DNA from: an uncultured Prochlorococcus sp.
GTDB lineage: Bacteria > Cyanobacteriota > Cyanobacteriia > PCC-6307 > Cyanobiaceae
DNA length: 64,000 nt
Reading direction: 5' to 3'
Assembly: GCF_902626525.1 (NCBI RefSeq)
Contig: NZ_CACOFR010000006.1
Span: 1-64,000, forward strand
Under the pieces are notes generated by a model. It was not told the origin of the DNA. It searched no databases and worked only from the letters and a program-made list of their open reading frames with translations. Every line of letters begins with the position of its first letter. The first letter of the stretch is position 1. This document shows positions 1-64,000 of this stretch, piece after piece. A program made the position numbers and the translations under genes.

Positions 1-2
1 CA

Positions 3-233
3 ATAAGAAAAGCATTAAGACATGAAGCAACTCATGCGATACAAAAATGTAATGGTAATAAAACAATCGGCGATATAAAAAAATTAGAAAGTAAATTGCA
101 TCAAAGTATGAGAAAAGCGTTAAAGTTTTCTACAACAAATTTTTCAGGGAGTTATGCGAAAGAAGTAGAGGCTTATGTTCTTGAAAATAAACCCAAAAAG
201 GTAAAAAAGTTAATTGAGAAATACTGCTTATAA
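3..233 (+). CDS. HExxH metallopeptidase-like protein, 3' end only
   Basis: The window opens inside this gene; 76 C-terminal residues and the TAA stop are visible. The reading frame begins IRKALRHEATHAIQKC, and HEATH is an HExxH zinc-protease signature; the rest is Lys-rich without a recognisable domain. I infer a small zinc-dependent peptidase-like protein, but the catalytic third ligand cannot be identified and the 5' part is missing. It converges on dnaG with 16 bp between stops. Low sequence complexity means the protease call is tentative. Confidence 0.55.
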   Translation: MRKALRHEATHAIQKCNGNKTIGDIKKLESKLHQSMRKALKFSTTNFSGSYAKEVEAYVLENKPKKVKKLIEKYCL

Positions 234-249
234 ATTTACAGAAAAGATA

Positions 250-2283
250 TTAACTAGCAATGAAATTCCCACAGCGTTGTTTGTCTAGAAATTTAATATG
301 CTTTCTTTCTAAATAATATAATTCCTGAAATTTAATCGCATCTGCATTTAAATCCTTAAAAAGTTCGTCAATCTCTTTATGACTATTTGAGGAAATTGAA
401 GAGGGATTATCAATTAAGATAGATATACAATTTTCTAAAGTTTTTAATCTTTGAGATCCCCAAGATTCAATCAAGTGTCTACATCTTTTTAGAGAATTAT
501 ATTTCTCAAGAAGTGATAAAGTTCCAAGTAAATTATCTTTAGGATTACTCAGCAAAGTTAAAAACAACTCATTTGGATTAATAAAAATATTAATTTTATT
601 AGATAATTCAGGATTATTTAGAGTAAAATAGTCAGGAAGAAATGAAATTAAGTTAATAGCAGAAAAGTCTTTTTGAAGAATTTGACTATCTGATTTTTTT
701 AAATCATTTAAATAATTTAAACCTAAATTATTTTGTTCAATTTTCGAAATTGCTTCCCATAGAATTTGAATATATTTAGTATTAAAAATATTAATTTCTC
801 TTTTGCAAAATTCATCTCGAATAAATAGTCTAAGATCTGGACAGTACAAATAATAAAAAATTATTTCCGATTCATTTTTCTCACGCCGAGAAATTTCATT
901 TGGTTGTTCAAATTTTTTGGATCTGCCATGCCATCTAAATCCCTTAACTTGATTTCTTAAATCTTGTTCAAACTGTATTGCTAACCTAGCTTGTCCCTTA
1001 CTTAATTGTTCAGAAACTTTTTGTAAGTAATGGGTTCGAGTTGATGATTGAGGTAATTTACTCAACAATTTTACCAATGATGAAATAACACTCTGGAAAA
1101 TCTCAGACTTAGTTAAATCTTTATCTTTAAAAATTTGATCAATCTCCCAATCAATCCAAAAGGGTGAATTATCAATTAAATTAAAATAATCTTCAGGGCT
1201 ATGGCTATTCAAATATTCGTCAGGATCTTTAAAATCACTTAGTTGAAGTATCTTAAGATTAATTTGATCATAAAGAGATAAACTCTCGACTTCGTTTATT
1301 ACTCTTTTTGTGGCTTTTATCCCTGCATTATCAGAATCAAAGTTCAAAATTATATTTTTATTATCTGTACATCTACAAATTTGAGATATTTGATACTTAT
1401 TTAAAGCGGTCCCGAGAGAAGCAACAGAATTAGTAATACCTTTTGAATGAAGAGAAATAACATCAAAATAACCTTCAACAATAATAGCTTTATCTCTTTT
1501 TCTAATATTGCTAGAAGCTTTTTCAAATGCAAACAACATTTTCCCTTTTTCAAATACCTCTGATTCAGGAGAATTAAGATATTTAGGTTCCTGTCCATCA
1601 AGAGATCTTCCTCCAAAGGCAACTACTCTTCGCTGCATATCATATATTGGGACAATTAATCTATTTCTAAAGCGATCATAAATCTTGTCAGAATTATCTT
1701 TAGAAATTGCAAGACCGGAAGCAAGTATTAGATTAATAGGAAATTTTTCTACTTTGGTTAGATAAATAAATAAATCATTCCATGAATTTGGAGCAAAACC
1801 CAATTCAAAGTTTTCAATAATTTTATTATTCAATTTTCTATTGGATATTAAATATTTCATTGCTTCAAGGCCAAGTGAATTATTTAATTGAGACTTAAAC
1901 CAATTTTTAGTCACTAAAAGTATTTTATAGAGTTCTTCTTTTCTGGATAATTGTTTTTTATATGCTTCTACTTGGGGACCCTCAAGATTTTCAACATTAA
2001 TATTATTTTTTTTAGCAAGAGTTAGAACAACATCAGAAAAGTTTGCACGAGTAAATTCCATTAAAAATTTAATAGAGTTACCACCAGCACCGCAAGAAAA
2101 ACAATAGTAGAATTGCTTACTCGGTGATACTGTCATAGATGGCTTATTATCATCATGAAAAGGACAAATACCAACGAATTCCTTACCTTTTTTTTTAAGA
2201 ACAATATGTTCAGATATAACGTCAACAATATCCGCCTTTTCTTTAACCTCCTGAATAGTTCTTGGATGTATTGAATGAACCAT
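250..2283 (-). CDS. dnaG: DNA primase DnaG
   Basis: Synthesises RNA primers for the replisome in the cytoplasm. At 677 residues it has a full domain set: an N-terminal CHC2 zinc finger (C40, H43, C61, C64), the primase catalytic core, a TOPRIM domain with the VEGYFD glutamate motif and the FDSDNAG aspartate motif, and a C-terminal helicase-interacting region rich in Asn/Lys. The ATG start lies just upstream of the conserved IVDVISEHI segment. It is divergent from the exporter gene on its right with about 92 bp between starts, which must hold both promoters. Nothing is truncated. Confidence 0.97.
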   Translation of the reverse strand: MVHSIHPRTIQEVKEKADIVDVISEHIVLKKKGKEFVGICPFHDDNKPSMTVSPSKQFYYCFSCGAGGNSIKFLMEFTRANFSDVVLTLAKKNNINVENLEGPQVEAYKKQLSRKEELYKILLVTKNWFKSQLNNSLGLEAMKYLISNRKLNNKIIENFELGFAPNSWNDLFIYLTKVEKFPINLILASGLAISKDNSDKIYDRFRNRLIVPIYDMQRRVVAFGGRSLDGQEPKYLNSPESEVFEKGKMLFAFEKASSNIRKRDKAIIVEGYFDVISLHSKGITNSVASLGTALNKYQISQICRCTDNKNIILNFDSDNAGIKATKRVINEVESLSLYDQINLKILQLSDFKDPDEYLNSHSPEDYFNLIDNSPFWIDWEIDQIFKDKDLTKSEIFQSVISSLVKLLSKLPQSSTRTHYLQKVSEQLSKGQARLAIQFEQDLRNQVKGFRWHGRSKKFEQPNEISRREKNESEIIFYYLYCPDLRLFIRDEFCKREINIFNTKYIQILWEAISKIEQNNLGLNYLNDLKKSDSQILQKDFSAINLISFLPDYFTLNNPELSNKINIFINPNELFLTLLSNPKDNLLGTLSLLEKYNSLKRCRHLIESWGSQRLKTLENCISILIDNPSSISSNSHKEIDELFKDLNADAIKFQELYYLERKHIKFLDKQRCGNFIAS

Positions 2284-2375
2284 CGATATTAAAAAAAAAA
2301 TAAATAATAATTTATTTGTTATAGTTCAAATTCAAACAAGAATCTACTAAATTTCACAATAAAACTATTTATTAA

Positions 2376-3266
2376 ATGCTAAATATCGAGGAATTAGAAA
2401 AAAAAATAAATAAATTGAATAAGTTTAATTTGGTATTTGCCTCATTCTTCTTTAGTTTGATGACTTTGTGCGTAAAAAATATTGATAAAAGGATACCTAT
2501 TTATGAATTAGTTCTATTCAGATCATTAATAAGTTTAATAATCACATTATTCATAATTAATCTGAAAAATATAAATCCTTGGGGAAAAAATAGACCGTTA
2601 CTTATCTTAAGAGGTATTTTGGGAACTTTAGCTTTAGTTTGTATTTTTTACGCTATTAGATATATGCCTCTTAGTATATCTACTGTAATTCAGTACACAT
2701 ATCCAATTTTTATATCTATATTTGCTGGTATATTTATAAACGAAAAAATAACACGGAACATAGTTTTTGCATTAATTATTGGTTGGATTGGAATATTAGT
2801 AATATTAAATCCAACTCAATTATCAAATATAAACGTTGAAATTGAAAATGTTTTTATTTTAGTAGCATTTCTTGGAGCAATCTGCACTTCATTGGCTTAC
2901 GTTACAGTAAAGAAGCTTTCATTTACTGAAGATGTTTATGTGATTATTGAATATTTTCCACTTGTTTCTTTAATAACTTTATTGCCAATAGTATTAATCA
3001 ATTGGGTTACCCCAAATTGGAATGAATTAGTTTGGATAATTGGCATAGGCTTCTTTACTCAATTAGGCCAGACCTTCTTAACTATAGGTTTAAAAAATTT
3101 TCCTGCTTCTGAAGCTTCAACAATTAACTATTTACAAGTTTTATTCGGATCAATTTGGGGGGTTTTATTTTTTAGGGAGATAATAAACATAAAATTTTTA
3201 TTAGGAGCCTCACTTGTTTTATTAGGAACTATTATATCTACTTCCAAAATAACTAAAAAGACATAG
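2376..3266 (+). CDS. DMT-superfamily (EamA) transporter
   Basis: Inner-membrane carrier of the drug/metabolite transporter family, 296 residues, with about ten hydrophobic helices in two EamA repeats (roughly residues 17-145 and 155-290). Typical repeat signatures are visible: FRSLISLIITLF and RGILGTLALVCIFYAI in the first half, and LGAICTSLAYVTVKKLS followed by LQVLFGSIWGVLFFREI in the second. The substrate cannot be read from sequence; relatives export amino acids, nucleosides or other metabolites. It is followed 25 bp later by a secreted-protein gene with a GTG start. Confidence 0.85.
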   Translation: MLNIEELEKKINKLNKFNLVFASFFFSLMTLCVKNIDKRIPIYELVLFRSLISLIITLFIINLKNINPWGKNRPLLILRGILGTLALVCIFYAIRYMPLSISTVIQYTYPIFISIFAGIFINEKITRNIVFALIIGWIGILVILNPTQLSNINVEIENVFILVAFLGAICTSLAYVTVKKLSFTEDVYVIIEYFPLVSLITLLPIVLINWVTPNWNELVWIIGIGFFTQLGQTFLTIGLKNFPASEASTINYLQVLFGSIWGVLFFREIINIKFLLGASLVLLGTIISTSKITKKT

Positions 3267-3291
3267 AATATTAATAGAGTAAAAAAAAACG

Positions 3292-3648
3292 GTGAAATTA
3301 TTCTATTTATCATTATTATTTTGTTTTTTTCCTATTGTTCAAGTTAATGCAACAACTCCAAAGTCAGTAACTTGCACAAGAACAGAATATAGAGAAGAAT
3401 ATATTCCTGGAACGAGATCAAACCCTGGTTACATAAAAAGTTATGAAGTGGATGTTGAAATACCTTGTGGAGGTCAAAGTCAAGCTGAAAAAATAGATGA
3501 TAATGACTGTAGTGAAGGTTCTGTTATTGGAGGTATTCTTGGTGCTGGGATAGCACTATCATCTTCTAGAGGAAAAGACAGATTTTGGGCAGTCCCTGCT
3601 GGCGGGACTGCGGGAGCGCTAATTGGATGTCAGGTGGATGGTGGTTAA
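3292..3648 (+). CDS. Secreted glycine-zipper protein, function unknown
   Basis: A 118-residue protein beginning at a GTG codon. It has an N-terminal signal peptide (hydrophobic residues 2-19, probable cleavage after VNA), so it should act in the periplasm or thylakoid lumen. The mature part contains four cysteines and a C-terminal glycine-rich segment, GSVIGGILGAGIALSS then AGGTAGALIG, resembling glycine-zipper repeats that pack into membranes. I do not recognise a named family. The stop codon abuts the TTG start of ruvA directly, so the two are probably co-transcribed. Confidence 0.7.
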   Translation: MKLFYLSLLFCFFPIVQVNATTPKSVTCTRTEYREEYIPGTRSNPGYIKSYEVDVEIPCGGQSQAEKIDDNDCSEGSVIGGILGAGIALSSSRGKDRFWAVPAGGTAGALIGCQVDGG

Positions 3649-4326
3649 TTGATTAGTTGGATAAATGGAGAATTGGAAGAAATATGGCAAACCAATCAAA
3701 AATTTTTTGTATTAATAAATTGTCAGGGTTTAGGGTATGAAATTCAAGTACTAGATTCTCTTTTTCTAAAATTAAAAACAAATCAGATTTCTAATAAAAA
3801 AATCACTCTTTGGATAAAACATATTAAGAATGAAGATTCAGATTTATTATTTGGCTTTACATCAAAGGAACAAAAGAATTTTTTTATTGAAATTTTAAGT
3901 ATTAGAGGTGTTGGAGCTCAAATTGGTATGGGAATATTAAATAAATTATCAATAAGTGAAGTTATCAATGCAATAAAAACACAAAACAAACAATTGATTT
4001 GTTCAATACCTGGTATAGGCCAAAAAATGAGTGATAGGTTGATTTTAGAATTAAAAAGTAAATTTAAAAATGAGATACAAACTTCTGAAGAAAAAGGCAA
4101 AGATCAATTTAAGATTAAGGATCCTGAAATCAATAAAATATTGGATGATATTCAATTAACCCTTCAATCATTAAATTATAAAAATAGAGAAATAAAGAAT
4201 ATTTTGCCAATTATTATTAAAGAAATTGATCTCCTTAAAAAAAATGAACATAATTTATCATTTGAAAATTTATTGAAATTAGCTATGAATTATCTAGATA
4301 AGGATAGTAGTAATATATCTAGTTGA
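3649..4326 (+). CDS. ruvA: Holliday junction DNA helicase subunit RuvA
   Basis: Binds four-way junctions as a tetramer and loads RuvB during recombinational repair. The OB-fold N-terminus (MISWINGELEEI) fits the family start, although the codon is TTG. Two helix-hairpin-helix motifs follow, IRGVGAQIGMGIL (about 85-97) and IPGIGQKMSDRL (about 120-131), and the C-terminal RuvB-binding domain contains the usual IQLTLQSLNYKNREI segment. At 225 residues it is slightly longer than the E. coli protein. No ruvB or ruvC is nearby; ruvX at 42.6 kb is a different enzyme. Confidence 0.93.
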   Translation: MISWINGELEEIWQTNQKFFVLINCQGLGYEIQVLDSLFLKLKTNQISNKKITLWIKHIKNEDSDLLFGFTSKEQKNFFIEILSIRGVGAQIGMGILNKLSISEVINAIKTQNKQLICSIPGIGQKMSDRLILELKSKFKNEIQTSEEKGKDQFKIKDPEINKILDDIQLTLQSLNYKNREIKNILPIIIKEIDLLKKNEHNLSFENLLKLAMNYLDKDSSNISS

Positions 4327-4359
4327 CATAGTATTATAAACTAAAGAAAAATTAATTTT

Positions 4360-4629
4360 ATGTCATTAGATACAGCAGAAAAACAGAAGCTTATTGAAAG
4401 TCATCAAGTACATTCAACTGATACAGGATCAGTGGAAGTACAGGTGGCAATGCTTTCTAAAAGAATTTCGAAATTAAGTGATCACCTCCAAGGCAATATT
4501 CATGATTTCGCATCAAGGCAAGGTTTATTAAAAATGATTGGTAAAAGGAAAAGATTACTATCTTACATAAAAGACAAAAACGTTCAGAAATATCAAGACT
4601 TAGTAAAAAAAATTGGAATCAGAGGATGA
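4360..4629 (+). CDS. rpsO: 30S ribosomal protein S15
   Basis: An 89-residue small-subunit protein that binds 16S rRNA in the central domain and helps form bridge B4. The sequence shows the family core: [31 protein letters not shown] and the basic tail [14 protein letters not shown]. Length is exactly typical. It sits 33 bp after ruvA and 9 bp before the PAM68-like gene, suggesting one transcript. Confidence 0.98.
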
Positions 4630-4638
4630 TGTCCATTA

Positions 4639-5088
4639 ATGAAAAAAAAACAATCAAAAAAAAAGTCACAAAATAAAAAGAGAAAAAATTATCCTGAGAA
4701 AACTGCTTTCTCTAATCTAGAAAAAACATCAAATCAAATATCTGTACCAAAAGGATCCTCAAGCGGGATACCTAAATATGTAGCCGATAGAATGGCAAGA
4801 AGAATTTTTTTTACAGCAGGAATACCGACAATATTGGGGATGTCAGTTTTTGTTGTTAGCTACATTATTGTTACAAGAAATATTGCAGAAATACCACCTT
4901 CCTCAACAATTGCAATTTCAGCTTTGTTTTTCTTGTTAGGTCTTGCAGGATTAAGCTTTGGAATATTATCAGCAAGTTGGGACAAGGAGCCAGGGTCTTT
5001 TTTCGGTATTGAAAATATTCCAATGAACATACAAAGAGCAAAAGCAGCCTTTAAACCTGCAAGTCAAAATTTTGAGGAAAATAGTTAA
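4639..5088 (+). CDS. PAM68-like photosystem II assembly protein (DUF3464)
   Basis: A 149-residue protein with a very basic, disordered N-terminus (residues 1-50), the conserved IPKYVADRMARRI segment, and two membrane helices (about 56-78 and 88-112). This is the arrangement of the cyanobacterial/plant PAM68 family, thylakoid proteins that help assemble early photosystem II intermediates. Assignment rests on remembered family features rather than an alignment. Its stop is one base from the stop of convergent dnaE, leaving no room for an ordinary terminator. Confidence 0.78.
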   Translation: MKKKQSKKKSQNKKRKNYPEKTAFSNLEKTSNQISVPKGSSSGIPKYVADRMARRIFFTAGIPTILGMSVFVVSYIIVTRNIAEIPPSSTIAISALFFLLGLAGLSFGILSASWDKEPGSFFGIENIPMNIQRAKAAFKPASQNFEENS

Positions 5089-5089
5089 T

Positions 5090-8000
5090 CTAAGAAACTA
5101 ATGATTTCAAATTAACTTTGAATGATTTATCTTCTAATGATTTACATGCTCCTTGTATATCACTAATACAAAATTGTTCCCCAAATTTAACGTAGGTAAC
5201 ATTATTTTTATTTCTTACTGCGGCTAAAACTGGAATCTTGATTCCACATTTATCTTTATCTGGTTTAAACTTAATTAAACAGTTTCTTAAAGTATTTTGT
5301 ACTCTTACGTCTGATGCTTGTGAACTTTCAAGATTAATAATAAGTAATTTAAGGTTATCTATTTCTCTACAATCATCAATTATTAATTGGGTCCTATCAC
5401 TTTTTTTATCTATTGTTCCCCATATCAATAATCTAGTATCAGTCAAAAGAAATTCTGATAATCTGACATAGGTTTTAGGAAAAACTATTGCTTCGCAAGT
5501 GCCAGAAAGGTCTTCAAGTTGAACTATAGCCATTCTATCTCCTTTTCTTGTTGTGATCTGCTTTAATTCAGGGATCATACCAACTAATGACACTTTGGTT
5601 CTATCTTTTGATTCATCTAACAGCGAAATACTAATTGGAGAAACAAGTTTTGCAGGTTTGGTTAAATGTTTTAGAGGATGATCAGATAAATAAAATCCTA
5701 AAAGCTGCTTCTCTAACCTTAACTTCTCAATAAGTGAATAATCATCAACTTTAGCTAATTGTGAATCTGTAAAAGTAACATTAGAAAATTCTTCTTGAGA
5801 ATCAAATAGATTTCCTTGGCCGGATAATCTATCACGATTTCTTGAAGAGGCCCATTCAATGACGTGTTCAAGATCAGATAATAACTGAGCTCTATTATTA
5901 TTATTTGAAAACTCATCAAGTGCTCCACAATGAATTAGAGATTCAAGACTTCTTTTATTAAGAACATTAGAAGGCAAACGATCGCACAAATCTGTAAGTG
6001 ACTTAAAGATTCCAAAACTATTACGATTTTCAATTATATTTCTTATGGCAGAATCGCCTAAGTTTTTTATTGCAGAAAGACCGAATAAAATCTGATTATT
6101 CTTAATGGTGAAATCAACCCCAGAGAAATTAATGCTTGGTGAAATAACTTCTATTCCCATGGAATAACAATTAGAAATATATCTTTGCATCTTATCGCTA
6201 GAACTGGAATTTACACTTAAAAGGGCTGCCATATATGCAACAGGAAAATGGGCTTTTAAAAATGCGGTTTGATATGTCACGGCGCCATAAGCAGTTGAGT
6301 GGCTTTTGTTAAAACAATATTCTGCGAACAAAACCATTTGATCAAAAAGATCGTTTGCTAATTTTTCATTAACACCTTTCTTCATAGAACCCTCGACAAA
6401 AATACTCCTATGTTTTACCATCTCTGATACTTTCTTTTTTCCCATCGCTCTTCGAAGTAAATCAGCATCACCAAGAGAATAACCAGCTAAGTCTTGAGCA
6501 ATTTTCATAATTTGTTCTTGGTAAACCATAATTCCATAGGTTTCGGTAAGAATTGATTTGATGAAAGGATGAGGAAAATCTACCTTTTCATTACCATTTT
6601 TTCGATTTATAAATTTAGGTATAAGACCAGCATCAAGAGGTCCAGGTCGATAAAGGGCAAGTATAGATGAAATATCCTCAAGAGAATTAGGTTTAAATTC
6701 CTTTACGACCTGTTTCATACCAGAAGATTCAAGTTGAAAAATGCCTTCAAGATCTCCTCTTCCAATAAGATCAAACGTTTTACAATCATTTTGTGGTAAT
6801 TCATCAATATTTATAATCTTTCCTGTGGATTCATTAATCAGAGAAACTGTCTTTTCAATCATTGTAAGATTCTTCAGACCTAAGAAATCCATTTTCAATA
6901 ATCCGAGTGATTCAATATCATCCATGGAATATTGGGTTATTATTTGTCCTTCATTATTCCTTTGAAGGGGTACAAGTTCATCTAGAGGATCTGAGGCAAT
7001 AACAACTCCTGCAGCATGAACACCATATGTTTTATTAGTTCCTTCAATTCTTAAAGCTAAATCAATCCATTTTTTTACCTTATTGTCATTAATATATTTT
7101 TCTCTAAATTCTTGGCTTGGTGAATTCTTATCAATCATTTCATTAAGTTTATAAGGTTTCCCTCTTACAACTGGTATTAACTTAGCCAATTTATCGGCTT
7201 CTCCATAAGGAATATCTAGAACCCTTGCAATATCTTTTAAAACGGCCTTAGAGGTCATTTTATTGAAAGTAATTATTTGTGCAACTTTATCCTCTCCATA
7301 TCGATTAGTAACATAATCAATCACTTCATTTCTCCTATCAATACAAAAGTCGGTATCAATATCTGGCATAGACTTCCTTGCAGGATTTAAAAATCGCTCA
7401 AACAATAATCCATGCTCAACAGGATCTATATTTGTAATTTGAAGAGCATAGGCCACTAGTGAGCCTGCAGCAGAACCTCTACCTGGACCTACTGGAATAG
7501 AGTTATCCCTAGCAAATTTGATATAGTCCCAAACAACTAAAAAATAATCGGGAAAACCCATATCTTTTATAATTTTTAATTCCGAAGATAGTCTTTTTTT
7601 ATAACTCTCATCAACTTCTGCAAGATTACTTTTTTTAAGTCTTTTTAAAAGACCTTCGTTAGATAATTGTGTTAGTAGAGAAAATGAGTCTTTTTCCTCA
7701 TTAAGAGAGAATTTTGGCATTCTATATTTACCAAACAAATCAAATACTTCAATTTTGTCTGCAATTTCTACGGTATTGTTCACTGCCTGTTTAATTGATT
7801 CATCATCAATATGATCTTTAAAAAGTTCAAGCATTTCATTTTCACTTTTAATATATTCTGTACCGGTATATCTCAACCGTTTTTCATCGCTTATTAGTTT
7901 CCCTGTTAATACGCAAAGTAAAGCATCATGTGCCTCAACATCCATATTGGATATGTAGTGAGCATCGTTTGTCGCAATAACTTTTATTTTATGCTTCTTC

Positions 8001-8587
8001 CCAATTTTTAATAATTCGACATTAACAATTCTATCTTCAATAGAGCCGTGATCTTGGATTTCTAGATAAAAATCATCTCCAAATAATTTTTTATACCAAA
8101 GAGCTACGTCCTCTGCCACATCTAATCTTCCTTTCAAAATGGCTTGAGGGATCTCACCACCAAGGCAAGCAGTAGAAACTATTAAACCATCTTTATATTT
8201 ATTTAAAAGAAATTTATCAATACATGGTCTAGAGAAAATACCTCGACCTCTCATACCATTTAAGTGACTAAGTGTTGTTAACTTAACAAGATTTTTATAG
8301 CCAGTATGATTTTTTGCTAACACAACCAAATGATATCTTTTTTCTTTTTTAGGTTGAGGATCATCAATAGAACCATTTATTACATACATTTCATTACCAA
8401 TAATTGGTTTTATACCTTTCTCTTTACAACTTTTGACTAAATCAAGAACTCCATACATAACTCCATGATCTGTCAGAGCAATAGAATCCATTCCAAGATC
8501 ACAAGCTCTATCAACAATTTTAGAAATCTGACTGGCTCCATCAAGAAGACTGTAGTCACTATGATTATGAAGCGGAACGAAACCCAT
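5090..8587 (-). CDS. dnaE: DNA polymerase III alpha subunit
   Basis: Replicative polymerase, 1165 residues and uninterrupted. It starts with a PHP domain (HNHSDYSLLDGAS at the N-terminus), followed by the C-family palm with PGRGSAAGSLV and the catalytic aspartates in PDIDTDFCIDRR, the helix-hairpin-helix region around LGDSAIRNI, and a C-terminal OB fold (KVSLVGMIPELKQI). Many cyanobacteria encode DnaE as two halves joined by a split intein; here the gene is continuous with no intein. It lies downstream of gatA on the same strand with an 84-bp gap. Confidence 0.98.
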   Translation of the reverse strand: MGFVPLHNHSDYSLLDGASQISKIVDRACDLGMDSIALTDHGVMYGVLDLVKSCKEKGIKPIIGNEMYVINGSIDDPQPKKEKRYHLVVLAKNHTGYKNLVKLTTLSHLNGMRGRGIFSRPCIDKFLLNKYKDGLIVSTACLGGEIPQAILKGRLDVAEDVALWYKKLFGDDFYLEIQDHGSIEDRIVNVELLKIGKKHKIKVIATNDAHYISNMDVEAHDALLCVLTGKLISDEKRLRYTGTEYIKSENEMLELFKDHIDDESIKQAVNNTVEIADKIEVFDLFGKYRMPKFSLNEEKDSFSLLTQLSNEGLLKRLKKSNLAEVDESYKKRLSSELKIIKDMGFPDYFLVVWDYIKFARDNSIPVGPGRGSAAGSLVAYALQITNIDPVEHGLLFERFLNPARKSMPDIDTDFCIDRRNEVIDYVTNRYGEDKVAQIITFNKMTSKAVLKDIARVLDIPYGEADKLAKLIPVVRGKPYKLNEMIDKNSPSQEFREKYINDNKVKKWIDLALRIEGTNKTYGVHAAGVVIASDPLDELVPLQRNNEGQIITQYSMDDIESLGLLKMDFLGLKNLTMIEKTVSLINESTGKIINIDELPQNDCKTFDLIGRGDLEGIFQLESSGMKQVVKEFKPNSLEDISSILALYRPGPLDAGLIPKFINRKNGNEKVDFPHPFIKSILTETYGIMVYQEQIMKIAQDLAGYSLGDADLLRRAMGKKKVSEMVKHRSIFVEGSMKKGVNEKLANDLFDQMVLFAEYCFNKSHSTAYGAVTYQTAFLKAHFPVAYMAALLSVNSSSSDKMQRYISNCYSMGIEVISPSINFSGVDFTIKNNQILFGLSAIKNLGDSAIRNIIENRNSFGIFKSLTDLCDRLPSNVLNKRSLESLIHCGALDEFSNNNNRAQLLSDLEHVIEWASSRNRDRLSGQGNLFDSQEEFSNVTFTDSQLAKVDDYSLIEKLRLEKQLLGFYLSDHPLKHLTKPAKLVSPISISLLDESKDRTKVSLVGMIPELKQITTRKGDRMAIVQLEDLSGTCEAIVFPKTYVRLSEFLLTDTRLLIWGTIDKKSDRTQLIIDDCREIDNLKLLIINLESSQASDVRVQNTLRNCLIKFKPDKDKCGIKIPVLAAVRNKNNVTYVKFGEQFCISDIQGACKSLEDKSFKVNLKSLVS

Positions 8588-8671
8588 ACTGAATCAAATT
8601 ATATATATAAGATAGAGAAAATTTATAAAAGATCTATACTTTGTGATCACAAATTAATTATTACTACAAAT

Positions 8672-10120
8672 TTAAAATATAGGTCTTTTCTTAATTACCT
8701 GAGCATCAATTTCAAAAATATTTGCTGCATTCAATATTTTATGCTCTTCTAAAACATTGCCTATTAGTTGAAGTCCGATAGGTAATCCTTTACTATCAAA
8801 CCCACAAGGAATACTGATAGCAGGGAGACCTGCTAGATTAGCTGGAACAGTTAGGAGATCAGACAAATACATAGAAAGTGGATCATTGGCAAAATCGCCT
8901 TTTAAAAAAGCAGTAGTTGGACAAGTCGGAGTTAACAAAATATCTACTTTCTTAAACGCGTTATCAAAATCATTTCTTATTAATGTTCTAACTTTTTGTG
9001 CTTTTTTGTAATACGCATCACTGTATCCAGCTGATAAAGCATAAGTTCCTATCAAAATTCTTCTTTGAACTTCATCTCCAAATCCCTCAGCTCTACTCTT
9101 TGATGTCATATCTAAAAGATTAGAACATTCATCAGTTCGGTAACCATATTTAACTCCATCGTATCTAGCTAAATTTGCAGATGCTTCAGATGGGGCAATT
9201 ACATAATATGTAGCAATACCGTCATTAAACCTAGGGCATTCAACATCAATGATCTTAGCTCCTAAAGTTTTGAATCTTTCAACTGCATAAAGAACAGATT
9301 CTTTAACTTCTGAATTAAGACCAGGATGTTCAAAGCATTCTTTAATCAATCCAATTTTTAAATTCTTTATAGATTTATTTAAATCATTTAAATAATTTGG
9401 AACTGGCTTATCAAGACAAGTTGAATCAAAAGGATCTTTACCAGATATTGAATAAAGGATTTCAGCAGCGTCTGAGACAGTATTTGTAATTGGACCAATT
9501 TGATCAAGAGAGCTAGCAAATGCTACTAATCCCCATCTACTTACTCTTCCATATGTTGGCTTAAGGCCAACAACTCCGCAAAAAGAAGCTGGTTGTCGTA
9601 TAGATCCTCCTGTATCAGAACCTATAGCAGCAAGACAAAATCCAGCAGCAACAGATGCTGCGCTACCTCCTGAACTTCCTCCAGGGACTCTTTTAATATC
9701 CCAAGGATTTGAAGTTGTACCAAATATGGAGGTTTCTGTTGAACTACCCATCGCAAATTCATCCAAATTTGTTTTACCTAGACATATAGCTCCTGAAGAC
9801 CATAATTTACTAGAAGCTGTAGATTCATAAGGTGCAACAAAATTTTTAAGCATTTTACTTGCACAAGTTGTAAAAACTCCCTTTGTGCAAATATTATCCT
9901 TTATTGCTATTGGTATTCCTGCGAGGGGAGGAAGAATTTCTTCATTTTGAATTAGATTATCAATATGTTCAGCTTGGAGTATCGCATTATCTTTTGTGGT
10001 ACATATATAAGAATTAATTACAGAATCTTTAGATTCGATCTTTAAAAAAATATCATTTATTAATTCCTTGACAGAAACATTTTTATTTTTAATTTCATTT
10101 CTTAAAGAACTAAAATTCAT
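8672..10120 (-). CDS. gatA: Glutamyl-tRNA(Gln) amidotransferase subunit A
   Basis: Glutaminase subunit of GatCAB, which converts misacylated Glu-tRNA(Gln) (and Asp-tRNA(Asn)) to the amide form; cyanobacteria generally lack GlnRS and depend on it. The 482-residue protein carries the amidase signature: catalytic Lys in [12 protein letters not shown], the glycine/serine loop [14 protein letters not shown], and the second serine in [16 protein letters not shown], giving the Ser-cisSer-Lys triad. gatB and gatC are not in this window. It lies 31 bp downstream of the DUF1816 gene on the same strand. Confidence 0.97.
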
Positions 10121-10151
10121 CTTTTGAGTTAATTTGTAGTACTAAAGCCTA

Positions 10152-10367
10152 TCAAAAAGTTAGTGGTTCTTCTTTTTTGCAACGAACTAAACTATGTTTA
10201 ATATTAATCGCACCTTCAGAAGAAAGATCATTAATAAAAGAAGACATGTTTTTTTTCAAACTACGTCTTGTAATAAATGGACCATACCAGTAGATGGTAT
10301 TAGGTTTTTCTGTCTCAATTTTAGCCCACCAAGCTAATCCGAGTTTGTTTCCAAAATTTCTGATCAA
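10152..10367 (-). CDS. DUF1816 domain protein
   Basis: A 71-residue cyanobacterial protein with the family core LGLAWWAKIETEKPNTIYWYGPF and the following FITRRSLKKNMSSFINDL helix. DUF1816 resembles a domain found near phycobilisome linker or CpcD-like proteins, but no activity is established. The start is uncertain: TTG at this position fits the family length, while the frame stays open upstream for about 14 codons and contains an ATT but no ATG or GTG. It lies between rlmB and gatA, in the same direction. Confidence 0.75.
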   Translation of the reverse strand: MIRNFGNKLGLAWWAKIETEKPNTIYWYGPFITRRSLKKNMSSFINDLSSEGAINIKHSLVRCKKEEPLTF

Positions 10368-10515
10368 TTTTATTGGTCTTACTAGACCATCAATTCTTGT
10401 TAAATTCTATACAACTTTGTAGTAAAAATTCAATTAATTTTGATTAATTATATAAATGTATTGAAACAACAATATTCTAGAGAACATTAAATACATTGTT
10501 CAATTACAAATAAAC

Positions 10516-11526
10516 TTATTTACTTGTCAAGTAAAATAGTGATATTGCTGCTGCCACAGATGCATTTAAACTTGACGTTTTACCTTTAAGTGGGATCCGC
10601 AATAGAAAATCGCATTTTTTTTGAGTAAGCAAAGAAATACCTTTATCTTCAGCACCTACTACAACTACCAAGGGGGCTTTTTCATGAAACTTTGAGATCG
10701 GTAATTGACCACCTCCAGTTAATCCAACAACAAGAAATCCCTCTTTCTTTAACTCGTCTAGTGCTCTATTTAAATTAACAACTCTGCTCACAGAAAGGTG
10801 TTCCAAGGCTCCTGCAGCTACCTTTGCAACTGTTCCCGTTAAGCCAGCTGATCTTCTTTGAGGAATAATAATACCTTTACAATCAAATGCTTCTGCTGAT
10901 CTAATAATTGCACCAACATTATGTGGATCGGTTATTCCGTCTAATGCCAGAATAATTGGATTCGCCGATTTTTTTTTAGAAAATTCAATTAGTTTATCTA
11001 GAGCTATCGTTTTAGAACTTGCTAACTGCATCACGACACCTTGATGTGAAGAACCACAAGTCAATTGAGAAAGCCTGTTCCAAGAAACTTCTTCAATGAG
11101 GACTCCTTTAGATTTAAAGTCCTTAAGTAAAATATAAAATTTCTCTGAAGAAAAGATTTCTGACGTACACCAAATCCTATTAATTGCTCTATCACTTATC
11201 AGAGCTTCAAAAACAGAATGTTTTCCCCATATCCAATCATCAAAATTTCTATTATTTAAATGATCTTGATACATATTTGGACCATTTTTAAAAACCTCTT
11301 CATTCGATTTGTTTTTTGGCTTTTTTTTATAAAAAGAAGAAAAATTTTTCTTATTTTTATCCTTTGTAATTAAATTATTAAAGTTATTATTAGTGCCAGT
11401 ATTTTTGGGAAATTTATTATATTTTTTTGAAGAATTTTCATTCTTGGAATAAGTTTTATGATCAGAATCTTTTTTGTATTGATTATTATTCTTACCATAA
11501 TAATTATTTTTAGAGGATTTTTTCAT
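10516..11526 (-). CDS. rlmB: TrmH/SpoU-family rRNA 2'-O-methyltransferase (RlmB-like)
   Basis: SAM-dependent methyltransferase expected to modify 23S rRNA (Gm2251-type). The first ~90 residues are a low-complexity Lys/Asn/Ser tail, probably disordered and RNA-binding. From about residue 95 the ordinary enzyme follows: DWIWGKHSVFEAL substrate-binding domain, then the trefoil-knot SPOUT domain with LDGITDPHNVGAIIRSAEAF, VVVVGAEDKGIS and LNASVAAAISLF. It is separated by 4 bp from mrnC upstream; pairing of an rRNA-maturation nuclease with RlmB also occurs in other bacteria and supports an rRNA role. Confidence 0.9.
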   Translation of the reverse strand: MKKSSKNNYYGKNNNQYKKDSDHKTYSKNENSSKKYNKFPKNTGTNNNFNNLITKDKNKKNFSSFYKKKPKNKSNEEVFKNGPNMYQDHLNNRNFDDWIWGKHSVFEALISDRAINRIWCTSEIFSSEKFYILLKDFKSKGVLIEEVSWNRLSQLTCGSSHQGVVMQLASSKTIALDKLIEFSKKKSANPIILALDGITDPHNVGAIIRSAEAFDCKGIIIPQRRSAGLTGTVAKVAAGALEHLSVSRVVNLNRALDELKKEGFLVVGLTGGGQLPISKFHEKAPLVVVVGAEDKGISLLTQKKCDFLLRIPLKGKTSSLNASVAAAISLFYLTSK

Positions 11527-11530
11527 AGAT

Positions 11531-11929
11531 TCATTTCATTTTAATTTCAAGATATTCAAAAAGTGTTGATAATCTTTGAGGATCTTTTAAAAATAACCAT
11601 CCAATAAGGGTTTCAAAACCTGTTGCTCTTGAATATACGGAGGGATCTGAAGACTTTGGAAATCTTTTTGTTTTATTTCTAGCACGTCTAATTAAATCTA
11701 TTTCATTTGCATTTAATAAATGTTCAATTTGACTTAAAGAATTTGATTGAGATTTTGCTTTAACTTCGTTTACTACTGATAAATGAAGTTCTTTTGATTT
11801 CAATGGGAAATGAACATGTCTTAGTCTTTGATGAAGCTCCCATACAGAATCACCAAGCCAAGCAAGTTGTATAACTCCTATTTCTTCTGGAGATCCGTAA
11901 GGAACTAAATTTTGAATCCAATAATTCAA
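11531..11929 (-). CDS. mrnC: Mini-ribonuclease III
   Basis: A 132-residue RNase III domain lacking the dsRNA-binding domain, matching Mini-III enzymes that trim 23S rRNA ends. Visible features are LAWLGDSVWELHQRLRHV, with the conserved acidic residue after the Gly, and the C-terminal RATGFETLIGWLFL segment, with the conserved E that completes the metal site. It overlaps the STAS gene upstream by 4 bp and precedes rlmB by 4 bp, so the three are almost certainly co-translated. Confidence 0.92.
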   Translation of the reverse strand: MNYWIQNLVPYGSPEEIGVIQLAWLGDSVWELHQRLRHVHFPLKSKELHLSVVNEVKAKSQSNSLSQIEHLLNANEIDLIRRARNKTKRFPKSSDPSVYSRATGFETLIGWLFLKDPQRLSTLFEYLEIKMK

Positions 11930-12303
11930 TTTTTTAGATAAGTCAATGCATCATCAAGACTAGACTTTAAGTTAAGAAAATCACCTAAACGCACAAGTTT
12001 GATAGTTTGAGCAACTCTCGAATTGCCAACAACTGAAAAACCTAACTTCATCTTTTTAGACTCTTTAGCGGTTTGAACTAGAGCTCCAAGACCTGAAGAA
12101 TCTAGAAAATCAATTTTTGTAAGATCAATAATAAATGGGAGTTGATTCTTTAAATTATTAGTAACAAAAGTCTTAAATTGCTTTTCTGAGAAAGCATCAA
12201 GTTGTCCTTTAAAAGTAAAAACTATAATATTTGTTTTTACATCGAGGTTTCCTCTTAAAGAAACCGTTAGTTTCTGGAAATCTTCTATGTTTAATCCCTC
12301 CAA
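11926..12303 (-). CDS. STAS-domain anti-sigma factor antagonist
   Basis: A 125-residue single-domain protein of the SpoIIAA/RsbV type. The beta strand IIVFTFKGQLDAFSE and the diagnostic DSSGLG motif (residues 68-73), which carries the serine phosphorylated by partner kinases, are both present. Such proteins switch partners between a serine kinase and a target such as an anti-sigma factor. No kinase or phosphatase partner is next to it; its neighbours are carA (48 bp upstream) and mrnC (4-bp overlap), so co-expression with RNA-maturation genes may be incidental. Confidence 0.85.
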   Translation of the reverse strand: MEGLNIEDFQKLTVSLRGNLDVKTNIIVFTFKGQLDAFSEKQFKTFVTNNLKNQLPFIIDLTKIDFLDSSGLGALVQTAKESKKMKLGFSVVGNSRVAQTIKLVRLGDFLNLKSSLDDALTYLKN

Positions 12304-12351
12304 AAAATTAATGTATCAAATGTAATTATCAAATCAAAAGAAAACAATATG

Positions 12352-13494
12352 TCAACATCTTTCTAACATTAGAGAAACAAATTTTTTAAATAAATAATCT
12401 GAATCATGTGGGCCAGGTCCTGCCTCAGGATGATATTGAACACTAAATATAGGCTTATTATTAACTTCCAATCCAGCAACAGTTCGATCATTAAGATTGT
12501 AATGAGTTATTTTAACTAAGTTCTTTGGTAAAGAATTGGGGTCTATAGCAAAACCATGATTCTGACTTGTTATCTCAATTTGATTATTCTTTCCACAGGG
12601 ATGATTTAAACCACGATGTCCAAAAGGAAGTTTATAAGTAGAACCTCCCAAGGCCAATCCAAATATTTGATGACCAAGGCAAATTCCAAACATAGGTATT
12701 TCACCATGATCAATAAGTGATCTAGCTAAATCTATGCCTTCAGTAACTGAAGATGGATCTCCTGGGCCATTTGAGAAGAATATCCCATCGGGTTTATTAG
12801 AAAGAACATCTGTCAAAGATGAGCGTGAAGGTAAAACTAAAATTTCGCACCCATGGGAGACAAGTCTATTTAAAATTGATTTTTTTATTCCAAAATCAAT
12901 TGCTACTATTTTTAATTTATTAGCCTTTTCTGAATATCTTTTTCTTACGTCAAATTCTGTTTCAGTAGCATTTTGCCATAAGTATTGTTCTTTTGTGGAA
13001 ACTGCTTTTGATAAATTTAAACCTTCCATTGATGGAGTTTGGTATATTATTTTTAAACAATTTTCTGCAGATTTATCATCGGAAGTAAGAACCCCATTCA
13101 TAGAACCATTGGATCTTAAGATTTTCACAAGAGCCCTTGTATCAATTCCATAAAGACCTACTATATTTTTCTCAACTAACCATTGATCAAAATTCTTTAA
13201 AGATCTCCAATTACTATTATTTGAGGAATAGTTTCTAACAATTATCCCTTTAACACAAATACTAGATTCTGAATCTTCAAGATTAATACCAGTATTTCCA
13301 ACTTCTGGATAAGTAAATGTTAATATTTGCCCGTAATAACTTGGATCAGTAATAACTTCCTGATATCCAGTCATTCCTGTATTAAATACTATTTCGCCAA
13401 AAGCTGTACCCGAAGCTCCAAAAGAAAAACCTGGAAAAACTATTCCATTACTTAAAACTAATTTTGCATTTTTCTTATATGGGTTATTCATCAA
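12352..13494 (-). CDS. carA: Carbamoyl-phosphate synthase small subunit
   Basis: Glutamine amidotransferase subunit that feeds ammonia to CarB for arginine and pyrimidine synthesis. 380 residues: N-terminal CPSase domain with [17 protein letters not shown], then a class I GATase domain with the nucleophilic cysteine in [16 protein letters not shown] and the His/Glu pair in YHPEAGPGP. The start overlaps the trpD stop by 4 bp, indicating translational coupling. carB is not in the window. Confidence 0.97.
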
Positions 13495-14540
13495 TTTGTA
13501 ATTAACTCATCATCTGATAAATAATTTTTTAAAAGTAAAAAATTTTTCCAAGGTTTACCTTGATTAATTGAAAATAAAGCCTTATTAAATCCTTCATGTA
13601 AATCACTCTCAATTCCTGCAACCCATAACACTAACGATGCATTTAAAGCAACAACATCCTTTTGAGATTTTTCTCCAGAGCCATTTAAAACGGACTTTAA
13701 TATCTCCTCATTAGATTCACTGTCAGGGACAACAAGCTTTTCGTTTGAGATATTTTCTTGGTTAAAATCTGAAATATTAATTTTTGAAAATCTTAATTCA
13801 CCATTTTCAACAAAAACTAATTTATTTTCTCCTTGAAGTGAAGCTTCATCAAGACCACCAGAACCATACACTACAATTGCCCGATTCATCCCCATTTTTA
13901 ATAGTGCACTCCCCATTGGCTCTAAAAGATCCTCAGAAGCAACTCCCAAAACTTGAGCATTTGGTCTTAAGGGATTTACCAATGGACCAAGTTGATTAAA
14001 TACAGTTCTTATTCCAAGTGACTTTCTTAATGGAGCAAGTTTTATTAAAGATTTATGCCAAATAGGTGCGAACAAAAAAGTTATTCCAATATCATTGACT
14101 GCAGAAATTACTTTTTTTAATGAACAATTTAAATTTAAACCAAGATTAAATAATACATCTGCAGAGCCAACTTTCCCACTAGCGCTTTTATTTCCATGTT
14201 TCGCAATTTTTACCCCACAAGATGCAGCTACAAATGCTACTGCAGTTGATATGTTAAAGGTATTAGCTCCATCACCACCAGTACCACAAGTATCTACCAT
14301 ATATAAATTAGGTCGTGCTACTGGCAATTCACAAACATTTAAGAGTTCCTCTGCCATAGAAGACAACTCAACACCTGTGCAACCTTTAGCTCTTAAAGCA
14401 CTTAAAAAAGCGCCTGTCTGAACAACAGATATTTCATCATTGAGCCATCTTTTCATTAACAATTTAGCATTTGAATTGTCAAGGTTTTTCCCTTCTAATA
14501 ATTTATTTAGGATTTCAGCATTTGATGAAATAGAAGACAT
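13491..14540 (-). CDS. trpD: Anthranilate phosphoribosyltransferase
   Basis: Second step of tryptophan synthesis: anthranilate plus PRPP to phosphoribosyl-anthranilate. The 349-residue protein contains the PRPP/anthranilate signature [35 protein letters not shown], and [17 protein letters not shown]. It is linked to carA downstream by a 4-bp overlap and follows the DUF3288 gene by 31 bp. No other trp genes are near, as is usual for cyanobacteria. Confidence 0.97.
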
Positions 14541-14571
14541 TTTATTAAATTAAAAAATAAGTAGATAAAAA

Positions 14572-14868
14572 TCAATTAGAAGTATCAAAACCTGAGCCAA
14601 CTAAATCTTTATTTGTATTTGATGGCCTAAAGCTTTTTGACCAAATAACTTTTGTTTTTGAAAAAAGTTCATTTTTAGAAATTTTCCAAAATTTTAAAAT
14701 TTTTTCGATATCGTTTTTTATTTCATTTTCTCCAGGGAAATTTGAATAACGATTTATTAATCTAGCTAGATTAATAAAGTCAATATCTTCTGGCTTTTCT
14801 TTAATAATAAGAGAATCTACAATATTCTTGTCTGTTGAATGTAAGGGATGAGTTTGTTCGTTACTCAT
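14572..14868 (-). CDS. DUF3288 family protein
   Basis: A 98-residue cyanobacterial protein. It begins MSNEQTHPLHSTDKNIVDSL and continues with INLARLINRYSNFPGENEIK and the helix DIEKILKFWKISKNEL, the pattern I associate with DUF3288 (H-P-x-x-S-x-D followed by an RY-x-x-FPG motif). A start six codons upstream is possible, but the family usually begins close to the chosen ATG. Function unknown; it lies directly upstream of trpD on the same strand. Confidence 0.78.
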   Translation of the reverse strand: MSNEQTHPLHSTDKNIVDSLIIKEKPEDIDFINLARLINRYSNFPGENEIKNDIEKILKFWKISKNELFSKTKVIWSKSFRPSNTNKDLVGSGFDTSN

Positions 14869-14948
14869 AGATAAATACTGAATCATTTATAAAATTAGCT
14901 CACATATTTAAAAATGAAACATTATCTTAATCATATCGGCAAAATTAA

Positions 14949-16694
14949 ATGAAAAATCTAAAGTTTGGAGTTATATATAAATACCTAAGACCATATAAAA
15001 AAGAATTTCTTTATGGAGCGTTCTCCCTCCTTGTAGTAAATGTATTGAGTGTTGTAATACCGTTAGAAGTAAAAAATATAATTGACCAATTACAAAATGG
15101 CTTCTCTTCAGAATTTATTATTTCTAAATCATTATGGTTAATCTTATTGGCTACTTTTATGGGTTTAATAAGACTATTTTCAAGACAGATTGTATTTGGC
15201 ATAGGCAGAAAGGTTGAGGTGAATCTTCGTCAGAAACTTTTCGATCATTTGCTTATTCAAGACCCAGAATGGATACAAAAAAAAGGGAGTGGAGACATTA
15301 TTAGTAGAGCCACAAGCGATGTTGAAAATATAAGAAGGCTCTTAGGTTTTACAGTATTAAGTTTATGCAACATTGTCTTGGCTTACTCTCTCACTATTCC
15401 TTCAATGTTTTCTATTAACAAAACCCTAACGATATCTTCTTTGATGATTTTTCCATTAATCCTTGGAATTGTAAGCTTATTCGGAGGAAGAATGGTGAAC
15501 CAAAGAAAAGCTCAACAAGAATCATTATCCAAACTTAGTGATCTGATACAAGAGGATCTTTCTGGTATTAGTGCTATTAAAATTTATGCACAAGAAAATG
15601 CTGAGAAGAAAGAATTCAATATACATAATAATGCTTATCGAAATTCGGCAATAAAACTCGCGAGAACAGCAAGTACCTTATTCCCATTGCTTCAAGGTAT
15701 ATCATCGATATCATTATTGATTTTATTAGGCTTAGGAACTTCTCAACTAGAGAGTGGATTTATTTCAATAGGTGGTTTAGTAGCGTTAATTCTTTATGTA
15801 GAAAGACTTGTTTTCCCTACAGCTCTCTTAGGTTTTACTTTAAACACTTTTCAACTTGGTCAAGTAAGTTTAGATCGTGTAGAAGAAATCCTTCAAAACA
15901 ACCCAAATATTGTAGACAGAGAAAATACGAAATTTTTTAAGGGAAAGGCAAAGGGATTACTAGAAGCTAAAAACTTAAAGATAAGATATCCAGGATCAAA
16001 ATTTAATTCATTAAATGGTCTAAATTTTAAAATTTTGCCTGGTGAACTCATTGCGATAGTTGGTCCAGTAGGTTGCGGCAAAACAACATTAGCAAAGTCT
16101 CTCGGAAGAACTATTGAGATTCCTGATGGTCAATTATTTTTAGATAAAGTTGATTTTAAAAGTATTAAATTAGAAGATGTTAGAAAAAATATTGCAATCG
16201 TACCGCAAGAAGCATTCTTATTTACCTCTACAATCTCAGAAAATCTTCGCTTTGGGAAACCCAAAGCATCAAAAGAATTAGTAAAAGAAAGTGCTAAAAA
16301 AGCAGGATTGATAGACGATATAAACAATTTTCCTCAAAAGTTTAAAACAATTGTTGGTGAAAGAGGAATCACATTAAGTGGTGGACAGAGGCAAAGAACA
16401 GCTTTAGGAAGAGCATTACTTGTGGATTCTCCAATTGTCGTTCTTGATGATGCATTGGCAAGTGTAGACAATAAAACAGCAGCTAGAATAATAGATGAAA
16501 TAAGAGAAAAAAGTAATAAAACAATTTTAATGATTAGCCACCAACTATCTGTTGCTGCTACATGTGATAGAGTATTAGTAATGGATAAAGGAGAAATAGT
16601 TCAAGAAGGTAGTCATTATGATTTAGTGAAAGAAAAAGGGCTTTATAGACAACTTTGGCAAAGAGAACTAGCAACTAATATAATTAAGAATTAA
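14949..16694 (+). CDS. ABC exporter, fused membrane and ATPase domains
   Basis: Half-transporter of 581 residues: a six-helix export membrane domain (about 1-320) followed by an ATPase domain with Walker A GPVGCGKTTL, Q-loop VPQEAFLF, signature LSGGQRQR and the H-loop ISHQLS. Walker B reads VVLDDALASVD, so the usual catalytic Glu after the Asp is an Asp, as in MdlA/YheI-type subunits that often pair with a second half-transporter. Substrate (lipid or drug) cannot be inferred. Divergent from the DUF3288 gene with about 80 bp between starts. Confidence 0.92.
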   Translation: MKNLKFGVIYKYLRPYKKEFLYGAFSLLVVNVLSVVIPLEVKNIIDQLQNGFSSEFIISKSLWLILLATFMGLIRLFSRQIVFGIGRKVEVNLRQKLFDHLLIQDPEWIQKKGSGDIISRATSDVENIRRLLGFTVLSLCNIVLAYSLTIPSMFSINKTLTISSLMIFPLILGIVSLFGGRMVNQRKAQQESLSKLSDLIQEDLSGISAIKIYAQENAEKKEFNIHNNAYRNSAIKLARTASTLFPLLQGISSISLLILLGLGTSQLESGFISIGGLVALILYVERLVFPTALLGFTLNTFQLGQVSLDRVEEILQNNPNIVDRENTKFFKGKAKGLLEAKNLKIRYPGSKFNSLNGLNFKILPGELIAIVGPVGCGKTTLAKSLGRTIEIPDGQLFLDKVDFKSIKLEDVRKNIAIVPQEAFLFTSTISENLRFGKPKASKELVKESAKKAGLIDDINNFPQKFKTIVGERGITLSGGQRQRTALGRALLVDSPIVVLDDALASVDNKTAARIIDEIREKSNKTILMISHQLSVAATCDRVLVMDKGEIVQEGSHYDLVKEKGLYRQLWQRELATNIIKN

Positions 16695-16730
16695 AAAATA
16701 TTTTATAACTTATGATAAAAATTTTAAATT

Positions 16731-17459
16731 ATGTTTGAATTCGTAAAAAACATTATGAAAAATTATAAGGATGCTTTAACTAATGATGTTAATTCAGTTC
16801 ATAGAATATTAAAAACAGATATTAAAAAAGTTCCGAATAATCAAGAAGATGAAATAATTTTTGGTTGTGGTTGTTTCTGGGGTGCTGAAAAATGCTTTTG
16901 GAAACTTCCAGGGGTTGTTACAACTTCCGTAGGTTATGCTGGTGGGGATAAAAGCACACCAACTTATTATGAAGTATGTTCCGGTCTAACTGGTCATTCA
17001 GAAGTTGTAAGAGTAATCTGGGATAAAAATGTAATAGATATAAGTGATCTATTAAAAATGTTTTGGGAATGTCATGATCCAACACAAAAAGATAGGCAAG
17101 GCAATGATATAGGAACTCAGTATAGGTCGGCTATTTATTATAAAAATGAAAATAATAAAAAAATAATATTAGCTAGCAAAGAACAATATCAAAAAGAACT
17201 TAATAAAAAAAATCTAGGTTCAATTAAAACTGAAATAAAAAAGATTGATAACTATTTTTATGCAGAACAGTATCATCAACAATATCTTGCATCAGCAGGT
17301 AGTAGGCAATATTGTTCGGCTTCTCCAACAAAAGTCAAGTTAGGACCATTTACTGGTAGCAATTTTAAATTAAAAGATAATATTTGGGAAAAATTTAATT
17401 GGGAAGTTGATAAATGTGTATTGAGATCTGATAACAATCCCATAAAAGATAACATTTAA
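16731..17459 (+). CDS. msrA: Peptide methionine-S-sulfoxide reductase MsrA
   Basis: Reduces the S-epimer of methionine sulfoxide in proteins and free methionine. The catalytic motif GCGCFWGAEKCFW places the nucleophile at C48; SVGYAGG and the HDPTQKDRQGNDIGTQYRSA segment are diagnostic. At 242 residues it is longer than many homologues because of a ~40-residue N-terminal extension and a C-terminal tail; an ATG eight codons in is an alternative start. Located 36 bp after the ABC exporter gene and just before tRNA-Pro. Confidence 0.94.
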   Translation: MFEFVKNIMKNYKDALTNDVNSVHRILKTDIKKVPNNQEDEIIFGCGCFWGAEKCFWKLPGVVTTSVGYAGGDKSTPTYYEVCSGLTGHSEVVRVIWDKNVIDISDLLKMFWECHDPTQKDRQGNDIGTQYRSAIYYKNENNKKIILASKEQYQKELNKKNLGSIKTEIKKIDNYFYAEQYHQQYLASAGSRQYCSASPTKVKLGPFTGSNFKLKDNIWEKFNWEVDKCVLRSDNNPIKDNI

Positions 17460-17486
17460 ATTCATATTATCTTTATAGTAAATATA

Positions 17487-17560
17487 CGGGGCGTAGCGCA
17501 GTTTGGTAGCGCACCACTTTGGGGTAGTGGGGGTCGTGGGTTCAAATCCCGCCGTTCCGA
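17487..17560 (+). tRNA. tRNA-Pro (anticodon GGG)
   Basis: A 74-nt cloverleaf can be folded by eye: 7-bp acceptor stem (CGGGGCG with CGTTCCG), D-arm GCGC/GCGC, anticodon stem CCACT/AGTGG around loop TTGGGGT giving anticodon GGG, variable loop GGGTC, T-arm GTGGG/CCCGC with loop TTCAAAT, and discriminator A. It decodes CCC/CCU proline codons. The 3' CCA is not encoded. A tiny minus-strand gene ends one base after its 3' end. Confidence 0.97.
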
Positions 17561-17713
17561 TTACTTGTTTTCTTCATTTATAAGTGATTTATATAGTTTG
17601 TATGAGCTTATTCCGACAGCTATGAAAGTGAATGATGAAAAAAAGGCTAATATTGAAATGGTAAGGTTTGAGACTTCAACTTCACCAAGCTGGAAGGATA
17701 TAAAAATATTCAT
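17561..17713 (-). CDS. Small single-helix membrane protein, unknown
   Basis: A 50-residue ORF beginning ATG with MNIFISFQLGEVEV, then one hydrophobic helix (about residues 18-37: ISILAFFSSFTFIAVGIS) and a charged C-terminus ending LINEENK. It starts about 57 bp beyond the end of uppP on the same strand and stops exactly against the tRNA-Pro 3' end. The amphipathic N-terminus plus one helix resembles small thylakoid subunits, but I recognise no named family. Coding status is inferred from composition and placement. Confidence 0.55.
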   Translation of the reverse strand: MNIFISFQLGEVEVSNLTISILAFFSSFTFIAVGISSYKLYKSLINEENK

Positions 17714-17769
17714 TAAGACATTATTTTCTTAAACATTAACATAATTAAAAAAATTTTTTTAACAAAGAA

Positions 17770-18576
17770 TTATAAATTCAGAAGAATTAAAAATCCAAAT
17801 ACAACTCGGTAGACAATAAATAATTTCAATCCATTTGAAGTAAAGTACTTTAGTAAGAAATCGATAGCTAATAATGAAGATAAAAATGCCGTCATAAGAC
17901 CAACAAATAGAGGTAATAAATTTAATGAAAAAAATTCATTAAAAGAAGATATAAACTCAACAATAGCGGCAATAGAGATTGCAGGAATCCCTAAAAGAAA
18001 AGAGAATTTTGCTGCATCAGCTCTTTCCCAACCTGAAATTAAAGCTGTAGAAATAGTAATACCAGATCTTGAGACACCTGGAAAAATAGCAAAGGCTTGA
18101 GCAAGACCAATCAAAAAACTATCTGCATATTTGTGATTTACTAAATTAATAAAACCTTTTTTGGAACTATCAGCTAGATACATAAAAAAAGCCATAAAGA
18201 AGGAAACTAATGCTATTGATAAATTTGATCGAAATATCTTATCAAAAAAATAAGGACCATATAATTTAATAAATCCACCAACCAAAATAATTGGTATAGT
18301 ACCAATGAAAATTGACATTATTAACTTTTGATGAAATAAATAATCAAAAACTTTTTTTGAATATTGACTTTTTAATTTAAAAATATCATTTCTAAAATAA
18401 TAAAATAAAGCTAAAACGCTTCCAAGTTGAATAATTGCAGACAAAGAGTGGCCAGGATCATCTAATCCAAAAAAAACCGATATAACTTTTAAATGGGCAG
18501 TACTACTTACAGGAATAAATTCTGTTAAACCCTGAATTAATCCATATAAAATAAATTTTAAATATTCCAAGAACAT
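17770..18576 (-). CDS. uppP: Undecaprenyl-diphosphatase
   Basis: Integral membrane phosphatase that recycles undecaprenyl diphosphate to the lipid carrier used for peptidoglycan and other envelope polymers. The 268-residue, multi-helix protein has the BacA/UppP motifs GLTEFIPVSSTAHLKV near the N-terminus, with catalytic acidic and Ser residues, and FPGVSRSGITIS in the middle. Complete, with an ATG start. Downstream on the same strand lies a 50-residue membrane protein ORF. Confidence 0.96.
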   Translation of the reverse strand: MFLEYLKFILYGLIQGLTEFIPVSSTAHLKVISVFFGLDDPGHSLSAIIQLGSVLALFYYFRNDIFKLKSQYSKKVFDYLFHQKLIMSIFIGTIPIILVGGFIKLYGPYFFDKIFRSNLSIALVSFFMAFFMYLADSSKKGFINLVNHKYADSFLIGLAQAFAIFPGVSRSGITISTALISGWERADAAKFSFLLGIPAISIAAIVEFISSFNEFFSLNLLPLFVGLMTAFLSSLLAIDFLLKYFTSNGLKLFIVYRVVFGFLILLNL

Positions 18577-18921
18577 AAAAAATTACTTAATTAATTAATA
18601 GCAATTAAAAAAATACAAATAACATTTATTAGATAAAAGCTAATAAAAATAAATGAAATAAATTATTTAAATATTATTTCTTCTCTCACTATTTTTTTAT
18701 TCTTTAAAGAATAATTGTTTGTTAATAATTAAAAATATCTAAAAGGGATGGGATCTAGAGAAGATGAAATGGAATAACAAATCTCTATTAATGTTCTAAT
18801 ACAATGAGAACGCAGAAAGATCTAACAAGAAAGGTGAAAATAATTCAAATAAAATATTACAACCTATTTGAAAATTTAATAATAAATTGACCTGTGTTTT
18901 TAATGGAAATAAAAAATAAAA
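18577..18921. other. Gene-poor interval, 345 bp
   Basis: Very A+T-rich spacer between uppP and a 44-residue ORF. It contains several AT runs and one slightly G-rich patch (about 18740-18850). Only ORFs under 30 codons occur. One frame there reads YNENAER, faintly like a high-light-inducible-protein motif, but it is too short and broken to annotate. The uppP promoter should lie at its left edge. Confidence 0.5.
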
Positions 18922-19056
18922 TTACCTCTTAACATCATGTGCACAACCATCACCATTATAATTTTCACTTTCGTAAAAATCATTTTTTGTGCCAAAATAA
19001 ACTGTCAATAAAACAAATGGTAAGCTTAATATAAATAAAATAGTAGTTAAATCCAT
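18922..19056 (-). CDS. Small membrane protein, 44 residues, unknown
   Basis: Complete ATG-to-TAA ORF: MDLTTILFILSLPFVLLTVYF forms one hydrophobic helix at the very N-terminus, followed by a polar tail GTKNDFYESENYNGDGCAHD. The sharp hydrophobic/polar division and regular codon use argue for a real gene despite its size. Topology would leave the acidic tail on one side of the membrane. I recognise no family. It is one of four small minus-strand ORFs between 17.5 and 19.5 kb. Confidence 0.6.
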   Translation of the reverse strand: MDLTTILFILSLPFVLLTVYFGTKNDFYESENYNGDGCAHDVKR

Positions 19057-19122
19057 AAATAAATATTCAATTTAGATGGTTATAAAAAAATAGAATAACC
19101 TCTTCTAAATTTAAACTTAGTT

Positions 19123-19248
19123 TTAATAATTTGTAGGACCTTTAATACCAAGATAAAAAAAGGCTCCTAGACCAACCAAAAGTAAAACTCCAGCAATAGC
19201 CGCAGAAGGAACAAAACCACCTACAGCAAAAGAAGAAAAATAATGCAT
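19123..19248 (-). CDS. Small membrane protein, 41 residues, unknown
   Basis: Complete ATG ORF preceded by an AGAG Shine-Dalgarno-like stretch. The sequence MHYFSSFAVGGFVPSAAIAG leads into a single glycine/leucine helix (VLLLVGLGAFFYLGI) and a short tail KGPTNY. Size and one-helix topology resemble low-molecular-weight photosystem or cytochrome b6f subunits, but it does not match a named subunit I can recall. It lies 66 bp upstream of the 44-residue membrane ORF on the same strand. Confidence 0.62.
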   Translation of the reverse strand: MHYFSSFAVGGFVPSAAIAGVLLLVGLGAFFYLGIKGPTNY

Positions 19249-19338
19249 CTCTAGAAACTAAAACTAGTTTGATAATATCAATAAAAAATAGGTATTTGTA
19301 AAAAATTTTGAGTCGAAGACAATTAGAGAAAACTTTTT

Positions 19339-19515
19339 CTAAGCAACTAAAGTTAAATCGTCATTATCATATGAAAGTCTTATTCTCTCTTCCAACTTAG
19401 GTCTATACAACTCATTTCCCCATATTTCTACTCTTGAATCATTTGGATCCTTAAAAGTTAGAATAACAGTTGGGAATAAAACTCTTTCTAAAAAAAATTT
19501 GAAGGACCAATACAT
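19339..19515 (-). CDS. Conserved-looking small protein, unknown
   Basis: A 58-residue protein from ATG: MYWSFKFFLERVLFPTVILTF then DPNDSRVEIWGNELYRPKLEERIRL. A TTG seven codons upstream would lengthen it to 65. It has a hydrophobic first third and an acidic C-terminus ending DDLTLVA; no domain is recognised. Regular amino-acid composition and a clean frame suggest it is genuine. It is the most upstream of the small minus-strand ORFs in this stretch. Confidence 0.6.
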   Translation of the reverse strand: MYWSFKFFLERVLFPTVILTFKDPNDSRVEIWGNELYRPKLEERIRLSYDNDDLTLVA

Positions 19516-19652
19516 CTTAAGAGAATCATCCTGCAACCTTCATTTTTGTATGTAAACTCAACCATCCCAAATAAAAAAACATTTCTAATTAAAAACCATG
19601 TAAAGCATCAAAAAATGTATAAAAAGTTACTTTTAAAAAAGAAAAATAAATT

Positions 19653-20597
19653 TTATAAATTTAATCCAGCATTAATTAAATTCCTTTCTTGATCTATTAA
19701 TAACAAAGCATAAGAATTGATAAAATCAAAACTTTTATGAGGAATAGAGACATTAAGCATTCTCAAAAAATTAGATAATTTTTCATTTTGGAGAGCATTC
19801 CCTTTTTGCATAAACATTTCATTTTCTTGATTTGACTTCCATATATTCATGTATTCAAATCTTAAGGGCTTTAAATGCCAAATATTATCTATTAAACTCC
19901 AAACCTCCGAATATTCTTTTAAATTATTTTGAATTCTAAATCTATAGGACGATTCATGCGGACTCAAAAATCCTGAAATTTTCTCTTGATCAAAGAAATT
20001 AATAGAGATAGGTTCAATTCCCAAAAACCATCCCTCAATAACTACCAAATCAGGATTATCTAATCTCCAATGAGATCTATCTCCTAAGCCGTTCCTTAAT
20101 GATTTATCGAAAACAGGTACATTTAATTCACCATTTATTTTCCAATTTAATAATTTTTCAAACATCAATTTTACTGAATGACTACCAGGAAAACCTCTTG
20201 AGACATTCCAAGGGTTATTATTAATTGCTAATTTCATTTCTTCAGACGGAAGATAGAAATCGTCAATTGAAATAACAGCAATTTTAAAATTAAATTTTAT
20301 CGATATTGCTTCAAGCCATCTACCTAAAGTTGTTTTGCCTGTTCCAGGAAGAGCCGAAATCCCAATTATTTTACGATCAGACAAATTATTATGAAATTTA
20401 TAAGCCTGTGATAAAAGAGGCAAAGCCAAACCCCAAATCCAATCATCATTAACTTTGTTATTCCAAAAATTTTTAATTAAAAGATTATTTTTTTGACTAT
20501 TCCAAAAGTCAAACCAATCATCTAATGATTCCCAGCCAATATCAATAATTAATTTTTCAAATTTATCAACTGGAAAATTAATATTTAACTCCTTCAC
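19653..20597 (-). CDS. glyK: D-glycerate 3-kinase (plant/cyanobacterial type)
   Basis: P-loop kinase converting D-glycerate to 3-phosphoglycerate, the last photorespiratory step. The 314-residue protein contains Walker A GISALPGTGKTTL, VISIDDFYLPSEEM, RGFPGSHSVKLM and VIEGWFLGIEP, matching the GLYK/uridine-kinase-like family. It follows a GpgP-like phosphatase by 4 bp on the same strand, with a GH13 phosphorylase upstream. In that setting it would also recapture glycerate released from glucosylglycerate. Substrate assignment is from family memory. Confidence 0.85.
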   Translation of the reverse strand: MKELNINFPVDKFEKLIIDIGWESLDDWFDFWNSQKNNLLIKNFWNNKVNDDWIWGLALPLLSQAYKFHNNLSDRKIIGISALPGTGKTTLGRWLEAISIKFNFKIAVISIDDFYLPSEEMKLAINNNPWNVSRGFPGSHSVKLMFEKLLNWKINGELNVPVFDKSLRNGLGDRSHWRLDNPDLVVIEGWFLGIEPISINFFDQEKISGFLSPHESSYRFRIQNNLKEYSEVWSLIDNIWHLKPLRFEYMNIWKSNQENEMFMQKGNALQNEKLSNFLRMLNVSIPHKSFDFINSYALLLIDQERNLINAGLNL

Positions 20598-20601
20598 GAT
20601 T

Positions 20602-21399
20602 CTAAATAAGTTCTAATTTATTTATTAATTTATTTATCTCATTTTTCCAACCATATCCATTTGGCTCTGAAGCCAAAGTAAATTCAAAATCTTTTAATTG
20701 ATCTAATAAGTTTAAGTTGGGCCCTTCGATTCCCGGTATCACAATTCTAATATCTGCATTTAAAAGTAGAGGCAAATCATTTGGAGAATCACCCAAACCT
20801 ATAATTTTTACATTTTGATTATTTGAATATTTTTTAAGAGCATTTATAGCCTTTCCTTTATTAGAGTTTTTCGATAATAAGTGACTCATTCTGTTTCCCT
20901 TAAAAATATCTACTTTATACTTTTCGCAACAGATATTAATTCTCTTTTCTAAAAAACTTGGGGGATTTAAGAAAGGCATACTCCAGTGCCTATCTCGCAT
21001 TAAGTTCAATGAATTACCTTTTAAACCAGTAAGATCAGTGGCTTCTTGATCAGTAAGATTATTAAGAGGAATAAGTTTATAATCAACTTCCTTAGAAATA
21101 AAATTCAAGATTTCTTCAAGGATTTTATATTGTTTTCCAAGAATAATTTTTCCATTAACCTTCTTAAGAGATTCACCATATATTGCTGCTCCATTTTCAA
21201 CAATGTAGGGATCTTTTAAATTAAGTTCCTTTCTAATAACTTCTACTTCAGATGCGGTTTTGCTAGTACAAAGAATTACAGGTATAGATAATTTTTGTAA
21301 TATTTTTATAGTTTCTTTGGCAGGTGTTAAATCATAAGAATGATCCATTAAAGTACCATCTACATCACTTACAATCCAAAAAGAGGAATTTTCTATCAT
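20602..21399 (-). CDS. gpgP: HAD phosphatase, glucosyl/mannosyl-3-phosphoglycerate type
   Basis: A 265-residue HAD-IIB enzyme with nucleophile motif VSDVDGTLMD near the N-terminus, the TSKTASEVEVIRKEL segment typical of MPGP enzymes, and motif IV GLGDSPNDLPLL. Expected reaction: removal of phosphate from glucosyl-3-phosphoglycerate to give glucosylglycerate. An upstream TTG (13 codons earlier, inside the neighbouring gene) is possible, but the ATG chosen lies 2 bp after the phosphorylase stop and gives family-length protein. gpgS, the synthase, is 1.8 kb away on the other strand. Confidence 0.82.
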   Translation of the reverse strand: MIENSSFWIVSDVDGTLMDHSYDLTPAKETIKILQKLSIPVILCTSKTASEVEVIRKELNLKDPYIVENGAAIYGESLKKVNGKIILGKQYKILEEILNFISKEVDYKLIPLNNLTDQEATDLTGLKGNSLNLMRDRHWSMPFLNPPSFLEKRINICCEKYKVDIFKGNRMSHLLSKNSNKGKAINALKKYSNNQNVKIIGLGDSPNDLPLLLNADIRIVIPGIEGPNLNLLDQLKDFEFTLASEPNGYGWKNEINKLINKLELI

Positions 21400-21400
21400 T

Positions 21401-23161
21401 TTATAAAAAACCAAGCCAGATAACTTGGAAAGGATCAAGGCTAATATTTTTCCAATTGTATTTATTGGATGTTAAAAAATCTCTCATATTAAAATCATTA
21501 TCAATCATATCTGGCAAATCATTATCATTTAATTGATAATTTATTTTATTATCTGTCATATTATGAATAGCAAAAACAGCTTTATAACCTTTACCTCTTT
21601 TGATCACAACAATATCGCTTCTACCATTAGACAAACATTTCATACGAGAATAGGGATGAAATTGTTTTAATTTTGACCTGACATTCATAGCATTACGAAG
21701 ATATTTTAAGTTTTTATTAGCATTCGATTCAGGATTATTTAAAACAGATAAGAGATTATCTAATTTAAATTTTTCTCTGTTAAGGTCTCTTCTTTGACCT
21801 GTCATAGAAAAACTTTTGATGTCATTTCCCGAAGCAAGTAATGCTGGCAAATAAAAAGCGGGAACACCTTTCAGAGACATTACTAATAACTGAGTCAAGA
21901 TAAATCTCTCAAATTGGAATCGATTAGAATCTCTACTGGAGTCTTCCATTGCGCTCCACCAACTAATATTCAATTCATAAGGTTTATCCTCACCATTGGT
22001 TAAACGTCTATGGCTTACAAGTCCCCCTCTTTTCTCACAATTAATTAATAAATCCTTAATTCTCTGTTCATTCATTAGACCCTCCAGAGCTCTTAACCCA
22101 ACTCCATCATGTGATGCAGTGAAATTAAAAAGAGTAGTATTTTTAGGCAATATAGGCCAATCACAAATCCATGAGTTTAGGATATCAGCTCTTGAAGTAA
22201 TAATTGCCTCAAGGATTAGGGGTGGCAATGGAAAATTATATGCCATGTGGGCTTCATCATTTGGAGTAAGATAAGATAAATTTTCTTTCTGAGGGACATT
22301 AGTTTCAGTTATTAAAACTCCATCCTCAAGAAGATTATTTAATAAAACCCTTAAAATTTTTACTATTGAATGTGCTTTTGGCAAATGCAAGCATGTTGTC
22401 CCTGATTCCTTCCAAATAAAACCTACAGCATCAAGCCTAAACCATTTAATACCATATGATAAATAAGTAATAATTAAATTTAGAAACTCTAAAGCCATTT
22501 TGGGATTATGCCAATTCAAATCAATTTGATCTGGACCAAAAGTTGTCCAAACTTGCTTAGGGCCATCTTCAGTATTTATTTGAGAAAACAAGGAAGAACT
22601 TCTTGGTCTAACAACATTTGACCAATCAAGATTTTGTCCCGGTGAAAAAACATTTGATAGTCCTGGTTCCTGAGATTTAATAAATTGTTGTACCCACGGA
22701 TGAGATGATGAAATATGGTTAAGTACCAAATCAGCCATCAAAACATGATTTTCGGAAATACTTTTGAGATCATCCCAACCACCAAATTTATCTTCTAAAT
22801 GCTCATAACTTGAGACTGCAAAGCCTCCATCGCTAGTGGATTTAAGAAAAGGAAGAATATGTACAACTTTAGATAGACTGACAAAATGTTTACTTAACAA
22901 ATCTCTAAGAGTAATTAATGTTGACTCACCATTTTTATAAATACTATCTGCATAAGTTATTAAAACAGAATGGGATTCATTCCATCTTTCTTTATCGCTT
23001 ATTTCTTTATAAGCAGATTTAACTGAGAAATCATCTAAAATCTGTAATAATTGATTTGAAATAAAATTAATTTCTTCTGTAGTATTATTTGAATAAATTG
23101 TTCTCAACAATTTACAAAGCTTTAATCTATCTAATTTTTTCTCTGAATCAATTTGCTTCAC
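21401..23161 (-). CDS. GH13 sucrose-phosphorylase-like glucoside phosphorylase
   Basis: A 586-residue alpha-amylase-fold enzyme. Conserved regions are visible: VLMADLVLNHISSSHPW, WFRLDAVGFIWKESG with the nucleophilic Asp, the acid/base Glu in VLITETNVPQKEN, and FTASHDGVGLRALEG. This belongs to the sucrose/glucosylglycerate phosphorylase subfamily (GH13_18). With gpgS, gpgP and glycerate kinase beside it, glucosylglycerate is the likeliest substrate, yielding glucose 1-phosphate and glycerate; sucrose or glucosylglycerol remain alternatives. Divergent from gpgS with a 50-bp shared promoter region. Confidence 0.85.
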   Translation of the reverse strand: MKQIDSEKKLDRLKLCKLLRTIYSNNTTEEINFISNQLLQILDDFSVKSAYKEISDKERWNESHSVLITYADSIYKNGESTLITLRDLLSKHFVSLSKVVHILPFLKSTSDGGFAVSSYEHLEDKFGGWDDLKSISENHVLMADLVLNHISSSHPWVQQFIKSQEPGLSNVFSPGQNLDWSNVVRPRSSSLFSQINTEDGPKQVWTTFGPDQIDLNWHNPKMALEFLNLIITYLSYGIKWFRLDAVGFIWKESGTTCLHLPKAHSIVKILRVLLNNLLEDGVLITETNVPQKENLSYLTPNDEAHMAYNFPLPPLILEAIITSRADILNSWICDWPILPKNTTLFNFTASHDGVGLRALEGLMNEQRIKDLLINCEKRGGLVSHRRLTNGEDKPYELNISWWSAMEDSSRDSNRFQFERFILTQLLVMSLKGVPAFYLPALLASGNDIKSFSMTGQRRDLNREKFKLDNLLSVLNNPESNANKNLKYLRNAMNVRSKLKQFHPYSRMKCLSNGRSDIVVIKRGKGYKAVFAIHNMTDNKINYQLNDNDLPDMIDNDFNMRDFLTSNKYNWKNISLDPFQVIWLGFL

Positions 23162-23211
23162 TTTGAAAAAATCATCGACGTATTAACACTATTCTGCACA
23201 TCAATTAGAAA

Positions 23212-24438
23212 ATGGACTTTCAACAAGGGTTAATCACAACAATTCATGAATACGGAGTAACTAGTGATTTACTTAAAGAATTAAACAAAAGTCTCAAAAA
23301 AAGATCAACTAGTATTTTAATACCTTGTTTATATGAAGAATTTGAACGCCCAGCATTAAAAGATATAAGAGAGGTTTTAAAAAGTCTTACAGGATTAAAT
23401 GAATTAGTTATAGCTCTCTCTGCAAAAACTGTTGAGCAAGTTAAAGCAGCAAAATCATTTTTCAACTCAATGCCATTCCCAGTTCATATTCAATGGACTA
23501 ATTCACCATCTGTAATTGAGCTTTTAAAAAACCAGGAAAAGAATGGATTAGAACTTTTAGGTACTCCTGGTAAAGGATGGGCTGTATGGCAAGGTATAGG
23601 AGTTGCTACTAGGAAGTCGGATGTTGTTGCTCTTTTTGATGCTGATATAAGAACTTTTAGTCCTTTATATCCCTCAAGAATGATACTTCCACTTCTAGAT
23701 GAATCATTTGGGATATCTTATGTAAAAGCTTTTTATAGTAGATTATCTTTAGAAACGAATCAATTACAAGGAAGAGCAACAAGATTATTTGTGGGGCCTT
23801 TATTAGCAAGTCTTGAGCAGTTAGTTGGAAAGGGTCCTTTCTTACAATATCTACAATCATTTAGATATCCTTTGGCAGGTGAGTTTGCTTTTACTAAAGA
23901 CCTTGCTATGAATTTAAGAATACCTTGTGACTGGGGATTAGAAATAGGCTTATTATCAGAGGTTTATAGAAATGTAAGAACCTCCAAGATTGCCCAAGTT
24001 GACCTCGGTTTGTTTGACCATAAGCATAAAAATATTGGTAATTCTTCTAAAGAAGGATTGCAAAAAATGTGCACAGAAATACTCTCAAGTGTTTTAAGAG
24101 GACTTATGGAACATCAAGCTGAGACCTTAACCAGTACACAATTAGCAACTTTAGAAGTTCTTTACAAAAGAGTAGGTGAAGATCGTGTAAAACAATTTGG
24201 ACTAGATTCGGCAGTTAATCAACTTCCATACGATAGACACGAAGAAGAATTATCAGTACAAAAATTTGCAAAACTGTTGAGACCCGCTACAGAAGATTAT
24301 CTAGCTAACCCTACGACTAAGCAGCTACCAAGTTGGTCTAGAGTACTTTCTTGTGAGAACAAATTACAAGAGAATTTAGCTATTGCGGGGTCAAAAGACA
24401 TAAAGGCAAGTGAAAAAGAATTAATTAAAAACTTCTAA
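23212..24438 (+). CDS. gpgS: Glucosyl-3-phosphoglycerate synthase
   Basis: A GT81-type glycosyltransferase of 408 residues that transfers glucose from an NDP-sugar to 3-phosphoglycerate. Visible features: STSILIPCLYEEFERPAL start of the GT-A fold, LLGTPGKGWAVWQG, the metal-binding DxD in VVALFDADIRTF, and RYPLAGEFAFTKDL in the acceptor region. Product of the adjacent phosphatase is glucosylglycerate, a nitrogen-free compatible solute. Downstream, within about 100 bp, begins the decayed urtE sequence. Confidence 0.9.
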   Translation: MDFQQGLITTIHEYGVTSDLLKELNKSLKKRSTSILIPCLYEEFERPALKDIREVLKSLTGLNELVIALSAKTVEQVKAAKSFFNSMPFPVHIQWTNSPSVIELLKNQEKNGLELLGTPGKGWAVWQGIGVATRKSDVVALFDADIRTFSPLYPSRMILPLLDESFGISYVKAFYSRLSLETNQLQGRATRLFVGPLLASLEQLVGKGPFLQYLQSFRYPLAGEFAFTKDLAMNLRIPCDWGLEIGLLSEVYRNVRTSKIAQVDLGLFDHKHKNIGNSSKEGLQKMCTEILSSVLRGLMEHQAETLTSTQLATLEVLYKRVGEDRVKQFGLDSAVNQLPYDRHEEELSVQKFAKLLRPATEDYLANPTTKQLPSWSRVLSCENKLQENLAIAGSKDIKASEKELIKNF

Positions 24439-24529
24439 AGCAATAAATATCGCTTCCCCATTCGAACTACATCAATTAGTTCACAATAAAACAGTTCTCA
24501 ATCAGAGAAATTTATTCCCTAACCGTCAG

Positions 24530-24947
24530 TTGAAGAGAGACAATTATAGGAATGTTGTATTTGCAAGATTGATAATCTAAGAATAGGAAAATAAATCCAT
24601 TTATTTAAGACTTTTTCCCAATCCTATAAGATTTTTATATAAGGAAAGGGTAGATCTTAAGGGAGGTAAAAAATAACATGCTATTGCAAGAGCATTATTG
24701 GGCAAACCTAAATTATTATTGAATAACTAGGCTTCGGAAGGTATTAAGGTAAATTTATTTTAGATTTGATTATGCAATCAATCAAATAATATAAGATACA
24801 GGAATTAGCGTTTTATTAGTTTAAAAACACTTGCATTTTGTAAGTCAAGCAGATAGAAAGTATGCCACGCAATGCAAAGTTATTATTGAAAGTTGAAATA
24901 CCAGTGTGTCAAATCAAGCAGTTATTGATAAATTCTTAAGTGTTTAA
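24530..24947 (+). pseudogene. urtE: Decayed urea ABC transporter ATPase (urtE relic)
   Basis: No open frame survives, but two frames read through stops match the C-terminal half of UrtE/LivF-type ATPases. From about 24611: LFPNPIRFLYKERVDLKGG then K-stop-HAIARALLGKPKLLL (degenerate signature and Walker B), then ASEGIKVN in place of PTEGIQPN. After a frameshift: GISVLLV-stop-KHLHFVSQAD, and finally NQAVIDKFLSV followed by TAA at 24945-24947. The order and spacing equal those of an intact protein. Upstream similarity fades near 24530; the Walker A part is gone. Left boundary is approximate. Confidence 0.85.
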
Positions 24948-24980
24948 ATAGATTATTATTTATAGTAAAAAGAAAATTTA

Positions 24981-25157
24981 TCAATTTTCGCATCTTATAA
25001 GGTCAATACTGTTTGGATGTTCATTAATATATTTATTAAATTCCATTGCTAGTGTTCTAGCCTCATAAGCATCACAAGCATAAAAGCAATTTTCTGATCT
25101 TATATTTTGAAAATTACGATAATGAACAGTATATGGCTTTAAATTATTTTTAATCAT
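24981..25157 (-). CDS. Small hypothetical protein, 58 residues
   Basis: ATG ORF ending TGA: MIKNNLKPYTVHYRNFQNI followed by NCFYACDAYEARTLAMEF and a C-terminal HPNSIDLIRCEN. It has three cysteines and no hydrophobic helix, so it should be a soluble cytoplasmic protein. The amino-acid pattern (aromatic-rich beta strand then an Ala/Glu helix) looks like a compact folded domain; small proteins of this style recur in marine picocyanobacteria, from memory. It lies just beyond the urtE relic on the opposite strand. Confidence 0.62.
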   Translation of the reverse strand: MIKNNLKPYTVHYRNFQNIRSENCFYACDAYEARTLAMEFNKYINEHPNSIDLIRCEN

Positions 25158-25410
25158 TTTTTTTACTAAAGAGCAATTAGTTTATATATTTAAAATGAAT
25201 ATTTTTTTTAGTTAAAAGAATAACTTTTGTTGTTATCAAAATATATTGCCTTTAATTATGTATATAGGGAAACTTTATTTATCTGAGAAATTATTAAATT
25301 CATTTCTTTTTTTGTAATATTGTTTTTTACCTTCTATTAAAAAAACAAATTTGGACAAAATGTAGCCAAAAAAGGGAACCCAAAACTTTTCATAGATAAA
25401 TTTCATGAAA

Positions 25411-25662
25411 TTATGCAGCTAAAGAGTCGTTATCTAAATTTTCATTTGTTTTTATAATCTTTAAATCAATTGAATTAAATAAATGTTGAAAAAGTAAAAA
25501 ATCAAGTTCACCTTTTAATAAATCAACATCTGATGCAAGCAGATCATCAACAAAATCATCAAAAGTTTTTAAAGGAGGATTCACAATGAAAAATTTATTT
25601 CTGTTATTATCAACCCAACAACCGTGAAAGTCAACAAAATATACAAATGAAAATAATTTCAT
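25411..25662 (-). CDS. Small hypothetical protein, 83 residues
   Basis: Starts ATG with MKLFSFVYFVDFHGCWVDNN and continues through KTFDDFVDDLLASDVDLLKG, an acidic amphipathic stretch, ending NDSLAA. No signal peptide, membrane helix or motif is recognised. The frame is clean and the composition protein-like. It lies alone in the gene-poor 24.4-28 kb stretch, with about 250 bp upstream of its stop and 520 bp beyond its start lacking other genes. Confidence 0.55.
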   Translation of the reverse strand: MKLFSFVYFVDFHGCWVDNNRNKFFIVNPPLKTFDDFVDDLLASDVDLLKGELDFLLFQHLFNSIDLKIIKTNENLDNDSLAA

Positions 25663-26184
25663 ATAAAAGATTTAATTTTAATAATTATTTTTATTCAGCT
25701 CAAAGTAGCCATTTTTTGTTTAACAAATACTTATAAAACCAAAGAACTAATGAATATTCTAATCATATTCCATTTCATTTTTTTGTGAAACATAATAGTC
25801 AAAAAGTACCTGCAATAAAAAAAGGGAAATCGTATCAGAAATTCCTTATGGGAGTTTTTCTGAAGGAACCCCATGAGCAATATCCCATAAAATTTGTATA
25901 TCCTGAGAGAAAAAAGAAATCCAATATTTAAAGTTCTAATAAAAATACTTTTTTTTAACTACAGAATTAATTTTAGGGGTATTGAATATCTTTTCTAGTC
26001 TTTTAAAAGAACTAATAATTAAATGTAATTCCACTTAATAGAACTTAAAAGATAATATTCAATTTATAAAAAATATTGAATATATAGTTTACAAATTACT
26101 TAAATTATACTTAAAAACCTTTTTTCCTAACTAAAGATATACAAAAGAAGAACAATAATTAGAATAAAAAAAATTATAAAATCT
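25663..26184. other. Gene-poor interval with inverted repeats, 522 bp
   Basis: No ORF of useful length on either strand. It holds a cluster of short inverted repeats at 25836-25890, a perfect 12-bp palindrome TCTTTTAAAAGA at 25999-26010, and a 9-bp inverted repeat ATATTCAAT/ATTGAATAT at 26055-26063 and 26075-26083. The last lies about 100 bp ahead of the 98-residue gene and could be a promoter-proximal operator or hairpin. Otherwise A+T-rich and unremarkable. Confidence 0.5.
25836..25890. repeat. Competing inverted repeats, possible structured RNA
   Basis: CAGAAA (25836-25841) pairs with TTTCTG (25857-25862); TTCC pairs with GGAA just after it; and TTATGGGA (25846-25853) can pair either with CCCAT at 25870-25874 or perfectly over 8 bp with TCCCATAA (25883-25890). 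The G+C content is locally higher than the surrounding DNA. This could be a small RNA or attenuator with two folds, but no promoter or start is identified and the region may simply be a relic. Confidence 0.35.
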
Positions 26185-26481
26185 ATGACTGTTCATCAAG
26201 ATTACGAAATTAGAATCAATTTAAATGAATTGATTGAGAAGAGAATTCCATGCTGTGATTTGCTTCATCCAGATCATTGTTTAACCGAAAAACAAGTATC
26301 TGAAATCGCACATGACATTCGTATGGATTTAAATTTGCATGATCTTTATAAACAAGTTGATCAACACATCATGAACTATGTAAATGCAGCTGGTATTGAT
26401 AACAAAGATCATTGGGTTGAACCTCATCTTCCAGATCTGGAGAGAGATTTAAAAGAAGAGGTGGGGATAGAGTTTGATTAA
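26185..26481 (+). CDS. Hypothetical soluble protein, 98 residues
   Basis: ATG ORF reading MTVHQDYEIRINLNELIEKR, with a Cys pair in RIPCCDLLHPDHC, a basic/acidic helix EIAHDIRMDLNLHDLY, and an acidic end ERDLKEEVGIEFD. The CC-x5-H-x2-HC pattern of cysteines and histidines could bind a metal, but I recognise no family. Sits alone between small orphan ORFs; composition is normal for the genome. Confidence 0.65.
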   Translation: MTVHQDYEIRINLNELIEKRIPCCDLLHPDHCLTEKQVSEIAHDIRMDLNLHDLYKQVDQHIMNYVNAAGIDNKDHWVEPHLPDLERDLKEEVGIEFD

Positions 26482-26505
26482 TATTTTGTCATTTTTAATA
26501 AATTA

Positions 26506-26658
26506 TCAATAAATGTATTTTTTTTCTAAATCATCTATTAATTTATAAATACTTTTTGCTGATCTTTTTCTTTTCTTTGAAATTGAAAAAAATATAAATC
26601 CAATAAATACTAAAAAAACAGGAGTGAAAAATATGATTTCAAAATTCATGGACATCAT
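26506..26658 (-). CDS. Small membrane protein, 50 residues
   Basis: Three candidate ATG starts occur within nine bases of each other: MMSMNFEIIFFTPVFLVFIG. One hydrophobic helix is followed by a strongly basic stretch SKKRKRSAKS and a charged helix ending DDLEKKYIY. By the positive-inside rule the basic tail is cytoplasmic. No family recognised. It converges on the 98-residue gene with 24 bp between stops. Confidence 0.5.
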   Translation of the reverse strand: MMSMNFEIIFFTPVFLVFIGFIFFSISKKRKRSAKSIYKLIDDLEKKYIY

Positions 26659-26823
26659 TTAAAAATAATATATTATTTAAATTATTAAAAAGTTTCCATC
26701 AATTAAATAGGTACTTTATACAAAATATCTATGAAGATAAATAATTAAGTTTTTTTATCAGAATAATAAAAAGTAAGAAATTTTTTATAGATTAAAATAT
26801 ATAGAATTAATTAAAATAAGTAT

Positions 26824-27006
26824 ATGATTAATTACTTTGCTTTAACAATAAATGAAATGGGAATAGGTAAAATGGAATTAGCTGTTATTGGAACTGTAAT
26901 TCTGATATTTCCAATATTATTTTTTCTTGCATCAAAAAACCTTGATGCGAAAGGTGTTTTTAATTGGATGATGGAGAAACCTGAAGATTGGATAGGAAGA
27001 AAATAA
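26824..27006 (+). CDS. Small membrane protein, 60 residues
   Basis: ATG ORF with one clear membrane helix (residues about 18-37: ELAVIGTVILIFPILFFLA) and a polar C-terminal tail containing WMMEKPEDWIGRK. Start may instead be the second ATG (MGIGKME) 11 codons in. The tail with paired Trp and a Gly-Arg-Lys end looks conserved, but I do not recognise it. Convergent with the secreted 113-residue protein gene, 24 bp apart. Confidence 0.58.
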   Translation: MINYFALTINEMGIGKMELAVIGTVILIFPILFFLASKNLDAKGVFNWMMEKPEDWIGRK

Positions 27007-27030
27007 TATTTTCACAATTTCCACACTTAT

Positions 27031-27372
27031 CTACTCAAATTCTAATTTTTCTAAACTTTTAACAGGAAAATCATATTCCTGGCAATCATTTTCTAAACTA
27101 TTAACTATTGAATTTTTTAGGAATTTATAATCTATTAACTTATTGAGTTTATTATTTTTAAATTCTTTATTTGTTTCACCAATTGCAAATGCTAAAGCTC
27201 CCTCATAAGAAATACCAAATTTAGTTGCATTACAATATGTTCTAGAAAATTTATTAGAAATCCTCATAGTATATTTTTCAATTGTTCGAGAAGAAATTTC
27301 TAATGAATAAACTGGGTTAATAAATATAAGAAAAATAGTTAAAAATAAAAATGTAAAAAATCTCTTTATCAT
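27031..27372 (-). CDS. Secreted hypothetical protein, 113 residues
   Basis: A signal peptide is evident (KRFFTFLFLTIFLIFINPVYS, cleavage likely after VYS), so the product should be exported to the periplasm or lumen. The mature protein begins LEISSRTIEKYTMRISNKFS and includes two cysteines, one in RTYCNATKFGISYEGAL and one in LENDCQEYDF, that could form a disulfide. No known domain is recognised. The pattern, with FGIS-x-EGALAFAIGE, is likely shared with other picocyanobacterial orphans. Confidence 0.65.
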   Translation of the reverse strand: MIKRFFTFLFLTIFLIFINPVYSLEISSRTIEKYTMRISNKFSRTYCNATKFGISYEGALAFAIGETNKEFKNNKLNKLIDYKFLKNSIVNSLENDCQEYDFPVKSLEKLEFE

Positions 27373-27737
27373 GATATTTCATAATTTGAAGATTAAATAT
27401 AATTAATGATTAAACAAAGCTGAATAAATCTTATTAAAAATTATAAAAATTAAATAATAAAAATAATTTTTAAAAAGAATTTCATATTTTTGGATTCTAT
27501 TAAATCGATGAATGAGTATCTTTAACTTTTATTATTAAGGTTATTAAAAAAGGACATAATAAACTTTGGAATAATTAAAGGATTAATATCTAAAAATGTT
27601 AAAAATTAAACTCTTATTAGAAATTCAACAAATTATTATAAAAAATCAGTAAATTATTTATTAAAAAAAATGCTTTAGCTATGGAAATGTATTTGTAATT
27701 GAATTAATCTTTAAGTATGAATTAAACACAACAAAAT
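27373..27737. other. Gene-poor interval, 365 bp
   Basis: Extremely A+T-rich spacer between divergently oriented small genes. Only poly-A/T runs and stop-rich frames are seen; no ORF above about 25 codons, tRNA or convincing hairpin. It should contain the promoters of the secreted protein (left) and of the 62-residue gene (right), but no hexamer pair stands out against the A+T background. Confidence 0.5.
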
Positions 27738-27926
27738 ATGGCATTACCAGAATTAATATATGCACCTAATGATGGAGGAACTATACATAGATATGAAATT
27801 AGTGGTGGTAAGAGAAAATTTTTAAGATTTATAGGCTGTTATCTTGGACAATGCAATTTCTACAAAAACATTGATGAAGCTATAGATTACATAAAAAATT
27901 CGAAAGAATTACAAAAGTTACAATAA
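27738..27926 (+). CDS. Small hypothetical protein, 62 residues
   Basis: ATG ORF: MALPELIYAPNDGGTIHRYE, then a basic segment GGKRKFLRFIGCYLGQCNFY with a C-x5-C pair, and a C-terminal helix NIDEAIDYIKNSKEL. Soluble and probably compact. No family recognised. It precedes the Rieske oxygenase gene by 165 bp on the same strand but the gap is too large to assume an operon. Confidence 0.6.
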   Translation: MALPELIYAPNDGGTIHRYEISGGKRKFLRFIGCYLGQCNFYKNIDEAIDYIKNSKELQKLQ

Positions 27927-28091
27927 TTATGAAATAAAGATACACAAAAATCTCCAGAACAATTTGTTTTTTTAGGTAAGACATAAATATTGCTACAAAT
28001 AATAGCGAATTTTATTTTTATGAGAAATTGATTATTCACTTGAGTTATAGTTCCGAAAGATAACTAGTCAATTAAAAAAAGAAATTAATTT

Positions 28092-29414
28092 ATGGAAAAC
28101 AGACAAATTAATTTTTTTAAAACTAAAGACTTTAATACTGTTCTTAAACCTTTTAAGAAGGGAACAGTAGTAAAAATTGATAAGTTTGATATTAGAGATA
28201 ATCAAAAAGAATTAAATATAGGTTTATTTGGTTGGTACGCGATTTGTCCTTCAAAAGAACTTAAAAAAAATAAGCTACATTATTTTTCACTCTATGATGA
28301 GCCTTTAATTCTTTACAGAGATGAAAATAACAATATTAGGTGTATTAAAAATATTTGTCCGCATAGAGGGGCTTCCTTTTTTGGAGGTACATTATCAAAT
28401 GGCGTAATAACTTGCCCATATCACGGAGCTAAATTCTCATCAGGAGGAAGCTGCCAAAATTTAGATCGAATAACATGTAGTCATATAGTTGATAATAATT
28501 ACGATAATTACGCCAAAAGAATACACTTATCTCAATACAAAGCTATAGAAAAAGATAATTATATTTTTGTGCATTTTTCTAAAAAATCTGATACCGATTT
28601 AAATAATTTAAATGAAGATACACCTCTAAGTAACTATGAATTATCTGATAATGGTTTTGTGCCTGAAGATTATGTTTCTGAAGAGGTATTAGTTGACTTT
28701 AAATGTGATTGGTCAAGGATAATTGAAAATCACTTGGACATCCTTCACATTTTTTGGGTACATGGAGATACCATTCCTGATAAAGATGTAAATAAAAACG
28801 TACTTGTTAGTTTTAATCAGAAATTTAATATAACTCCCAAGTACATTGAAAGTATTTATTACTATAAGAATGACCCAAGAAAAGAATTTATCAGAATAAA
28901 GTATTTACCTCCCGGAAGAATATTAATTTATAAAGGAGATCCCTCTGTATCAAGATATTTACAGGTTCTTGATCATATTCCATTGGGAAATAATAAAGCG
29001 AGAGTAATAGTAAGGCACTATAGGAAATTTTTGAAGAATAAAATAATTAATGATCTAATACTATTTAAGGAAACTCAAAGAAAAATTTTTTATAAGATAT
29101 TTGATGAGGATTATATGATTTTAAAGACTCAAACCTATAACCACAATATGGGATTGATCACTAAAGATGAAATAAAATTATTGGGAGAAGATAGAATAAT
29201 AAATTACTTTTGGAAATGGTATAAGAAATCTGAAGAGAAAGATAACCCTTGGAAAAATATAAATAAGACTGAAAATCTAACAGTCTATGATGAAGTAATT
29301 TTGAAATATCCCCCCGAAATAAAAAAGTTAGAATTTATAAATAATATAGACATAATAAGAAAAACATTGTTAAGGTTTGCGGCTCCACTATTATTTTTTA
29401 TGTTATTGATATGA
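28092..29414 (+). CDS. Rieske non-heme iron oxygenase, CAO/PaO-like
   Basis: A 440-residue membrane-associated oxygenase. The Rieske [2Fe-2S] ligands are C89-x-H91 and C108-x2-H111, giving C-x-H-x16-C-x2-H. The mononuclear iron site reads ENHLDILHIFWVH, that is E212-x3-D216-x2-H219-x4-H224. Both spacings match those I recall for chlorophyllide a oxygenase, the chlorophyll b-forming enzyme. A C-terminal hydrophobic helix (LLRFAAPLLFFMLLI) should anchor it to membranes. Family members also include pheophorbide a oxygenase and TIC55, so the substrate is inference. It is followed after 3 bp by a tiny membrane ORF and then an ABC ATPase. Confidence 0.85.
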   Translation: MENRQINFFKTKDFNTVLKPFKKGTVVKIDKFDIRDNQKELNIGLFGWYAICPSKELKKNKLHYFSLYDEPLILYRDENNNIRCIKNICPHRGASFFGGTLSNGVITCPYHGAKFSSGGSCQNLDRITCSHIVDNNYDNYAKRIHLSQYKAIEKDNYIFVHFSKKSDTDLNNLNEDTPLSNYELSDNGFVPEDYVSEEVLVDFKCDWSRIIENHLDILHIFWVHGDTIPDKDVNKNVLVSFNQKFNITPKYIESIYYYKNDPRKEFIRIKYLPPGRILIYKGDPSVSRYLQVLDHIPLGNNKARVIVRHYRKFLKNKIINDLILFKETQRKIFYKIFDEDYMILKTQTYNHNMGLITKDEIKLLGEDRIINYFWKWYKKSEEKDNPWKNINKTENLTVYDEVILKYPPEIKKLEFINNIDIIRKTLLRFAAPLLFFMLLI

Positions 29415-29417
29415 TTT

Positions 29418-29525
29418 ATGAATAAAGTAAATAGACCTTCATGGTTAAATTGGCTTTATCTTTTTATATTTATTTTAAGCTCTATCCAAATAATTGTATT
29501 TTGGAGCAATAAGTTTAGTGGTTAA
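29418..29525 (+). CDS. Putative 35-residue membrane peptide
   Basis: ATG ORF placed 3 bp after the Rieske gene stop and overlapping the GTG start of the ABC ATPase by 8 bp. Sequence MNKVNRPSWLNWLYLFIFIL continues SSIQIIVFWSNKFSG: a single hydrophobic helix with a basic N-terminus. The exact fit between its neighbours, with both junctions suitable for translational coupling, is the main reason to consider it real. No family recognised. Confidence 0.5.
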   Translation: MNKVNRPSWLNWLYLFIFILSSIQIIVFWSNKFSG

Positions 29526-30306
29526 TAAATATTGGTTTGAAGCAAAAAATATAAATTGTTTTAAAAATGGTTTTCGAGTAATTAAAAATTTAACTTTACA
29601 GATAGATTATTCAGAAAATGCTATATTAATTGGGCCTAATGGTTCAGGTAAATCATCATTAATAGAAATAATTAATAGAAACATATACCCCTTAGATACA
29701 AACGAATCGACACTTAAAATATTTAACAATGAAATTATAAATATATGGGAACTAAGAAAAAGAATAAGCACAGTCAATAATGATATCAAAAATAGAATCA
29801 ATCCAAACCTAAAAGTTTTTGATTTAATTTTAAGTGGACTGTATGGAAGATATTGTCATATATCAAATCAATCTAAAAGAGATCATGAAAAAGTTGAGAG
29901 TCTTATAGAGAAAATGAATATATCGAGTTTATCTGAAAGATATTTTTCATATTTATCAGATGGAGAAAAACAAATTTCACTTATTGCAAGAGCTTTAATT
30001 AAAAAACCCGAGATATTAATCTTAGATGAACCCACTACTAATTTAGACTATAAATCAAAATATTTTGTAATTGACAAGATTAATGAATTATCGAAATTAA
30101 ATACCAAAATTTTATGTGTGACACACGATATATCAATGATTTCGAAAATTTATGATCGAGTAATCATGTTGAAAAGCGGTAACATAATCGCTGATGGGAA
30201 TCAAAAAGAAGTTATGAATAGCTCAAATCTTAAAAAATTATATGATATTAATTTAGAAGTAATTGAAAACAAAGGATTTTGGGTTATCAGCAGGTTGTCT
30301 AAATAA
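29518..30306 (+). CDS. ABC transporter ATP-binding protein
   Basis: Soluble ATPase subunit, 262 residues from a GTG start (a TTG eight codons upstream is less family-like). Walker A GPNGSGKSS, signature YLSDGEKQISLIARAL (LSDGE variant), Walker B EILILDEPTTNLD and switch His in VTHDISM are all present, so it should hydrolyse ATP. No permease or binding protein is adjacent, so the substrate is unknown; the partner must be encoded elsewhere or be the small upstream membrane peptide. Convergent with, and overlapping by 8 bp, the zinc-ribbon gene. Confidence 0.9.
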   Translation: MVNKYWFEAKNINCFKNGFRVIKNLTLQIDYSENAILIGPNGSGKSSLIEIINRNIYPLDTNESTLKIFNNEIINIWELRKRISTVNNDIKNRINPNLKVFDLILSGLYGRYCHISNQSKRDHEKVESLIEKMNISSLSERYFSYLSDGEKQISLIARALIKKPEILILDEPTTNLDYKSKYFVIDKINELSKLNTKILCVTHDISMISKIYDRVIMLKSGNIIADGNQKEVMNSSNLKKLYDINLEVIENKGFWVISRLSK

Positions 30307-30493
30307 TAATGATAATAAAAATAGTTACACCAATAACAAGAAAAATTATTTCTTTTCTATTAAAAATTGATGAAGATTTTTTAGTAAATGAAGCAGATCC
30401 ACATCTAGAACATACTATCTTACCTCCTAAAGATCGATCTGAAACAAATGCAGAACTTCCACAATTAAGACAGACTTTATTTGCGCTCATCAC
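30299..30493 (-). CDS. Zinc-ribbon plus one-helix membrane protein
   Basis: A 64-residue protein: CLNCG (residue 8 on) and CSRCG (residue 28 on) form a two-knuckle zinc ribbon, followed by a short linker KKSSSIFNRKE and one C-terminal helix of nearly pure Ile/Val/Phe. The ordered Cys pattern shows that this strand, rather than the overlapping plus-strand ORF, is coding. It would sit tail-anchored with the zinc domain in the cytoplasm. Function unknown. Confidence 0.72.
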   Translation of the reverse strand: MMSANKVCLNCGSSAFVSDRSLGGKIVCSRCGSASFTKKSSSIFNRKEIIFLVIGVTIFIIIII

Positions 30494-30614
30494 TAATTAA
30501 TAATTTTAAGATTTCCTTACAAATTATATTCTTTAAATCTTATGTAAAGAAAAAATTCAAAAATATTATGTTAATGAGAATCTGTTGCAATAAGTAGTTT
30601 TATAGTGCATAATT

Positions 30615-30633
30615 GATAATAATTCTCATTATC
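30615..30633. promoter_or_regulatory. Fur box upstream of Crp-family regulator
   Basis: The 19-mer GATAATAATTCTCATTATC matches the classic Fur consensus GATAATGATAATCATTATC at 16 of 19 positions and is a near palindrome. It ends 12 bp before the ATG of the regulator at 30646, where bound Fur would block transcription. A partial copy, AATGAGAAT, is found at 30573-30581, the reverse complement of 30622-30630. Predicts repression when iron is plentiful. Confidence 0.75.
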
Positions 30634-30645
30634 AAATTTAAATTA

Positions 30646-31233
30646 ATGAATTTCCATGCTTATGGAGAATCTCCGTCCAAATCAGTAAGAATAATAACTG
30701 GTCAATCCGTTTTAATAGATCCCTCATCAAGACCAAAGGGGACTTGCTTGGAAGTTGAAAGTGGTATTGCAAGAGTCTATTGTCCTTGCGAAGAAACAGA
30801 AGGCATGACACTTGCTTTTTTACAATCAGGTGATCAATTAAGAACTGACCTATTATGTAGTGAGGGTGTTTGCGTTGAAGCATTAACAGATTTATCTTTT
30901 CATAGCAATGTAAATATTGATGAGAATGTAGGTTTCGATGCTGTAAATGAATGGACTTTGCAACTTCTCAGAATTAGACACTTGGGGAATGCAGAACAAA
31001 GATTACAAGCTTTATTTTCAATCCTAGTAAACCGTTTAGGGAGAAGATGTGGCCAATGGTGTGAATTACCGTTTAGGTTAACTCATGAAAGGATAGGTGA
31101 ATTAATAGGTTCAACACGCGTAACCTCTACAAGATTAATTTCTAAATTAAGATCATCTGAGTTATTAATAGCTCCAATTGGAACCCAGACGGTGAGTGTT
31201 GCTCCATCTTTTATTGAAACATCTCCACTTTAG
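30646..31233 (+). CDS. Crp/Fnr-family transcription regulator
   Basis: A 195-residue regulator with an N-terminal cyclic-nucleotide-like beta-roll (LIDPSSRPKGTCLEVESGIARVY, LAFLQSGDQLRTDLL), a dimerisation helix (NEWTLQLLRIRHLGNAEQRL), and a C-terminal winged helix with recognition region LTHERIGELIGSTRVTSTRL. Effector unknown; cysteines in the beta-roll (VYCPCEE, LLCSEGVC) could sense redox or metal. The ATG chosen lies after the Fur box; an upstream in-frame TTG would put the Fur box inside the coding sequence. Neighbouring ferritin and iron-transporter genes suggest a role in iron response. Confidence 0.9.
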   Translation: MNFHAYGESPSKSVRIITGQSVLIDPSSRPKGTCLEVESGIARVYCPCEETEGMTLAFLQSGDQLRTDLLCSEGVCVEALTDLSFHSNVNIDENVGFDAVNEWTLQLLRIRHLGNAEQRLQALFSILVNRLGRRCGQWCELPFRLTHERIGELIGSTRVTSTRLISKLRSSELLIAPIGTQTVSVAPSFIETSPL

Positions 31234-31237
31234 AAAC

Positions 31238-31528
31238 ATGAAAGAATCATATTCAATAACTAACAACCTGTTAATTGAAGTTGATGTATTAACTAATAGG
31301 CTTAAAAATATAAAACAATCTTATAAAACTATTTATTACAAGGGGTTGAAAGAAAGGTTATTTTCTGAAAATAAAGATATTTTTAATAGAATTAATGAGA
31401 TATATAAAATAGCTAAGCACTTAAAAAAAACAAATTATAAAGAATTTAATTTTTCAAATCTACTCGTTGAAAAAACCGAAAGGGCATTAAAACAAAATAA
31501 GTTTGAAAGTAATTTATTTTTTCTTTAA
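31238..31528 (+). CDS. Hypothetical helical protein, 96 residues
   Basis: ATG 4 bp after the Crp regulator stop, so probably in the same transcript. The sequence (MKESYSITNNLLIEVDVLTN, KTIYYKGLKERLFSENKDIF, ending ALKQNKFESNLFFL) is Lys/Asn/Leu-rich and predicted by eye to be mostly alpha-helical, without membrane segment or motif. Its last 15 bp overlap the stop end of the convergent ferritin gene. Function unknown, but shared promoter suggests Fur-controlled expression. Confidence 0.6.
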   Translation: MKESYSITNNLLIEVDVLTNRLKNIKQSYKTIYYKGLKERLFSENKDIFNRINEIYKIAKHLKKTNYKEFNFSNLLVEKTERALKQNKFESNLFFL

Positions 31529-32068
31529 ATCACTGTCTATTAGTAAAATTGCAGAAGGTTGATTAGACGCAAACTTAACTTTACCTAGAATGTTTGCGAA
31601 TTCATCCTCTGATTTTATTTGGGACTCTACAATTGGGTCTAAAAACACATTAGTTCTTGTATCTGAAATTCTCTCAGACATTGAATAGAGTTGTTGCAGA
31701 GATGAAGTTAAATCAGCCTCCATTTTGAAAGAATAAGAGATCAAATCCTCAATTGAATCCCATGTTTGAACTGGTGCAGGAAGTTCATTTAATTTTACGC
31801 TTTGTCCTCTTGCAATTAAGTAATCTGCAAATTTTTGGGCATGTTCCATTTCATCTTTTGATTCATTGAGAAAATGAGAGGAAAATCCATTTAAATCTCT
31901 CTCCTGAAACCAAAGGTATATAGAAAAATATTGTACGTTGGCATATCTTTCCATTGTTAGATGTTCAAAAAAATTATCCAATAAGCTTTCCTCCATCGGT
32001 TGGGCAACAGCTCTTCCAGATGGACCAAAATTAATTAGTTTCTTTGTTTGTAAATTATTTTCATTCAT
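31514..32068 (-). CDS. Ferritin
   Basis: Four-helix-bundle iron storage protein, 184 residues. Ferroxidase-type residues are visible: the helix A glutamate in FFEHLTMERYANVQY, and the helix B E-x-x-H in ESKDEMEHAQKF (E73, H76), with a further Glu in SEDEFANIL. An N-terminal extension of about 25 residues precedes helix A. It lies beside the Fur-boxed Crp regulator and iron ABC ATPase. No Fur box is obvious in its own upstream region. Confidence 0.9.
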   Translation of the reverse strand: MNENNLQTKKLINFGPSGRAVAQPMEESLLDNFFEHLTMERYANVQYFSIYLWFQERDLNGFSSHFLNESKDEMEHAQKFADYLIARGQSVKLNELPAPVQTWDSIEDLISYSFKMEADLTSSLQQLYSMSERISDTRTNVFLDPIVESQIKSEDEFANILGKVKFASNQPSAILLIDSDLKKK

Positions 32069-32187
32069 GATTACGGTATAAAGCTTCCTAAATAATACAA
32101 CATTTTGTATAAATTAGCACTTTATTAATGTTTTATTTAACATAACCCAATATATAATCAATACCAATATCAATAGCAATCTCTTAA

Positions 32188-32310
32188 ATGAATCTAGTAT
32201 TTGGTTTTACAGAACTGCTATTAACTAATAAAATATATTTAAATAAAAAAAAGAAATGTAAAAAGAAAAAATGCTCCAAATGGAAAGGGGGTAAATGCAA
32301 CTGTTTATAA
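32188..32310 (+). CDS. Putative 40-residue Lys/Cys-rich protein
   Basis: ATG ORF ending TAA: an N-terminal MNLVFGFTELLLTNKIYLN followed by KKKKCKKKKCSKWKGGKCNC. Four cysteines in 15 residues set in a lysine-rich tail suggest a metal-binding or nucleic-acid-binding peptide. It lies between ferritin and the iron transporter ATPase, ending 7 bp before the latter's stop on the opposite strand. Evidence is only the ORF, its unusual composition and its iron-gene setting; chance in A-rich DNA is possible for the lysines but less so for the regular cysteines. Confidence 0.42.
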   Translation: MNLVFGFTELLLTNKIYLNKKKKCKKKKCSKWKGGKCNCL

Positions 32311-32317
32311 AAAAATC

Positions 32318-33376
32318 TTAAATATAAACCTTTTGAGCTCCAGGATATAAAAAACAATAACTATCTTTGTTAATAGAAAGAGAACATTTTTCACCATTAT
32401 TTAGTTGGTTATCAATATTAGTTCTAACCCTTAATATTTCATCGTTTATAGATACTTTATACATAAGAAATTCACCAAGAAATTCTTTAGATAATACGAT
32501 GGCTTTACCAGAGTTAGATCTTTTAATAGAAATAGATTTAGGAGCAATTGAAATGCTTTTAATATTTGTATTATTTGATAACTTTGGACTATTAATTTCA
32601 CCTAAACAAGACATATATGAATTACCGTTTTTGTGAAGATTAAGAATATTATTTCCCAAAATAAAACTACTAACAAATATCGTCTTGGGATTATTTAGAA
32701 GATTAATTGGGGTATCAATTTGATGTATTTCACCTTCAAACATAACTGCAACTTTATCGCAAATTGACATAGCTTCTTCAGGATCATGAGTAACCATTAA
32801 TCCACTAGCATTACAACCCCTAAGAATATTTGGAAGTTCGCTTCTCAATTTGAGTTTGACGTGCATATCAAGACTACAAAAGGGTTCATCTAATAGAATA
32901 AAATTTGTACCTGGAGCAAGAGCCCTTGCAATAGCTAGTCTTTGTTTTTGACCTCCAGACAATTCGTGTGGGTACCTTCCAACAAAACTATCAAGACCTA
33001 CAACATTTAATAAATAATCAGCTCTAGATCTATTATTTTTGTTTTTCAAGCCAAACATTACATTTTCAAAAACAGTTAAGTGAGGAAAAAGTGCATAATC
33101 TTGAAAAACCATTCCAATATTTCTCTTCTCAGGACTAAGAATTCTATAACTACTTGAAATTTCCTTAGAATTTAAGAAAATCTTTCCTTTAGAAGGGTAT
33201 TCGAAACCTGCGATCAATCTCAAAAGTGTGGTCTTTCCGCACCCAGAAGGACCTAGTAAACCTAGTAATTCACCACTTTCAATTTTTAGGTTAATTTCTT
33301 TTAATATCCAATTCGAATATTCTTGCTTATCATATTTATGATGCAGATCATCAATTATTAATGCATCATTATTCAC
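32318..33376 (-). CDS. futC: Fe(III) ABC transporter ATP-binding protein
   Basis: A 352-residue importer ATPase of the CysA/FbpC group. Walker A GPSGCGKTTLLRLIAGFE, Q-loop MVFQDYALFPHLTVFENV, signature LSGGQKQRLAIARALA, Walker B FILLDEPFCSLD and a C-terminal TOBE-like regulatory region (about 245-352) are present. Substrate iron is inferred from subfamily style and from the adjacent ferritin and Fur-boxed regulator; the permease (FutB) and binding protein (FutA/IdiA) are not in the window. It is divergent from nth with a 16-bp palindrome in the shared 95-bp spacer. Confidence 0.8.
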   Translation of the reverse strand: MNNDALIIDDLHHKYDKQEYSNWILKEINLKIESGELLGLLGPSGCGKTTLLRLIAGFEYPSKGKIFLNSKEISSSYRILSPEKRNIGMVFQDYALFPHLTVFENVMFGLKNKNNRSRADYLLNVVGLDSFVGRYPHELSGGQKQRLAIARALAPGTNFILLDEPFCSLDMHVKLKLRSELPNILRGCNASGLMVTHDPEEAMSICDKVAVMFEGEIHQIDTPINLLNNPKTIFVSSFILGNNILNLHKNGNSYMSCLGEINSPKLSNNTNIKSISIAPKSISIKRSNSGKAIVLSKEFLGEFLMYKVSINDEILRVRTNIDNQLNNGEKCSLSINKDSYCFLYPGAQKVYI

Positions 33377-33435
33377 AAAGTTTTTTTTATTTAAGAATTT
33401 TAAATTAGCAGAAAAAATTCACCTAAAACATCTCT

Positions 33436-33451
33436 CGTATAAATTTATACG
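33436..33451. promoter_or_regulatory. 16-bp palindrome of the GTA-N8-TAC type
   Basis: CGTATAAATTTATACG is a perfect palindrome between divergent futC and nth. Its ends fit GTA-N8-TAC, the core that NtcA, the cyanobacterial nitrogen regulator, recognises. The centre is about 28 bp upstream of the nth ATG and about 67 bp upstream of the futC start. A perfect 16-mer including outer C/G pairs is uncommon even in A+T-rich DNA, so an operator is plausible; the factor is not known. Confidence 0.5.
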
Positions 33452-33471
33452 CAAATTATCGATCAAAATCA

Positions 33472-34125
33472 ATGAGGAAAGCTGAAAGAGCAAAAATAAT
33501 ACTTAGGGAACTTAAAAAGCTATATCCATCGCCTCCAATTCCTCTCGATCATACAAATGCCTATACACTTCTTGTCGCGGTAGTTTTAAGTGCTCAATCT
33601 ACTGATAAAAAAGTCAATGAATTAACAAAGAGTCTTTTTAAGATTGCAGATAATCCAGAAAAGATGATAAAGCTTGGTATTAGCGGCATATATGAATACA
33701 TAAAATATTTAGGTCTATCTAATCAAAAATCAAAAAACATTTATAACCTATCAAAAATCTTAATAGAAAAGTATCAAAACAAAGTTCCAGATACTTTTGA
33801 AGAACTTGAATCTCTCCCAGGAGTAGGTCATAAAACAGCATCAGTTGTGATGTCCCAAGTTTTTAAAATCCCATCTTTCCCTGTTGATACGCATATACAC
33901 AGGCTTTCACAAAGATGGGGGTTATCTAATGGAAAAAGCGTGGTTCAAACAGAAAAAGATCTTAAAAAAATATTTCCTGTTAATGATTGGAATACATTAC
34001 ATTTGCAAATAATCTTTTATGGCAGAGAATACTGTACTGCAAAAGGCTGTGATGGAACAAAATGCTATTTATGTCGTACTCTTTATCCAAAAAGAAAAAA
34101 GAAATTTATATGTAAAAAACCCTAA
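33472..34125 (+). CDS. nth: Endonuclease III (DNA glycosylase/AP lyase)
   Basis: Removes oxidised pyrimidines from DNA. The helix-hairpin-helix motif ESLPGVGHKTASVV carries the catalytic Lys (K121) and FPVDTHIHRLSQRWG carries the catalytic Asp (D139). The C-terminal iron-sulfur loop reads C188-x4-C193-x4-C198-x2-C201, unlike the canonical C-x6-C-x2-C-x5-C spacing; the fourth canonical Cys is missing and a Cys within the loop and one at 214 are extra. The cluster may be rearranged. Length 217 is normal. Confidence 0.93.
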   Translation: MRKAERAKIILRELKKLYPSPPIPLDHTNAYTLLVAVVLSAQSTDKKVNELTKSLFKIADNPEKMIKLGISGIYEYIKYLGLSNQKSKNIYNLSKILIEKYQNKVPDTFEELESLPGVGHKTASVVMSQVFKIPSFPVDTHIHRLSQRWGLSNGKSVVQTEKDLKKIFPVNDWNTLHLQIIFYGREYCTAKGCDGTKCYLCRTLYPKRKKKFICKKP

Positions 34126-34161
34126 GAAATTTATATAATTGTATAATTACTTTTTTTAATC

Positions 34162-34821
34162 ATGAAAATAGCAATTACTGGTGCCTCAGGGAAAACAGGT
34201 TTTAGAATCTCTGAAGAGGCCGTAAAGGAAGGATATAAAGTAAGGCAAATCATAAGAAAGGACTCAAAAGTTTCTGAAGGACTAGAGAATTTAGAAACAA
34301 TAAGAGTTTCATTAGACAAAAAAGAAGAACTTGATAAAGCTTTAAAAGATATTGATGCTTTGGTAATTGCCACTGGTGCGAGAGCATCTTTAGATTTAAC
34401 TGGTCCCGCAAAGGTTGATGCACTAGGTGTTTACAGGCAACTAGAGAGTTGCAAAAGAGTTGGTGTTAAGAGAATTATTTTAGTTAGTTCTCTTTGTACT
34501 GGTAAATTGTTTCACCCATTAAATTTGTTCGGTTTAATCCTGATTTGGAAGAAAATAGGCGAAAACTTTTTACGAAATTCAAATTTTGAGTGGACAATTA
34601 TAAGACCAGGTGGATTAAAGGAAAATGAAGAAATTAAATCGGAAAATATAAATTATTCAAAGGAGGATACTCAAATTAATGGATCAATCCCAAGAAGATT
34701 AGTAGCCCAATGCTGTATAGATTCTCTAAAAAACAAAGAATCCATAAATAAATTAATAGAAATAACAAGCTCAAATGATAATAAAAAGATATCTTTTAAA
34801 AAAGCTATGCAAATGATTTAA
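34162..34821 (+). CDS. NAD(P)-binding SDR-like protein (NmrA/SDR5 type)
   Basis: A 219-residue Rossmann-fold protein: dinucleotide loop ITGASGKTGFRISEEA, acidic/basic residue region KEGYKVRQIIRK, ALVIATGARASLDL at the end of strand 4, and ILVSSLCTG where a catalytic Ser/Tyr would be expected. Atypical short-chain dehydrogenases of this group bind NADP and are often regulators or photosystem assembly helpers in cyanobacteria. The catalytic Tyr-x3-Lys is not evident, so redox activity is uncertain. Confidence 0.82.
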   Translation: MKIAITGASGKTGFRISEEAVKEGYKVRQIIRKDSKVSEGLENLETIRVSLDKKEELDKALKDIDALVIATGARASLDLTGPAKVDALGVYRQLESCKRVGVKRIILVSSLCTGKLFHPLNLFGLILIWKKIGENFLRNSNFEWTIIRPGGLKENEEIKSENINYSKEDTQINGSIPRRLVAQCCIDSLKNKESINKLIEITSSNDNKKISFKKAMQMI

Positions 34822-34847
34822 AAGATGTAAACATATAAAATAAAACT

Positions 34848-35036
34848 ATGAAAATAAATCCAAAAATTGACGCATTACAATTAATGCTTACCGATCTAAG
34901 AACAAGAAATGAACCTATAAGACATAAAGCTGCATTTAAAGGTTGTCAACCAGAATTTCAAAGTCTTGTATCAAGGCTAATAAAGCAGTTAGAGGAAGAA
35001 TTAATTTCTGAAAAAATTGCAAATCGTGAAAGTTAA
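34848..35036 (+). CDS. Small hypothetical protein, 62 residues
   Basis: ATG ORF 26 bp after the SDR gene: MKINPKIDALQLMLTDLRTR, then RHKAAFKGCQPEFQSLVSRL and an acidic helix EELISEKIANRES. Two amphipathic helices and no membrane segment; the regular charge pattern suggests a small DNA- or protein-binding partner. No family recognised. Probably transcribed with the SDR gene. Confidence 0.62.
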   Translation: MKINPKIDALQLMLTDLRTRNEPIRHKAAFKGCQPEFQSLVSRLIKQLEEELISEKIANRES

Positions 35037-35047
35037 AAATATATAGA

Positions 35048-35659
35048 TTACCTAAATAAACTTAATTTATCTAATTTTGCTTGTATTGATAGCTCATCAT
35101 ATCCTCCAAAAAATTTATTATCCAAAAATATTTGTGGAAAAGTATTATGGTTACTTTTAAACATTATTTTTTTGAAGCTTTCATCATTGTCAATTAAAAA
35201 AATCTCATGAGGAATAGATAAAGAATTAAGTAACCTAATTGCTCTTTTTGACCAAGGACAATCCTTTAAAATGTAAATTTTTACACGTGATTGACTTTTT
35301 ATTAAATCATTATTTGAAATATTTATAATTTTTTGTTCAAAAGAAATTAATAATATATCAGTACCTTTTTTTACAATGCATCCCTCCTCAAGATGGCCAC
35401 CAAAGACATTACATCCTTCATCTGCGAAACTTAAATGAAAATGAACTTCGCCATTATTAAAATGACCATTAAGAGATACTATCTCTAAATTTCCTTCAAA
35501 TTTATTTATTTTTTTATTTCCAGGGCATTGAATACAAACTTTTCTAAGATTTCCAACCACGCCAGAAATATAACCATATAAATTATTTGAAAGAGAATAT
35601 TCTTTAATTGAATTTTTCAAATCAGATTCTGGAAATAGCTTTAGGCTATGGGAATTCAT
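35048..35659 (-). CDS. PPC (DUF296) - monothiol glutaredoxin fusion
   Basis: A 203-residue two-domain protein. Residues about 26-110 resemble the PPC/DUF296 fold (GYISGVVGNLRKVCIQCPG, EGNLEIVSLNGHF, EVHFHLSFADEGCNVFGGHL, with the H-x-H metal/ligand motif). Residues 126-203 are a glutaredoxin: KIYILKDCPWSKRAIRLLNS with active site C134-P-W-S137, cis-Pro at FPQIF (P175) and GGYDEL as the glutathione-binding end. The second active-site Cys is replaced by Ser, so it should be monothiol. The combination suggests a redox-linked regulatory or assembly role; both domains are individually convincing. Confidence 0.82.
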   Translation of the reverse strand: MNSHSLKLFPESDLKNSIKEYSLSNNLYGYISGVVGNLRKVCIQCPGNKKINKFEGNLEIVSLNGHFNNGEVHFHLSFADEGCNVFGGHLEEGCIVKKGTDILLISFEQKIINISNNDLIKSQSRVKIYILKDCPWSKRAIRLLNSLSIPHEIFLIDNDESFKKIMFKSNHNTFPQIFLDNKFFGGYDELSIQAKLDKLSLFR

Positions 35660-35808
35660 TAGATATTATGAATAATTTTTGTAATATAAAACATCGTGAA
35701 TAATAAATAAAAGTGTAGTTTATATTCTTTAGAATTCTGAATAAAAATAAATATTAAAATCAATTTATATTAGTTTTACTTTAAATCTAAGTTTGTTAAG
35801 TGTGTAAA

Positions 35809-36372
35809 ATGATTTTATATAGAGAAATTAATTTGTTAATTAGAAATAATCTTCAAAAATGGGCTTTAAATATTCCTAACCTATTATCGATATCTCGTCT
35901 TTTTCTAGTATTACCTTTAATTCTTTTCTTAGAAATAAACAGACCCTTTTACGTTTTTACATTGATTATAGTTGCTGGTACAACTGATTATTTTGATGGA
36001 TTTATTGCAAGAAAATTTAACCTTAAGACGAGGTTAGGAGCTATACTTGATCCTTTAAGCGATAAAGTATTTTATTTGATTCCTTTAGTTTACCTCTGTA
36101 AAAATAATTTGATACCTTTCTGGTCTTTAACATTAATTTTATTTAGAGAATTAATAATATCTAGCCTTAGGAACTCAACAAAAGATGGTTTACCAGCATC
36201 TCAGTTAGGCAAATTTAAAACATTTTTCTTTTTTATTTCATTAGTGGCTTTCTTTTCGCCATTAAAATTAAGCTTATTGAAGAATTTAGCTTTTGTTTTT
36301 TATTGGATAGGATTCTTACTTACTTTTTTGACTTTATTTGGTTATTTAAGAATTAAAAAGAATCTTATCTGA
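35809..36372 (+). CDS. pgsA: CDP-diacylglycerol-glycerol-3-phosphate phosphatidyltransferase
   Basis: Makes phosphatidylglycerol phosphate, precursor of PG, which photosystem II needs. The CDP-alcohol phosphatidyltransferase signature D-G-x2-A-R-x8-G-x3-D-x3-D is complete in DGFIARKFNLKTRLGAILDPLSD. Four or more hydrophobic helices follow, and the protein has 187 residues from this ATG (a GTG three codons earlier is possible). Its 3' end overlaps the convergent epimerase gene by 27 bp. Confidence 0.94.
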   Translation: MILYREINLLIRNNLQKWALNIPNLLSISRLFLVLPLILFLEINRPFYVFTLIIVAGTTDYFDGFIARKFNLKTRLGAILDPLSDKVFYLIPLVYLCKNNLIPFWSLTLILFRELIISSLRNSTKDGLPASQLGKFKTFFFFISLVAFFSPLKLSLLKNLAFVFYWIGFLLTFLTLFGYLRIKKNLI

Positions 36373-37272
36373 TTTATCGTCAAAACTCTCTCCCTTTTTA
36401 AAATTAAAATCTTTCTCAAAACTATCCTTTAAACCATGCAATAAATCAAAATTTGGTTTCCATTCCAAATCATTCTTAATCTTAGAAATATCAGTTTGAT
36501 AATGATTTAATCTGATTGGAAATCCCTTTCGCGACTTTGGATCTAATTTTTGATAATCAAATCTTCTTAAAGAAATCTCATTTTTATTTAATCCAAGAAC
36601 TTCTGCACATATATAAATTAAACCTTTAATAGTAACTCCCTTTTCACCTGAGCAGTTATAAATATTACTTTTAGAATTTTCGAAATTTATGCACTTAATC
36701 ATTGCATCAGTTAGATCCGAAACATGTCCTAGCTGAGTAATTAGAGAACCGTCTCCTGGTACTGGAATGGTTCTATTAGTAAATAGCCTTTCAAAAAACC
36801 AATTTTCAATTTTATTATAATTTCCCGGTCCATAAATATATGTAGGTCTAAAACTAGTAAATGGAATTTTTTGATTTATTAACCAATTTTCCGTCTCAAA
36901 CTTCCCTATGTGCCTGCTATCTGGGTCAACAGGGTCATTTTCTGATAAAGGTAATTCATCAATATCTTTATAAACCCCAGCAGAACTGACATATATATAT
37001 CTCTGAAAAGAGTCAGCTAAATTTTCTATAAGAAGTTTTGTTTGTTTTAACTCTCTTCCTGAAATATCATAGACAACGTCATATTTTTTATTTCTTAACT
37101 TGATAATATCTTCTGAACTGTTCCTATCTCCTTTAATTAAATTTGTCCTTTCAGGATTGATTTTATTACCTCTTGTGAAAATATCTATATTATGATTTTG
37201 TTTTAATAACTTTCCAACCAAAGATTTGCCAACAAATCTAGTGCCACCCATTACAAGAATTTTCATATTCAA
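36346..37272 (-). CDS. NAD-dependent epimerase/dehydratase (CSP41-like)
   Basis: A 308-residue SDR: Rossmann motif MGGTRFVGKSLVGKLL, YIYVSSAGVYKD where Ser and Tyr lie in the active-site region, and FRPTYIYGPGNYN. The GTRFxG start and PFTSFRPTYIYGPGN pattern resemble chloroplast CSP41 proteins, RNA-binding SDRs present in cyanobacteria. Enzymatic activity is uncertain because the canonical YxxxK is not clearly preserved. Convergent overlap of 27 bp with pgsA; divergent from hisA with an 86-bp gap. Confidence 0.85.
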   Translation of the reverse strand: MNMKILVMGGTRFVGKSLVGKLLKQNHNIDIFTRGNKINPERTNLIKGDRNSSEDIIKLRNKKYDVVYDISGRELKQTKLLIENLADSFQRYIYVSSAGVYKDIDELPLSENDPVDPDSRHIGKFETENWLINQKIPFTSFRPTYIYGPGNYNKIENWFFERLFTNRTIPVPGDGSLITQLGHVSDLTDAMIKCINFENSKSNIYNCSGEKGVTIKGLIYICAEVLGLNKNEISLRRFDYQKLDPKSRKGFPIRLNHYQTDISKIKNDLEWKPNFDLLHGLKDSFEKDFNFKKGESFDDKSDKILFNS

Positions 37273-37358
37273 AAAATATTTAATTAAAGTAGTAATCTTA
37301 ATTAGGATTACTTAATGAATAGTACTACTAAGAAGTAATTAATGAAAAGGATTATTCT

Positions 37359-38126
37359 ATGGAACTAATACCAGCTATTGATTTGATGAACGGTAAGTGT
37401 GTAAGGCTTTTTAAGGGAGACTTTAATAAAAGGAAATACTTCACAAAAGAGCCTTATGAACAGGCCAAATTTTGGGAAAGAGAAGGTGCAAAATATATAC
37501 ATATAGTTGATTTAGATGCAGCAAAAACTGGATCCCCAACCAATGATAAATCAATTAAAGAGATTGCAGAAACAGTTAACATCCCTATTCAAGTAGGTGG
37601 AGGAATTAGGACTCAACATAGGATAGAGCAACTGTTTTCTTATGGAATTGATAAAGTTATAATGGGAACATCTGCGATAGAAAATAAAGAGTTAATTAAA
37701 GACTTATCAAATAAATTTCCTGGAAGGATAATTATTGGTATTGATGCAAAAGACGGCAAAATTAGTACAAGGGGATGGTTAGAGCAATCTAATATCTTAG
37801 CCACAGATCTAGTAAGGGAGTTTTCTTCATTTAAAATAGCTAGTTTTATTGTTACGGATATAAATACAGACGGGACATTAGAGGGAACTAATGAAGAATT
37901 TATAAAAAGTATTCTTGAAATTACAAAAATTCCTGTAATAGCATCAGGAGGTGTTGGTTCGATATCAGATTTATTATCTTTAGTAAAGTTTGAGAATTCT
38001 GGACTTTTTGGAGTAATTGTAGGTAAAGCTCTCTATGAAAATAAATTTAATATAAGCGAAGCCAATAATGTATTATCATCAAATAGATTAACTGACTTTG
38101 ATTTAAATAACAATTACTACGCTTAA
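37359..38126 (+). CDS. hisA: Phosphoribosylformimino-AICAR-P isomerase HisA
   Basis: Amadori isomerase of histidine synthesis. The 255-residue TIM barrel has IPAIDLMNGKCVRLFKGDF with the first catalytic Asp, IHIVDLDAAKTGSPTN, IPIQVGGGIRT, FIVTDINTDGTLEGTN with the second catalytic Asp, and ASGGVGSISDL. Complete with ATG start. No other his genes are in the window. Confidence 0.97.
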   Translation: MELIPAIDLMNGKCVRLFKGDFNKRKYFTKEPYEQAKFWEREGAKYIHIVDLDAAKTGSPTNDKSIKEIAETVNIPIQVGGGIRTQHRIEQLFSYGIDKVIMGTSAIENKELIKDLSNKFPGRIIIGIDAKDGKISTRGWLEQSNILATDLVREFSSFKIASFIVTDINTDGTLEGTNEEFIKSILEITKIPVIASGGVGSISDLLSLVKFENSGLFGVIVGKALYENKFNISEANNVLSSNRLTDFDLNNNYYA

Positions 38127-38204
38127 AAAAGTATAAAATTGATTTAAGGCTGGTATTTGCAGTAATTGTTAGTTAATTTTGTATAAGAGATAAGAAATCT
38201 AGTC

Positions 38205-39821
38205 TTGGAATTAATTTCAAAAAAATCAATTTTAATTATTGCTCCAAGTTTAATAGCAGAATCTTTATCGCTTAAATTAACATCTCTGGACAAAAATTTA
38301 GAAATTAATTTTAATAATGGGAAAAGAGATTCAACTCCGGATTTGGTTATATGGAATATTCTTAATTTCCAATCAGAAGATCTTATCAGGTTAGAATTAT
38401 TAAAATTAAGAGAACGATGGGACAAGTCAAAGTTTCTAATAATAATCTCTGGCGAACTTGTTTATGAAGCAAAAAAGACTCCATCTTTAAGTGCTGAAGG
38501 TTTCCTTTTAAATCCAAGCGTGGAAAAAGTTCTTGAATCTATTGATACCATTTTAAATGGAGGAAGAGTATTTGATATCGAGAATAATTCTAGGGTTCAA
38601 TTAAACAAAGTTAAGCCACTTACATTTAGTCAAAAAATACTAACTTCGGGCCTCAAACAAATAGATACTGAGATTAACTATATTTTCAAATATGTCAACT
38701 CTGATGCAACTCCAGAATTTTATAAATTTATTCTAAAAGGAAGATTAAGAGAACTTATTACTGCTAAATCTTTTCTTATTTTCTTATGGGGTAATTCACT
38801 AGAACTTTATACAGAGGCAATATATACTGAAAATGAAATTAATCTTGAAAATAGAGACACTGTATTCATTAAAGATAAAAATACTATAGAAATATGGAAT
38901 TTAATTTTTAATAGACTAAAAGAAAGATATTGCTCAACTAACTTACAGGTTGAATTTAATAATTCATCGATAATTCTTTCTGGAATTAAGAAAGAGTTCA
39001 TTTCACGCCTAATATGCAGAATGCTAGATGAGCTAGATAATTTATTAAAAAATATAAAAGAAAACTATAAAGAGAAAGATTTTAAAGATGATTTAAAATC
39101 CCTTATAAAAGAACTTAAAATTAATACAATTTCTAATATCACAGACAGCTATTTTAGATTAAGAAAAGGAAGCGAATCTATTTCAATAAATGATTTTATT
39201 TATAGTGAAGTAAGTTGTGAAGAGATCGATAGAGAATCTCATGAATCCATAATTTTTATCGAGCCAATTATTAATAATGAAGCTCTTGAATATGATGGCA
39301 AATTACTACCTTTATATGAAACAGAATCATTTCTAATCCTTGAAAATATAATTTCAAATTGGATAATAAGAAACTGTAATTTATTAGCTTCTGAAATCTT
39401 CAATATTAGTTCTTCTTGGCCTGAGCTAAGAACCGTACTTATAAATCCCGAATTACAATCAACAAGAAATTTTGAAAGATTTAGAAATAATATTAATAAT
39501 TATAATCGTTGGCACGACTATATTTATATGCCTATCTACTTATATGAGAGTAAAAGAGAATATATTGATATTATCGACAATAAATTTACCCGTTATTTTA
39601 AAAATGAAAATAGAGAGAAGGAATTAGATAATTTAGAATGGCTACAAAAACAAGTTACATTGTTAGTTGAGATAAGAGATGCTGTAGCTCCGCAGCTGGA
39701 AGTTGCGGTAAAATATATCGGTAATCTTTTCGTAAATTTCCTAACCAAAGTCGTTGGTAAAGCTATTGGCTTAGTTGGGAAAGGAATCCTACAAGGATTA
39801 GGAAGATCTAGTTCCAAGTAA
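38205..39821 (+). CDS. DUF3685 protein, receiver-like N-terminus
   Basis: A 538-residue cyanobacterial protein starting at TTG after an AGAGATAAG ribosome site. The N-terminus (KSILIIAPSLIAESLSLKL) looks like a degenerate response-regulator receiver without the usual phosphorylation Asp, followed by a long mixed helical region and a C-terminal glycine-rich hydrophobic end (NFLTKVVGKAIGLVGKGI). Assigned to DUF3685 from memory of that family's layout. Probably membrane-associated through the C-terminus. Function unknown; followed 14 bp later by a lumenal thioredoxin-like protein. Confidence 0.65.
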   Translation: MELISKKSILIIAPSLIAESLSLKLTSLDKNLEINFNNGKRDSTPDLVIWNILNFQSEDLIRLELLKLRERWDKSKFLIIISGELVYEAKKTPSLSAEGFLLNPSVEKVLESIDTILNGGRVFDIENNSRVQLNKVKPLTFSQKILTSGLKQIDTEINYIFKYVNSDATPEFYKFILKGRLRELITAKSFLIFLWGNSLELYTEAIYTENEINLENRDTVFIKDKNTIEIWNLIFNRLKERYCSTNLQVEFNNSSIILSGIKKEFISRLICRMLDELDNLLKNIKENYKEKDFKDDLKSLIKELKINTISNITDSYFRLRKGSESISINDFIYSEVSCEEIDRESHESIIFIEPIINNEALEYDGKLLPLYETESFLILENIISNWIIRNCNLLASEIFNISSSWPELRTVLINPELQSTRNFERFRNNINNYNRWHDYIYMPIYLYESKREYIDIIDNKFTRYFKNENREKELDNLEWLQKQVTLLVEIRDAVAPQLEVAVKYIGNLFVNFLTKVVGKAIGLVGKGILQGLGRSSSK

Positions 39822-39835
39822 GTTTTTAAACTTTA

Positions 39836-40384
39836 ATGAAAATAATTCAATGGATTCTAATAGCATTAATTTTTTTAAGCCCATATAAAGCAAATGCCAC
39901 TAGAGATTCTAATAGTTACGATGGAAATATCTTTCCTATATACGCAGGAAATGGAGCAATAGTTCCTCCTACTACAACTCTTGAGGAATCCTTAAAAAAT
40001 CAAAGAGTAACAGTTTTATTTTTTTATCTTGATGACAGTTCTGATAGTAAAGCTATGGCTCCTATAATATCTGGTTTAGATTTGATATGGAGAAACAATA
40101 TAGATATCATCGCCCTAACTACAGATGAATTACAGAACGAAGAAAAGTCTGAAAGTCTATATGAACCTAACTATTATTGGAATGGACTAATTCCGCAAAC
40201 AATTATCATTAATAATGATGGCGAAGTTAAATATGATAAAAATGGAATGATTAATATTGATGAATTAAATAAAGTTATAGGAGAACTTAAAGGAATTGAT
40301 ATAAACGATACGGAATTTTCTATAGAAAGTTTTAATGAATACAACAGTATCATTTCCGGAAAAAAAGCGAAAATCAAAAATTAA
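39836..40384 (+). CDS. Thioredoxin-fold thylakoid/lumenal protein
   Basis: A 182-residue protein with a signal peptide (IIQWILIALIFLSPYKANA) and a thioredoxin-like fold: VTVLFFYLDDSSDSKAMAP replaces the usual WCxxC active site, so there is no redox dithiol; DIIALTTDELQNEE and LIPQTIIINNDGEV (cis-Pro) complete the fold. The NIFPIYAGNGAIVPP segment is characteristic of a cyanobacterial family linked, from memory, to photosystem I accumulation. It should act at the lumenal side of the thylakoid. Confidence 0.72.
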   Translation: MKIIQWILIALIFLSPYKANATRDSNSYDGNIFPIYAGNGAIVPPTTTLEESLKNQRVTVLFFYLDDSSDSKAMAPIISGLDLIWRNNIDIIALTTDELQNEEKSESLYEPNYYWNGLIPQTIIINNDGEVKYDKNGMINIDELNKVIGELKGIDINDTEFSIESFNEYNSIISGKKAKIKN

Positions 40385-40397
40385 ATTTTAAAAAATC

Positions 40398-41564
40398 ATG
40401 TTATTAATTAACTTTCTCATAATTCTTTTGATTTTTTTAATACTTTCAGATTTATATATTAAAAACTCTCCCAAATCAAAACTTGTTCTATTGCCTATAA
40501 ATTATAAAATCAAAAAAAAAGATGGTTTAAATGAATTAATAATCGATTTAAAAATAACTAATAATAGTAAAACTAAAGAAACTATGGTAACTAATATTAA
40601 CTTTGAATTAGATTTTTTTAAAAGTAAAGGTAATGAATTTTTTCAAAATTTAAACTATCAAGAAGATATTTATATATATGAAAATAATAAAGAAAAGAAT
40701 TTAAATAATTATTGGCCAACAACAATTATAAAATCAAATTCAGAATTATTTATAAGAGTAATCTATAAATTTAACAATACTAATTTTAGAAAAAAAATAA
40801 AATATATATGGTTAAAAGTATTATGGGAAAAATATGGTCATTTTGGTATTTCAAAAAGAAAGGATTGTTTGTTAATTAATTTAGATAGTCAAAAACAAAG
40901 GCTGAATGAGATTTTTGAAATTCCAATAAATAATAAATATAATGCTATTGCTATTAAAACTGATTTACTTGGTTGCTTTGATGACCCCGTAAAAACCGTA
41001 CTGGAATACTGTAAAGGAATCGTAGAAAAAAATGATATTTTGACAATCGGTGAGAGTCCACTTGCGATTATGCAAAATCGATATATTTCTCCTCAAAATT
41101 TAGAATATAGTTTGTTTTCAAAAACTTTATGTTATTTCTTTCACCCTACAAGTAGTCTTGCAACTGCTTGTGGCATGCAATTATTAATAAATAAAATTGG
41201 AGTCACAAGAATAAGCTTTGCATTAGTTATTGGATTTCTCTTTAAATTATTTGGTATTAAGGGGATTTTTTATAGATTAACTGGTTCAGAATCATCTCTC
41301 ATAGATGATATCAGCGGCACAGTGACACCTTATGACAAAAGTATAGTTATGGGTCCTCTTAATTCCGATTTATTTTGTAAGGAAGTCTCGAAATATCTAA
41401 ATATAGATGTTGCGGTAGTCGATGTTAATGATATTGGAGGAGTAAAAGTTTTAGCCAGTTCAAATAAAAAAGTAAATAAAATACTTAAAAGAAATTTAAT
41501 ATCTAATCCAGCTGGCAATGGAGATGAAAAAACCCCTATAGTGTTAATAAGAAAAAAAAAGTAA
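40398..41564 (+). CDS. CofE-like F420-0:gamma-glutamyl ligase family protein
   Basis: A 388-residue protein with an N-terminal membrane helix, an Asn/Lys-rich beta region (about 30-150), and a C-terminal CofE-like domain: AIKTDLLGCFDDPVKTVLEY, NDILTIGESPLAIMQNRY, FHPTSSLATACGMQLL, TGSESSLIDDISGTVTPYDK, VAVVDVNDIGGVKVLASS. Similarity is to the F420 glutamyl-ligase fold, but Prochlorococcus is not known to make F420, so the real substrate is unknown. It overlaps nothing but abuts the next gene directly. Confidence 0.72.
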   Translation: MLLINFLIILLIFLILSDLYIKNSPKSKLVLLPINYKIKKKDGLNELIIDLKITNNSKTKETMVTNINFELDFFKSKGNEFFQNLNYQEDIYIYENNKEKNLNNYWPTTIIKSNSELFIRVIYKFNNTNFRKKIKYIWLKVLWEKYGHFGISKRKDCLLINLDSQKQRLNEIFEIPINNKYNAIAIKTDLLGCFDDPVKTVLEYCKGIVEKNDILTIGESPLAIMQNRYISPQNLEYSLFSKTLCYFFHPTSSLATACGMQLLINKIGVTRISFALVIGFLFKLFGIKGIFYRLTGSESSLIDDISGTVTPYDKSIVMGPLNSDLFCKEVSKYLNIDVAVVDVNDIGGVKVLASSNKKVNKILKRNLISNPAGNGDEKTPIVLIRKKK

Positions 41565-42620
41565 ATGAAAAAAGATGCCTCTAATTCTTTTCAGTTTAAA
41601 AAAGGAATGGAAGTAACTTTTGAAGAACTCCATATACGACACATTAACCTTTTAATTGATATCAAAAATAAGGAATTGAATAATTGGTTTTTAAAAATGG
41701 CAATTATAAATACTTTTGATGACTTAAAAATTTTTTTAAATAACCTAAAAAAAAATAAGAATAAATGCGTAATTGCTATATCAGGAAAAGAAATCATTGG
41801 TTATTTGAATATTTTTCCCTTGAACAAAAAAGAGACTTGCTTAAAAATATCTAAGCCCATGTTAATTAAAAGCAACTGTTCATTAACAGAGAAACAATTG
41901 ACTTTAGGATTGATAAAAAAATCAATCTCCATAACAGATCTAAAAACTTCTAGTTGGATAATTAACGCGGATATAAACAATATTGACCTTATATCAACCT
42001 CAAGAGAATTAGGATTTCAACCCTTAGGAGAGGTAATACTTTGGGATGGTTTTGATATAAATAAATCTATAAAGAAAAATATCCAAAGCTACGCATTAAT
42101 TAATGAATTCCAAAATATAAATAAACAAAATATATTGAAAATAGTAAATTTCATAAGATCAAATCAATCGCCCTTAATAAGAAATATATTAGATTTTGAT
42201 CAAGAAGATATTCTTAAAAGAGATAACTCTAAAAGTGGTGCATTAATTTATGAAAATTCTGTTTTATGTACTATTTTAAAAGATATAAATCATCAAAATG
42301 AAGAAATTTATACTTTAACTACTAGTAGATATTGGGATAAGAGATTCAATTCTATTTTAAAAGAATTTATAAAAAGATTTTTTCAAAAATCTCCTGTCTC
42401 TAATTTAAAGACCTATAAAGATAATTCTCAACTAAATACCTTTCTCGAAGAATGTAACCTAAAAGAAAAAAATCATGAAATTATTCTTATCAGGAATACA
42501 ATAGTCAAGAATGAAGCCAAACAAGTAAATAAAATTAATCAATCATTGGAATCAATCTTTGAAAAATTAAATCCACAAGGTAATCCATATCCATCTCCTT
42601 TTCCATTAAAAACAAAGTGA
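41565..42620 (+). CDS. GNAT-like N-acetyltransferase protein
   Basis: A 351-residue protein starting directly after the upstream stop. An acetyltransferase-like section is seen around residues 60-170 ([19 protein letters not shown], then [18 protein letters not shown]), and a second half with [19 protein letters not shown] and [20 protein letters not shown] repeats the GNAT pattern weakly. Cyanobacteria encode such twin-GNAT proteins of unknown substrate. A short C-terminal tail PYPSPFPLK follows. Overlaps ruvX by 4 bp (GTGA). Confidence 0.6.
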
Positions 42621-43078
42621 AATTTTGTAAACCTAAACCAAGATCAATTTTAAGTTTTGATGTAGGTTTTAAAAGAATAGGATTAGCTTATTGTGATCCC
42701 CTCTGCATAACAACAAATATACTTCCTGCAGTAAAAAGGTTTCAAAATAATCAAGAACTTCAAATAATTAGAAATCATATAGATGAATTTAATTTAACTG
42801 GTTTTATTGTTGGCCTTCCACTTAATGAGGAGGGTAAAATGACTCCTCAAGCTCTTGACTGTAAAAATTACACTCAATTACTTTCAGATGAATTTAATCT
42901 TCCATTTGCTTATGTAAATGAACATAGTTCAACATGGGAATCTTTAAATAGATTTGGAATTAAAAAAGACAAATCCGGATTGATTGATAGTTTTTCCGCA
43001 AAAGTGATACTTGAACAATGGATCGAAGAAGGTCCTGAATTAGAAGAATTAGCTGGTAAACCTCAGATAAAATATTAA
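42617..43078 (+). CDS. ruvX: RuvX/YqgF-family RNase H-fold protein
   Basis: A 153-residue RNase-H-fold protein, probably a nuclease for 16S rRNA 5' end processing or Holliday junctions. It starts at GTG overlapping the previous stop by 4 bp. Motifs: [15 protein letters not shown] with the first catalytic Asp, [30 protein letters not shown] with the Glu, and [14 protein letters not shown] with the last Asp. Complete. Confidence 0.9.
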
Positions 43079-43104
43079 TATTAAAAGAATAAGATAATTT
43101 TCAA

Positions 43105-43641
43105 ATGAAAGAAACTAACCCAAATGATAATCATGAGGCGCAGACATTAATATTAAATGACTCAAATGGAAACGAGCTATTTTGTTATCTTGAACAATTG
43201 GTAAATGTTGAAGGAGAAGAATATGCCTTATTGACACCAGTTGATACTCCAGTAAGTCTTTTCAAGATAAATGAAGAAGATGAACCTGAATTAATTGAAA
43301 AAATAGACAAAAATGAACAAATACTAAAAAATGCTGAAGCGGTTCTTCAAGAACATGATTTAAAACTCATCAGATCAGCAGTCACCTTAACAGTATCAGG
43401 AGAATTAGAAGAACCAATTTACGATGAATTAGAAGAAGATTACGTGGATGATGATAGCGAGAGTTATGAATTGCTTGTTAACTTTAATCTCTTTGACCAA
43501 GAGTATGGCTTATATATTCCATTAGATCCTTTTTTTATTGTTGGTAAGTTAAAAGACAAAGGAGCATTATTAATTGAAGATGATGAGTTTGATAAAATTC
43601 AACCATTGATTGAATCTGAGCTTGAAAAAAGTAGTTCTTAA
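43105..43641 (+). CDS. DUF3727 (DUF1292-like) protein
   Basis: A 178-residue acidic protein in two similar halves: ILNDSNGNELFCYLEQLVNV with GEEYALLTPVDTPVSLFKI, and later ESYELLVNFNLFDQEYGLYI with DPFFIVGKLKDKGALLI. These halves resemble the DUF1292/DUF3727 family seen across cyanobacteria. Function unknown; very acidic (many Glu/Asp), so probably soluble. The stop lies 4 bp before the next gene's ATG. Confidence 0.78.
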   Translation: MKETNPNDNHEAQTLILNDSNGNELFCYLEQLVNVEGEEYALLTPVDTPVSLFKINEEDEPELIEKIDKNEQILKNAEAVLQEHDLKLIRSAVTLTVSGELEEPIYDELEEDYVDDDSESYELLVNFNLFDQEYGLYIPLDPFFIVGKLKDKGALLIEDDEFDKIQPLIESELEKSSS

Positions 43642-43645
43642 ATTA

Positions 43646-44140
43646 ATGAGATCTGTATTAAAAGTAAATTGGGATTCAAATTTACCCATATATGCAATTT
43701 CTCAATCTGAATTACAAAAAAAAGGAATTAAATGTATATTACTTGACGTTGATGGCACTCTAGTAAATAGAAAATCAACTAATATATCAAAGGATGTAAA
43801 AAATTGGATAATTGAATCTAAAAAAATCTTCTCCCTATATCTAATAAGTAATAATCCATCAAAAAAAAGGATCTCAGAAATAGCAAAAGAATTAAATTTA
43901 AGATACAAATACAATGCTTCAAAACCAAGAAAAAAAGTTACTTTGAATGCTATCAAAGAAGTTAAATATGAAGTAAAGGATATAGCAATTATTGGAGATA
44001 GGATTTTCACAGATATTATTGTTGGAAATAGATGTAATATAAACACAATATTAGTTAAGCGATTAAATAGAGATGGTTTGCCAATTAAATTTAATTTAAC
44101 TTTGGCAATCGAAAAATTAATTTCTATTTTTATAAAATGA
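43646..44140 (+). CDS. YqeG-family HAD phosphatase
   Basis: A 164-residue HAD-IIIA enzyme: nucleophile motif [28 protein letters not shown], and motif [20 protein letters not shown]. The family includes PGP phosphatases that complete phosphatidylglycerol synthesis in chloroplasts and cyanobacteria, which would fit with pgsA 7 kb upstream. ATG is 4 bp after the DUF3727 stop; a TTG 12 codons upstream is possible. Overlaps proB start by 4 bp (ATGA). Confidence 0.88.
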
Positions 44141-45219
44141 AAACTTGGGTTATAAAAATTGGCACTAGTATTTTAAGAGGAACAAAGGAAATATCTACTG
44201 AAGAAGTTATTGAAACCCTTTGTAGTTCCTTCACAAGTTTTCTATTAAAAGGAAACAAATTGATTTTAGTAACCAGTGGAGCCGTAGGATTAGGTTGCCA
44301 AAAATTAAATATTAAAACTAGACCAAATGACCTAAGTACACTCCAAGCTACTGCTGCAGTAGGTCAAGTTAATTTAATGTCTTTGTACGATAAAATATTT
44401 AATAAATTAGGTCATAATATTGCTCAAATTTTAATCACGAAAGCTGACTTTAATTCACGAGAATCATTCAATAACGCCTCTAAGACCTTAAAAAAATTAA
44501 TCGATTTGAATGTTATCCCAATCGTAAATGAGAATGATACCGTAGCAAATGAAGAGCTTAAATACGGAGATAATGACACTCTCTCTGCCTTAGTTGCCTT
44601 AGCGATAAATGCTAATAAGCTTATTTTATTAACCGACATTGAAAATCTATATTCAAAAGATCCAAAGAAAAATAAAGATGCTCATCCTATTAAAGAAGTT
44701 CATAATAGTGAGTTAAAAGAAATAAAAAATAAAAACATTCAAAACTCAAATAATAAATGGGGAACTGGAGGAATTGCCACAAAACTAATTTCTGCAGAAA
44801 TAGCTACAAAAGGGGGGGTTGAAGTGCAACTAGTTGATGGAACAAATAAAGAGAATTTAATTGAAATCTTTAAAGATAATAAAATTGGAACTTTGTTTTA
44901 TCCAGTAGAAAAACCTATAGGGAACAAAAAGAGTTGGCTTTCTCATGCAATTCACACAGTAGGAAAAATTACTTTAGATGATGGTGCTTATTTTGCAATT
45001 AAAAAAAAAGGTGCATCACTTTTAGCAGTCGGAGTTAAAGATGTAGAAGGAAACTTTACGATTAATCAAGCAGTTAAAATCGTAAATAAAGATGATAAAG
45101 AAGTTGCAAAAGGTTTAGTATCAATAAGTAGCGACAATTTAAAAAGTATTTTAAATAATAAAGAAAATAACAACTCCTCGGTAATTGTCGTACACAGAGA
45201 TGTTCTAGCTCTATCTTAA
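44137..45219 (+). CDS. proB: Glutamate 5-kinase
   Basis: First enzyme of proline synthesis. The 360-residue protein has the kinase domain ([45 protein letters not shown] with NxN and GDND motifs, [15 protein letters not shown]) and a C-terminal PUA domain (about 275-355). Product feedback inhibition is typical. ATG overlaps the previous stop by 4 bp, so the pair is translationally coupled. Confidence 0.96.
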
Positions 45220-45239
45220 AAAAAAATTAAAACTGACCA

Positions 45240-46274
45240 ATGCTTTTAAGTGATTTAGTTGAAGAAATTAAAAAAGGAAATTCAAATTTTATTAGTGCTA
45301 ATATTGTTGAAAATTTAAATATAGATGATGCTGCTTCTTTAGAAGAAGCTGTTAATCATCAAATATCTTTTTTAGAAGAAAACAATACCCTTAAAGAAAA
45401 ATTAGATCAAACCAAAGCATCCGTAATAATAACTACTAACAATAATGAAATTGTTAGTGCCTTAAAGAAATTAAATATTTCAAACATTATCGTAAAAAAT
45501 CCAAGAATTGCATTTGCAGAAGTATTGAATTTTTTATATAAAACTATCAACTTTAACCCTGGAATTCACCCTTCAGCCGTTATAGATAAAACAGTAAAAA
45601 TTGGAGCAGATTGTCATATTGGTCCTAATGTCTACATAGGAGAAAATACTGTAATCGGTAACAATAATAATATTTTGAATGGATCATCAATTTTAGGAAA
45701 TGTTCGAATAGGAAATAATAATATAATTCATCCAAATTGTGTAATTTACGAAAACACAACTCTTAAAAATAATTGTGTAATTAATTCAAACTCTGTTATT
45801 GGTTCAGAGGGCTTTGGTTTTATTCCTAAAAATGGCAAATGGGTTAAGATGCCACAAAAAGGTGGCGTAAAAATAATGAGTTTTGTAGAAATTGGAACGA
45901 ATTGTTGTATTGATAGACCTGCAGTTGGGTTAACTTTTATTGATGAGGGAACAAAGTTGGATAATTTAGTGCAAATAGGTCATGGGGTTAAAATTGGGAA
46001 GAATTGTATATTTGCTGCTCAAGTTGGTATTGCTGGAGGAGCAAAAATTGGAGATGGAGTTATTTTGGCAGGGCAAGTAGGAGTCAATAATAGAGTAAAA
46101 GTTGGAAATAATGTTATAGCGAGTTCAAAATGCGGCATCCATTGTGACATAGATGATGGAAAGGTAATTAGTGGTTTCCCCGCGATGGCTAATAAATCCT
46201 GGCTCAGAAGTTCAAGTATTTTTAAAAAATTACCAGAATTAGCAAAAAAACTTAGACAATTAGACAAGCAATAA
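45240..46274 (+). CDS. lpxD: UDP-3-O-acylglucosamine N-acyltransferase
   Basis: Lipid A biosynthesis enzyme, 344 residues. N-terminal uridine-binding domain (1-100), then a left-handed beta-helix of hexapeptide repeats (IHPSAVIDKTVKIGADCHIG onward) with the catalytic His in LVQIGHGVKIGKN. A C-terminal helical segment (FKKLPELAKKLRQL) completes it. It lies 20 bp after proB and 28 bp before leuB. Confidence 0.95.
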   Translation: MLLSDLVEEIKKGNSNFISANIVENLNIDDAASLEEAVNHQISFLEENNTLKEKLDQTKASVIITTNNNEIVSALKKLNISNIIVKNPRIAFAEVLNFLYKTINFNPGIHPSAVIDKTVKIGADCHIGPNVYIGENTVIGNNNNILNGSSILGNVRIGNNNIIHPNCVIYENTTLKNNCVINSNSVIGSEGFGFIPKNGKWVKMPQKGGVKIMSFVEIGTNCCIDRPAVGLTFIDEGTKLDNLVQIGHGVKIGKNCIFAAQVGIAGGAKIGDGVILAGQVGVNNRVKVGNNVIASSKCGIHCDIDDGKVISGFPAMANKSWLRSSSIFKKLPELAKKLRQLDKQ

Positions 46275-46302
46275 TTTATTGTTCTATTAAACAAAAATTT
46301 AA

Positions 46303-47376
46303 ATGCAGAAATACAAGATTGTTTTGTTGTCAGGTGACGGAATTGGACCAGAGATTTCAGAAATTTCAAAAAAAATTTTAAAAAAGATTTCAAAAAAACA
46401 TAATTTTGAGATTGAGATTATTGAAAAATTATTTGGAGGGATAGCTTATGAAAAATATAGGAATCCTGCCCCGGAGGAGACAATAGATCAATGTAAGAAA
46501 AGTGATGCAGTACTTTTAGCATGTGTAGGAGATCCTAAATACGATTCTCTTGAGAGAGAATTAAGACCAGAGAGTGGATTACTTAAATTAAGATCTTCTC
46601 TAAACCTTTTCGCTAATATCAGGCCAGTGAAAATAAGAAAATCTCTTGTAGATTCAAGTACATTAAAAAAAGAAATCGTTGAGAATGTAGATCTCATAGT
46701 TGTAAGAGAATTAATAAGCGGTATTTATTTTGGAAAACCTAGAGGAAATATAACAAATACAAAGATACCAAAAGCATTCAACACGATGGTTTATGATTCT
46801 TCTGAAATAGAAAGAATAACTGAAATTGCGATAAAAATAGCTAACCAAAGAAACAAAAGAATATGTTCCGTTGATAAATCAAACGTTCTCGAAGTTAGTC
46901 AATTATGGAGAGATACAGTTTTAAAAGTCACGTCTAAAGATAAGAATATATGCTTAAGCAACATGTACGTAGATAACGCTGCGATGCAATTAATTAAAGA
47001 TCCAGTTCAGTTTGATGTAATCCTAACAAGTAATTTATTTGGTGACATTTTAAGTGATCTGGCCGCAATGTTAACAGGCTCCATAGGAATGCTTCCTTCT
47101 GCATCCCTAAATAATAATGGTCCGGGAGTTTTTGAACCAGTTCATGGTTCCGCTCCAGATATAGCTGGTAAAAATATTGCTAATCCTATTGCAATGCTTT
47201 TATCAGCTTCAATGATGTTAAAAATTGGATTAAATGAAAATGAAGCAGCAAAAAGTTTAGAAAATGCTGTAGATAGAGTTTTATCAAAAGGATTTAGAAC
47301 TGCAGATTTAAATGATGGGTCTTCTGAGGTGTTATCTTGTAGTGAAATCGGAAATAAAATATTAGATGAAATTTAA
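46303..47376 (+). CDS. leuB: 3-Isopropylmalate dehydrogenase
   Basis: Third step of leucine synthesis, NAD-dependent oxidative decarboxylation. 357 residues with LLSGDGIGPEISEIS, the substrate-binding arginines in LRPESGLLKLRSSLNLFANIRPV, VRELISGIYFG, and VDNAAMQLIKDPVQFDVI ... SNLFGDILSDLAAML carrying the metal-binding aspartates, and PVHGSAPDIAGKNIANP. Complete; a Lys/Ser-rich N-terminal helix is normal for this genome. Confidence 0.97.
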   Translation: MQKYKIVLLSGDGIGPEISEISKKILKKISKKHNFEIEIIEKLFGGIAYEKYRNPAPEETIDQCKKSDAVLLACVGDPKYDSLERELRPESGLLKLRSSLNLFANIRPVKIRKSLVDSSTLKKEIVENVDLIVVRELISGIYFGKPRGNITNTKIPKAFNTMVYDSSEIERITEIAIKIANQRNKRICSVDKSNVLEVSQLWRDTVLKVTSKDKNICLSNMYVDNAAMQLIKDPVQFDVILTSNLFGDILSDLAAMLTGSIGMLPSASLNNNGPGVFEPVHGSAPDIAGKNIANPIAMLLSASMMLKIGLNENEAAKSLENAVDRVLSKGFRTADLNDGSSEVLSCSEIGNKILDEI

Positions 47377-47465
47377 AAAAAAATTAATAAATAAAAAAAT
47401 ATTTTCAAGTTGAACATAAAGTTGGTACATGACCTGTCAGAATCAGAAGATATTGTTTTTAAAAA

Positions 47466-48365
47466 ATGTCAAAACGTCACCCAGTAGTCGCAGTAACAGG
47501 ATCATCAGGAGCAGGAACAAGCACAGTAAAAAGAGCCTTCGAGCATATTTTTGCTAGGGAAGATATTGTTCCCGCCGTAGTAGAAGGTGATAGTTACCAC
47601 AGGTTTGAAAGAATGCCTATGAAAGAAGCTATGGCAGAAGCTCTTTCAAAAGGTGAAAATTTTTCTCACTTTGGTCCAGAGGCTAATCTTTTTGACAAGC
47701 TAGAAGAACTTTTTAAAATTTATGGTGAAACTGGTGGAGGTAAGAAAAGATATTATCTGCATAGTCCAGAGGAAGCAGATGAGCATAATGCAAGACTCGG
47801 AATATCTCTAGAACCAGGCCAATTTACTCCATGGGAAGATATTCCAAAAGGGACAGACGTACTTTTCTATGAAGGTTTACATGGTGGTGTAGAAGGTGAA
47901 GGATATAATGTCGCATCATATGCTGATTTACTTGTTGGCGTTGTTCCAATAACCAATTTAGAGTGGATTCAGAAAATCCATAGAGATAATGCTGAAAGAG
48001 GCTACTCTGCAGAAACTATTGTAGATACAATTTTAAGAAGGATGCCTGATTACATAAATCATATTTGCCCACAATTTAGTAAAACTGATATTAATTTTCA
48101 GAGAATTCCAACGATTGATACATCAAATCCTTTCATATGTAGGAATATTCCAACTCCAGATGAGAGTTTTGTAATAATTCATTTCAGAAAAGGTGCTAGA
48201 GAAAAATGGGGCATTGACTTTCAATACTTGCTGGGAATGATACATGATTCATTCATGTCAAGCCCAACTAGCATTGTTGTTAACGGAGGAAAAATGGGTT
48301 TTGCTATGGAACTTATTCTTACTCCAATAATCCACAAAATGATAGAAGAAAAAAATCAGGCGTAA
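47466..48365 (+). CDS. prk: Phosphoribulokinase, class I (proteobacterial type)
   Basis: Phosphorylates ribulose 5-phosphate to ribulose 1,5-bisphosphate, substrate of Rubisco. The 299-residue protein has P-loop VTGSSGAGTSTVKRAF (residues 10-25), EGDSYHRFERMPM, SHFGPEAN, YGETGGGKKRYYLHSPEEA, VLFYEGLHGGVEG and TDINFQRIPTIDTSNPF. These are the marks of class I (Rhodobacter-type) enzymes; the class II plant/cyanobacterial enzyme with its N-terminal regulatory cysteine pair is different, and only two cysteines occur here, both late in the sequence. Class I enzymes are allosteric octamers activated by NADH. Whether another prk exists elsewhere cannot be known from this window. Confidence 0.93.
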   Translation: MSKRHPVVAVTGSSGAGTSTVKRAFEHIFAREDIVPAVVEGDSYHRFERMPMKEAMAEALSKGENFSHFGPEANLFDKLEELFKIYGETGGGKKRYYLHSPEEADEHNARLGISLEPGQFTPWEDIPKGTDVLFYEGLHGGVEGEGYNVASYADLLVGVVPITNLEWIQKIHRDNAERGYSAETIVDTILRRMPDYINHICPQFSKTDINFQRIPTIDTSNPFICRNIPTPDESFVIIHFRKGAREKWGIDFQYLLGMIHDSFMSSPTSIVVNGGKMGFAMELILTPIIHKMIEEKNQA

Positions 48366-48529
48366 TTTATTTTCTTAAATTTCAAGACAAATTAAGTGTA
48401 TTTTATTTAAAACACAAAACAATTAAATTTCTAACTTTTTGAATTTTAAATCAAAAAAATTACAAATTTTATATATCTTTCTTGATAAAAGTACCATACT
48501 TAGATTTAAATAGAAAAAAAGATAATTTT

Positions 48530-49411
48530 GTGTCATTAATCGACTGGTTTGCCGCAAGGCGCAAAGATCAATTTGTTGGAAAAGTTTCTCAGGATACTGA
48601 CGAGGGAGATGGATTATGGGTTAAATGTTCTGAATGTTCGCAAGTAGCCTATAGAAAAGATCTAATTTCAAATTTCAATGTTTGTAGTAATTGTGGACAA
48701 CACAATAGAATTAATAGCGATGAAAGGATAAACATAATTGCTGATAAAGATTCATTTAAAGAGTTTGATAGTTCACTAAGTCCTACAGACCCTCTAGGAT
48801 TCAAAGACAGAAGATCTTATGCTGATCGAATTAAAGAGAGTCAAGTAGGCACAGGCTTAAGAGATGGTGTTATAACAGGTTTCTGTTCGGTAAATTCAAT
48901 CCCGTTAGCATTAGCTGTTATGGATTTTAGATTTATGGGCGGATCTATGGGTTCTGTAGTTGGCGAAAAAATTACCAGAATTATCGAGAGAGCAACTATA
49001 AAAAATTACCCAATTCTTATTGTTTGTGCCTCTGGTGGAGCAAGGATGCAAGAAGGTATGTTAAGTCTTATGCAGATGGCAAAGATATCAGGAGCACTTA
49101 AAAAACACAAGGAAAAGAATCTTCTTTACATGCCTCTGTTAACCCACCCAACTACTGGAGGAGTAACTGCGAGCTTTGCAATGTTAGGTGATTTAATTTT
49201 GGCCGAACCAAAAGCTCTTATTGGATTTGCTGGGAGAAGGGTAATTGAGCAAACATTAAGAGAAAAATTGCCTGATAATTTTCAAACAGCTGAATATCTC
49301 CTTGATCATGGTTTTGTTGATGTAATAGTAAAAAGGAAAGATCTCAAAGCTACTTTGACTAAAATTCTAAAAATTCACGGTGTAAAAGATTTTTCAGAAG
49401 CAAAAACTTAA
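48530..49411 (+). CDS. accD: Acetyl-CoA carboxylase carboxyltransferase beta subunit
   Basis: Transfers carboxyl from biotin to acetyl-CoA in fatty-acid synthesis, with AccA. The 293-residue form starts at GTG, giving the family N-terminus [14 protein letters not shown]; a TTG 16 codons upstream is also open. A zinc ribbon follows ([19 protein letters not shown]), then the crotonase-fold domain with [14 protein letters not shown] and [14 protein letters not shown], and [16 protein letters not shown]. accA is not nearby. Confidence 0.96.
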
Positions 49412-49412
49412 A

Positions 49413-49805
49413 ATGAAAATTATTTCAAATTTAATTTATTTATCTTTCGCTATTTTTATTTTTATTTTAAATTTTTCTGACTATTCAAATGCGATAGGTA
49501 ACGTTGATTGGGTTCTCCTAAAAGAAAATAATGATGGAAAAGAATGGATTGACAAAGGAAGTATTAAGCCACTTCCAAATGGGGAAATAAGTGTCCTAAC
49601 AAAGTTCTTTAAAAATCCAACTGACCCCAATGATGAAGGGAAATTATCACTTTATGTTATGAGAATTAATTGTGAACAAAAAAAGTTTAAAGATACATCC
49701 ATAAATGGAATACCTCAATTCAAGTCAAAATGGCAATCCTCTAATAATGATGAACTTATAGATGTTGTAATAGAAAATAGTTGTTCAGAGTTTAGTAATG
49801 AATAA
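49413..49805 (+). CDS. Secreted hypothetical protein, 130 residues
   Basis: ATG 1 bp after accD, with a signal peptide of hydrophobic residues (ISNLIYLSFAIFIFILNF, cleavage likely after SNA). Mature protein VDWVLLKENNDGKEWIDKGS, GEISVLTKFFKNPTDPNDEG, LYVMRINCEQKKFKD and a final Cys in ENSCSEFSNE; two cysteines could pair. The beta-rich pattern resembles periplasmic/outer-surface domains of unknown function. Confidence 0.66.
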   Translation: MKIISNLIYLSFAIFIFILNFSDYSNAIGNVDWVLLKENNDGKEWIDKGSIKPLPNGEISVLTKFFKNPTDPNDEGKLSLYVMRINCEQKKFKDTSINGIPQFKSKWQSSNNDELIDVVIENSCSEFSNE

Positions 49806-49807
49806 GA

Positions 49808-50905
49808 ATGAATATAAAAAATAACAAATTAAAAATAGCAATTGCTGGACTAGGGTTTGGGAAAAAAGTTCATTTAGAAGCACTAAAAGAGTCGAAATAT
49901 TTAACTCCTGTAGCGATTTATCATTATAATAAATCGCATAAATCGATTTTAGAAAAAGAAACAGGATTAGCGTTTTTTCATAATTGGGAAGACTTAGTTA
50001 AATCTCCTGAAATTGATGGAATTATTATTGCTACCCCTCCTGAATCAAGATTTAAATTAGCGAAACAAGCGCTAGAGAATAATAAAAATTTGCTATTAGA
50101 AAAACCCGTTTCTATATCCTCCTCTGAGATTGAAGATCTACAGAGAATATCTTTGATTAATAACTTAAGAGTATGTGTTGATTTCGAATATAGAGCAGTA
50201 CCCCTTTTCCTTCAAACAAAGAAACTTATTGATGAAAATATCTTAGGAAATATTTATTTAGTCAAATTAGATTGGTTAATGGGTAGTAGATCCGACCCTA
50301 AAAGACCGTGGAATTGGTATTCTTTAGAAGAAAAAGGTGGAGGAGTTCTTGGAGCATTAGGTACTCATGCATTCGATATGTTGAATTGGTTTTTTGGAGA
50401 ATCAATAAGCGTATCTGGCAAGTTATCAACATCAATAAAAAAAAGACCTTTAGCTAATTCCTCTGATTTACATGATGTTACGAGCGAAGATGTTTGTCTA
50501 GCCAATATAGAAATAACAAACTTCAACTCGGATCTTATTCCATGTCAGGTATCATTATCATCGATTTCTAAAAACGGTAGAGGATTTAGTTTAGAAATAT
50601 ATGGAAGCGAAGGCTCACTTATTCTTAAAAGCGAGAACCAAAAAGATTATGTACATGGTTTTAATTTAAAATGCTCAAACAACGAAAATAAAATACAAAA
50701 TCTTACTGCAGATTCGAGTTTTAATTTTAAGAAGACATGGACTGATGGAAGAATAGCTCCAGTTTTGAGAATTCAAAATTTATGGGCTGAGAGTATTCTT
50801 AATAAAACACCGATAATCCCAGGTCTATGTGAAGGGCTAGCCAGTCACAAAGTTTGTGAAGCCTTAAGAGAATCCTCAAAAAGTGGATTGAGCATAAAAA
50901 TTTAG
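49808..50905 (+). CDS. Gfo/Idh/MocA-family oxidoreductase
   Basis: A 365-residue NAD(P)-dependent dehydrogenase. N-terminal Rossmann fold with IAIAGLGFGKKVHLEALKES, then the family signature IIATPPESRFKLAKQALENN and NLLLEKPVSISSSE with the conserved Lys of the EKP motif, and the C-terminal alpha/beta domain with GGVLGALGTHAFDMLNWF (His/Asp-type catalytic region). Substrate unknown; sugars or inositols are usual. Starts 2 bp after the secreted protein stop. Confidence 0.88.
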   Translation: MNIKNNKLKIAIAGLGFGKKVHLEALKESKYLTPVAIYHYNKSHKSILEKETGLAFFHNWEDLVKSPEIDGIIIATPPESRFKLAKQALENNKNLLLEKPVSISSSEIEDLQRISLINNLRVCVDFEYRAVPLFLQTKKLIDENILGNIYLVKLDWLMGSRSDPKRPWNWYSLEEKGGGVLGALGTHAFDMLNWFFGESISVSGKLSTSIKKRPLANSSDLHDVTSEDVCLANIEITNFNSDLIPCQVSLSSISKNGRGFSLEIYGSEGSLILKSENQKDYVHGFNLKCSNNENKIQNLTADSSFNFKKTWTDGRIAPVLRIQNLWAESILNKTPIIPGLCEGLASHKVCEALRESSKSGLSIKI

Positions 50906-50934
50906 CAGAATATTTGGCAAGTATTAATTGATAC

Positions 50935-50963
50935 TTGACAATGTGCTTAATTTATTTTATTTT
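50935..50963 (+). promoter_or_regulatory. Candidate sigma-70 promoter of class I aldolase
   Basis: A perfect TTGACA hexamer (50935-50940) is followed after 17 bp by TATTTT (50958-50963). It lies 43 bp upstream of the aldolase ATG and 30 bp after the oxidoreductase stop, a position suited to an independent aldolase transcript. Spacing is canonical; the -10 is weak. Confidence 0.4.
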
Positions 50964-51006
50964 TTCTTCATATTCTGGAAAAATCAATTATCTAATTTTT
51001 TAAATA

Positions 51007-52074
51007 ATGGCATTAAATTACTACAAAAATGAGCTTAAAGAAAATGCTCAATTACTAGCTTCTAAGGGTAAAGGAATATTAGCGGTAGATGAATCAACCA
51101 AAACAGTAGGGAAAAGATTAGCTGGAATTGGTGTTGAGAATACCGAAGAGAATAGGAAGGCATATAGAGGGATGCTTTTCACTACAGAAGGACTTGGGAA
51201 ATACATAAGTGGAGCAATCCTATTTGAAGAAACTTTGTATCAAAATCACCAAGATGGTGAGTCAATGGTTAAGAAATTAAACGATTTAGGTATTATTCCA
51301 GGTATTAAGGTTGATAAAGGTTTAAATCCACTTCCTGGCGCAGGAGATGTAGAAACATTTTGCTCTGGTCTAGATGGATTAGTCGAGAGAGCCGCAAAAT
51401 ATTATGAACAAGGTGCAAGATTTGCAAAGTGGAGAGCGGTTTTACAAATAACAAATGATGGTTGTCCTTCAAAATTATCAATACAGGAAAATGCTTGGGG
51501 ATTGGCTAGGTATGCAAGATCAGTTCAAGAATCTGGATTGGTACCAATTATTGAACCTGAAATTTTAATGGATGGTGATCATACCATTGAAAAGACTGCT
51601 GAAGTTCAAGAAGAGGTAATTAAGCAGGTCTACATTGCTTGTCAAGCAAATGGAGTATTTCTAGAGGGAACACTTTTAAAACCTTCTATGACTGTTAACG
51701 GAGCAGATTGTCCAACAAAGGCTGATCCTATGAAAGTTGCTGAGATGACTATAAGAACTATGGAAAGATGCGTTCCTGCATCTGTTCCAGGAATAGTATT
51801 CTTATCAGGAGGATTAAGCGAAGAAGCTGCTTCTGTTTATCTAAATAATATGAATACTCTTTATAGAAAAGCATTATGGAACGTTTCATTCTCCTATGGA
51901 AGAGCACTACAGCATTCATGCTTAAAGGCTTGGAAGGGAAGTGATATAGAAGGAGGCCAAAAAGCCTTAATAGCAAGAGCTCAAGCAAACTCTGAAGCTT
52001 CAACAGGATCTTATGTCGCAGGATCTCAGCCTTCATCTGATGAGCAGCTATTTGTTGCTGGATACACTTATTAA
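51007..52074 (+). CDS. Fructose-bisphosphate aldolase, class I
   Basis: A 355-residue Schiff-base aldolase of the eukaryotic/class I type: KGKGILAVDESTKTVGKRL, GLGKYISGAILFEETLY, FAKWRAVLQI, VPIIEPEILMDGDH and FLSGGLSEEAASVYLNNM. Reversible cleavage of fructose 1,6-bisphosphate (and sedoheptulose bisphosphate) in glycolysis/Calvin cycle. The C-terminal Tyr typical of the family is present at the extreme end (GYTY). Other cyanobacteria mainly use class II; no class II gene is in this window. Confidence 0.95.
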   Translation: MALNYYKNELKENAQLLASKGKGILAVDESTKTVGKRLAGIGVENTEENRKAYRGMLFTTEGLGKYISGAILFEETLYQNHQDGESMVKKLNDLGIIPGIKVDKGLNPLPGAGDVETFCSGLDGLVERAAKYYEQGARFAKWRAVLQITNDGCPSKLSIQENAWGLARYARSVQESGLVPIIEPEILMDGDHTIEKTAEVQEEVIKQVYIACQANGVFLEGTLLKPSMTVNGADCPTKADPMKVAEMTIRTMERCVPASVPGIVFLSGGLSEEAASVYLNNMNTLYRKALWNVSFSYGRALQHSCLKAWKGSDIEGGQKALIARAQANSEASTGSYVAGSQPSSDEQLFVAGYTY

Positions 52075-52105
52075 AAGATAAATTCTTTAAATTAAACTTA
52101 AAAAG

Positions 52106-52130
52106 ACCTCCAAACAATTGGGGGTTTTTT
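52106..52130. terminator. Bidirectional rho-independent terminator
   Basis: Perfect stem ACCTCCAA/TTGGGGGT (8 bp, one T-G pair) with loop ACAA, followed by a T run on the plus strand. On the minus strand the same stem is followed by CTTTTTAA, so it should also end purQ transcripts. It sits exactly between convergent aldolase and purQ. Confidence 0.8.
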
Positions 52131-52794
52131 ATTGTGAAACGAGGGATTTCAAAGTGAAGAGACCATCAGTTCCACCAATTACTTGATCACACGCTCGCTC
52201 TGGATGAGGCATCAGTCCTAAAACATTTCCCTGTTTATTAGTTATGCCTGCGATATCGAATGAAGATCCATTAGGATTATTTTTATATTTCAAAGCTATC
52301 AATTCATTATCTACAAGTTTTTTTAAAGTATCAGAATCACAATGATATCTTCCTTCCCCATGGGCTATTGGCAACTTAATAGTTCGTTTTTCATTTCCAG
52401 TATTAAACCAACCACCTGTTGAAGAAACAATCTCAAGTTCAACATCATCACAGATGAAATTGAGGTTTTTATTTGAAACAAGGGCACCAGGCAAAAAACC
52501 TGATTCAGTCAAAATTTGAAATCCATTACATATTCCTAAAACTCGTTTACCGCTTTTAACAAAGTCATTCAAAGCATTTATTAATGGAGAGAATCTCGCA
52601 ATTGCTCCGCACCTTAAATAATCACCATAGCTAAAGCCTCCAGGTAAAACTATTGCATCTACATCGCTTAAATCTGAAGATTCATGCCACAAGTATTTTG
52701 TTCTTATGTCTAAACAACCTTCCAATGCCCAAGAAACATCACGATCACAATTAGAACCTGGGAAAACTACAATCCCTACAGTAAAATTATCCAT
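52129..52794 (-). CDS. purQ: Phosphoribosylformylglycinamidine synthase, glutaminase subunit
   Basis: 221-residue glutamine amidotransferase of purine synthesis, working with PurL and PurS. Catalytic Cys in [16 protein letters not shown], the His/Glu pair in [15 protein letters not shown], and [16 protein letters not shown] at the N-terminus. It is translated 1 bp after purS; purL is elsewhere. Confidence 0.97.
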
Positions 52795-52795
52795 C

Positions 52796-53050
52796 TTATA
52801 ATTTTTCTAATGAATATTCATAATCTTCAATAACAGTATTAGCGAATAACCTATCACACAATAAATCAATTTTTTCTCTCACTTCGTTTTCTCCATTACC
52901 TTCTATTTTGACTTCAATCATTTTTCCTATTCGTAATGATTTTATCCCTTCTGCTCCAAGTTTAATAGAAGCAGATTTAGTAGCTTCCCCTGCTGGATCT
53001 AAAACTGAGGGCCTTAGTCTTATAAAAACTTTTACAGCAAATTGGTCCAA
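52796..53050 (-). CDS. purS: Phosphoribosylformylglycinamidine synthase subunit PurS
   Basis: 84-residue small subunit bridging PurL and PurQ. The family pattern [39 protein letters not shown] and [18 protein letters not shown] is complete. The stop lies 1 bp before the purQ start, indicating a coupled pair. Confidence 0.95.
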
Positions 53051-53145
53051 TTAAAAATTAATTTCTATTAGAAGGTTAGTTTAAATTTCCATAAAAAGTA
53101 CTCTTGATTAATAAACAAATATTTTTACCTTTATTTTCTAATTTA

Positions 53146-53310
53146 CTAATGGTTTTCATAACCCTTACCAAAACAAACTAAACAAGTTCTTCTTGAATTT
53201 TCAGGTGTCTTATAGTTTCCTGAACCTCCACATTTGGAGCATTTATTTTTATTAGTAGAAATTGCATTATTAGAGATAATATCTTTTAAAGCAATTTTTG
53301 AATTTTTCAT
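53146..53310 (-). CDS. DnaJ-like zinc-finger mini-protein, 54 residues
   Basis: ATG ORF ending TAG with CSKCGGSG (about residue 24 on) and CLVCFGKG (residue 43 on), two of the C-x2-C-x-G-x-G repeats that form a DnaJ cysteine-rich knuckle. The rest is a short basic, Asn-rich N-terminus (MKNSKIALKDIISNN). Without a J-domain it could not stimulate Hsp70; a holdase or zinc-binding role is possible. It lies between purS and cobW-like genes on the same strand. Confidence 0.68.
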   Translation of the reverse strand: MKNSKIALKDIISNNAISTNKNKCSKCGGSGNYKTPENSRRTCLVCFGKGYENH

Positions 53311-53331
53311 TTAGGACTGTTTACTCTTCTA

Positions 53332-53349
53332 AGTATCCCGGGAGATACT
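53332..53349. repeat. Inverted repeat upstream of zinc-finger mini-gene
   Basis: AGTATC (53332-53337), loop CCGGGA, GATACT (53344-53349): a perfect 6-bp hairpin just 22 bp upstream of the 54-residue gene and before the cobW-like stop. No T run follows on either strand, so a simple terminator is unlikely; it might be an operator or RNA processing site. Confidence 0.35.
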
Positions 53350-53355
53350 ATAAAA

Positions 53356-54420
53356 TTAAATCCTTATTTTTGGGTTACTTAAAATCTTAAATTTCTCTTT
53401 AATTTTTTTATTGAAAATTTTTATCGATTTTTCATCAAATGCAAATATCACTAATTCAATTCCCGCATTGTCATTTGGCCTCCAACAATTGACTGGAGCA
53501 TCTTCAAACCAAGTATTTATTTTCTTTCCAACGATTTGTATTTGCAAAGGCAATTGTTTATTAGGTATCCACATACGCCCTTTAATTCTGAGAATATTTA
53601 GTTCATCTAAAATTTTTGAGATCTCTTTTTCGAATTCATTTTTTTCAAGGAAACAGTTGAATTTTATTGAATCTGATATGAGCTCAACATGATTATGGTC
53701 ATGTTCTTCCGATAAATATTCCTTATAACTTTCTTTTTTTAAACTAAAATTAAATAAATAATTTAAATCAATTTTTCCATTTTTAGATTTAAGTACTGGC
53801 ACTGATGGATTTAGGCTTCCCTGAATTTTATTTTTCACATATTCAAATTGTTCATTATTTAAAATATCCGATCTAGAGACTAAAACGATATCAGAAACCT
53901 CTAATTGCTCCTCAAAAAGTTCGTCTATAGAGGCGTTGTGATCTATTTTATCAGTTTTATTATATTGATTAATTATCTTACCTAAATCATTGATTGGAGA
54001 ACCCTTAAGCATTGATTCTCCATTTACAATACCAACAACAACATCGAGATATATAGAAGATCTAATTTCAGGCCAGTTAAGCGCTTGAATCAAGGGTATT
54101 GGCAGTGCTAATCCACTCGTTTCAATAATTATAGACTCAATAGGTGGGTCAAATTCAAGGACTGCTTTTATTGATGGAACAAAATCATCTTGAACAGTAC
54201 AACATAAACATCCATTATTCAGTTCGATGACACATTCATCCTCAGATTCATCACATTTTTCACAACTTTTAATTAAATCGCCATCAATTCCAACATCTCC
54301 AAATTCATTTATTATTAAACCAAATTTTTTTTTACTCTCTTTTAATAAATATCTAAGAAAAGTTGTTTTACCTGAACCAAGAAATCCAGAAACAACTATT
54401 ACAGGTATTTTTTTTTTCAT
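53356..54420 (-). CDS. CobW/P47K-family metal-chaperone GTPase
   Basis: A 354-residue G3E GTPase. P-loop VVSGFLGSGKTTFLRYLL, the switch region INEFGDVGIDG, the metal motif GCLCC (C71, C73, C74), SIIIETSGLALP with the Walker B-like Glu, and a C-terminal CobW_C domain with LRIKGRMWIP. Between switch I and the metal motif a short acidic Cys insert occurs, C53, C56, C63, which most homologues lack, and HDHNH lies in the middle. Zinc or another divalent ion is the likely cargo. Confidence 0.9.
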   Translation of the reverse strand: MKKKIPVIVVSGFLGSGKTTFLRYLLKESKKKFGLIINEFGDVGIDGDLIKSCEKCDESEDECVIELNNGCLCCTVQDDFVPSIKAVLEFDPPIESIIIETSGLALPIPLIQALNWPEIRSSIYLDVVVGIVNGESMLKGSPINDLGKIINQYNKTDKIDHNASIDELFEEQLEVSDIVLVSRSDILNNEQFEYVKNKIQGSLNPSVPVLKSKNGKIDLNYLFNFSLKKESYKEYLSEEHDHNHVELISDSIKFNCFLEKNEFEKEISKILDELNILRIKGRMWIPNKQLPLQIQIVGKKINTWFEDAPVNCWRPNDNAGIELVIFAFDEKSIKIFNKKIKEKFKILSNPKIRI

Positions 54421-54430
54421 ACTTATTTAA

Positions 54431-54943
54431 TTAGCATCCTAAGCTGTATTCTGTACTTTCGCCTGTCGAACTATTTGTACCATTAGCAATCGCGCATAAT
54501 TGTTTTTGTTGTGTACGACTTAGAACAGCATCAGTAAAATCGGCACCATCTATTTTTGCTCCTTCGAAATTACTTTCCATAAGTAAAGCATTGGTAAAAT
54601 TAACATCTGAAAGATCTGCATCTGTAAAGTCTGTTGCATAAGCAAGTGCGTCTCTTAAATTAGCCCCAGTAAACTTTGAGTTTTGTAATTTACTATTATT
54701 AAATACCGCGCCCTCTAAATTACTTTCACTAAAATTAAACCCATTTAAATCAAATTTGACAAATTCGTTGCCACTTAAATCTTGACCATGCATATCTGGC
54801 TCTAAATCAAGATCTTGTTGGTTTCTAATCTCAGGTGGACGTTTTGCCCATGCAGAATTTACAGAATTAAAAAATAAAATCCCAATAAATAATAATGTAA
54901 TTAATGCATTCTTTAGAGAGGGGATAACAATTGATTTAATCAT
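54431..54943 (-). CDS. Secreted pentapeptide-repeat protein
   Basis: A 170-residue protein with a signal peptide (IPSLKNALITLLFIGILFFN, cleavage likely near SAWA) and a right-handed beta-helix of A(D/N)LxX repeats from about residue 50 to 145: NLEGAVFNNSKLQNSKFTGA continuing to GADFTDAVLS. Cyanobacterial secreted pentapeptide proteins often reside in the thylakoid lumen. C-terminal LCAIANG and final Cys could form a disulfide. Confidence 0.88.
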   Translation of the reverse strand: MIKSIVIPSLKNALITLLFIGILFFNSVNSAWAKRPPEIRNQQDLDLEPDMHGQDLSGNEFVKFDLNGFNFSESNLEGAVFNNSKLQNSKFTGANLRDALAYATDFTDADLSDVNFTNALLMESNFEGAKIDGADFTDAVLSRTQQKQLCAIANGTNSSTGESTEYSLGC

Positions 54944-55006
54944 AATAAGACTGTATTTTAGAACTTAGGTGTTTAAAGTTTGTAAGAGTATCTTAAAGGA
55001 AAATAT

Positions 55007-55624
55007 ATGGCAATGTCACTAAAGGTTATTGTTCCTCCTCATCCATTAATAAAACATTGGCTTTCAATATTAAGAGAAAAAAACACTCCAAATATTTTGT
55101 ACTCAACAGGATATGAACAATTAGGTAAATGGCTTACATATGAGGCATTACGAAATTGGTTGCCATATAAAAAAGAAATTATAAATATTGATAATGGTAC
55201 TACGGATGGATTTTTTATTAATAATGATTATCCAATAAAAGTTTTCGCAATGATGCCCGAAGGTCTATCTCTTTGGTACGGATCAAAAGAAGTAATTCCT
55301 AATTCTACTCTTTCATTAGGAGAACTACCTAAATGTATTGAATCTAATGAAGGAGTTATTTTTTATTCAGATCAAATAACTACAAAATCCACAGTATTAA
55401 ATTTTTTACTAAAGTTAAAGGAATTAGGAGTTGACTCTAATAGGATTTTATTAATAACAGCTATTTGCACAAACAAAGGATTAAATAAAATAGCAAAATT
55501 ATTCCCTAATCAGGTAATCTTTACTTCTTGCATTGATGAAGAAGACGATAATACAAAATCATTGATCCCCGGCATCGGAAATCCTTTATTGCGATTGAGT
55601 ACTAAATATCAAGATAAGAACTAA
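55007..55624 (+). CDS. Uracil phosphoribosyltransferase-like, PRPP site altered
   Basis: A 205-residue protein resembling Upp: VIVPPHPLIKHWLSILRE, YEQLGKWLTYEALRNW at the N-terminal half, and LIPGIGNPLLRLST near the end in place of IPGLGDAGD. The PRPP loop, normally DPMLATGGS, reads SDQITTKST (residues 121-129), and the LRAG segment reads MPEG (83-86). Fold is probably kept but catalytic residues are not; it may be a regulatory or dead paralogue. Start ATG, with an alternative two codons later. Confidence 0.75.
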   Translation: MAMSLKVIVPPHPLIKHWLSILREKNTPNILYSTGYEQLGKWLTYEALRNWLPYKKEIINIDNGTTDGFFINNDYPIKVFAMMPEGLSLWYGSKEVIPNSTLSLGELPKCIESNEGVIFYSDQITTKSTVLNFLLKLKELGVDSNRILLITAICTNKGLNKIAKLFPNQVIFTSCIDEEDDNTKSLIPGIGNPLLRLSTKYQDKN

Positions 55625-55653
55625 TATATAATATAGGAGTAAATATTTTACCA

Positions 55654-55944
55654 ATGTCTGAATACAGAGATTCGTCTTCAAATAATCTTTTATCTTTAAT
55701 AAGTGGAGCTTTTATTGGAGCAGCAGGTTTAGCATGGTGGTTAATATCTGAAGCAGACAAAAGAAAAGAGGAGAAAAAACAAAAAGCAATGATGTATTCC
55801 TCAAGAATTCAAGATGGCTCTGAAGCTATAGATTCAAATGAGAATTCAAGTGAAGTTGCAGGTGAAAATCTAGAAAAGAAAGTTGAGCAACTTAATTCTG
55901 CAATTGCTGATGTTAGGAAGCAACTTGAAGAGTTAGGGCAATAG
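55654..55944 (+). CDS. Small membrane coiled-coil protein, unknown
   Basis: A 96-residue protein with a short polar N-terminus, one membrane helix (about 10-30: LLSLISGAFIGAAGLAWWLI), then a long charged helix with Lys/Glu runs (DKRKEEKKQKAM) and a coiled coil at the end (ENLEKKVEQLNSAIADVRKQ). Resembles single-spanning scaffold proteins; no family recognised. Lies 30 bp after the UPRT-like gene and 24 bp before ilvD. Confidence 0.68.
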   Translation: MSEYRDSSSNNLLSLISGAFIGAAGLAWWLISEADKRKEEKKQKAMMYSSRIQDGSEAIDSNENSSEVAGENLEKKVEQLNSAIADVRKQLEELGQ

Positions 55945-55967
55945 AATAAAAAAGGTTCTCACATAAA

Positions 55968-57641
55968 ATGAATAAACTTAGATCATCTGCAATAACTCAA
56001 GGTGTTCAAAGGTCCCCTAACAGATCAATGTTAAGGGCAGTTGGATTCAATGATGAAGATTTTAATAAACCTATCATTGGGGTTGCTAATGGTTACAGCA
56101 CAATTACTCCATGCAATATAGGGTTAAATAAATTAGCTCTCAGAGCTGAAGAGTCAATTAGAAGATCAGGAGGAATGCCTCAGAAATTTGGGACAATAAC
56201 AGTAAGTGATGGCATTTCTATGGGAACAGAAGGGATGAAATATTCATTGGTTTCAAGAGAAGTAATAGCTGACTCAATAGAAACAGCTTGCAATGCTCAG
56301 AGTATGGATGGAGTGCTTGCAATAGGTGGATGTGATAAAAATATGCCTGGAGCAATGATAGCGATTGCAAGAATGAATATTCCCTCAATATTTATTTATG
56401 GAGGAACGATAAAACCAGGCAAATTACATGGGGAAGATCTTACTGTTGTAAGTGCATTCGAAGCTGTTGGCCAGTTGACATCAGGCAAAATCAATGAAAA
56501 AAGGTTAATCGAAGTTGAGAAAAATTGTATACCTGGAGCTGGAAGCTGTGGGGGGATGTTTACAGCTAATACAATGTCGGCAGTTATAGAAGTATTAGGT
56601 TTAAGTCTTCCTCACAGTTCCACTATGGCTGCTGAAGATCTTGAAAAAGAGCTAAGTGCAGAAAAGAGTGCTGAAATATTAGTCTCTGCGATTAAAAAAG
56701 ACATAAGACCACTAGATTTATTGACTAAAAAAGCATTTGAGAATGCAATATCAGTAATTATGGCAGTAGGAGGCTCAACTAATGCAGTATTACATATATT
56801 AGCCATAGCAAATACTGCCGGAATTGATATTAAAATTGATGATTTTGAGAGAATAAGACAAAAAGTTCCTGTAATTTGTGACCTTAAGCCGAGTGGAAAA
56901 TTTGTAACAGTTGATCTCCATAACGCAGGGGGTATTCCACAAGTAATGAAGATACTTTTAAATGCAGGCTTAATACATGGGGAATGCAAAAACATAGAAG
57001 GCAAAACCATCTCAGAATACTTACTAAATATTCCAGATAAGCCTCCTAGTAATCAAAATGTCATCCGAGGAATAGATAATCCTCTTTACAAAAAAGGGCA
57101 TTTAGCAATATTAAAAGGAAACTTGGCAAGTGAAGGTTCTGTAGCAAAAATTAGTGGGGTAAAAAATCCTGTTTTAACAGGTCCAGCGAAGATATTCGAA
57201 AGTGAAGAGGACTGTCTCAAAGCAATTTTAAATAATGAAATCAAAGCAGGTGATGTTGTTGTTGTAAGAAATGAAGGTCCTGTAGGAGGACCAGGCATGA
57301 GGGAAATGTTATCCCCAACATCCGCAATCGTTGGACAAGGTCTTGGAGAAAAAGTGGCTTTAATTACTGATGGAAGGTTTAGTGGTGGCTCTTATGGTCT
57401 TGTTGTCGGACATATTGCGCCAGAGGCTGCTGTTGGTGGAAACATAGCTTTAATAAAACAAGGAGATTTGATTACCGTTGATGCGGTAAAGCAACTAATT
57501 GAGGTTGATTTGTCTGACGAAGAATTAGAAAAAAGAAAAAAAGATTGGGTAAAACCTAAACCAAAATACAAAAGAGGAATTCTCTCAAAATATTCAAGGA
57601 TCGTAAGCACTTCAAGTTTAGGTGCAGTTACTGATTTATAA
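55968..57641 (+). CDS. ilvD: Dihydroxy-acid dehydratase
   Basis: Third step of valine/isoleucine synthesis, needing an Fe-S cluster. 557 residues with the cluster cysteines in [23 protein letters not shown] and [14 protein letters not shown], and the C-terminal [35 protein letters not shown] motifs. Complete and of usual length. Iron-dependent, so its activity links amino-acid synthesis to iron supply. Confidence 0.97.
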
Positions 57642-57662
57642 ATCAGCTCAAAGTTTATTTAC

Positions 57663-58049
57663 TTAATCAATAAAACTTTTTATCCTATTTGCTAAATTTT
57701 CCAATCGAGCACTGTATTTTGGAGAATTGCATTTTTTTCCATTATTGCTATCCATCCATAATGTTTTAACTCCACACCATAATATTGGTTCATCAGGAAA
57801 ATTAAGCTTAGAGATAACTAAAACCAACTCTTTATTAGATTTAAAAAGTTCTAATTCAAGATCATAAATTTCTAATCTTTTACCTTCTTTATCTCGACAT
57901 AAAATATTAACCGTCAAATCAATATCTTCTTCTTCGAATTCATATTCACCATTTATTTTTACGACAGAATGAACAAAAGGTTTATTTGTCAAATCTGCTG
58001 ACTTAGCTATTAAGCTCTCTATATTTTTTTGTGGGTTTTCAAATAACAC
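57663..58049 (-). CDS. Conserved-looking hypothetical, 128 residues
   Basis: ATG ORF overlapping the end of the CIA30 gene by 11 bp. Sequence MLFENPQKNIESLIAKSADL, VNILCRDKEGKRLEIYDLEL, EPILWCGVKTLWMDSNNGKK, ending LANRIKSFID: a mixed alpha/beta protein without signal peptide or known motif. Two cysteines in strand contexts. Co-transcribed with the CIA30-family gene on the minus strand. Confidence 0.66.
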   Translation of the reverse strand: MLFENPQKNIESLIAKSADLTNKPFVHSVVKINGEYEFEEEDIDLTVNILCRDKEGKRLEIYDLELELFKSNKELVLVISKLNFPDEPILWCGVKTLWMDSNNGKKCNSPKYSARLENLANRIKSFID

Positions 58050-58587
58050 TTATTGATTTAATTAAAACTTTTATTGAACCCTGTTTAAACTCGTTATTAA
58101 GTAATCCATCATCACCGAACTTAGAGTGTAGTAGTTGCAATCTTTTAATTTTAGATGGCTTAAATTTAAATGGGAAACGTACTTTATTAGCTCTTACTGA
58201 AGGTTTTAGCTCACTAAAAGGAATTTGAACATTTGTTGTTCCGAATTTTTTTGTTGGGAATGATTTAATCCACCTGAGACCACCTGGAATAAATTCGGTT
58301 ATTCCTAGTAAAGCGTCTTCACATGCGACAGCAAATTTAAAAGTTCTTCCTTGTCCATCAATATTTAATTCAAAGGATGAATACTCAGAAACATTTAAAG
58401 AAGGTTTATATATAGACGATCTACAACTAACAAATCCTCCTGCTTTCTCGACAATATTACCCTTTAATAACAAACCAGAATTTGAAATTTCACAAAAAGC
58501 TGAACTTGAACCACCCATAACAGTATCATTTAATGTTTTCCAACCATCGAACTCCTTTTTCTGGAATAAAAATTTTTTCTTACTCAT
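58039..58587 (-). CDS. CIA30 (NDUFAF1-like) family protein
   Basis: A 182-residue beta-sandwich protein: DGWKTLNDTVMGGSSSAFCE, GFVSCRSSIYKPSLNVSEYS, FELNIDGQGRTFKFAVACED, and TTNVQIPFSELKPSVRANKV are hallmarks of the CIA30 family, whose human member helps assemble respiratory complex I. In cyanobacteria a role in complex assembly or NDH-1 is possible but not shown. It lies 30 bp downstream of pgl. Confidence 0.82.
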   Translation of the reverse strand: MSKKKFLFQKKEFDGWKTLNDTVMGGSSSAFCEISNSGLLLKGNIVEKAGGFVSCRSSIYKPSLNVSEYSSFELNIDGQGRTFKFAVACEDALLGITEFIPGGLRWIKSFPTKKFGTTNVQIPFSELKPSVRANKVRFPFKFKPSKIKRLQLLHSKFGDDGLLNNEFKQGSIKVLIKSISVI

Positions 58588-58617
58588 TGAATAATTTAAA
58601 TTATTATTAGACTTTAA

Positions 58618-59352
58618 CTAAATTTCTAATTCTTTTGCTGATTCTTGATCACAAAATATTGAAATTTGATTAATAGATTTTATTAATTTTGATGGTGTTC
58701 GATCGAAAGGCTCTTTTTCATCTAATAACCTCTCAAGAGCAATTCTTTTATTGGATCCACTAACCAAAAATACTATTTCAGATGAGGCTGAGAGAACTTT
58801 TGGAGTTAATGAGATTCTTTTTAATCCTTTACCTTCATTAAAAATCACAAAATCATCTACGTTGTTATTTTGATAAGGAAATAGTGAAGCTGTATGACCA
58901 TCATCTCCAAGACCTAATAAAGTCAAATCAAAGGAGGGAGGGTTTGATCCGCATTTTTCAAATAATTTAGAAATTAAATGATTTTTTACAGCTTCATCAT
59001 CAGCATTTAAATCATTGAAAATTTCATAAAAAAAAGCTTTAGATCCAAAATTAGTTAACAATGAATTTTTTAACATTAGAGAGTTACTTAATTCTGAATT
59101 TGGATCTACACATCTTTCATCTCCTAAAAAGACATCAACCATTTCCCATCTAATATCACATTTTGATAAAAGCTGATAAACAGATTTAGGAGTTGAACCT
59201 CCACTCACACAAAATTTGAACCTATCTTTCTTTTTTAAAATATGAATAATGTGACTTTCAATAAATTTAAAAACTGCTGTTGATAGTTCTAACTTGTCTT
59301 TATAGATGTTTAGGGTATATCCATTTATAATCTTTTTTATCATTTCATCCAT
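58618..59352 (-). CDS. pgl: 6-Phosphogluconolactonase
   Basis: Oxidative pentose phosphate step two. 244 residues with FCVSGGSTPKSVYQLLSK, VDVFLGDERCVDPNSE and LLGLGDDGHTASLFPYQ, the three family motifs including the conserved DDGH. Overlaps the gnd stop by 13 bp (both minus strand), so the two are coupled; together they carry consecutive pathway steps. Confidence 0.95.
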   Translation of the reverse strand: MDEMIKKIINGYTLNIYKDKLELSTAVFKFIESHIIHILKKKDRFKFCVSGGSTPKSVYQLLSKCDIRWEMVDVFLGDERCVDPNSELSNSLMLKNSLLTNFGSKAFFYEIFNDLNADDEAVKNHLISKLFEKCGSNPPSFDLTLLGLGDDGHTASLFPYQNNNVDDFVIFNEGKGLKRISLTPKVLSASSEIVFLVSGSNKRIALERLLDEKEPFDRTPSKLIKSINQISIFCDQESAKELEI

Positions 59353-60758
59353 TCAGTATGAAAACTACCATCCTTATCAATTCTTTCATATGTATGCGAG
59401 CCAAAACAGTCTCTCATTGCCTGAACAAGATTCTGAGGAAGTCTATTGGTTCTATAACTATTCAAATAATCTAAAGTACTGGATAGACATGGGACTGGTA
59501 TGCCAGCTTTTGTTGATAAAGAAACTACCTTAGCTAAGTTATCTAATCTTGTCGCAATTTCATTATTGAACCAATCATCAAAAATTAAATTTTTTAGATT
59601 AGGGTCTTTGTTATAAGCATCTTGAATTTTACTTAATAATTTTGATCTAATTATGCAACCACCTTTCCATATTTGAGCAATTGACGGCATATTCAAACCA
59701 TAGTTATATACGGCAGATGCTTCTCTTAAAATATCCATACCTTGAGCATAGCTAGCAATTGTGGCAAGGACTACAGCATCAAATAAAGGTTTCATTCCAT
59801 CTGATATATTTCCTAAATCAAAATCCTCTATTTTTTTAGATGGGATAGTTTTTTCAATCTCACTACGTTGCTCTTTTAAAGAACTCATTACTCTTGCATT
59901 TAAAGATGCATAAATAGTTGGGACTGATACCCCCAGTTCTAAGGCACTTACAACAGTCCATAACCCAGTACCTTTCTGGCCAGCTTTATCTAATATTTTC
60001 TCCACGACATCATCTCCAGTAATCTCATCTTTTGTATTTAGACAAATCTCTGTTATCTCAACTAGATAAGAACCTAATTCATCAGTATTATTCCAGATAC
60101 CAAATACCTCTGACATCTGCTTTCCATTCATACCTTTTACTCTCTTCATAAGGTCATAAGCTTCTGCGAGTATTTGTTCAATTCCATATTCAATTCCGTT
60201 ATGAACGGTTTTCACAAAATGACCTGAGCCCCCTGGCCCAACATATGCAACACACGGTCCGTCTTCAACTTTGGCAGCCATTTTTGTTAATAAGCTTTCT
60301 ATTGCATCATATGAAGCCTTGGTACCGCCAGGCATCATACTTGGCCCTTCTAGAGCTCCTTTGGCACCACCTGAAACTCCCATTCCAATGTACCCAAAAC
60401 TTTTACTTTCAAGAGTATTTACCCTTCTTTCTGTATCTTTAAATTGAGAATTACCGCCATCTATTAATAAATCTCCTTCCTCGAGATATCCAGAAATATT
60501 GTCTATAACAGCATCAGTAGCTGGTCCAGCTTTTACCATCATTAGTATTCTTCTAGGTCTCTCTAGCTTATTAACAAATTCTTGAAGAGTTTCAGCTCCC
60601 TCTATATTCTTTCCTAAGCCTCGACCTTTCAAAAATTCTTCAGTTTTGGAATAAGTTCTATTAAAAACTACACTTGAAAATCCATTTCTTTCTGCATTAA
60701 GAACTAAATTTTCGCCCATAACACCAAGACCTACTAAACCAAAATGCGCCTTGGACAT
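59340..60758 (-). CDS. gnd: 6-Phosphogluconate dehydrogenase
   Basis: Decarboxylates 6-phosphogluconate with NADP+. 472 residues: Rossmann motif FGLVGLGVMGENLVLNAERN, substrate-binding MGVSGGAKGALEGPSMMPGG, VGPGGSGHFVKTVHNGIEYG, and the C-terminal ALRDYFG-like AMRDCFGSHTYER. Complete. Upstream is glgC with a 95-bp gap; the downstream pgl gene overlaps by 13 bp. Confidence 0.97.
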   Translation of the reverse strand: MSKAHFGLVGLGVMGENLVLNAERNGFSSVVFNRTYSKTEEFLKGRGLGKNIEGAETLQEFVNKLERPRRILMMVKAGPATDAVIDNISGYLEEGDLLIDGGNSQFKDTERRVNTLESKSFGYIGMGVSGGAKGALEGPSMMPGGTKASYDAIESLLTKMAAKVEDGPCVAYVGPGGSGHFVKTVHNGIEYGIEQILAEAYDLMKRVKGMNGKQMSEVFGIWNNTDELGSYLVEITEICLNTKDEITGDDVVEKILDKAGQKGTGLWTVVSALELGVSVPTIYASLNARVMSSLKEQRSEIEKTIPSKKIEDFDLGNISDGMKPLFDAVVLATIASYAQGMDILREASAVYNYGLNMPSIAQIWKGGCIIRSKLLSKIQDAYNKDPNLKNLIFDDWFNNEIATRLDNLAKVVSLSTKAGIPVPCLSSTLDYLNSYRTNRLPQNLVQAMRDCFGSHTYERIDKDGSFHTEWMK

Positions 60759-60853
60759 AAAAAAAAAAAAAACTCAATAAATATAGTTTGCACCCAACTT
60801 AAAAAAATTGCTCAAAAAAATAACTTATGTCAGCGAAAAATGATCGAAAATAA

Positions 60854-62149
60854 TTAAATAATAGTTTCGTTTGCAATAGTTGCATTTTTAACAACTACAA
60901 CAATGCCATTTCGTATGTAGAAACCTAGTTCTGGTTTATCAGCTTCTTCTACTCGATCTTTATTAATGATCACGACATTATCACCTATCCTAGTATTCTT
61001 ATCAAGAATAGCTCTTTTTACCGTAGTTCCTTCACCTACCCCTAAAGGGGTTCCTCCTCCTTTTCTTAGTTCAATTCTTTCCTCGGGAGATTCAAAGAAA
61101 TCAGAACCCATTACTAAGGTGTCTTCAAGAACGGAATCACTCTCAATCCTGCTTCTAACACCTAAAACACAATGCAAAATACTACAGGATTTCAAGATTG
61201 TCCCTTCACAAACTATTGAATCAGTAATTTGAGCATCTACAAGCTTAGAAGGGGGGAGAAATCTAGGTCTTGTGTAAATTGGAAATTTTTCATCATAAAA
61301 ACTAAATGGGGGTTTAGGTTGTTTTGTCAATGCTAGGTTTGATTCAAAAAATGCTCCGATAGTTCCAATATCTTCCCAATAATCATCGAATACATAACTC
61401 TTAAGATTATCACCCCTATTAAGAGCTTCAGGGATTATATCCTTTCCAAAATCTGTATAACTAGGAAATTTATTAAGAAGATCAAAAAGAGTATTTCTAC
61501 TAAAAACATAAATACCCATAGAAGCAAGATAGGGTTTCTCTAAGGCTGATTCCTTGGTTAATCCAAATTTAGAGGTATCTACTGCCATTGCCTTCAACTT
61601 ATCTCCGGATGGCTTTTCACTAAATTCTTTTATATTCCCTAAATCATCTGTTCTCATGAGGCCAAAACCTTCTGCCTGAGATTCATCAACGGGTAACGCG
61701 GCTACAGTTAAATCAGCATTATTATCCCTATGATGTTGAACAAATAAACTATAGTCCATTCTATAAAGTTGATCACCTGACAATATCAAGTACTCATCAA
61801 CATCCCATTCTTGAAATAACCATTGGTATTTTCTTACAGCGTCTGCAGTACCTTCAAACCATTTAGGACTGTCAGGGGTCTGTTGAGCAGCTAAAACCTC
61901 AACAAAACCTTGACCAAAAGGTCCATTTAGATTATATGTTCTTCCTATATGTCTATTGAGAGATGCACTATTGAACTGAGTCAATACGTACATTTTTTCA
62001 ATACCTGAATTAATACAATTGCTAATTGGTATATCAATTAAACGATACTTACCTGCCAATGGAACAGCAGGTTTCGCCCTCATTTTTGTTAAGGGGTAAA
62101 GTCTAGAACCTTTTCCTCCTCCGAGGATTATTGCCAACACACGCTTCAT
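60854..62149 (-). CDS. glgC: Glucose-1-phosphate adenylyltransferase
   Basis: Makes ADP-glucose, the committed step of glycogen synthesis. 431 residues: pyrophosphorylase motif [48 protein letters not shown] with substrate-binding Asp, and a C-terminal left-handed beta-helix ([20 protein letters not shown] onward). Expected to be activated by 3-phosphoglycerate and inhibited by phosphate, as in cyanobacteria. Also a possible source of activated glucose for glucosylglycerate synthesis. Confidence 0.97.
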
Positions 62150-62189
62150 TCAATCTAATGGAGATAGATACAACTATTTAAAGTAACTG

Positions 62190-62195
62190 ATTATA
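62190..62195 (-). promoter_or_regulatory. Candidate -10 element of glgC
   Basis: On the minus strand a perfect TATAAT lies 41 bp before the glgC ATG, giving a plausible 5' leader of about 30 nt. The hexamer 17 bp upstream does not resemble TTGACA, so only the -10 is supported. Confidence 0.35.
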
Positions 62196-62284
62196 GGCAG
62201 ATTTTGAAATATGAATGGTCAGTTTACAAAGGTATTTCGATAAATTATTTGAAAAACTTAATATAAATCACCAAAATTAATCTA

Positions 62285-63586
62285 TTAATCCTCTTCTACT
62301 AGAGAGAATAATTTTTCAACTATTTTTAAAGAAGCTTGTCTTTCTTCTCTTGATTGAGGACTTCTTAATTGGGTAACAGGTGTGTGAAGAATTTTATTTA
62401 TAATGCCTTTAGTAAGGGCTTCTACAACTTTTCTTTCTCGAGCAGAAAAATCTGGTCCCATTCTACTAAGGGCTTTTTGCAATTCTTCTTTTCTAATTGT
62501 CTCCAAATCTGATCTTAATTTATTAATCACTGGAACTGCCTCTAAACTAGCCCACCACTCAAGAAAAATAATTCTTTCTTCTTCTACTAAAGATTCCGCT
62601 TCCTTTGCAATTTTCTGTCTAAATTCCTGATTTCTTGAAACAACCTCTTGTAAATCATCTACATCAAATGATTCTACAAATTGATTTTGTTTAACGTCAT
62701 TAGATATATTTCTAGGAACACCAATATCTATAAATTTAAGTTTATTCTTCAAATTTAACTTTTCAATTTTAGCGAGATCAATTATTGGCTCTTCTGAGGC
62801 TGTGCTAGTGAAAACGAGAGAAGATATTGGTATACTCTCATCTAATTCTTTTAACCCTTTACAATTAATTTCTAAGTCAGGAAAATCCAACGCTAAATTT
62901 AATGCTCTATCAATATTTCTGTTAATAAGAATAAGTTTATTACATCCTTTTGATTTTAAATGAGTGATTAAAAGCCTGCTCATTCTTCCTGCACCAACTA
63001 CAAGAACCTTCTCTGAATCCAAACTTACAAGAGTGTCAATGCCTTTTTCTTGACCAATTTTTAACTGTGCAAGTTCGACCGCTGCTGAACTTATCGATAC
63101 GGCTCCAGTTCCTAAATTTGTTTCAGACCTAACCTTTTTACCTGTACTAACTGATTGGGTTAATAATCTATTAAGAATAGGCCCAGTGGATTGATTATCT
63201 TGACCTAATCTCATCATTTTTTTTACTTGTGAAAGGATTTGACCTTCACCTAGTACAAGGCTATCGAGGCCTGCTGAGACTTTCATTAAATGCAAAACAG
63301 CATCTTCTTGTCTGTAGCAAAAAAGATGCGGATTTAAATCATCAAAGATAATCCCAGAATAATTTGAGATAAATTCTTTAATAGATGAAATTCCAGTATT
63401 TTTATCTTTTACAAGCGCATAGATTTCAAGCCTATTACAAGTGCTTAAAATTGACACTTCTAGTACATCAGAGAAGGCTTTTAATGCTTTCAATGATTTT
63501 GTTATGGATTGGTCAGGAATACTTAACTTCTCACGCACTTCAACTGGTGCCGTGCGATGACTTAGTCCGACGACAACGATATGCAT
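62285..63586 (-). CDS. hemA: Glutamyl-tRNA reductase
   Basis: Rate-limiting entry to tetrapyrrole (chlorophyll, haem) synthesis. 433 residues: VVGLSHRTAPVEVREKLSIP, catalytic Cys in SILSTCNRLEIYALV, GEGQILSQVKKMMRL, Rossmann VLVVGAGRMSRLLITHL, and C-terminal dimerisation helices. It is 18 bp after glpX on the same strand, so glpX and hemA may share a transcript. Important here because a CAO-like oxygenase, which would use a chlorophyll precursor, lies 34 kb away. Confidence 0.97.
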   Translation of the reverse strand: MHIVVVGLSHRTAPVEVREKLSIPDQSITKSLKALKAFSDVLEVSILSTCNRLEIYALVKDKNTGISSIKEFISNYSGIIFDDLNPHLFCYRQEDAVLHLMKVSAGLDSLVLGEGQILSQVKKMMRLGQDNQSTGPILNRLLTQSVSTGKKVRSETNLGTGAVSISSAAVELAQLKIGQEKGIDTLVSLDSEKVLVVGAGRMSRLLITHLKSKGCNKLILINRNIDRALNLALDFPDLEINCKGLKELDESIPISSLVFTSTASEEPIIDLAKIEKLNLKNKLKFIDIGVPRNISNDVKQNQFVESFDVDDLQEVVSRNQEFRQKIAKEAESLVEEERIIFLEWWASLEAVPVINKLRSDLETIRKEELQKALSRMGPDFSARERKVVEALTKGIINKILHTPVTQLRSPQSREERQASLKIVEKLFSLVEED

Positions 63587-63604
63587 AAAATCAAATGTAA
63601 ATTT

Positions 63605-64000
63605 TTAAAGGCTGATACTTTTTGCACCGTCTTTTATATGGACAGTATTTGTGAATCTTGCAGTATTATCCAATGTACTAATTACTAGACTGCTTGTCCT
63701 AACGCAATCCCTTTCGAATTTAACTCCATCAAATAATAATCCATCAGTTATTCCACTACCTGCAAATACAACATTTTCCCCAGATGCGAGTTCATTAGCC
63801 TCATATATTTTATCTATATTTGTTATTCCCATTTCGTTTAGACGTTTTATATTTCCTTCTTTTGTGTAATCAGCCCACTCAGAAGTTTGTGCAATAGACG
63901 GATCATATACTAGCTGCCCCTGAAAGTGTCCTCCTAAAGCTCTCATTGCAGCTGCAGAAATAACACCTTCTGGAGCTGCTCCAATACCCATCAAGCAATG
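63605..64000 (-). CDS. glpX: Fructose-1,6/sedoheptulose-1,7-bisphosphatase, class II, 3' part
   Basis: 132 C-terminal residues; the gene runs off the right edge of the window. The frame continues through the edge (codons His-Cys-Leu before MGIGAAPEG). Family motifs [40 protein letters not shown] and VRTSSLVIS are visible. In cyanobacteria the class II enzyme handles both FBP and SBP in the Calvin cycle. Partial at its 5' end. Confidence 0.95.

Follow-up and report, generated by a model that had tools for sequence, protein, structure and literature searches.

Results

A two-ended scar of the urea cluster behind gpgS

The window analyzed here, the first 64,000 nucleotides of contig NZ_CACOFR010000006.1 from an uncultured Prochlorococcus sp. 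(assembly GCF_902626525.1), almost certainly carries a two-ended deletion scar of the urea gene cluster, both stumps of which have subsequently drifted. This reading is drawn from two stumps whose place, order, and strand are those expected, from a drift pattern across codon positions, and from a right flank collinear with that of relatives.

The left border of the slot is an intact gpgS-type gene (glucosyl-3-phosphoglycerate synthase) at 23212..24438 on the plus strand, which matched NF040724 with an E value of 2.6e-121 and a score of 405 bits, below the cut-off of 700. A gpgS match was present in 83 of 101 genomes of the genus, including the one from which the window derives. The right flank at 24977..25660 kept the order seen downstream of intact urtE in relatives and was 83% identical to that of the relative G067 over 700 bp; farther right, window 26030-35014 was again collinear with G067, at 85% over 9,017 bp. 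The right border is marked by a small conserved ORF of 83 amino acids (25411..25662, minus strand), which was recognized by synteny as following urtE in relatives and had no NCBIfam match. At window 25660-25661, approximately 390 bp present in G067 (locus L039, 16505-16897) are missing, so that a further small deletion lies close to the scar. At 30613-31233 the window encodes a Crp/Fnr-type regulator weakly similar to PtrA and NtcA, under the cut-offs for both.

In G067, gpgS is followed by ureC-ureB-ureA-ureD on the opposite strand, and then by ureE-ureF-ureG-urtA-urtB-urtC-urtD-urtE; urtE and ureC were named by family and the remaining ure and urt genes by sequence and order. The distance from the gpgS stop to the urtE stop was 10,308-10,333 bp in seven relatives versus 509 bp in the window, such that both borders of the block are kept and the interior is gone. 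The gene ureC lay at most 30 bp from the gpgS end in 80 of 80 named loci, these being the best 80 of 304 by gpgS and thus a biased set, which included Prochlorococcus MIT 9302, MIT 9401, MIT 9314, many single-cell genomes, and two entries titled Synechococcaceae. Across the genus, ureC was present in 197 of 266 genomes; among the 87 genomes with a completeness of at least 90%, 79 had it.

Identity and decay of the two stumps

The urtE pseudogene occupies 24505..24947 on the plus strand and comprises approximately codons 88-236 and the stop, as determined by DNA and translated comparison with urtE of relatives. Window 24505-24960 was 79% identical to G067 urtE and the first bases behind that gene over 464 bp (E 9.6e-107). 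When intact G067 UrtE was searched against the region by tblastn, residues 88-236 of 236 aligned with 44% identity, reading through stops (E 2.7e-29). The UrtE profile TIGR03410 matched window 24590-24754 (E 3.7e-5) with two stops inside, and the score of 22.7 bits lies far below the curated cut-off of 285.8 bits, as befits a pseudogene and not a member of the family. Descent from urtE is indicated by the DNA identity together with the flank and slot held in common with the urtE of relatives. Codons 1 to approximately 87 are deleted, including the start of the gene with its Walker A motif, and no open reading frame with that motif is left.

Comparison with G067 urtE revealed 10 in-frame stops in the aligned codons, four 1-base deletions, and one 3-base deletion. 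Mismatches at the three codon positions numbered 37, 21, and 40 of 146, 148, and 150, respectively, compared to 8, 2, and 43 of 237 each for the intact urtE pair of G038 and G067. The distribution in the window is characteristic of drift and not of a functional gene. The first-pass annotation had described UrtE-like pieces in UrtE order at 24530-24947, whose in-frame stops and frameshift it took as signs of loss; the alignments bear out this description, and the end at 24947 stood, while the start was moved to about 24505.

Between gpgS and the urtE pseudogene lies a decayed ureC stump at about 24435..24509 on the minus strand, of which the part beyond the gpgS end runs from 24439 to about 24509 and which the first-pass annotation had not mentioned. 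It consists of the last 22-24 codons or so and the stop, and meets gpgS tail to tail, the arrangement found in intact relatives. Window 24401-24509, with the gpgS tail included, matched L039 5425-5533 at 76% (E 7.8e-18). The 65 nucleotides after gpgS scored above 2000 of 2000 shuffles for six of seven reference ureC ends; for the seventh, the distant G015, the score was reached by 14 of 2000 shuffles. When the ureC piece was compared without the adjoining end of gpgS, the E values were 0.002 versus G067 and 4.0e-6 versus G038, with no match listed versus G015, and a reversed-sequence control reached E 0.002. Descent from the 3' end of ureC is thus indicated less strongly when the gpgS tail is left out, and the case for it depends in part on where the piece lies and how it is oriented.

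The deletion junction was placed at 24505..24509, where the ureC and urtE blocks overlap by at most 5 bases: the left block ends at L039 5533, and the right block starts at window 24505, corresponding to L039 15329 and urtE codon 88. The exact breakpoint is blurred by later decay. An ancestor would have carried the whole gpgS - ureCBAD - ureEFG - urtABCDE block, and in the simplest account one deletion within it, about 9.8 kb long and perhaps guided by a microhomology of 5 bases at most, would have fused ureC to urtE and spared gpgS. Both stumps would afterwards have drifted without selection, gaining stops and small deletions. Several deletions that eroded a larger first remnant cannot be told apart from one such event. 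The suggestion made in the first-pass annotation, that a urea operon once lay beside gpgS and was deleted, agrees with the synteny of relatives, the shortened interval, and the two stumps, as does the outcome of a check that it had named, the position of the cluster directly behind gpgS in relatives. Its further proposal that the deletion had left one end did not hold, as ureC and urtE both survive.

Urea and other nitrogen genes in the genome

The genome containing the window (G000) comprises 1.53 Mb in 44 contigs and is 96.76% complete. No match to ureC was found in it at E 10, nor any full gene by the UreC family TIGR01792, and no urtE was found above the family cut-off. A search with the 10,318-bp cluster DNA, which was the sole search to cover the remaining nine to ten urea genes, gave the urtE stump as the only substantial match (446 bp, E 6.7e-99), besides which there were 26 matches no longer than 57 bp with a best E value of 4.9e-5. 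The intact urea genes whose presence the first-pass annotation had proposed checking were therefore not encountered in these searches. The best of the short matches, a 48-bp site on another contig (C19:7670-7717), was 83% like the start of urtB, and no urtB protein match there was better than E 0.16; it may be chance or a stray fragment.

The cluster might instead have been lost from the slot and be present in an unassembled part of the genome. There is precedent in G176 and G097, whose slots are both empty: G176 carries a full urea cluster on another contig (L237, G176:C1:146000-165999), and G097 carries urtA-E on a contig other than that of its slot. The G176 cluster is mosaic, having ure genes 80-99% identical to those of G067 and urt genes only 68-82% identical, and has been moved or regained. 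The absence of ureC and of substantial cluster DNA at this level of completeness makes such a second cluster very unlikely in the present genome, with a small chance left by an assembly that is 96.76% complete and in 44 contigs.

The case of G176 also shows that the cluster can move, and a lineage that never held it could in principle have received a stray urtE fragment behind gpgS. We consider this highly improbable and reject it because the ureC end is present too, facing the gpgS end where the ancestral cluster would have had it, with urtE adjoining its own downstream flank; an insertion would need to supply both ends in register. Derivation from another LivF-type ABC ATPase was rejected as scarcely credible on the tblastn and DNA comparisons, for although ABC ATPases resemble each other and 27 of the 29 listed UrtE-profile matches in the genome outscore the stump, the best E value among ABC ATPase frames from eight loci of the genome (a subset of its ABC ATPases, all eight with Walker A and SGG) and UrtD was 1.8e-4 over 24 residues versus 2.7e-29 for UrtE, no better DNA match to another gene was seen, and synteny and the ureC stump speak for urtE. 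The equally good LivF-type paralogue that the first-pass annotation had named as grounds for abandoning urtE was thus not approached by any of those tried.

With the deletion scar accepted as the origin of both stumps, and everything between them removed, the cell can, judging from its gene content, no longer be expected to import urea via UrtABCDE or to split it with urease. Drift, low iron, or an economy of nickel or nitrogen may have driven the loss. Neither cynS nor a PF00384 oxidoreductase was found in the genome; as we take narB to belong to PF00384, narB would be absent. The single NIR_SIR frame, of 603 amino acids, is more likely a sulfite reductase than nirA. For these reasons ammonium seems to be the nitrogen source left among those tested.

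Scars and empty slots in other genomes

Slots in other genomes were picked by eye from matches that are themselves a lower bound (20 regions and 30 genomes, of 266 genomes), and because they are a hand-picked subset more scars may exist. Among the slots examined, remnants were found in three besides the window. In G058, the gpgS stop is fused to a urtE remnant that begins near codon 54 and has one 1-base insertion and no in-frame stop. In G262, approximately the last 33 ureC codons are fused to a urtE remnant that begins near codon 165, with one in-frame stop. In G165, gpgS to about codon 398-402 is joined to approximately the last 15 urtE codons; around L099 2695-2770, the gpgS reading frame continues into what is left of urtE, such that the last gpgS residues are replaced. 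A junction common to the window and G058 was considered and rejected, as the window has a ureC stump. The G058 junction falls on a shared 13-base word, CTAAAGCAAAAAA, which G254 carries where its gpgS ends and which G166 and G109 carry within urtE; the word is incomplete at the gpgS end of G038.

Since these three genomes carry different scars in the same slot, repeated loss of the block in the genus is suggested. In a tree of rpoB and its flanks from 30 genomes, G058 grouped with G039 (support 98) and then with G002 (95), and G165 with G098 (79); G039, G002, and G098 retain ureC and urtE. G262 branched outside every other member of the HLII-like group (85), and the genome of the window fell just outside the rest, with a support of only 36. 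A tree of one gene region cannot prove the independence of the four losses, yet the four junctions differ.

Thirteen other empty slots had no detectable remnant (G022, G061, G077, G080, G088, G097, G113, G115, G157, G169, G176, G189, and G260). The best match among them was E 0.001 in G176, while a reversed-sequence control reached 2.9e-4 over the 17 slots tested, and for this reason no scar is claimed in the 13. A possible faint urtE tail seen in the alignment of G061 did not rise above noise (E 0.006). The 13 genomes are more distant, and their slots may never have held the cluster. G113 and G115 have an empty slot yet carry ureC in the genome. In G155, G167, and G264 the right border was not found within the examined locus, and the search for gpgS gave nothing in G138, G147, and G261.

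Two further arrangements were observed. In G097 (L044 and L045), the contig bearing urtA-E has no ure genes in the 5.2 kb examined. In G025, which is 97% complete, no urtE was found at the threshold used; at L047 (G025:C9) 6268-9121, urtA is intact and urtB is cut short at about 41 residues, next to an additional copy of the sucrose-phosphorylase-like gene that normally adjoins gpgS. The L047 arrangement represents a partial loss or an assembly error.

Discussion

That some high-light strains have lost the urea cluster is already published, and the window is a well-documented new case, ordinary in kind. The ure/urt segment common to other HL and LLI strains is absent from the high-light strain MIT9515 (PMC6102989), as it is from the genome of the window; the available portions of that paper report the absence and no scar, whereas the window shows both decayed ends. 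The urea region has been described as quasi-core; it is less well represented in low-iron waters, and two of six HLIII/IV genomes have it (PMC10119275). That work concerns the same gene block, missing in some lineages as here, and in the portions available covers presence or absence and field distribution without deletion junctions, whereas the window has a junction. For the patchy nitrate assimilation genes of Prochlorococcus, vertical descent, loss, and recombination have been proposed (PMC6370341), which is the same evolutionary mode for a flexible nitrogen pathway, but a pathway other than urea. In the available portions of PMC7170224 and PMC10504305 there was nothing bearing on urea-gene loss, and we recognized no account of these scar junctions in the accessible open-licence literature.

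The absence of the cluster from a draft genome is by itself weak evidence, and a two-ended scar is a stronger record: because both ends remain, the lineage had urea use and then lost the genes. We lean toward the view that the slot is a site of repeated deletion, where at least four lineages underwent separate deletions with different end points, and that stumps at different stages of decay could serve as a clock for the loss of urea use. If one slot holds scars of different age, losses become countable and can be ranked in time, and losses so timed would allow asking about links to low iron, low nickel, or ample ammonium.
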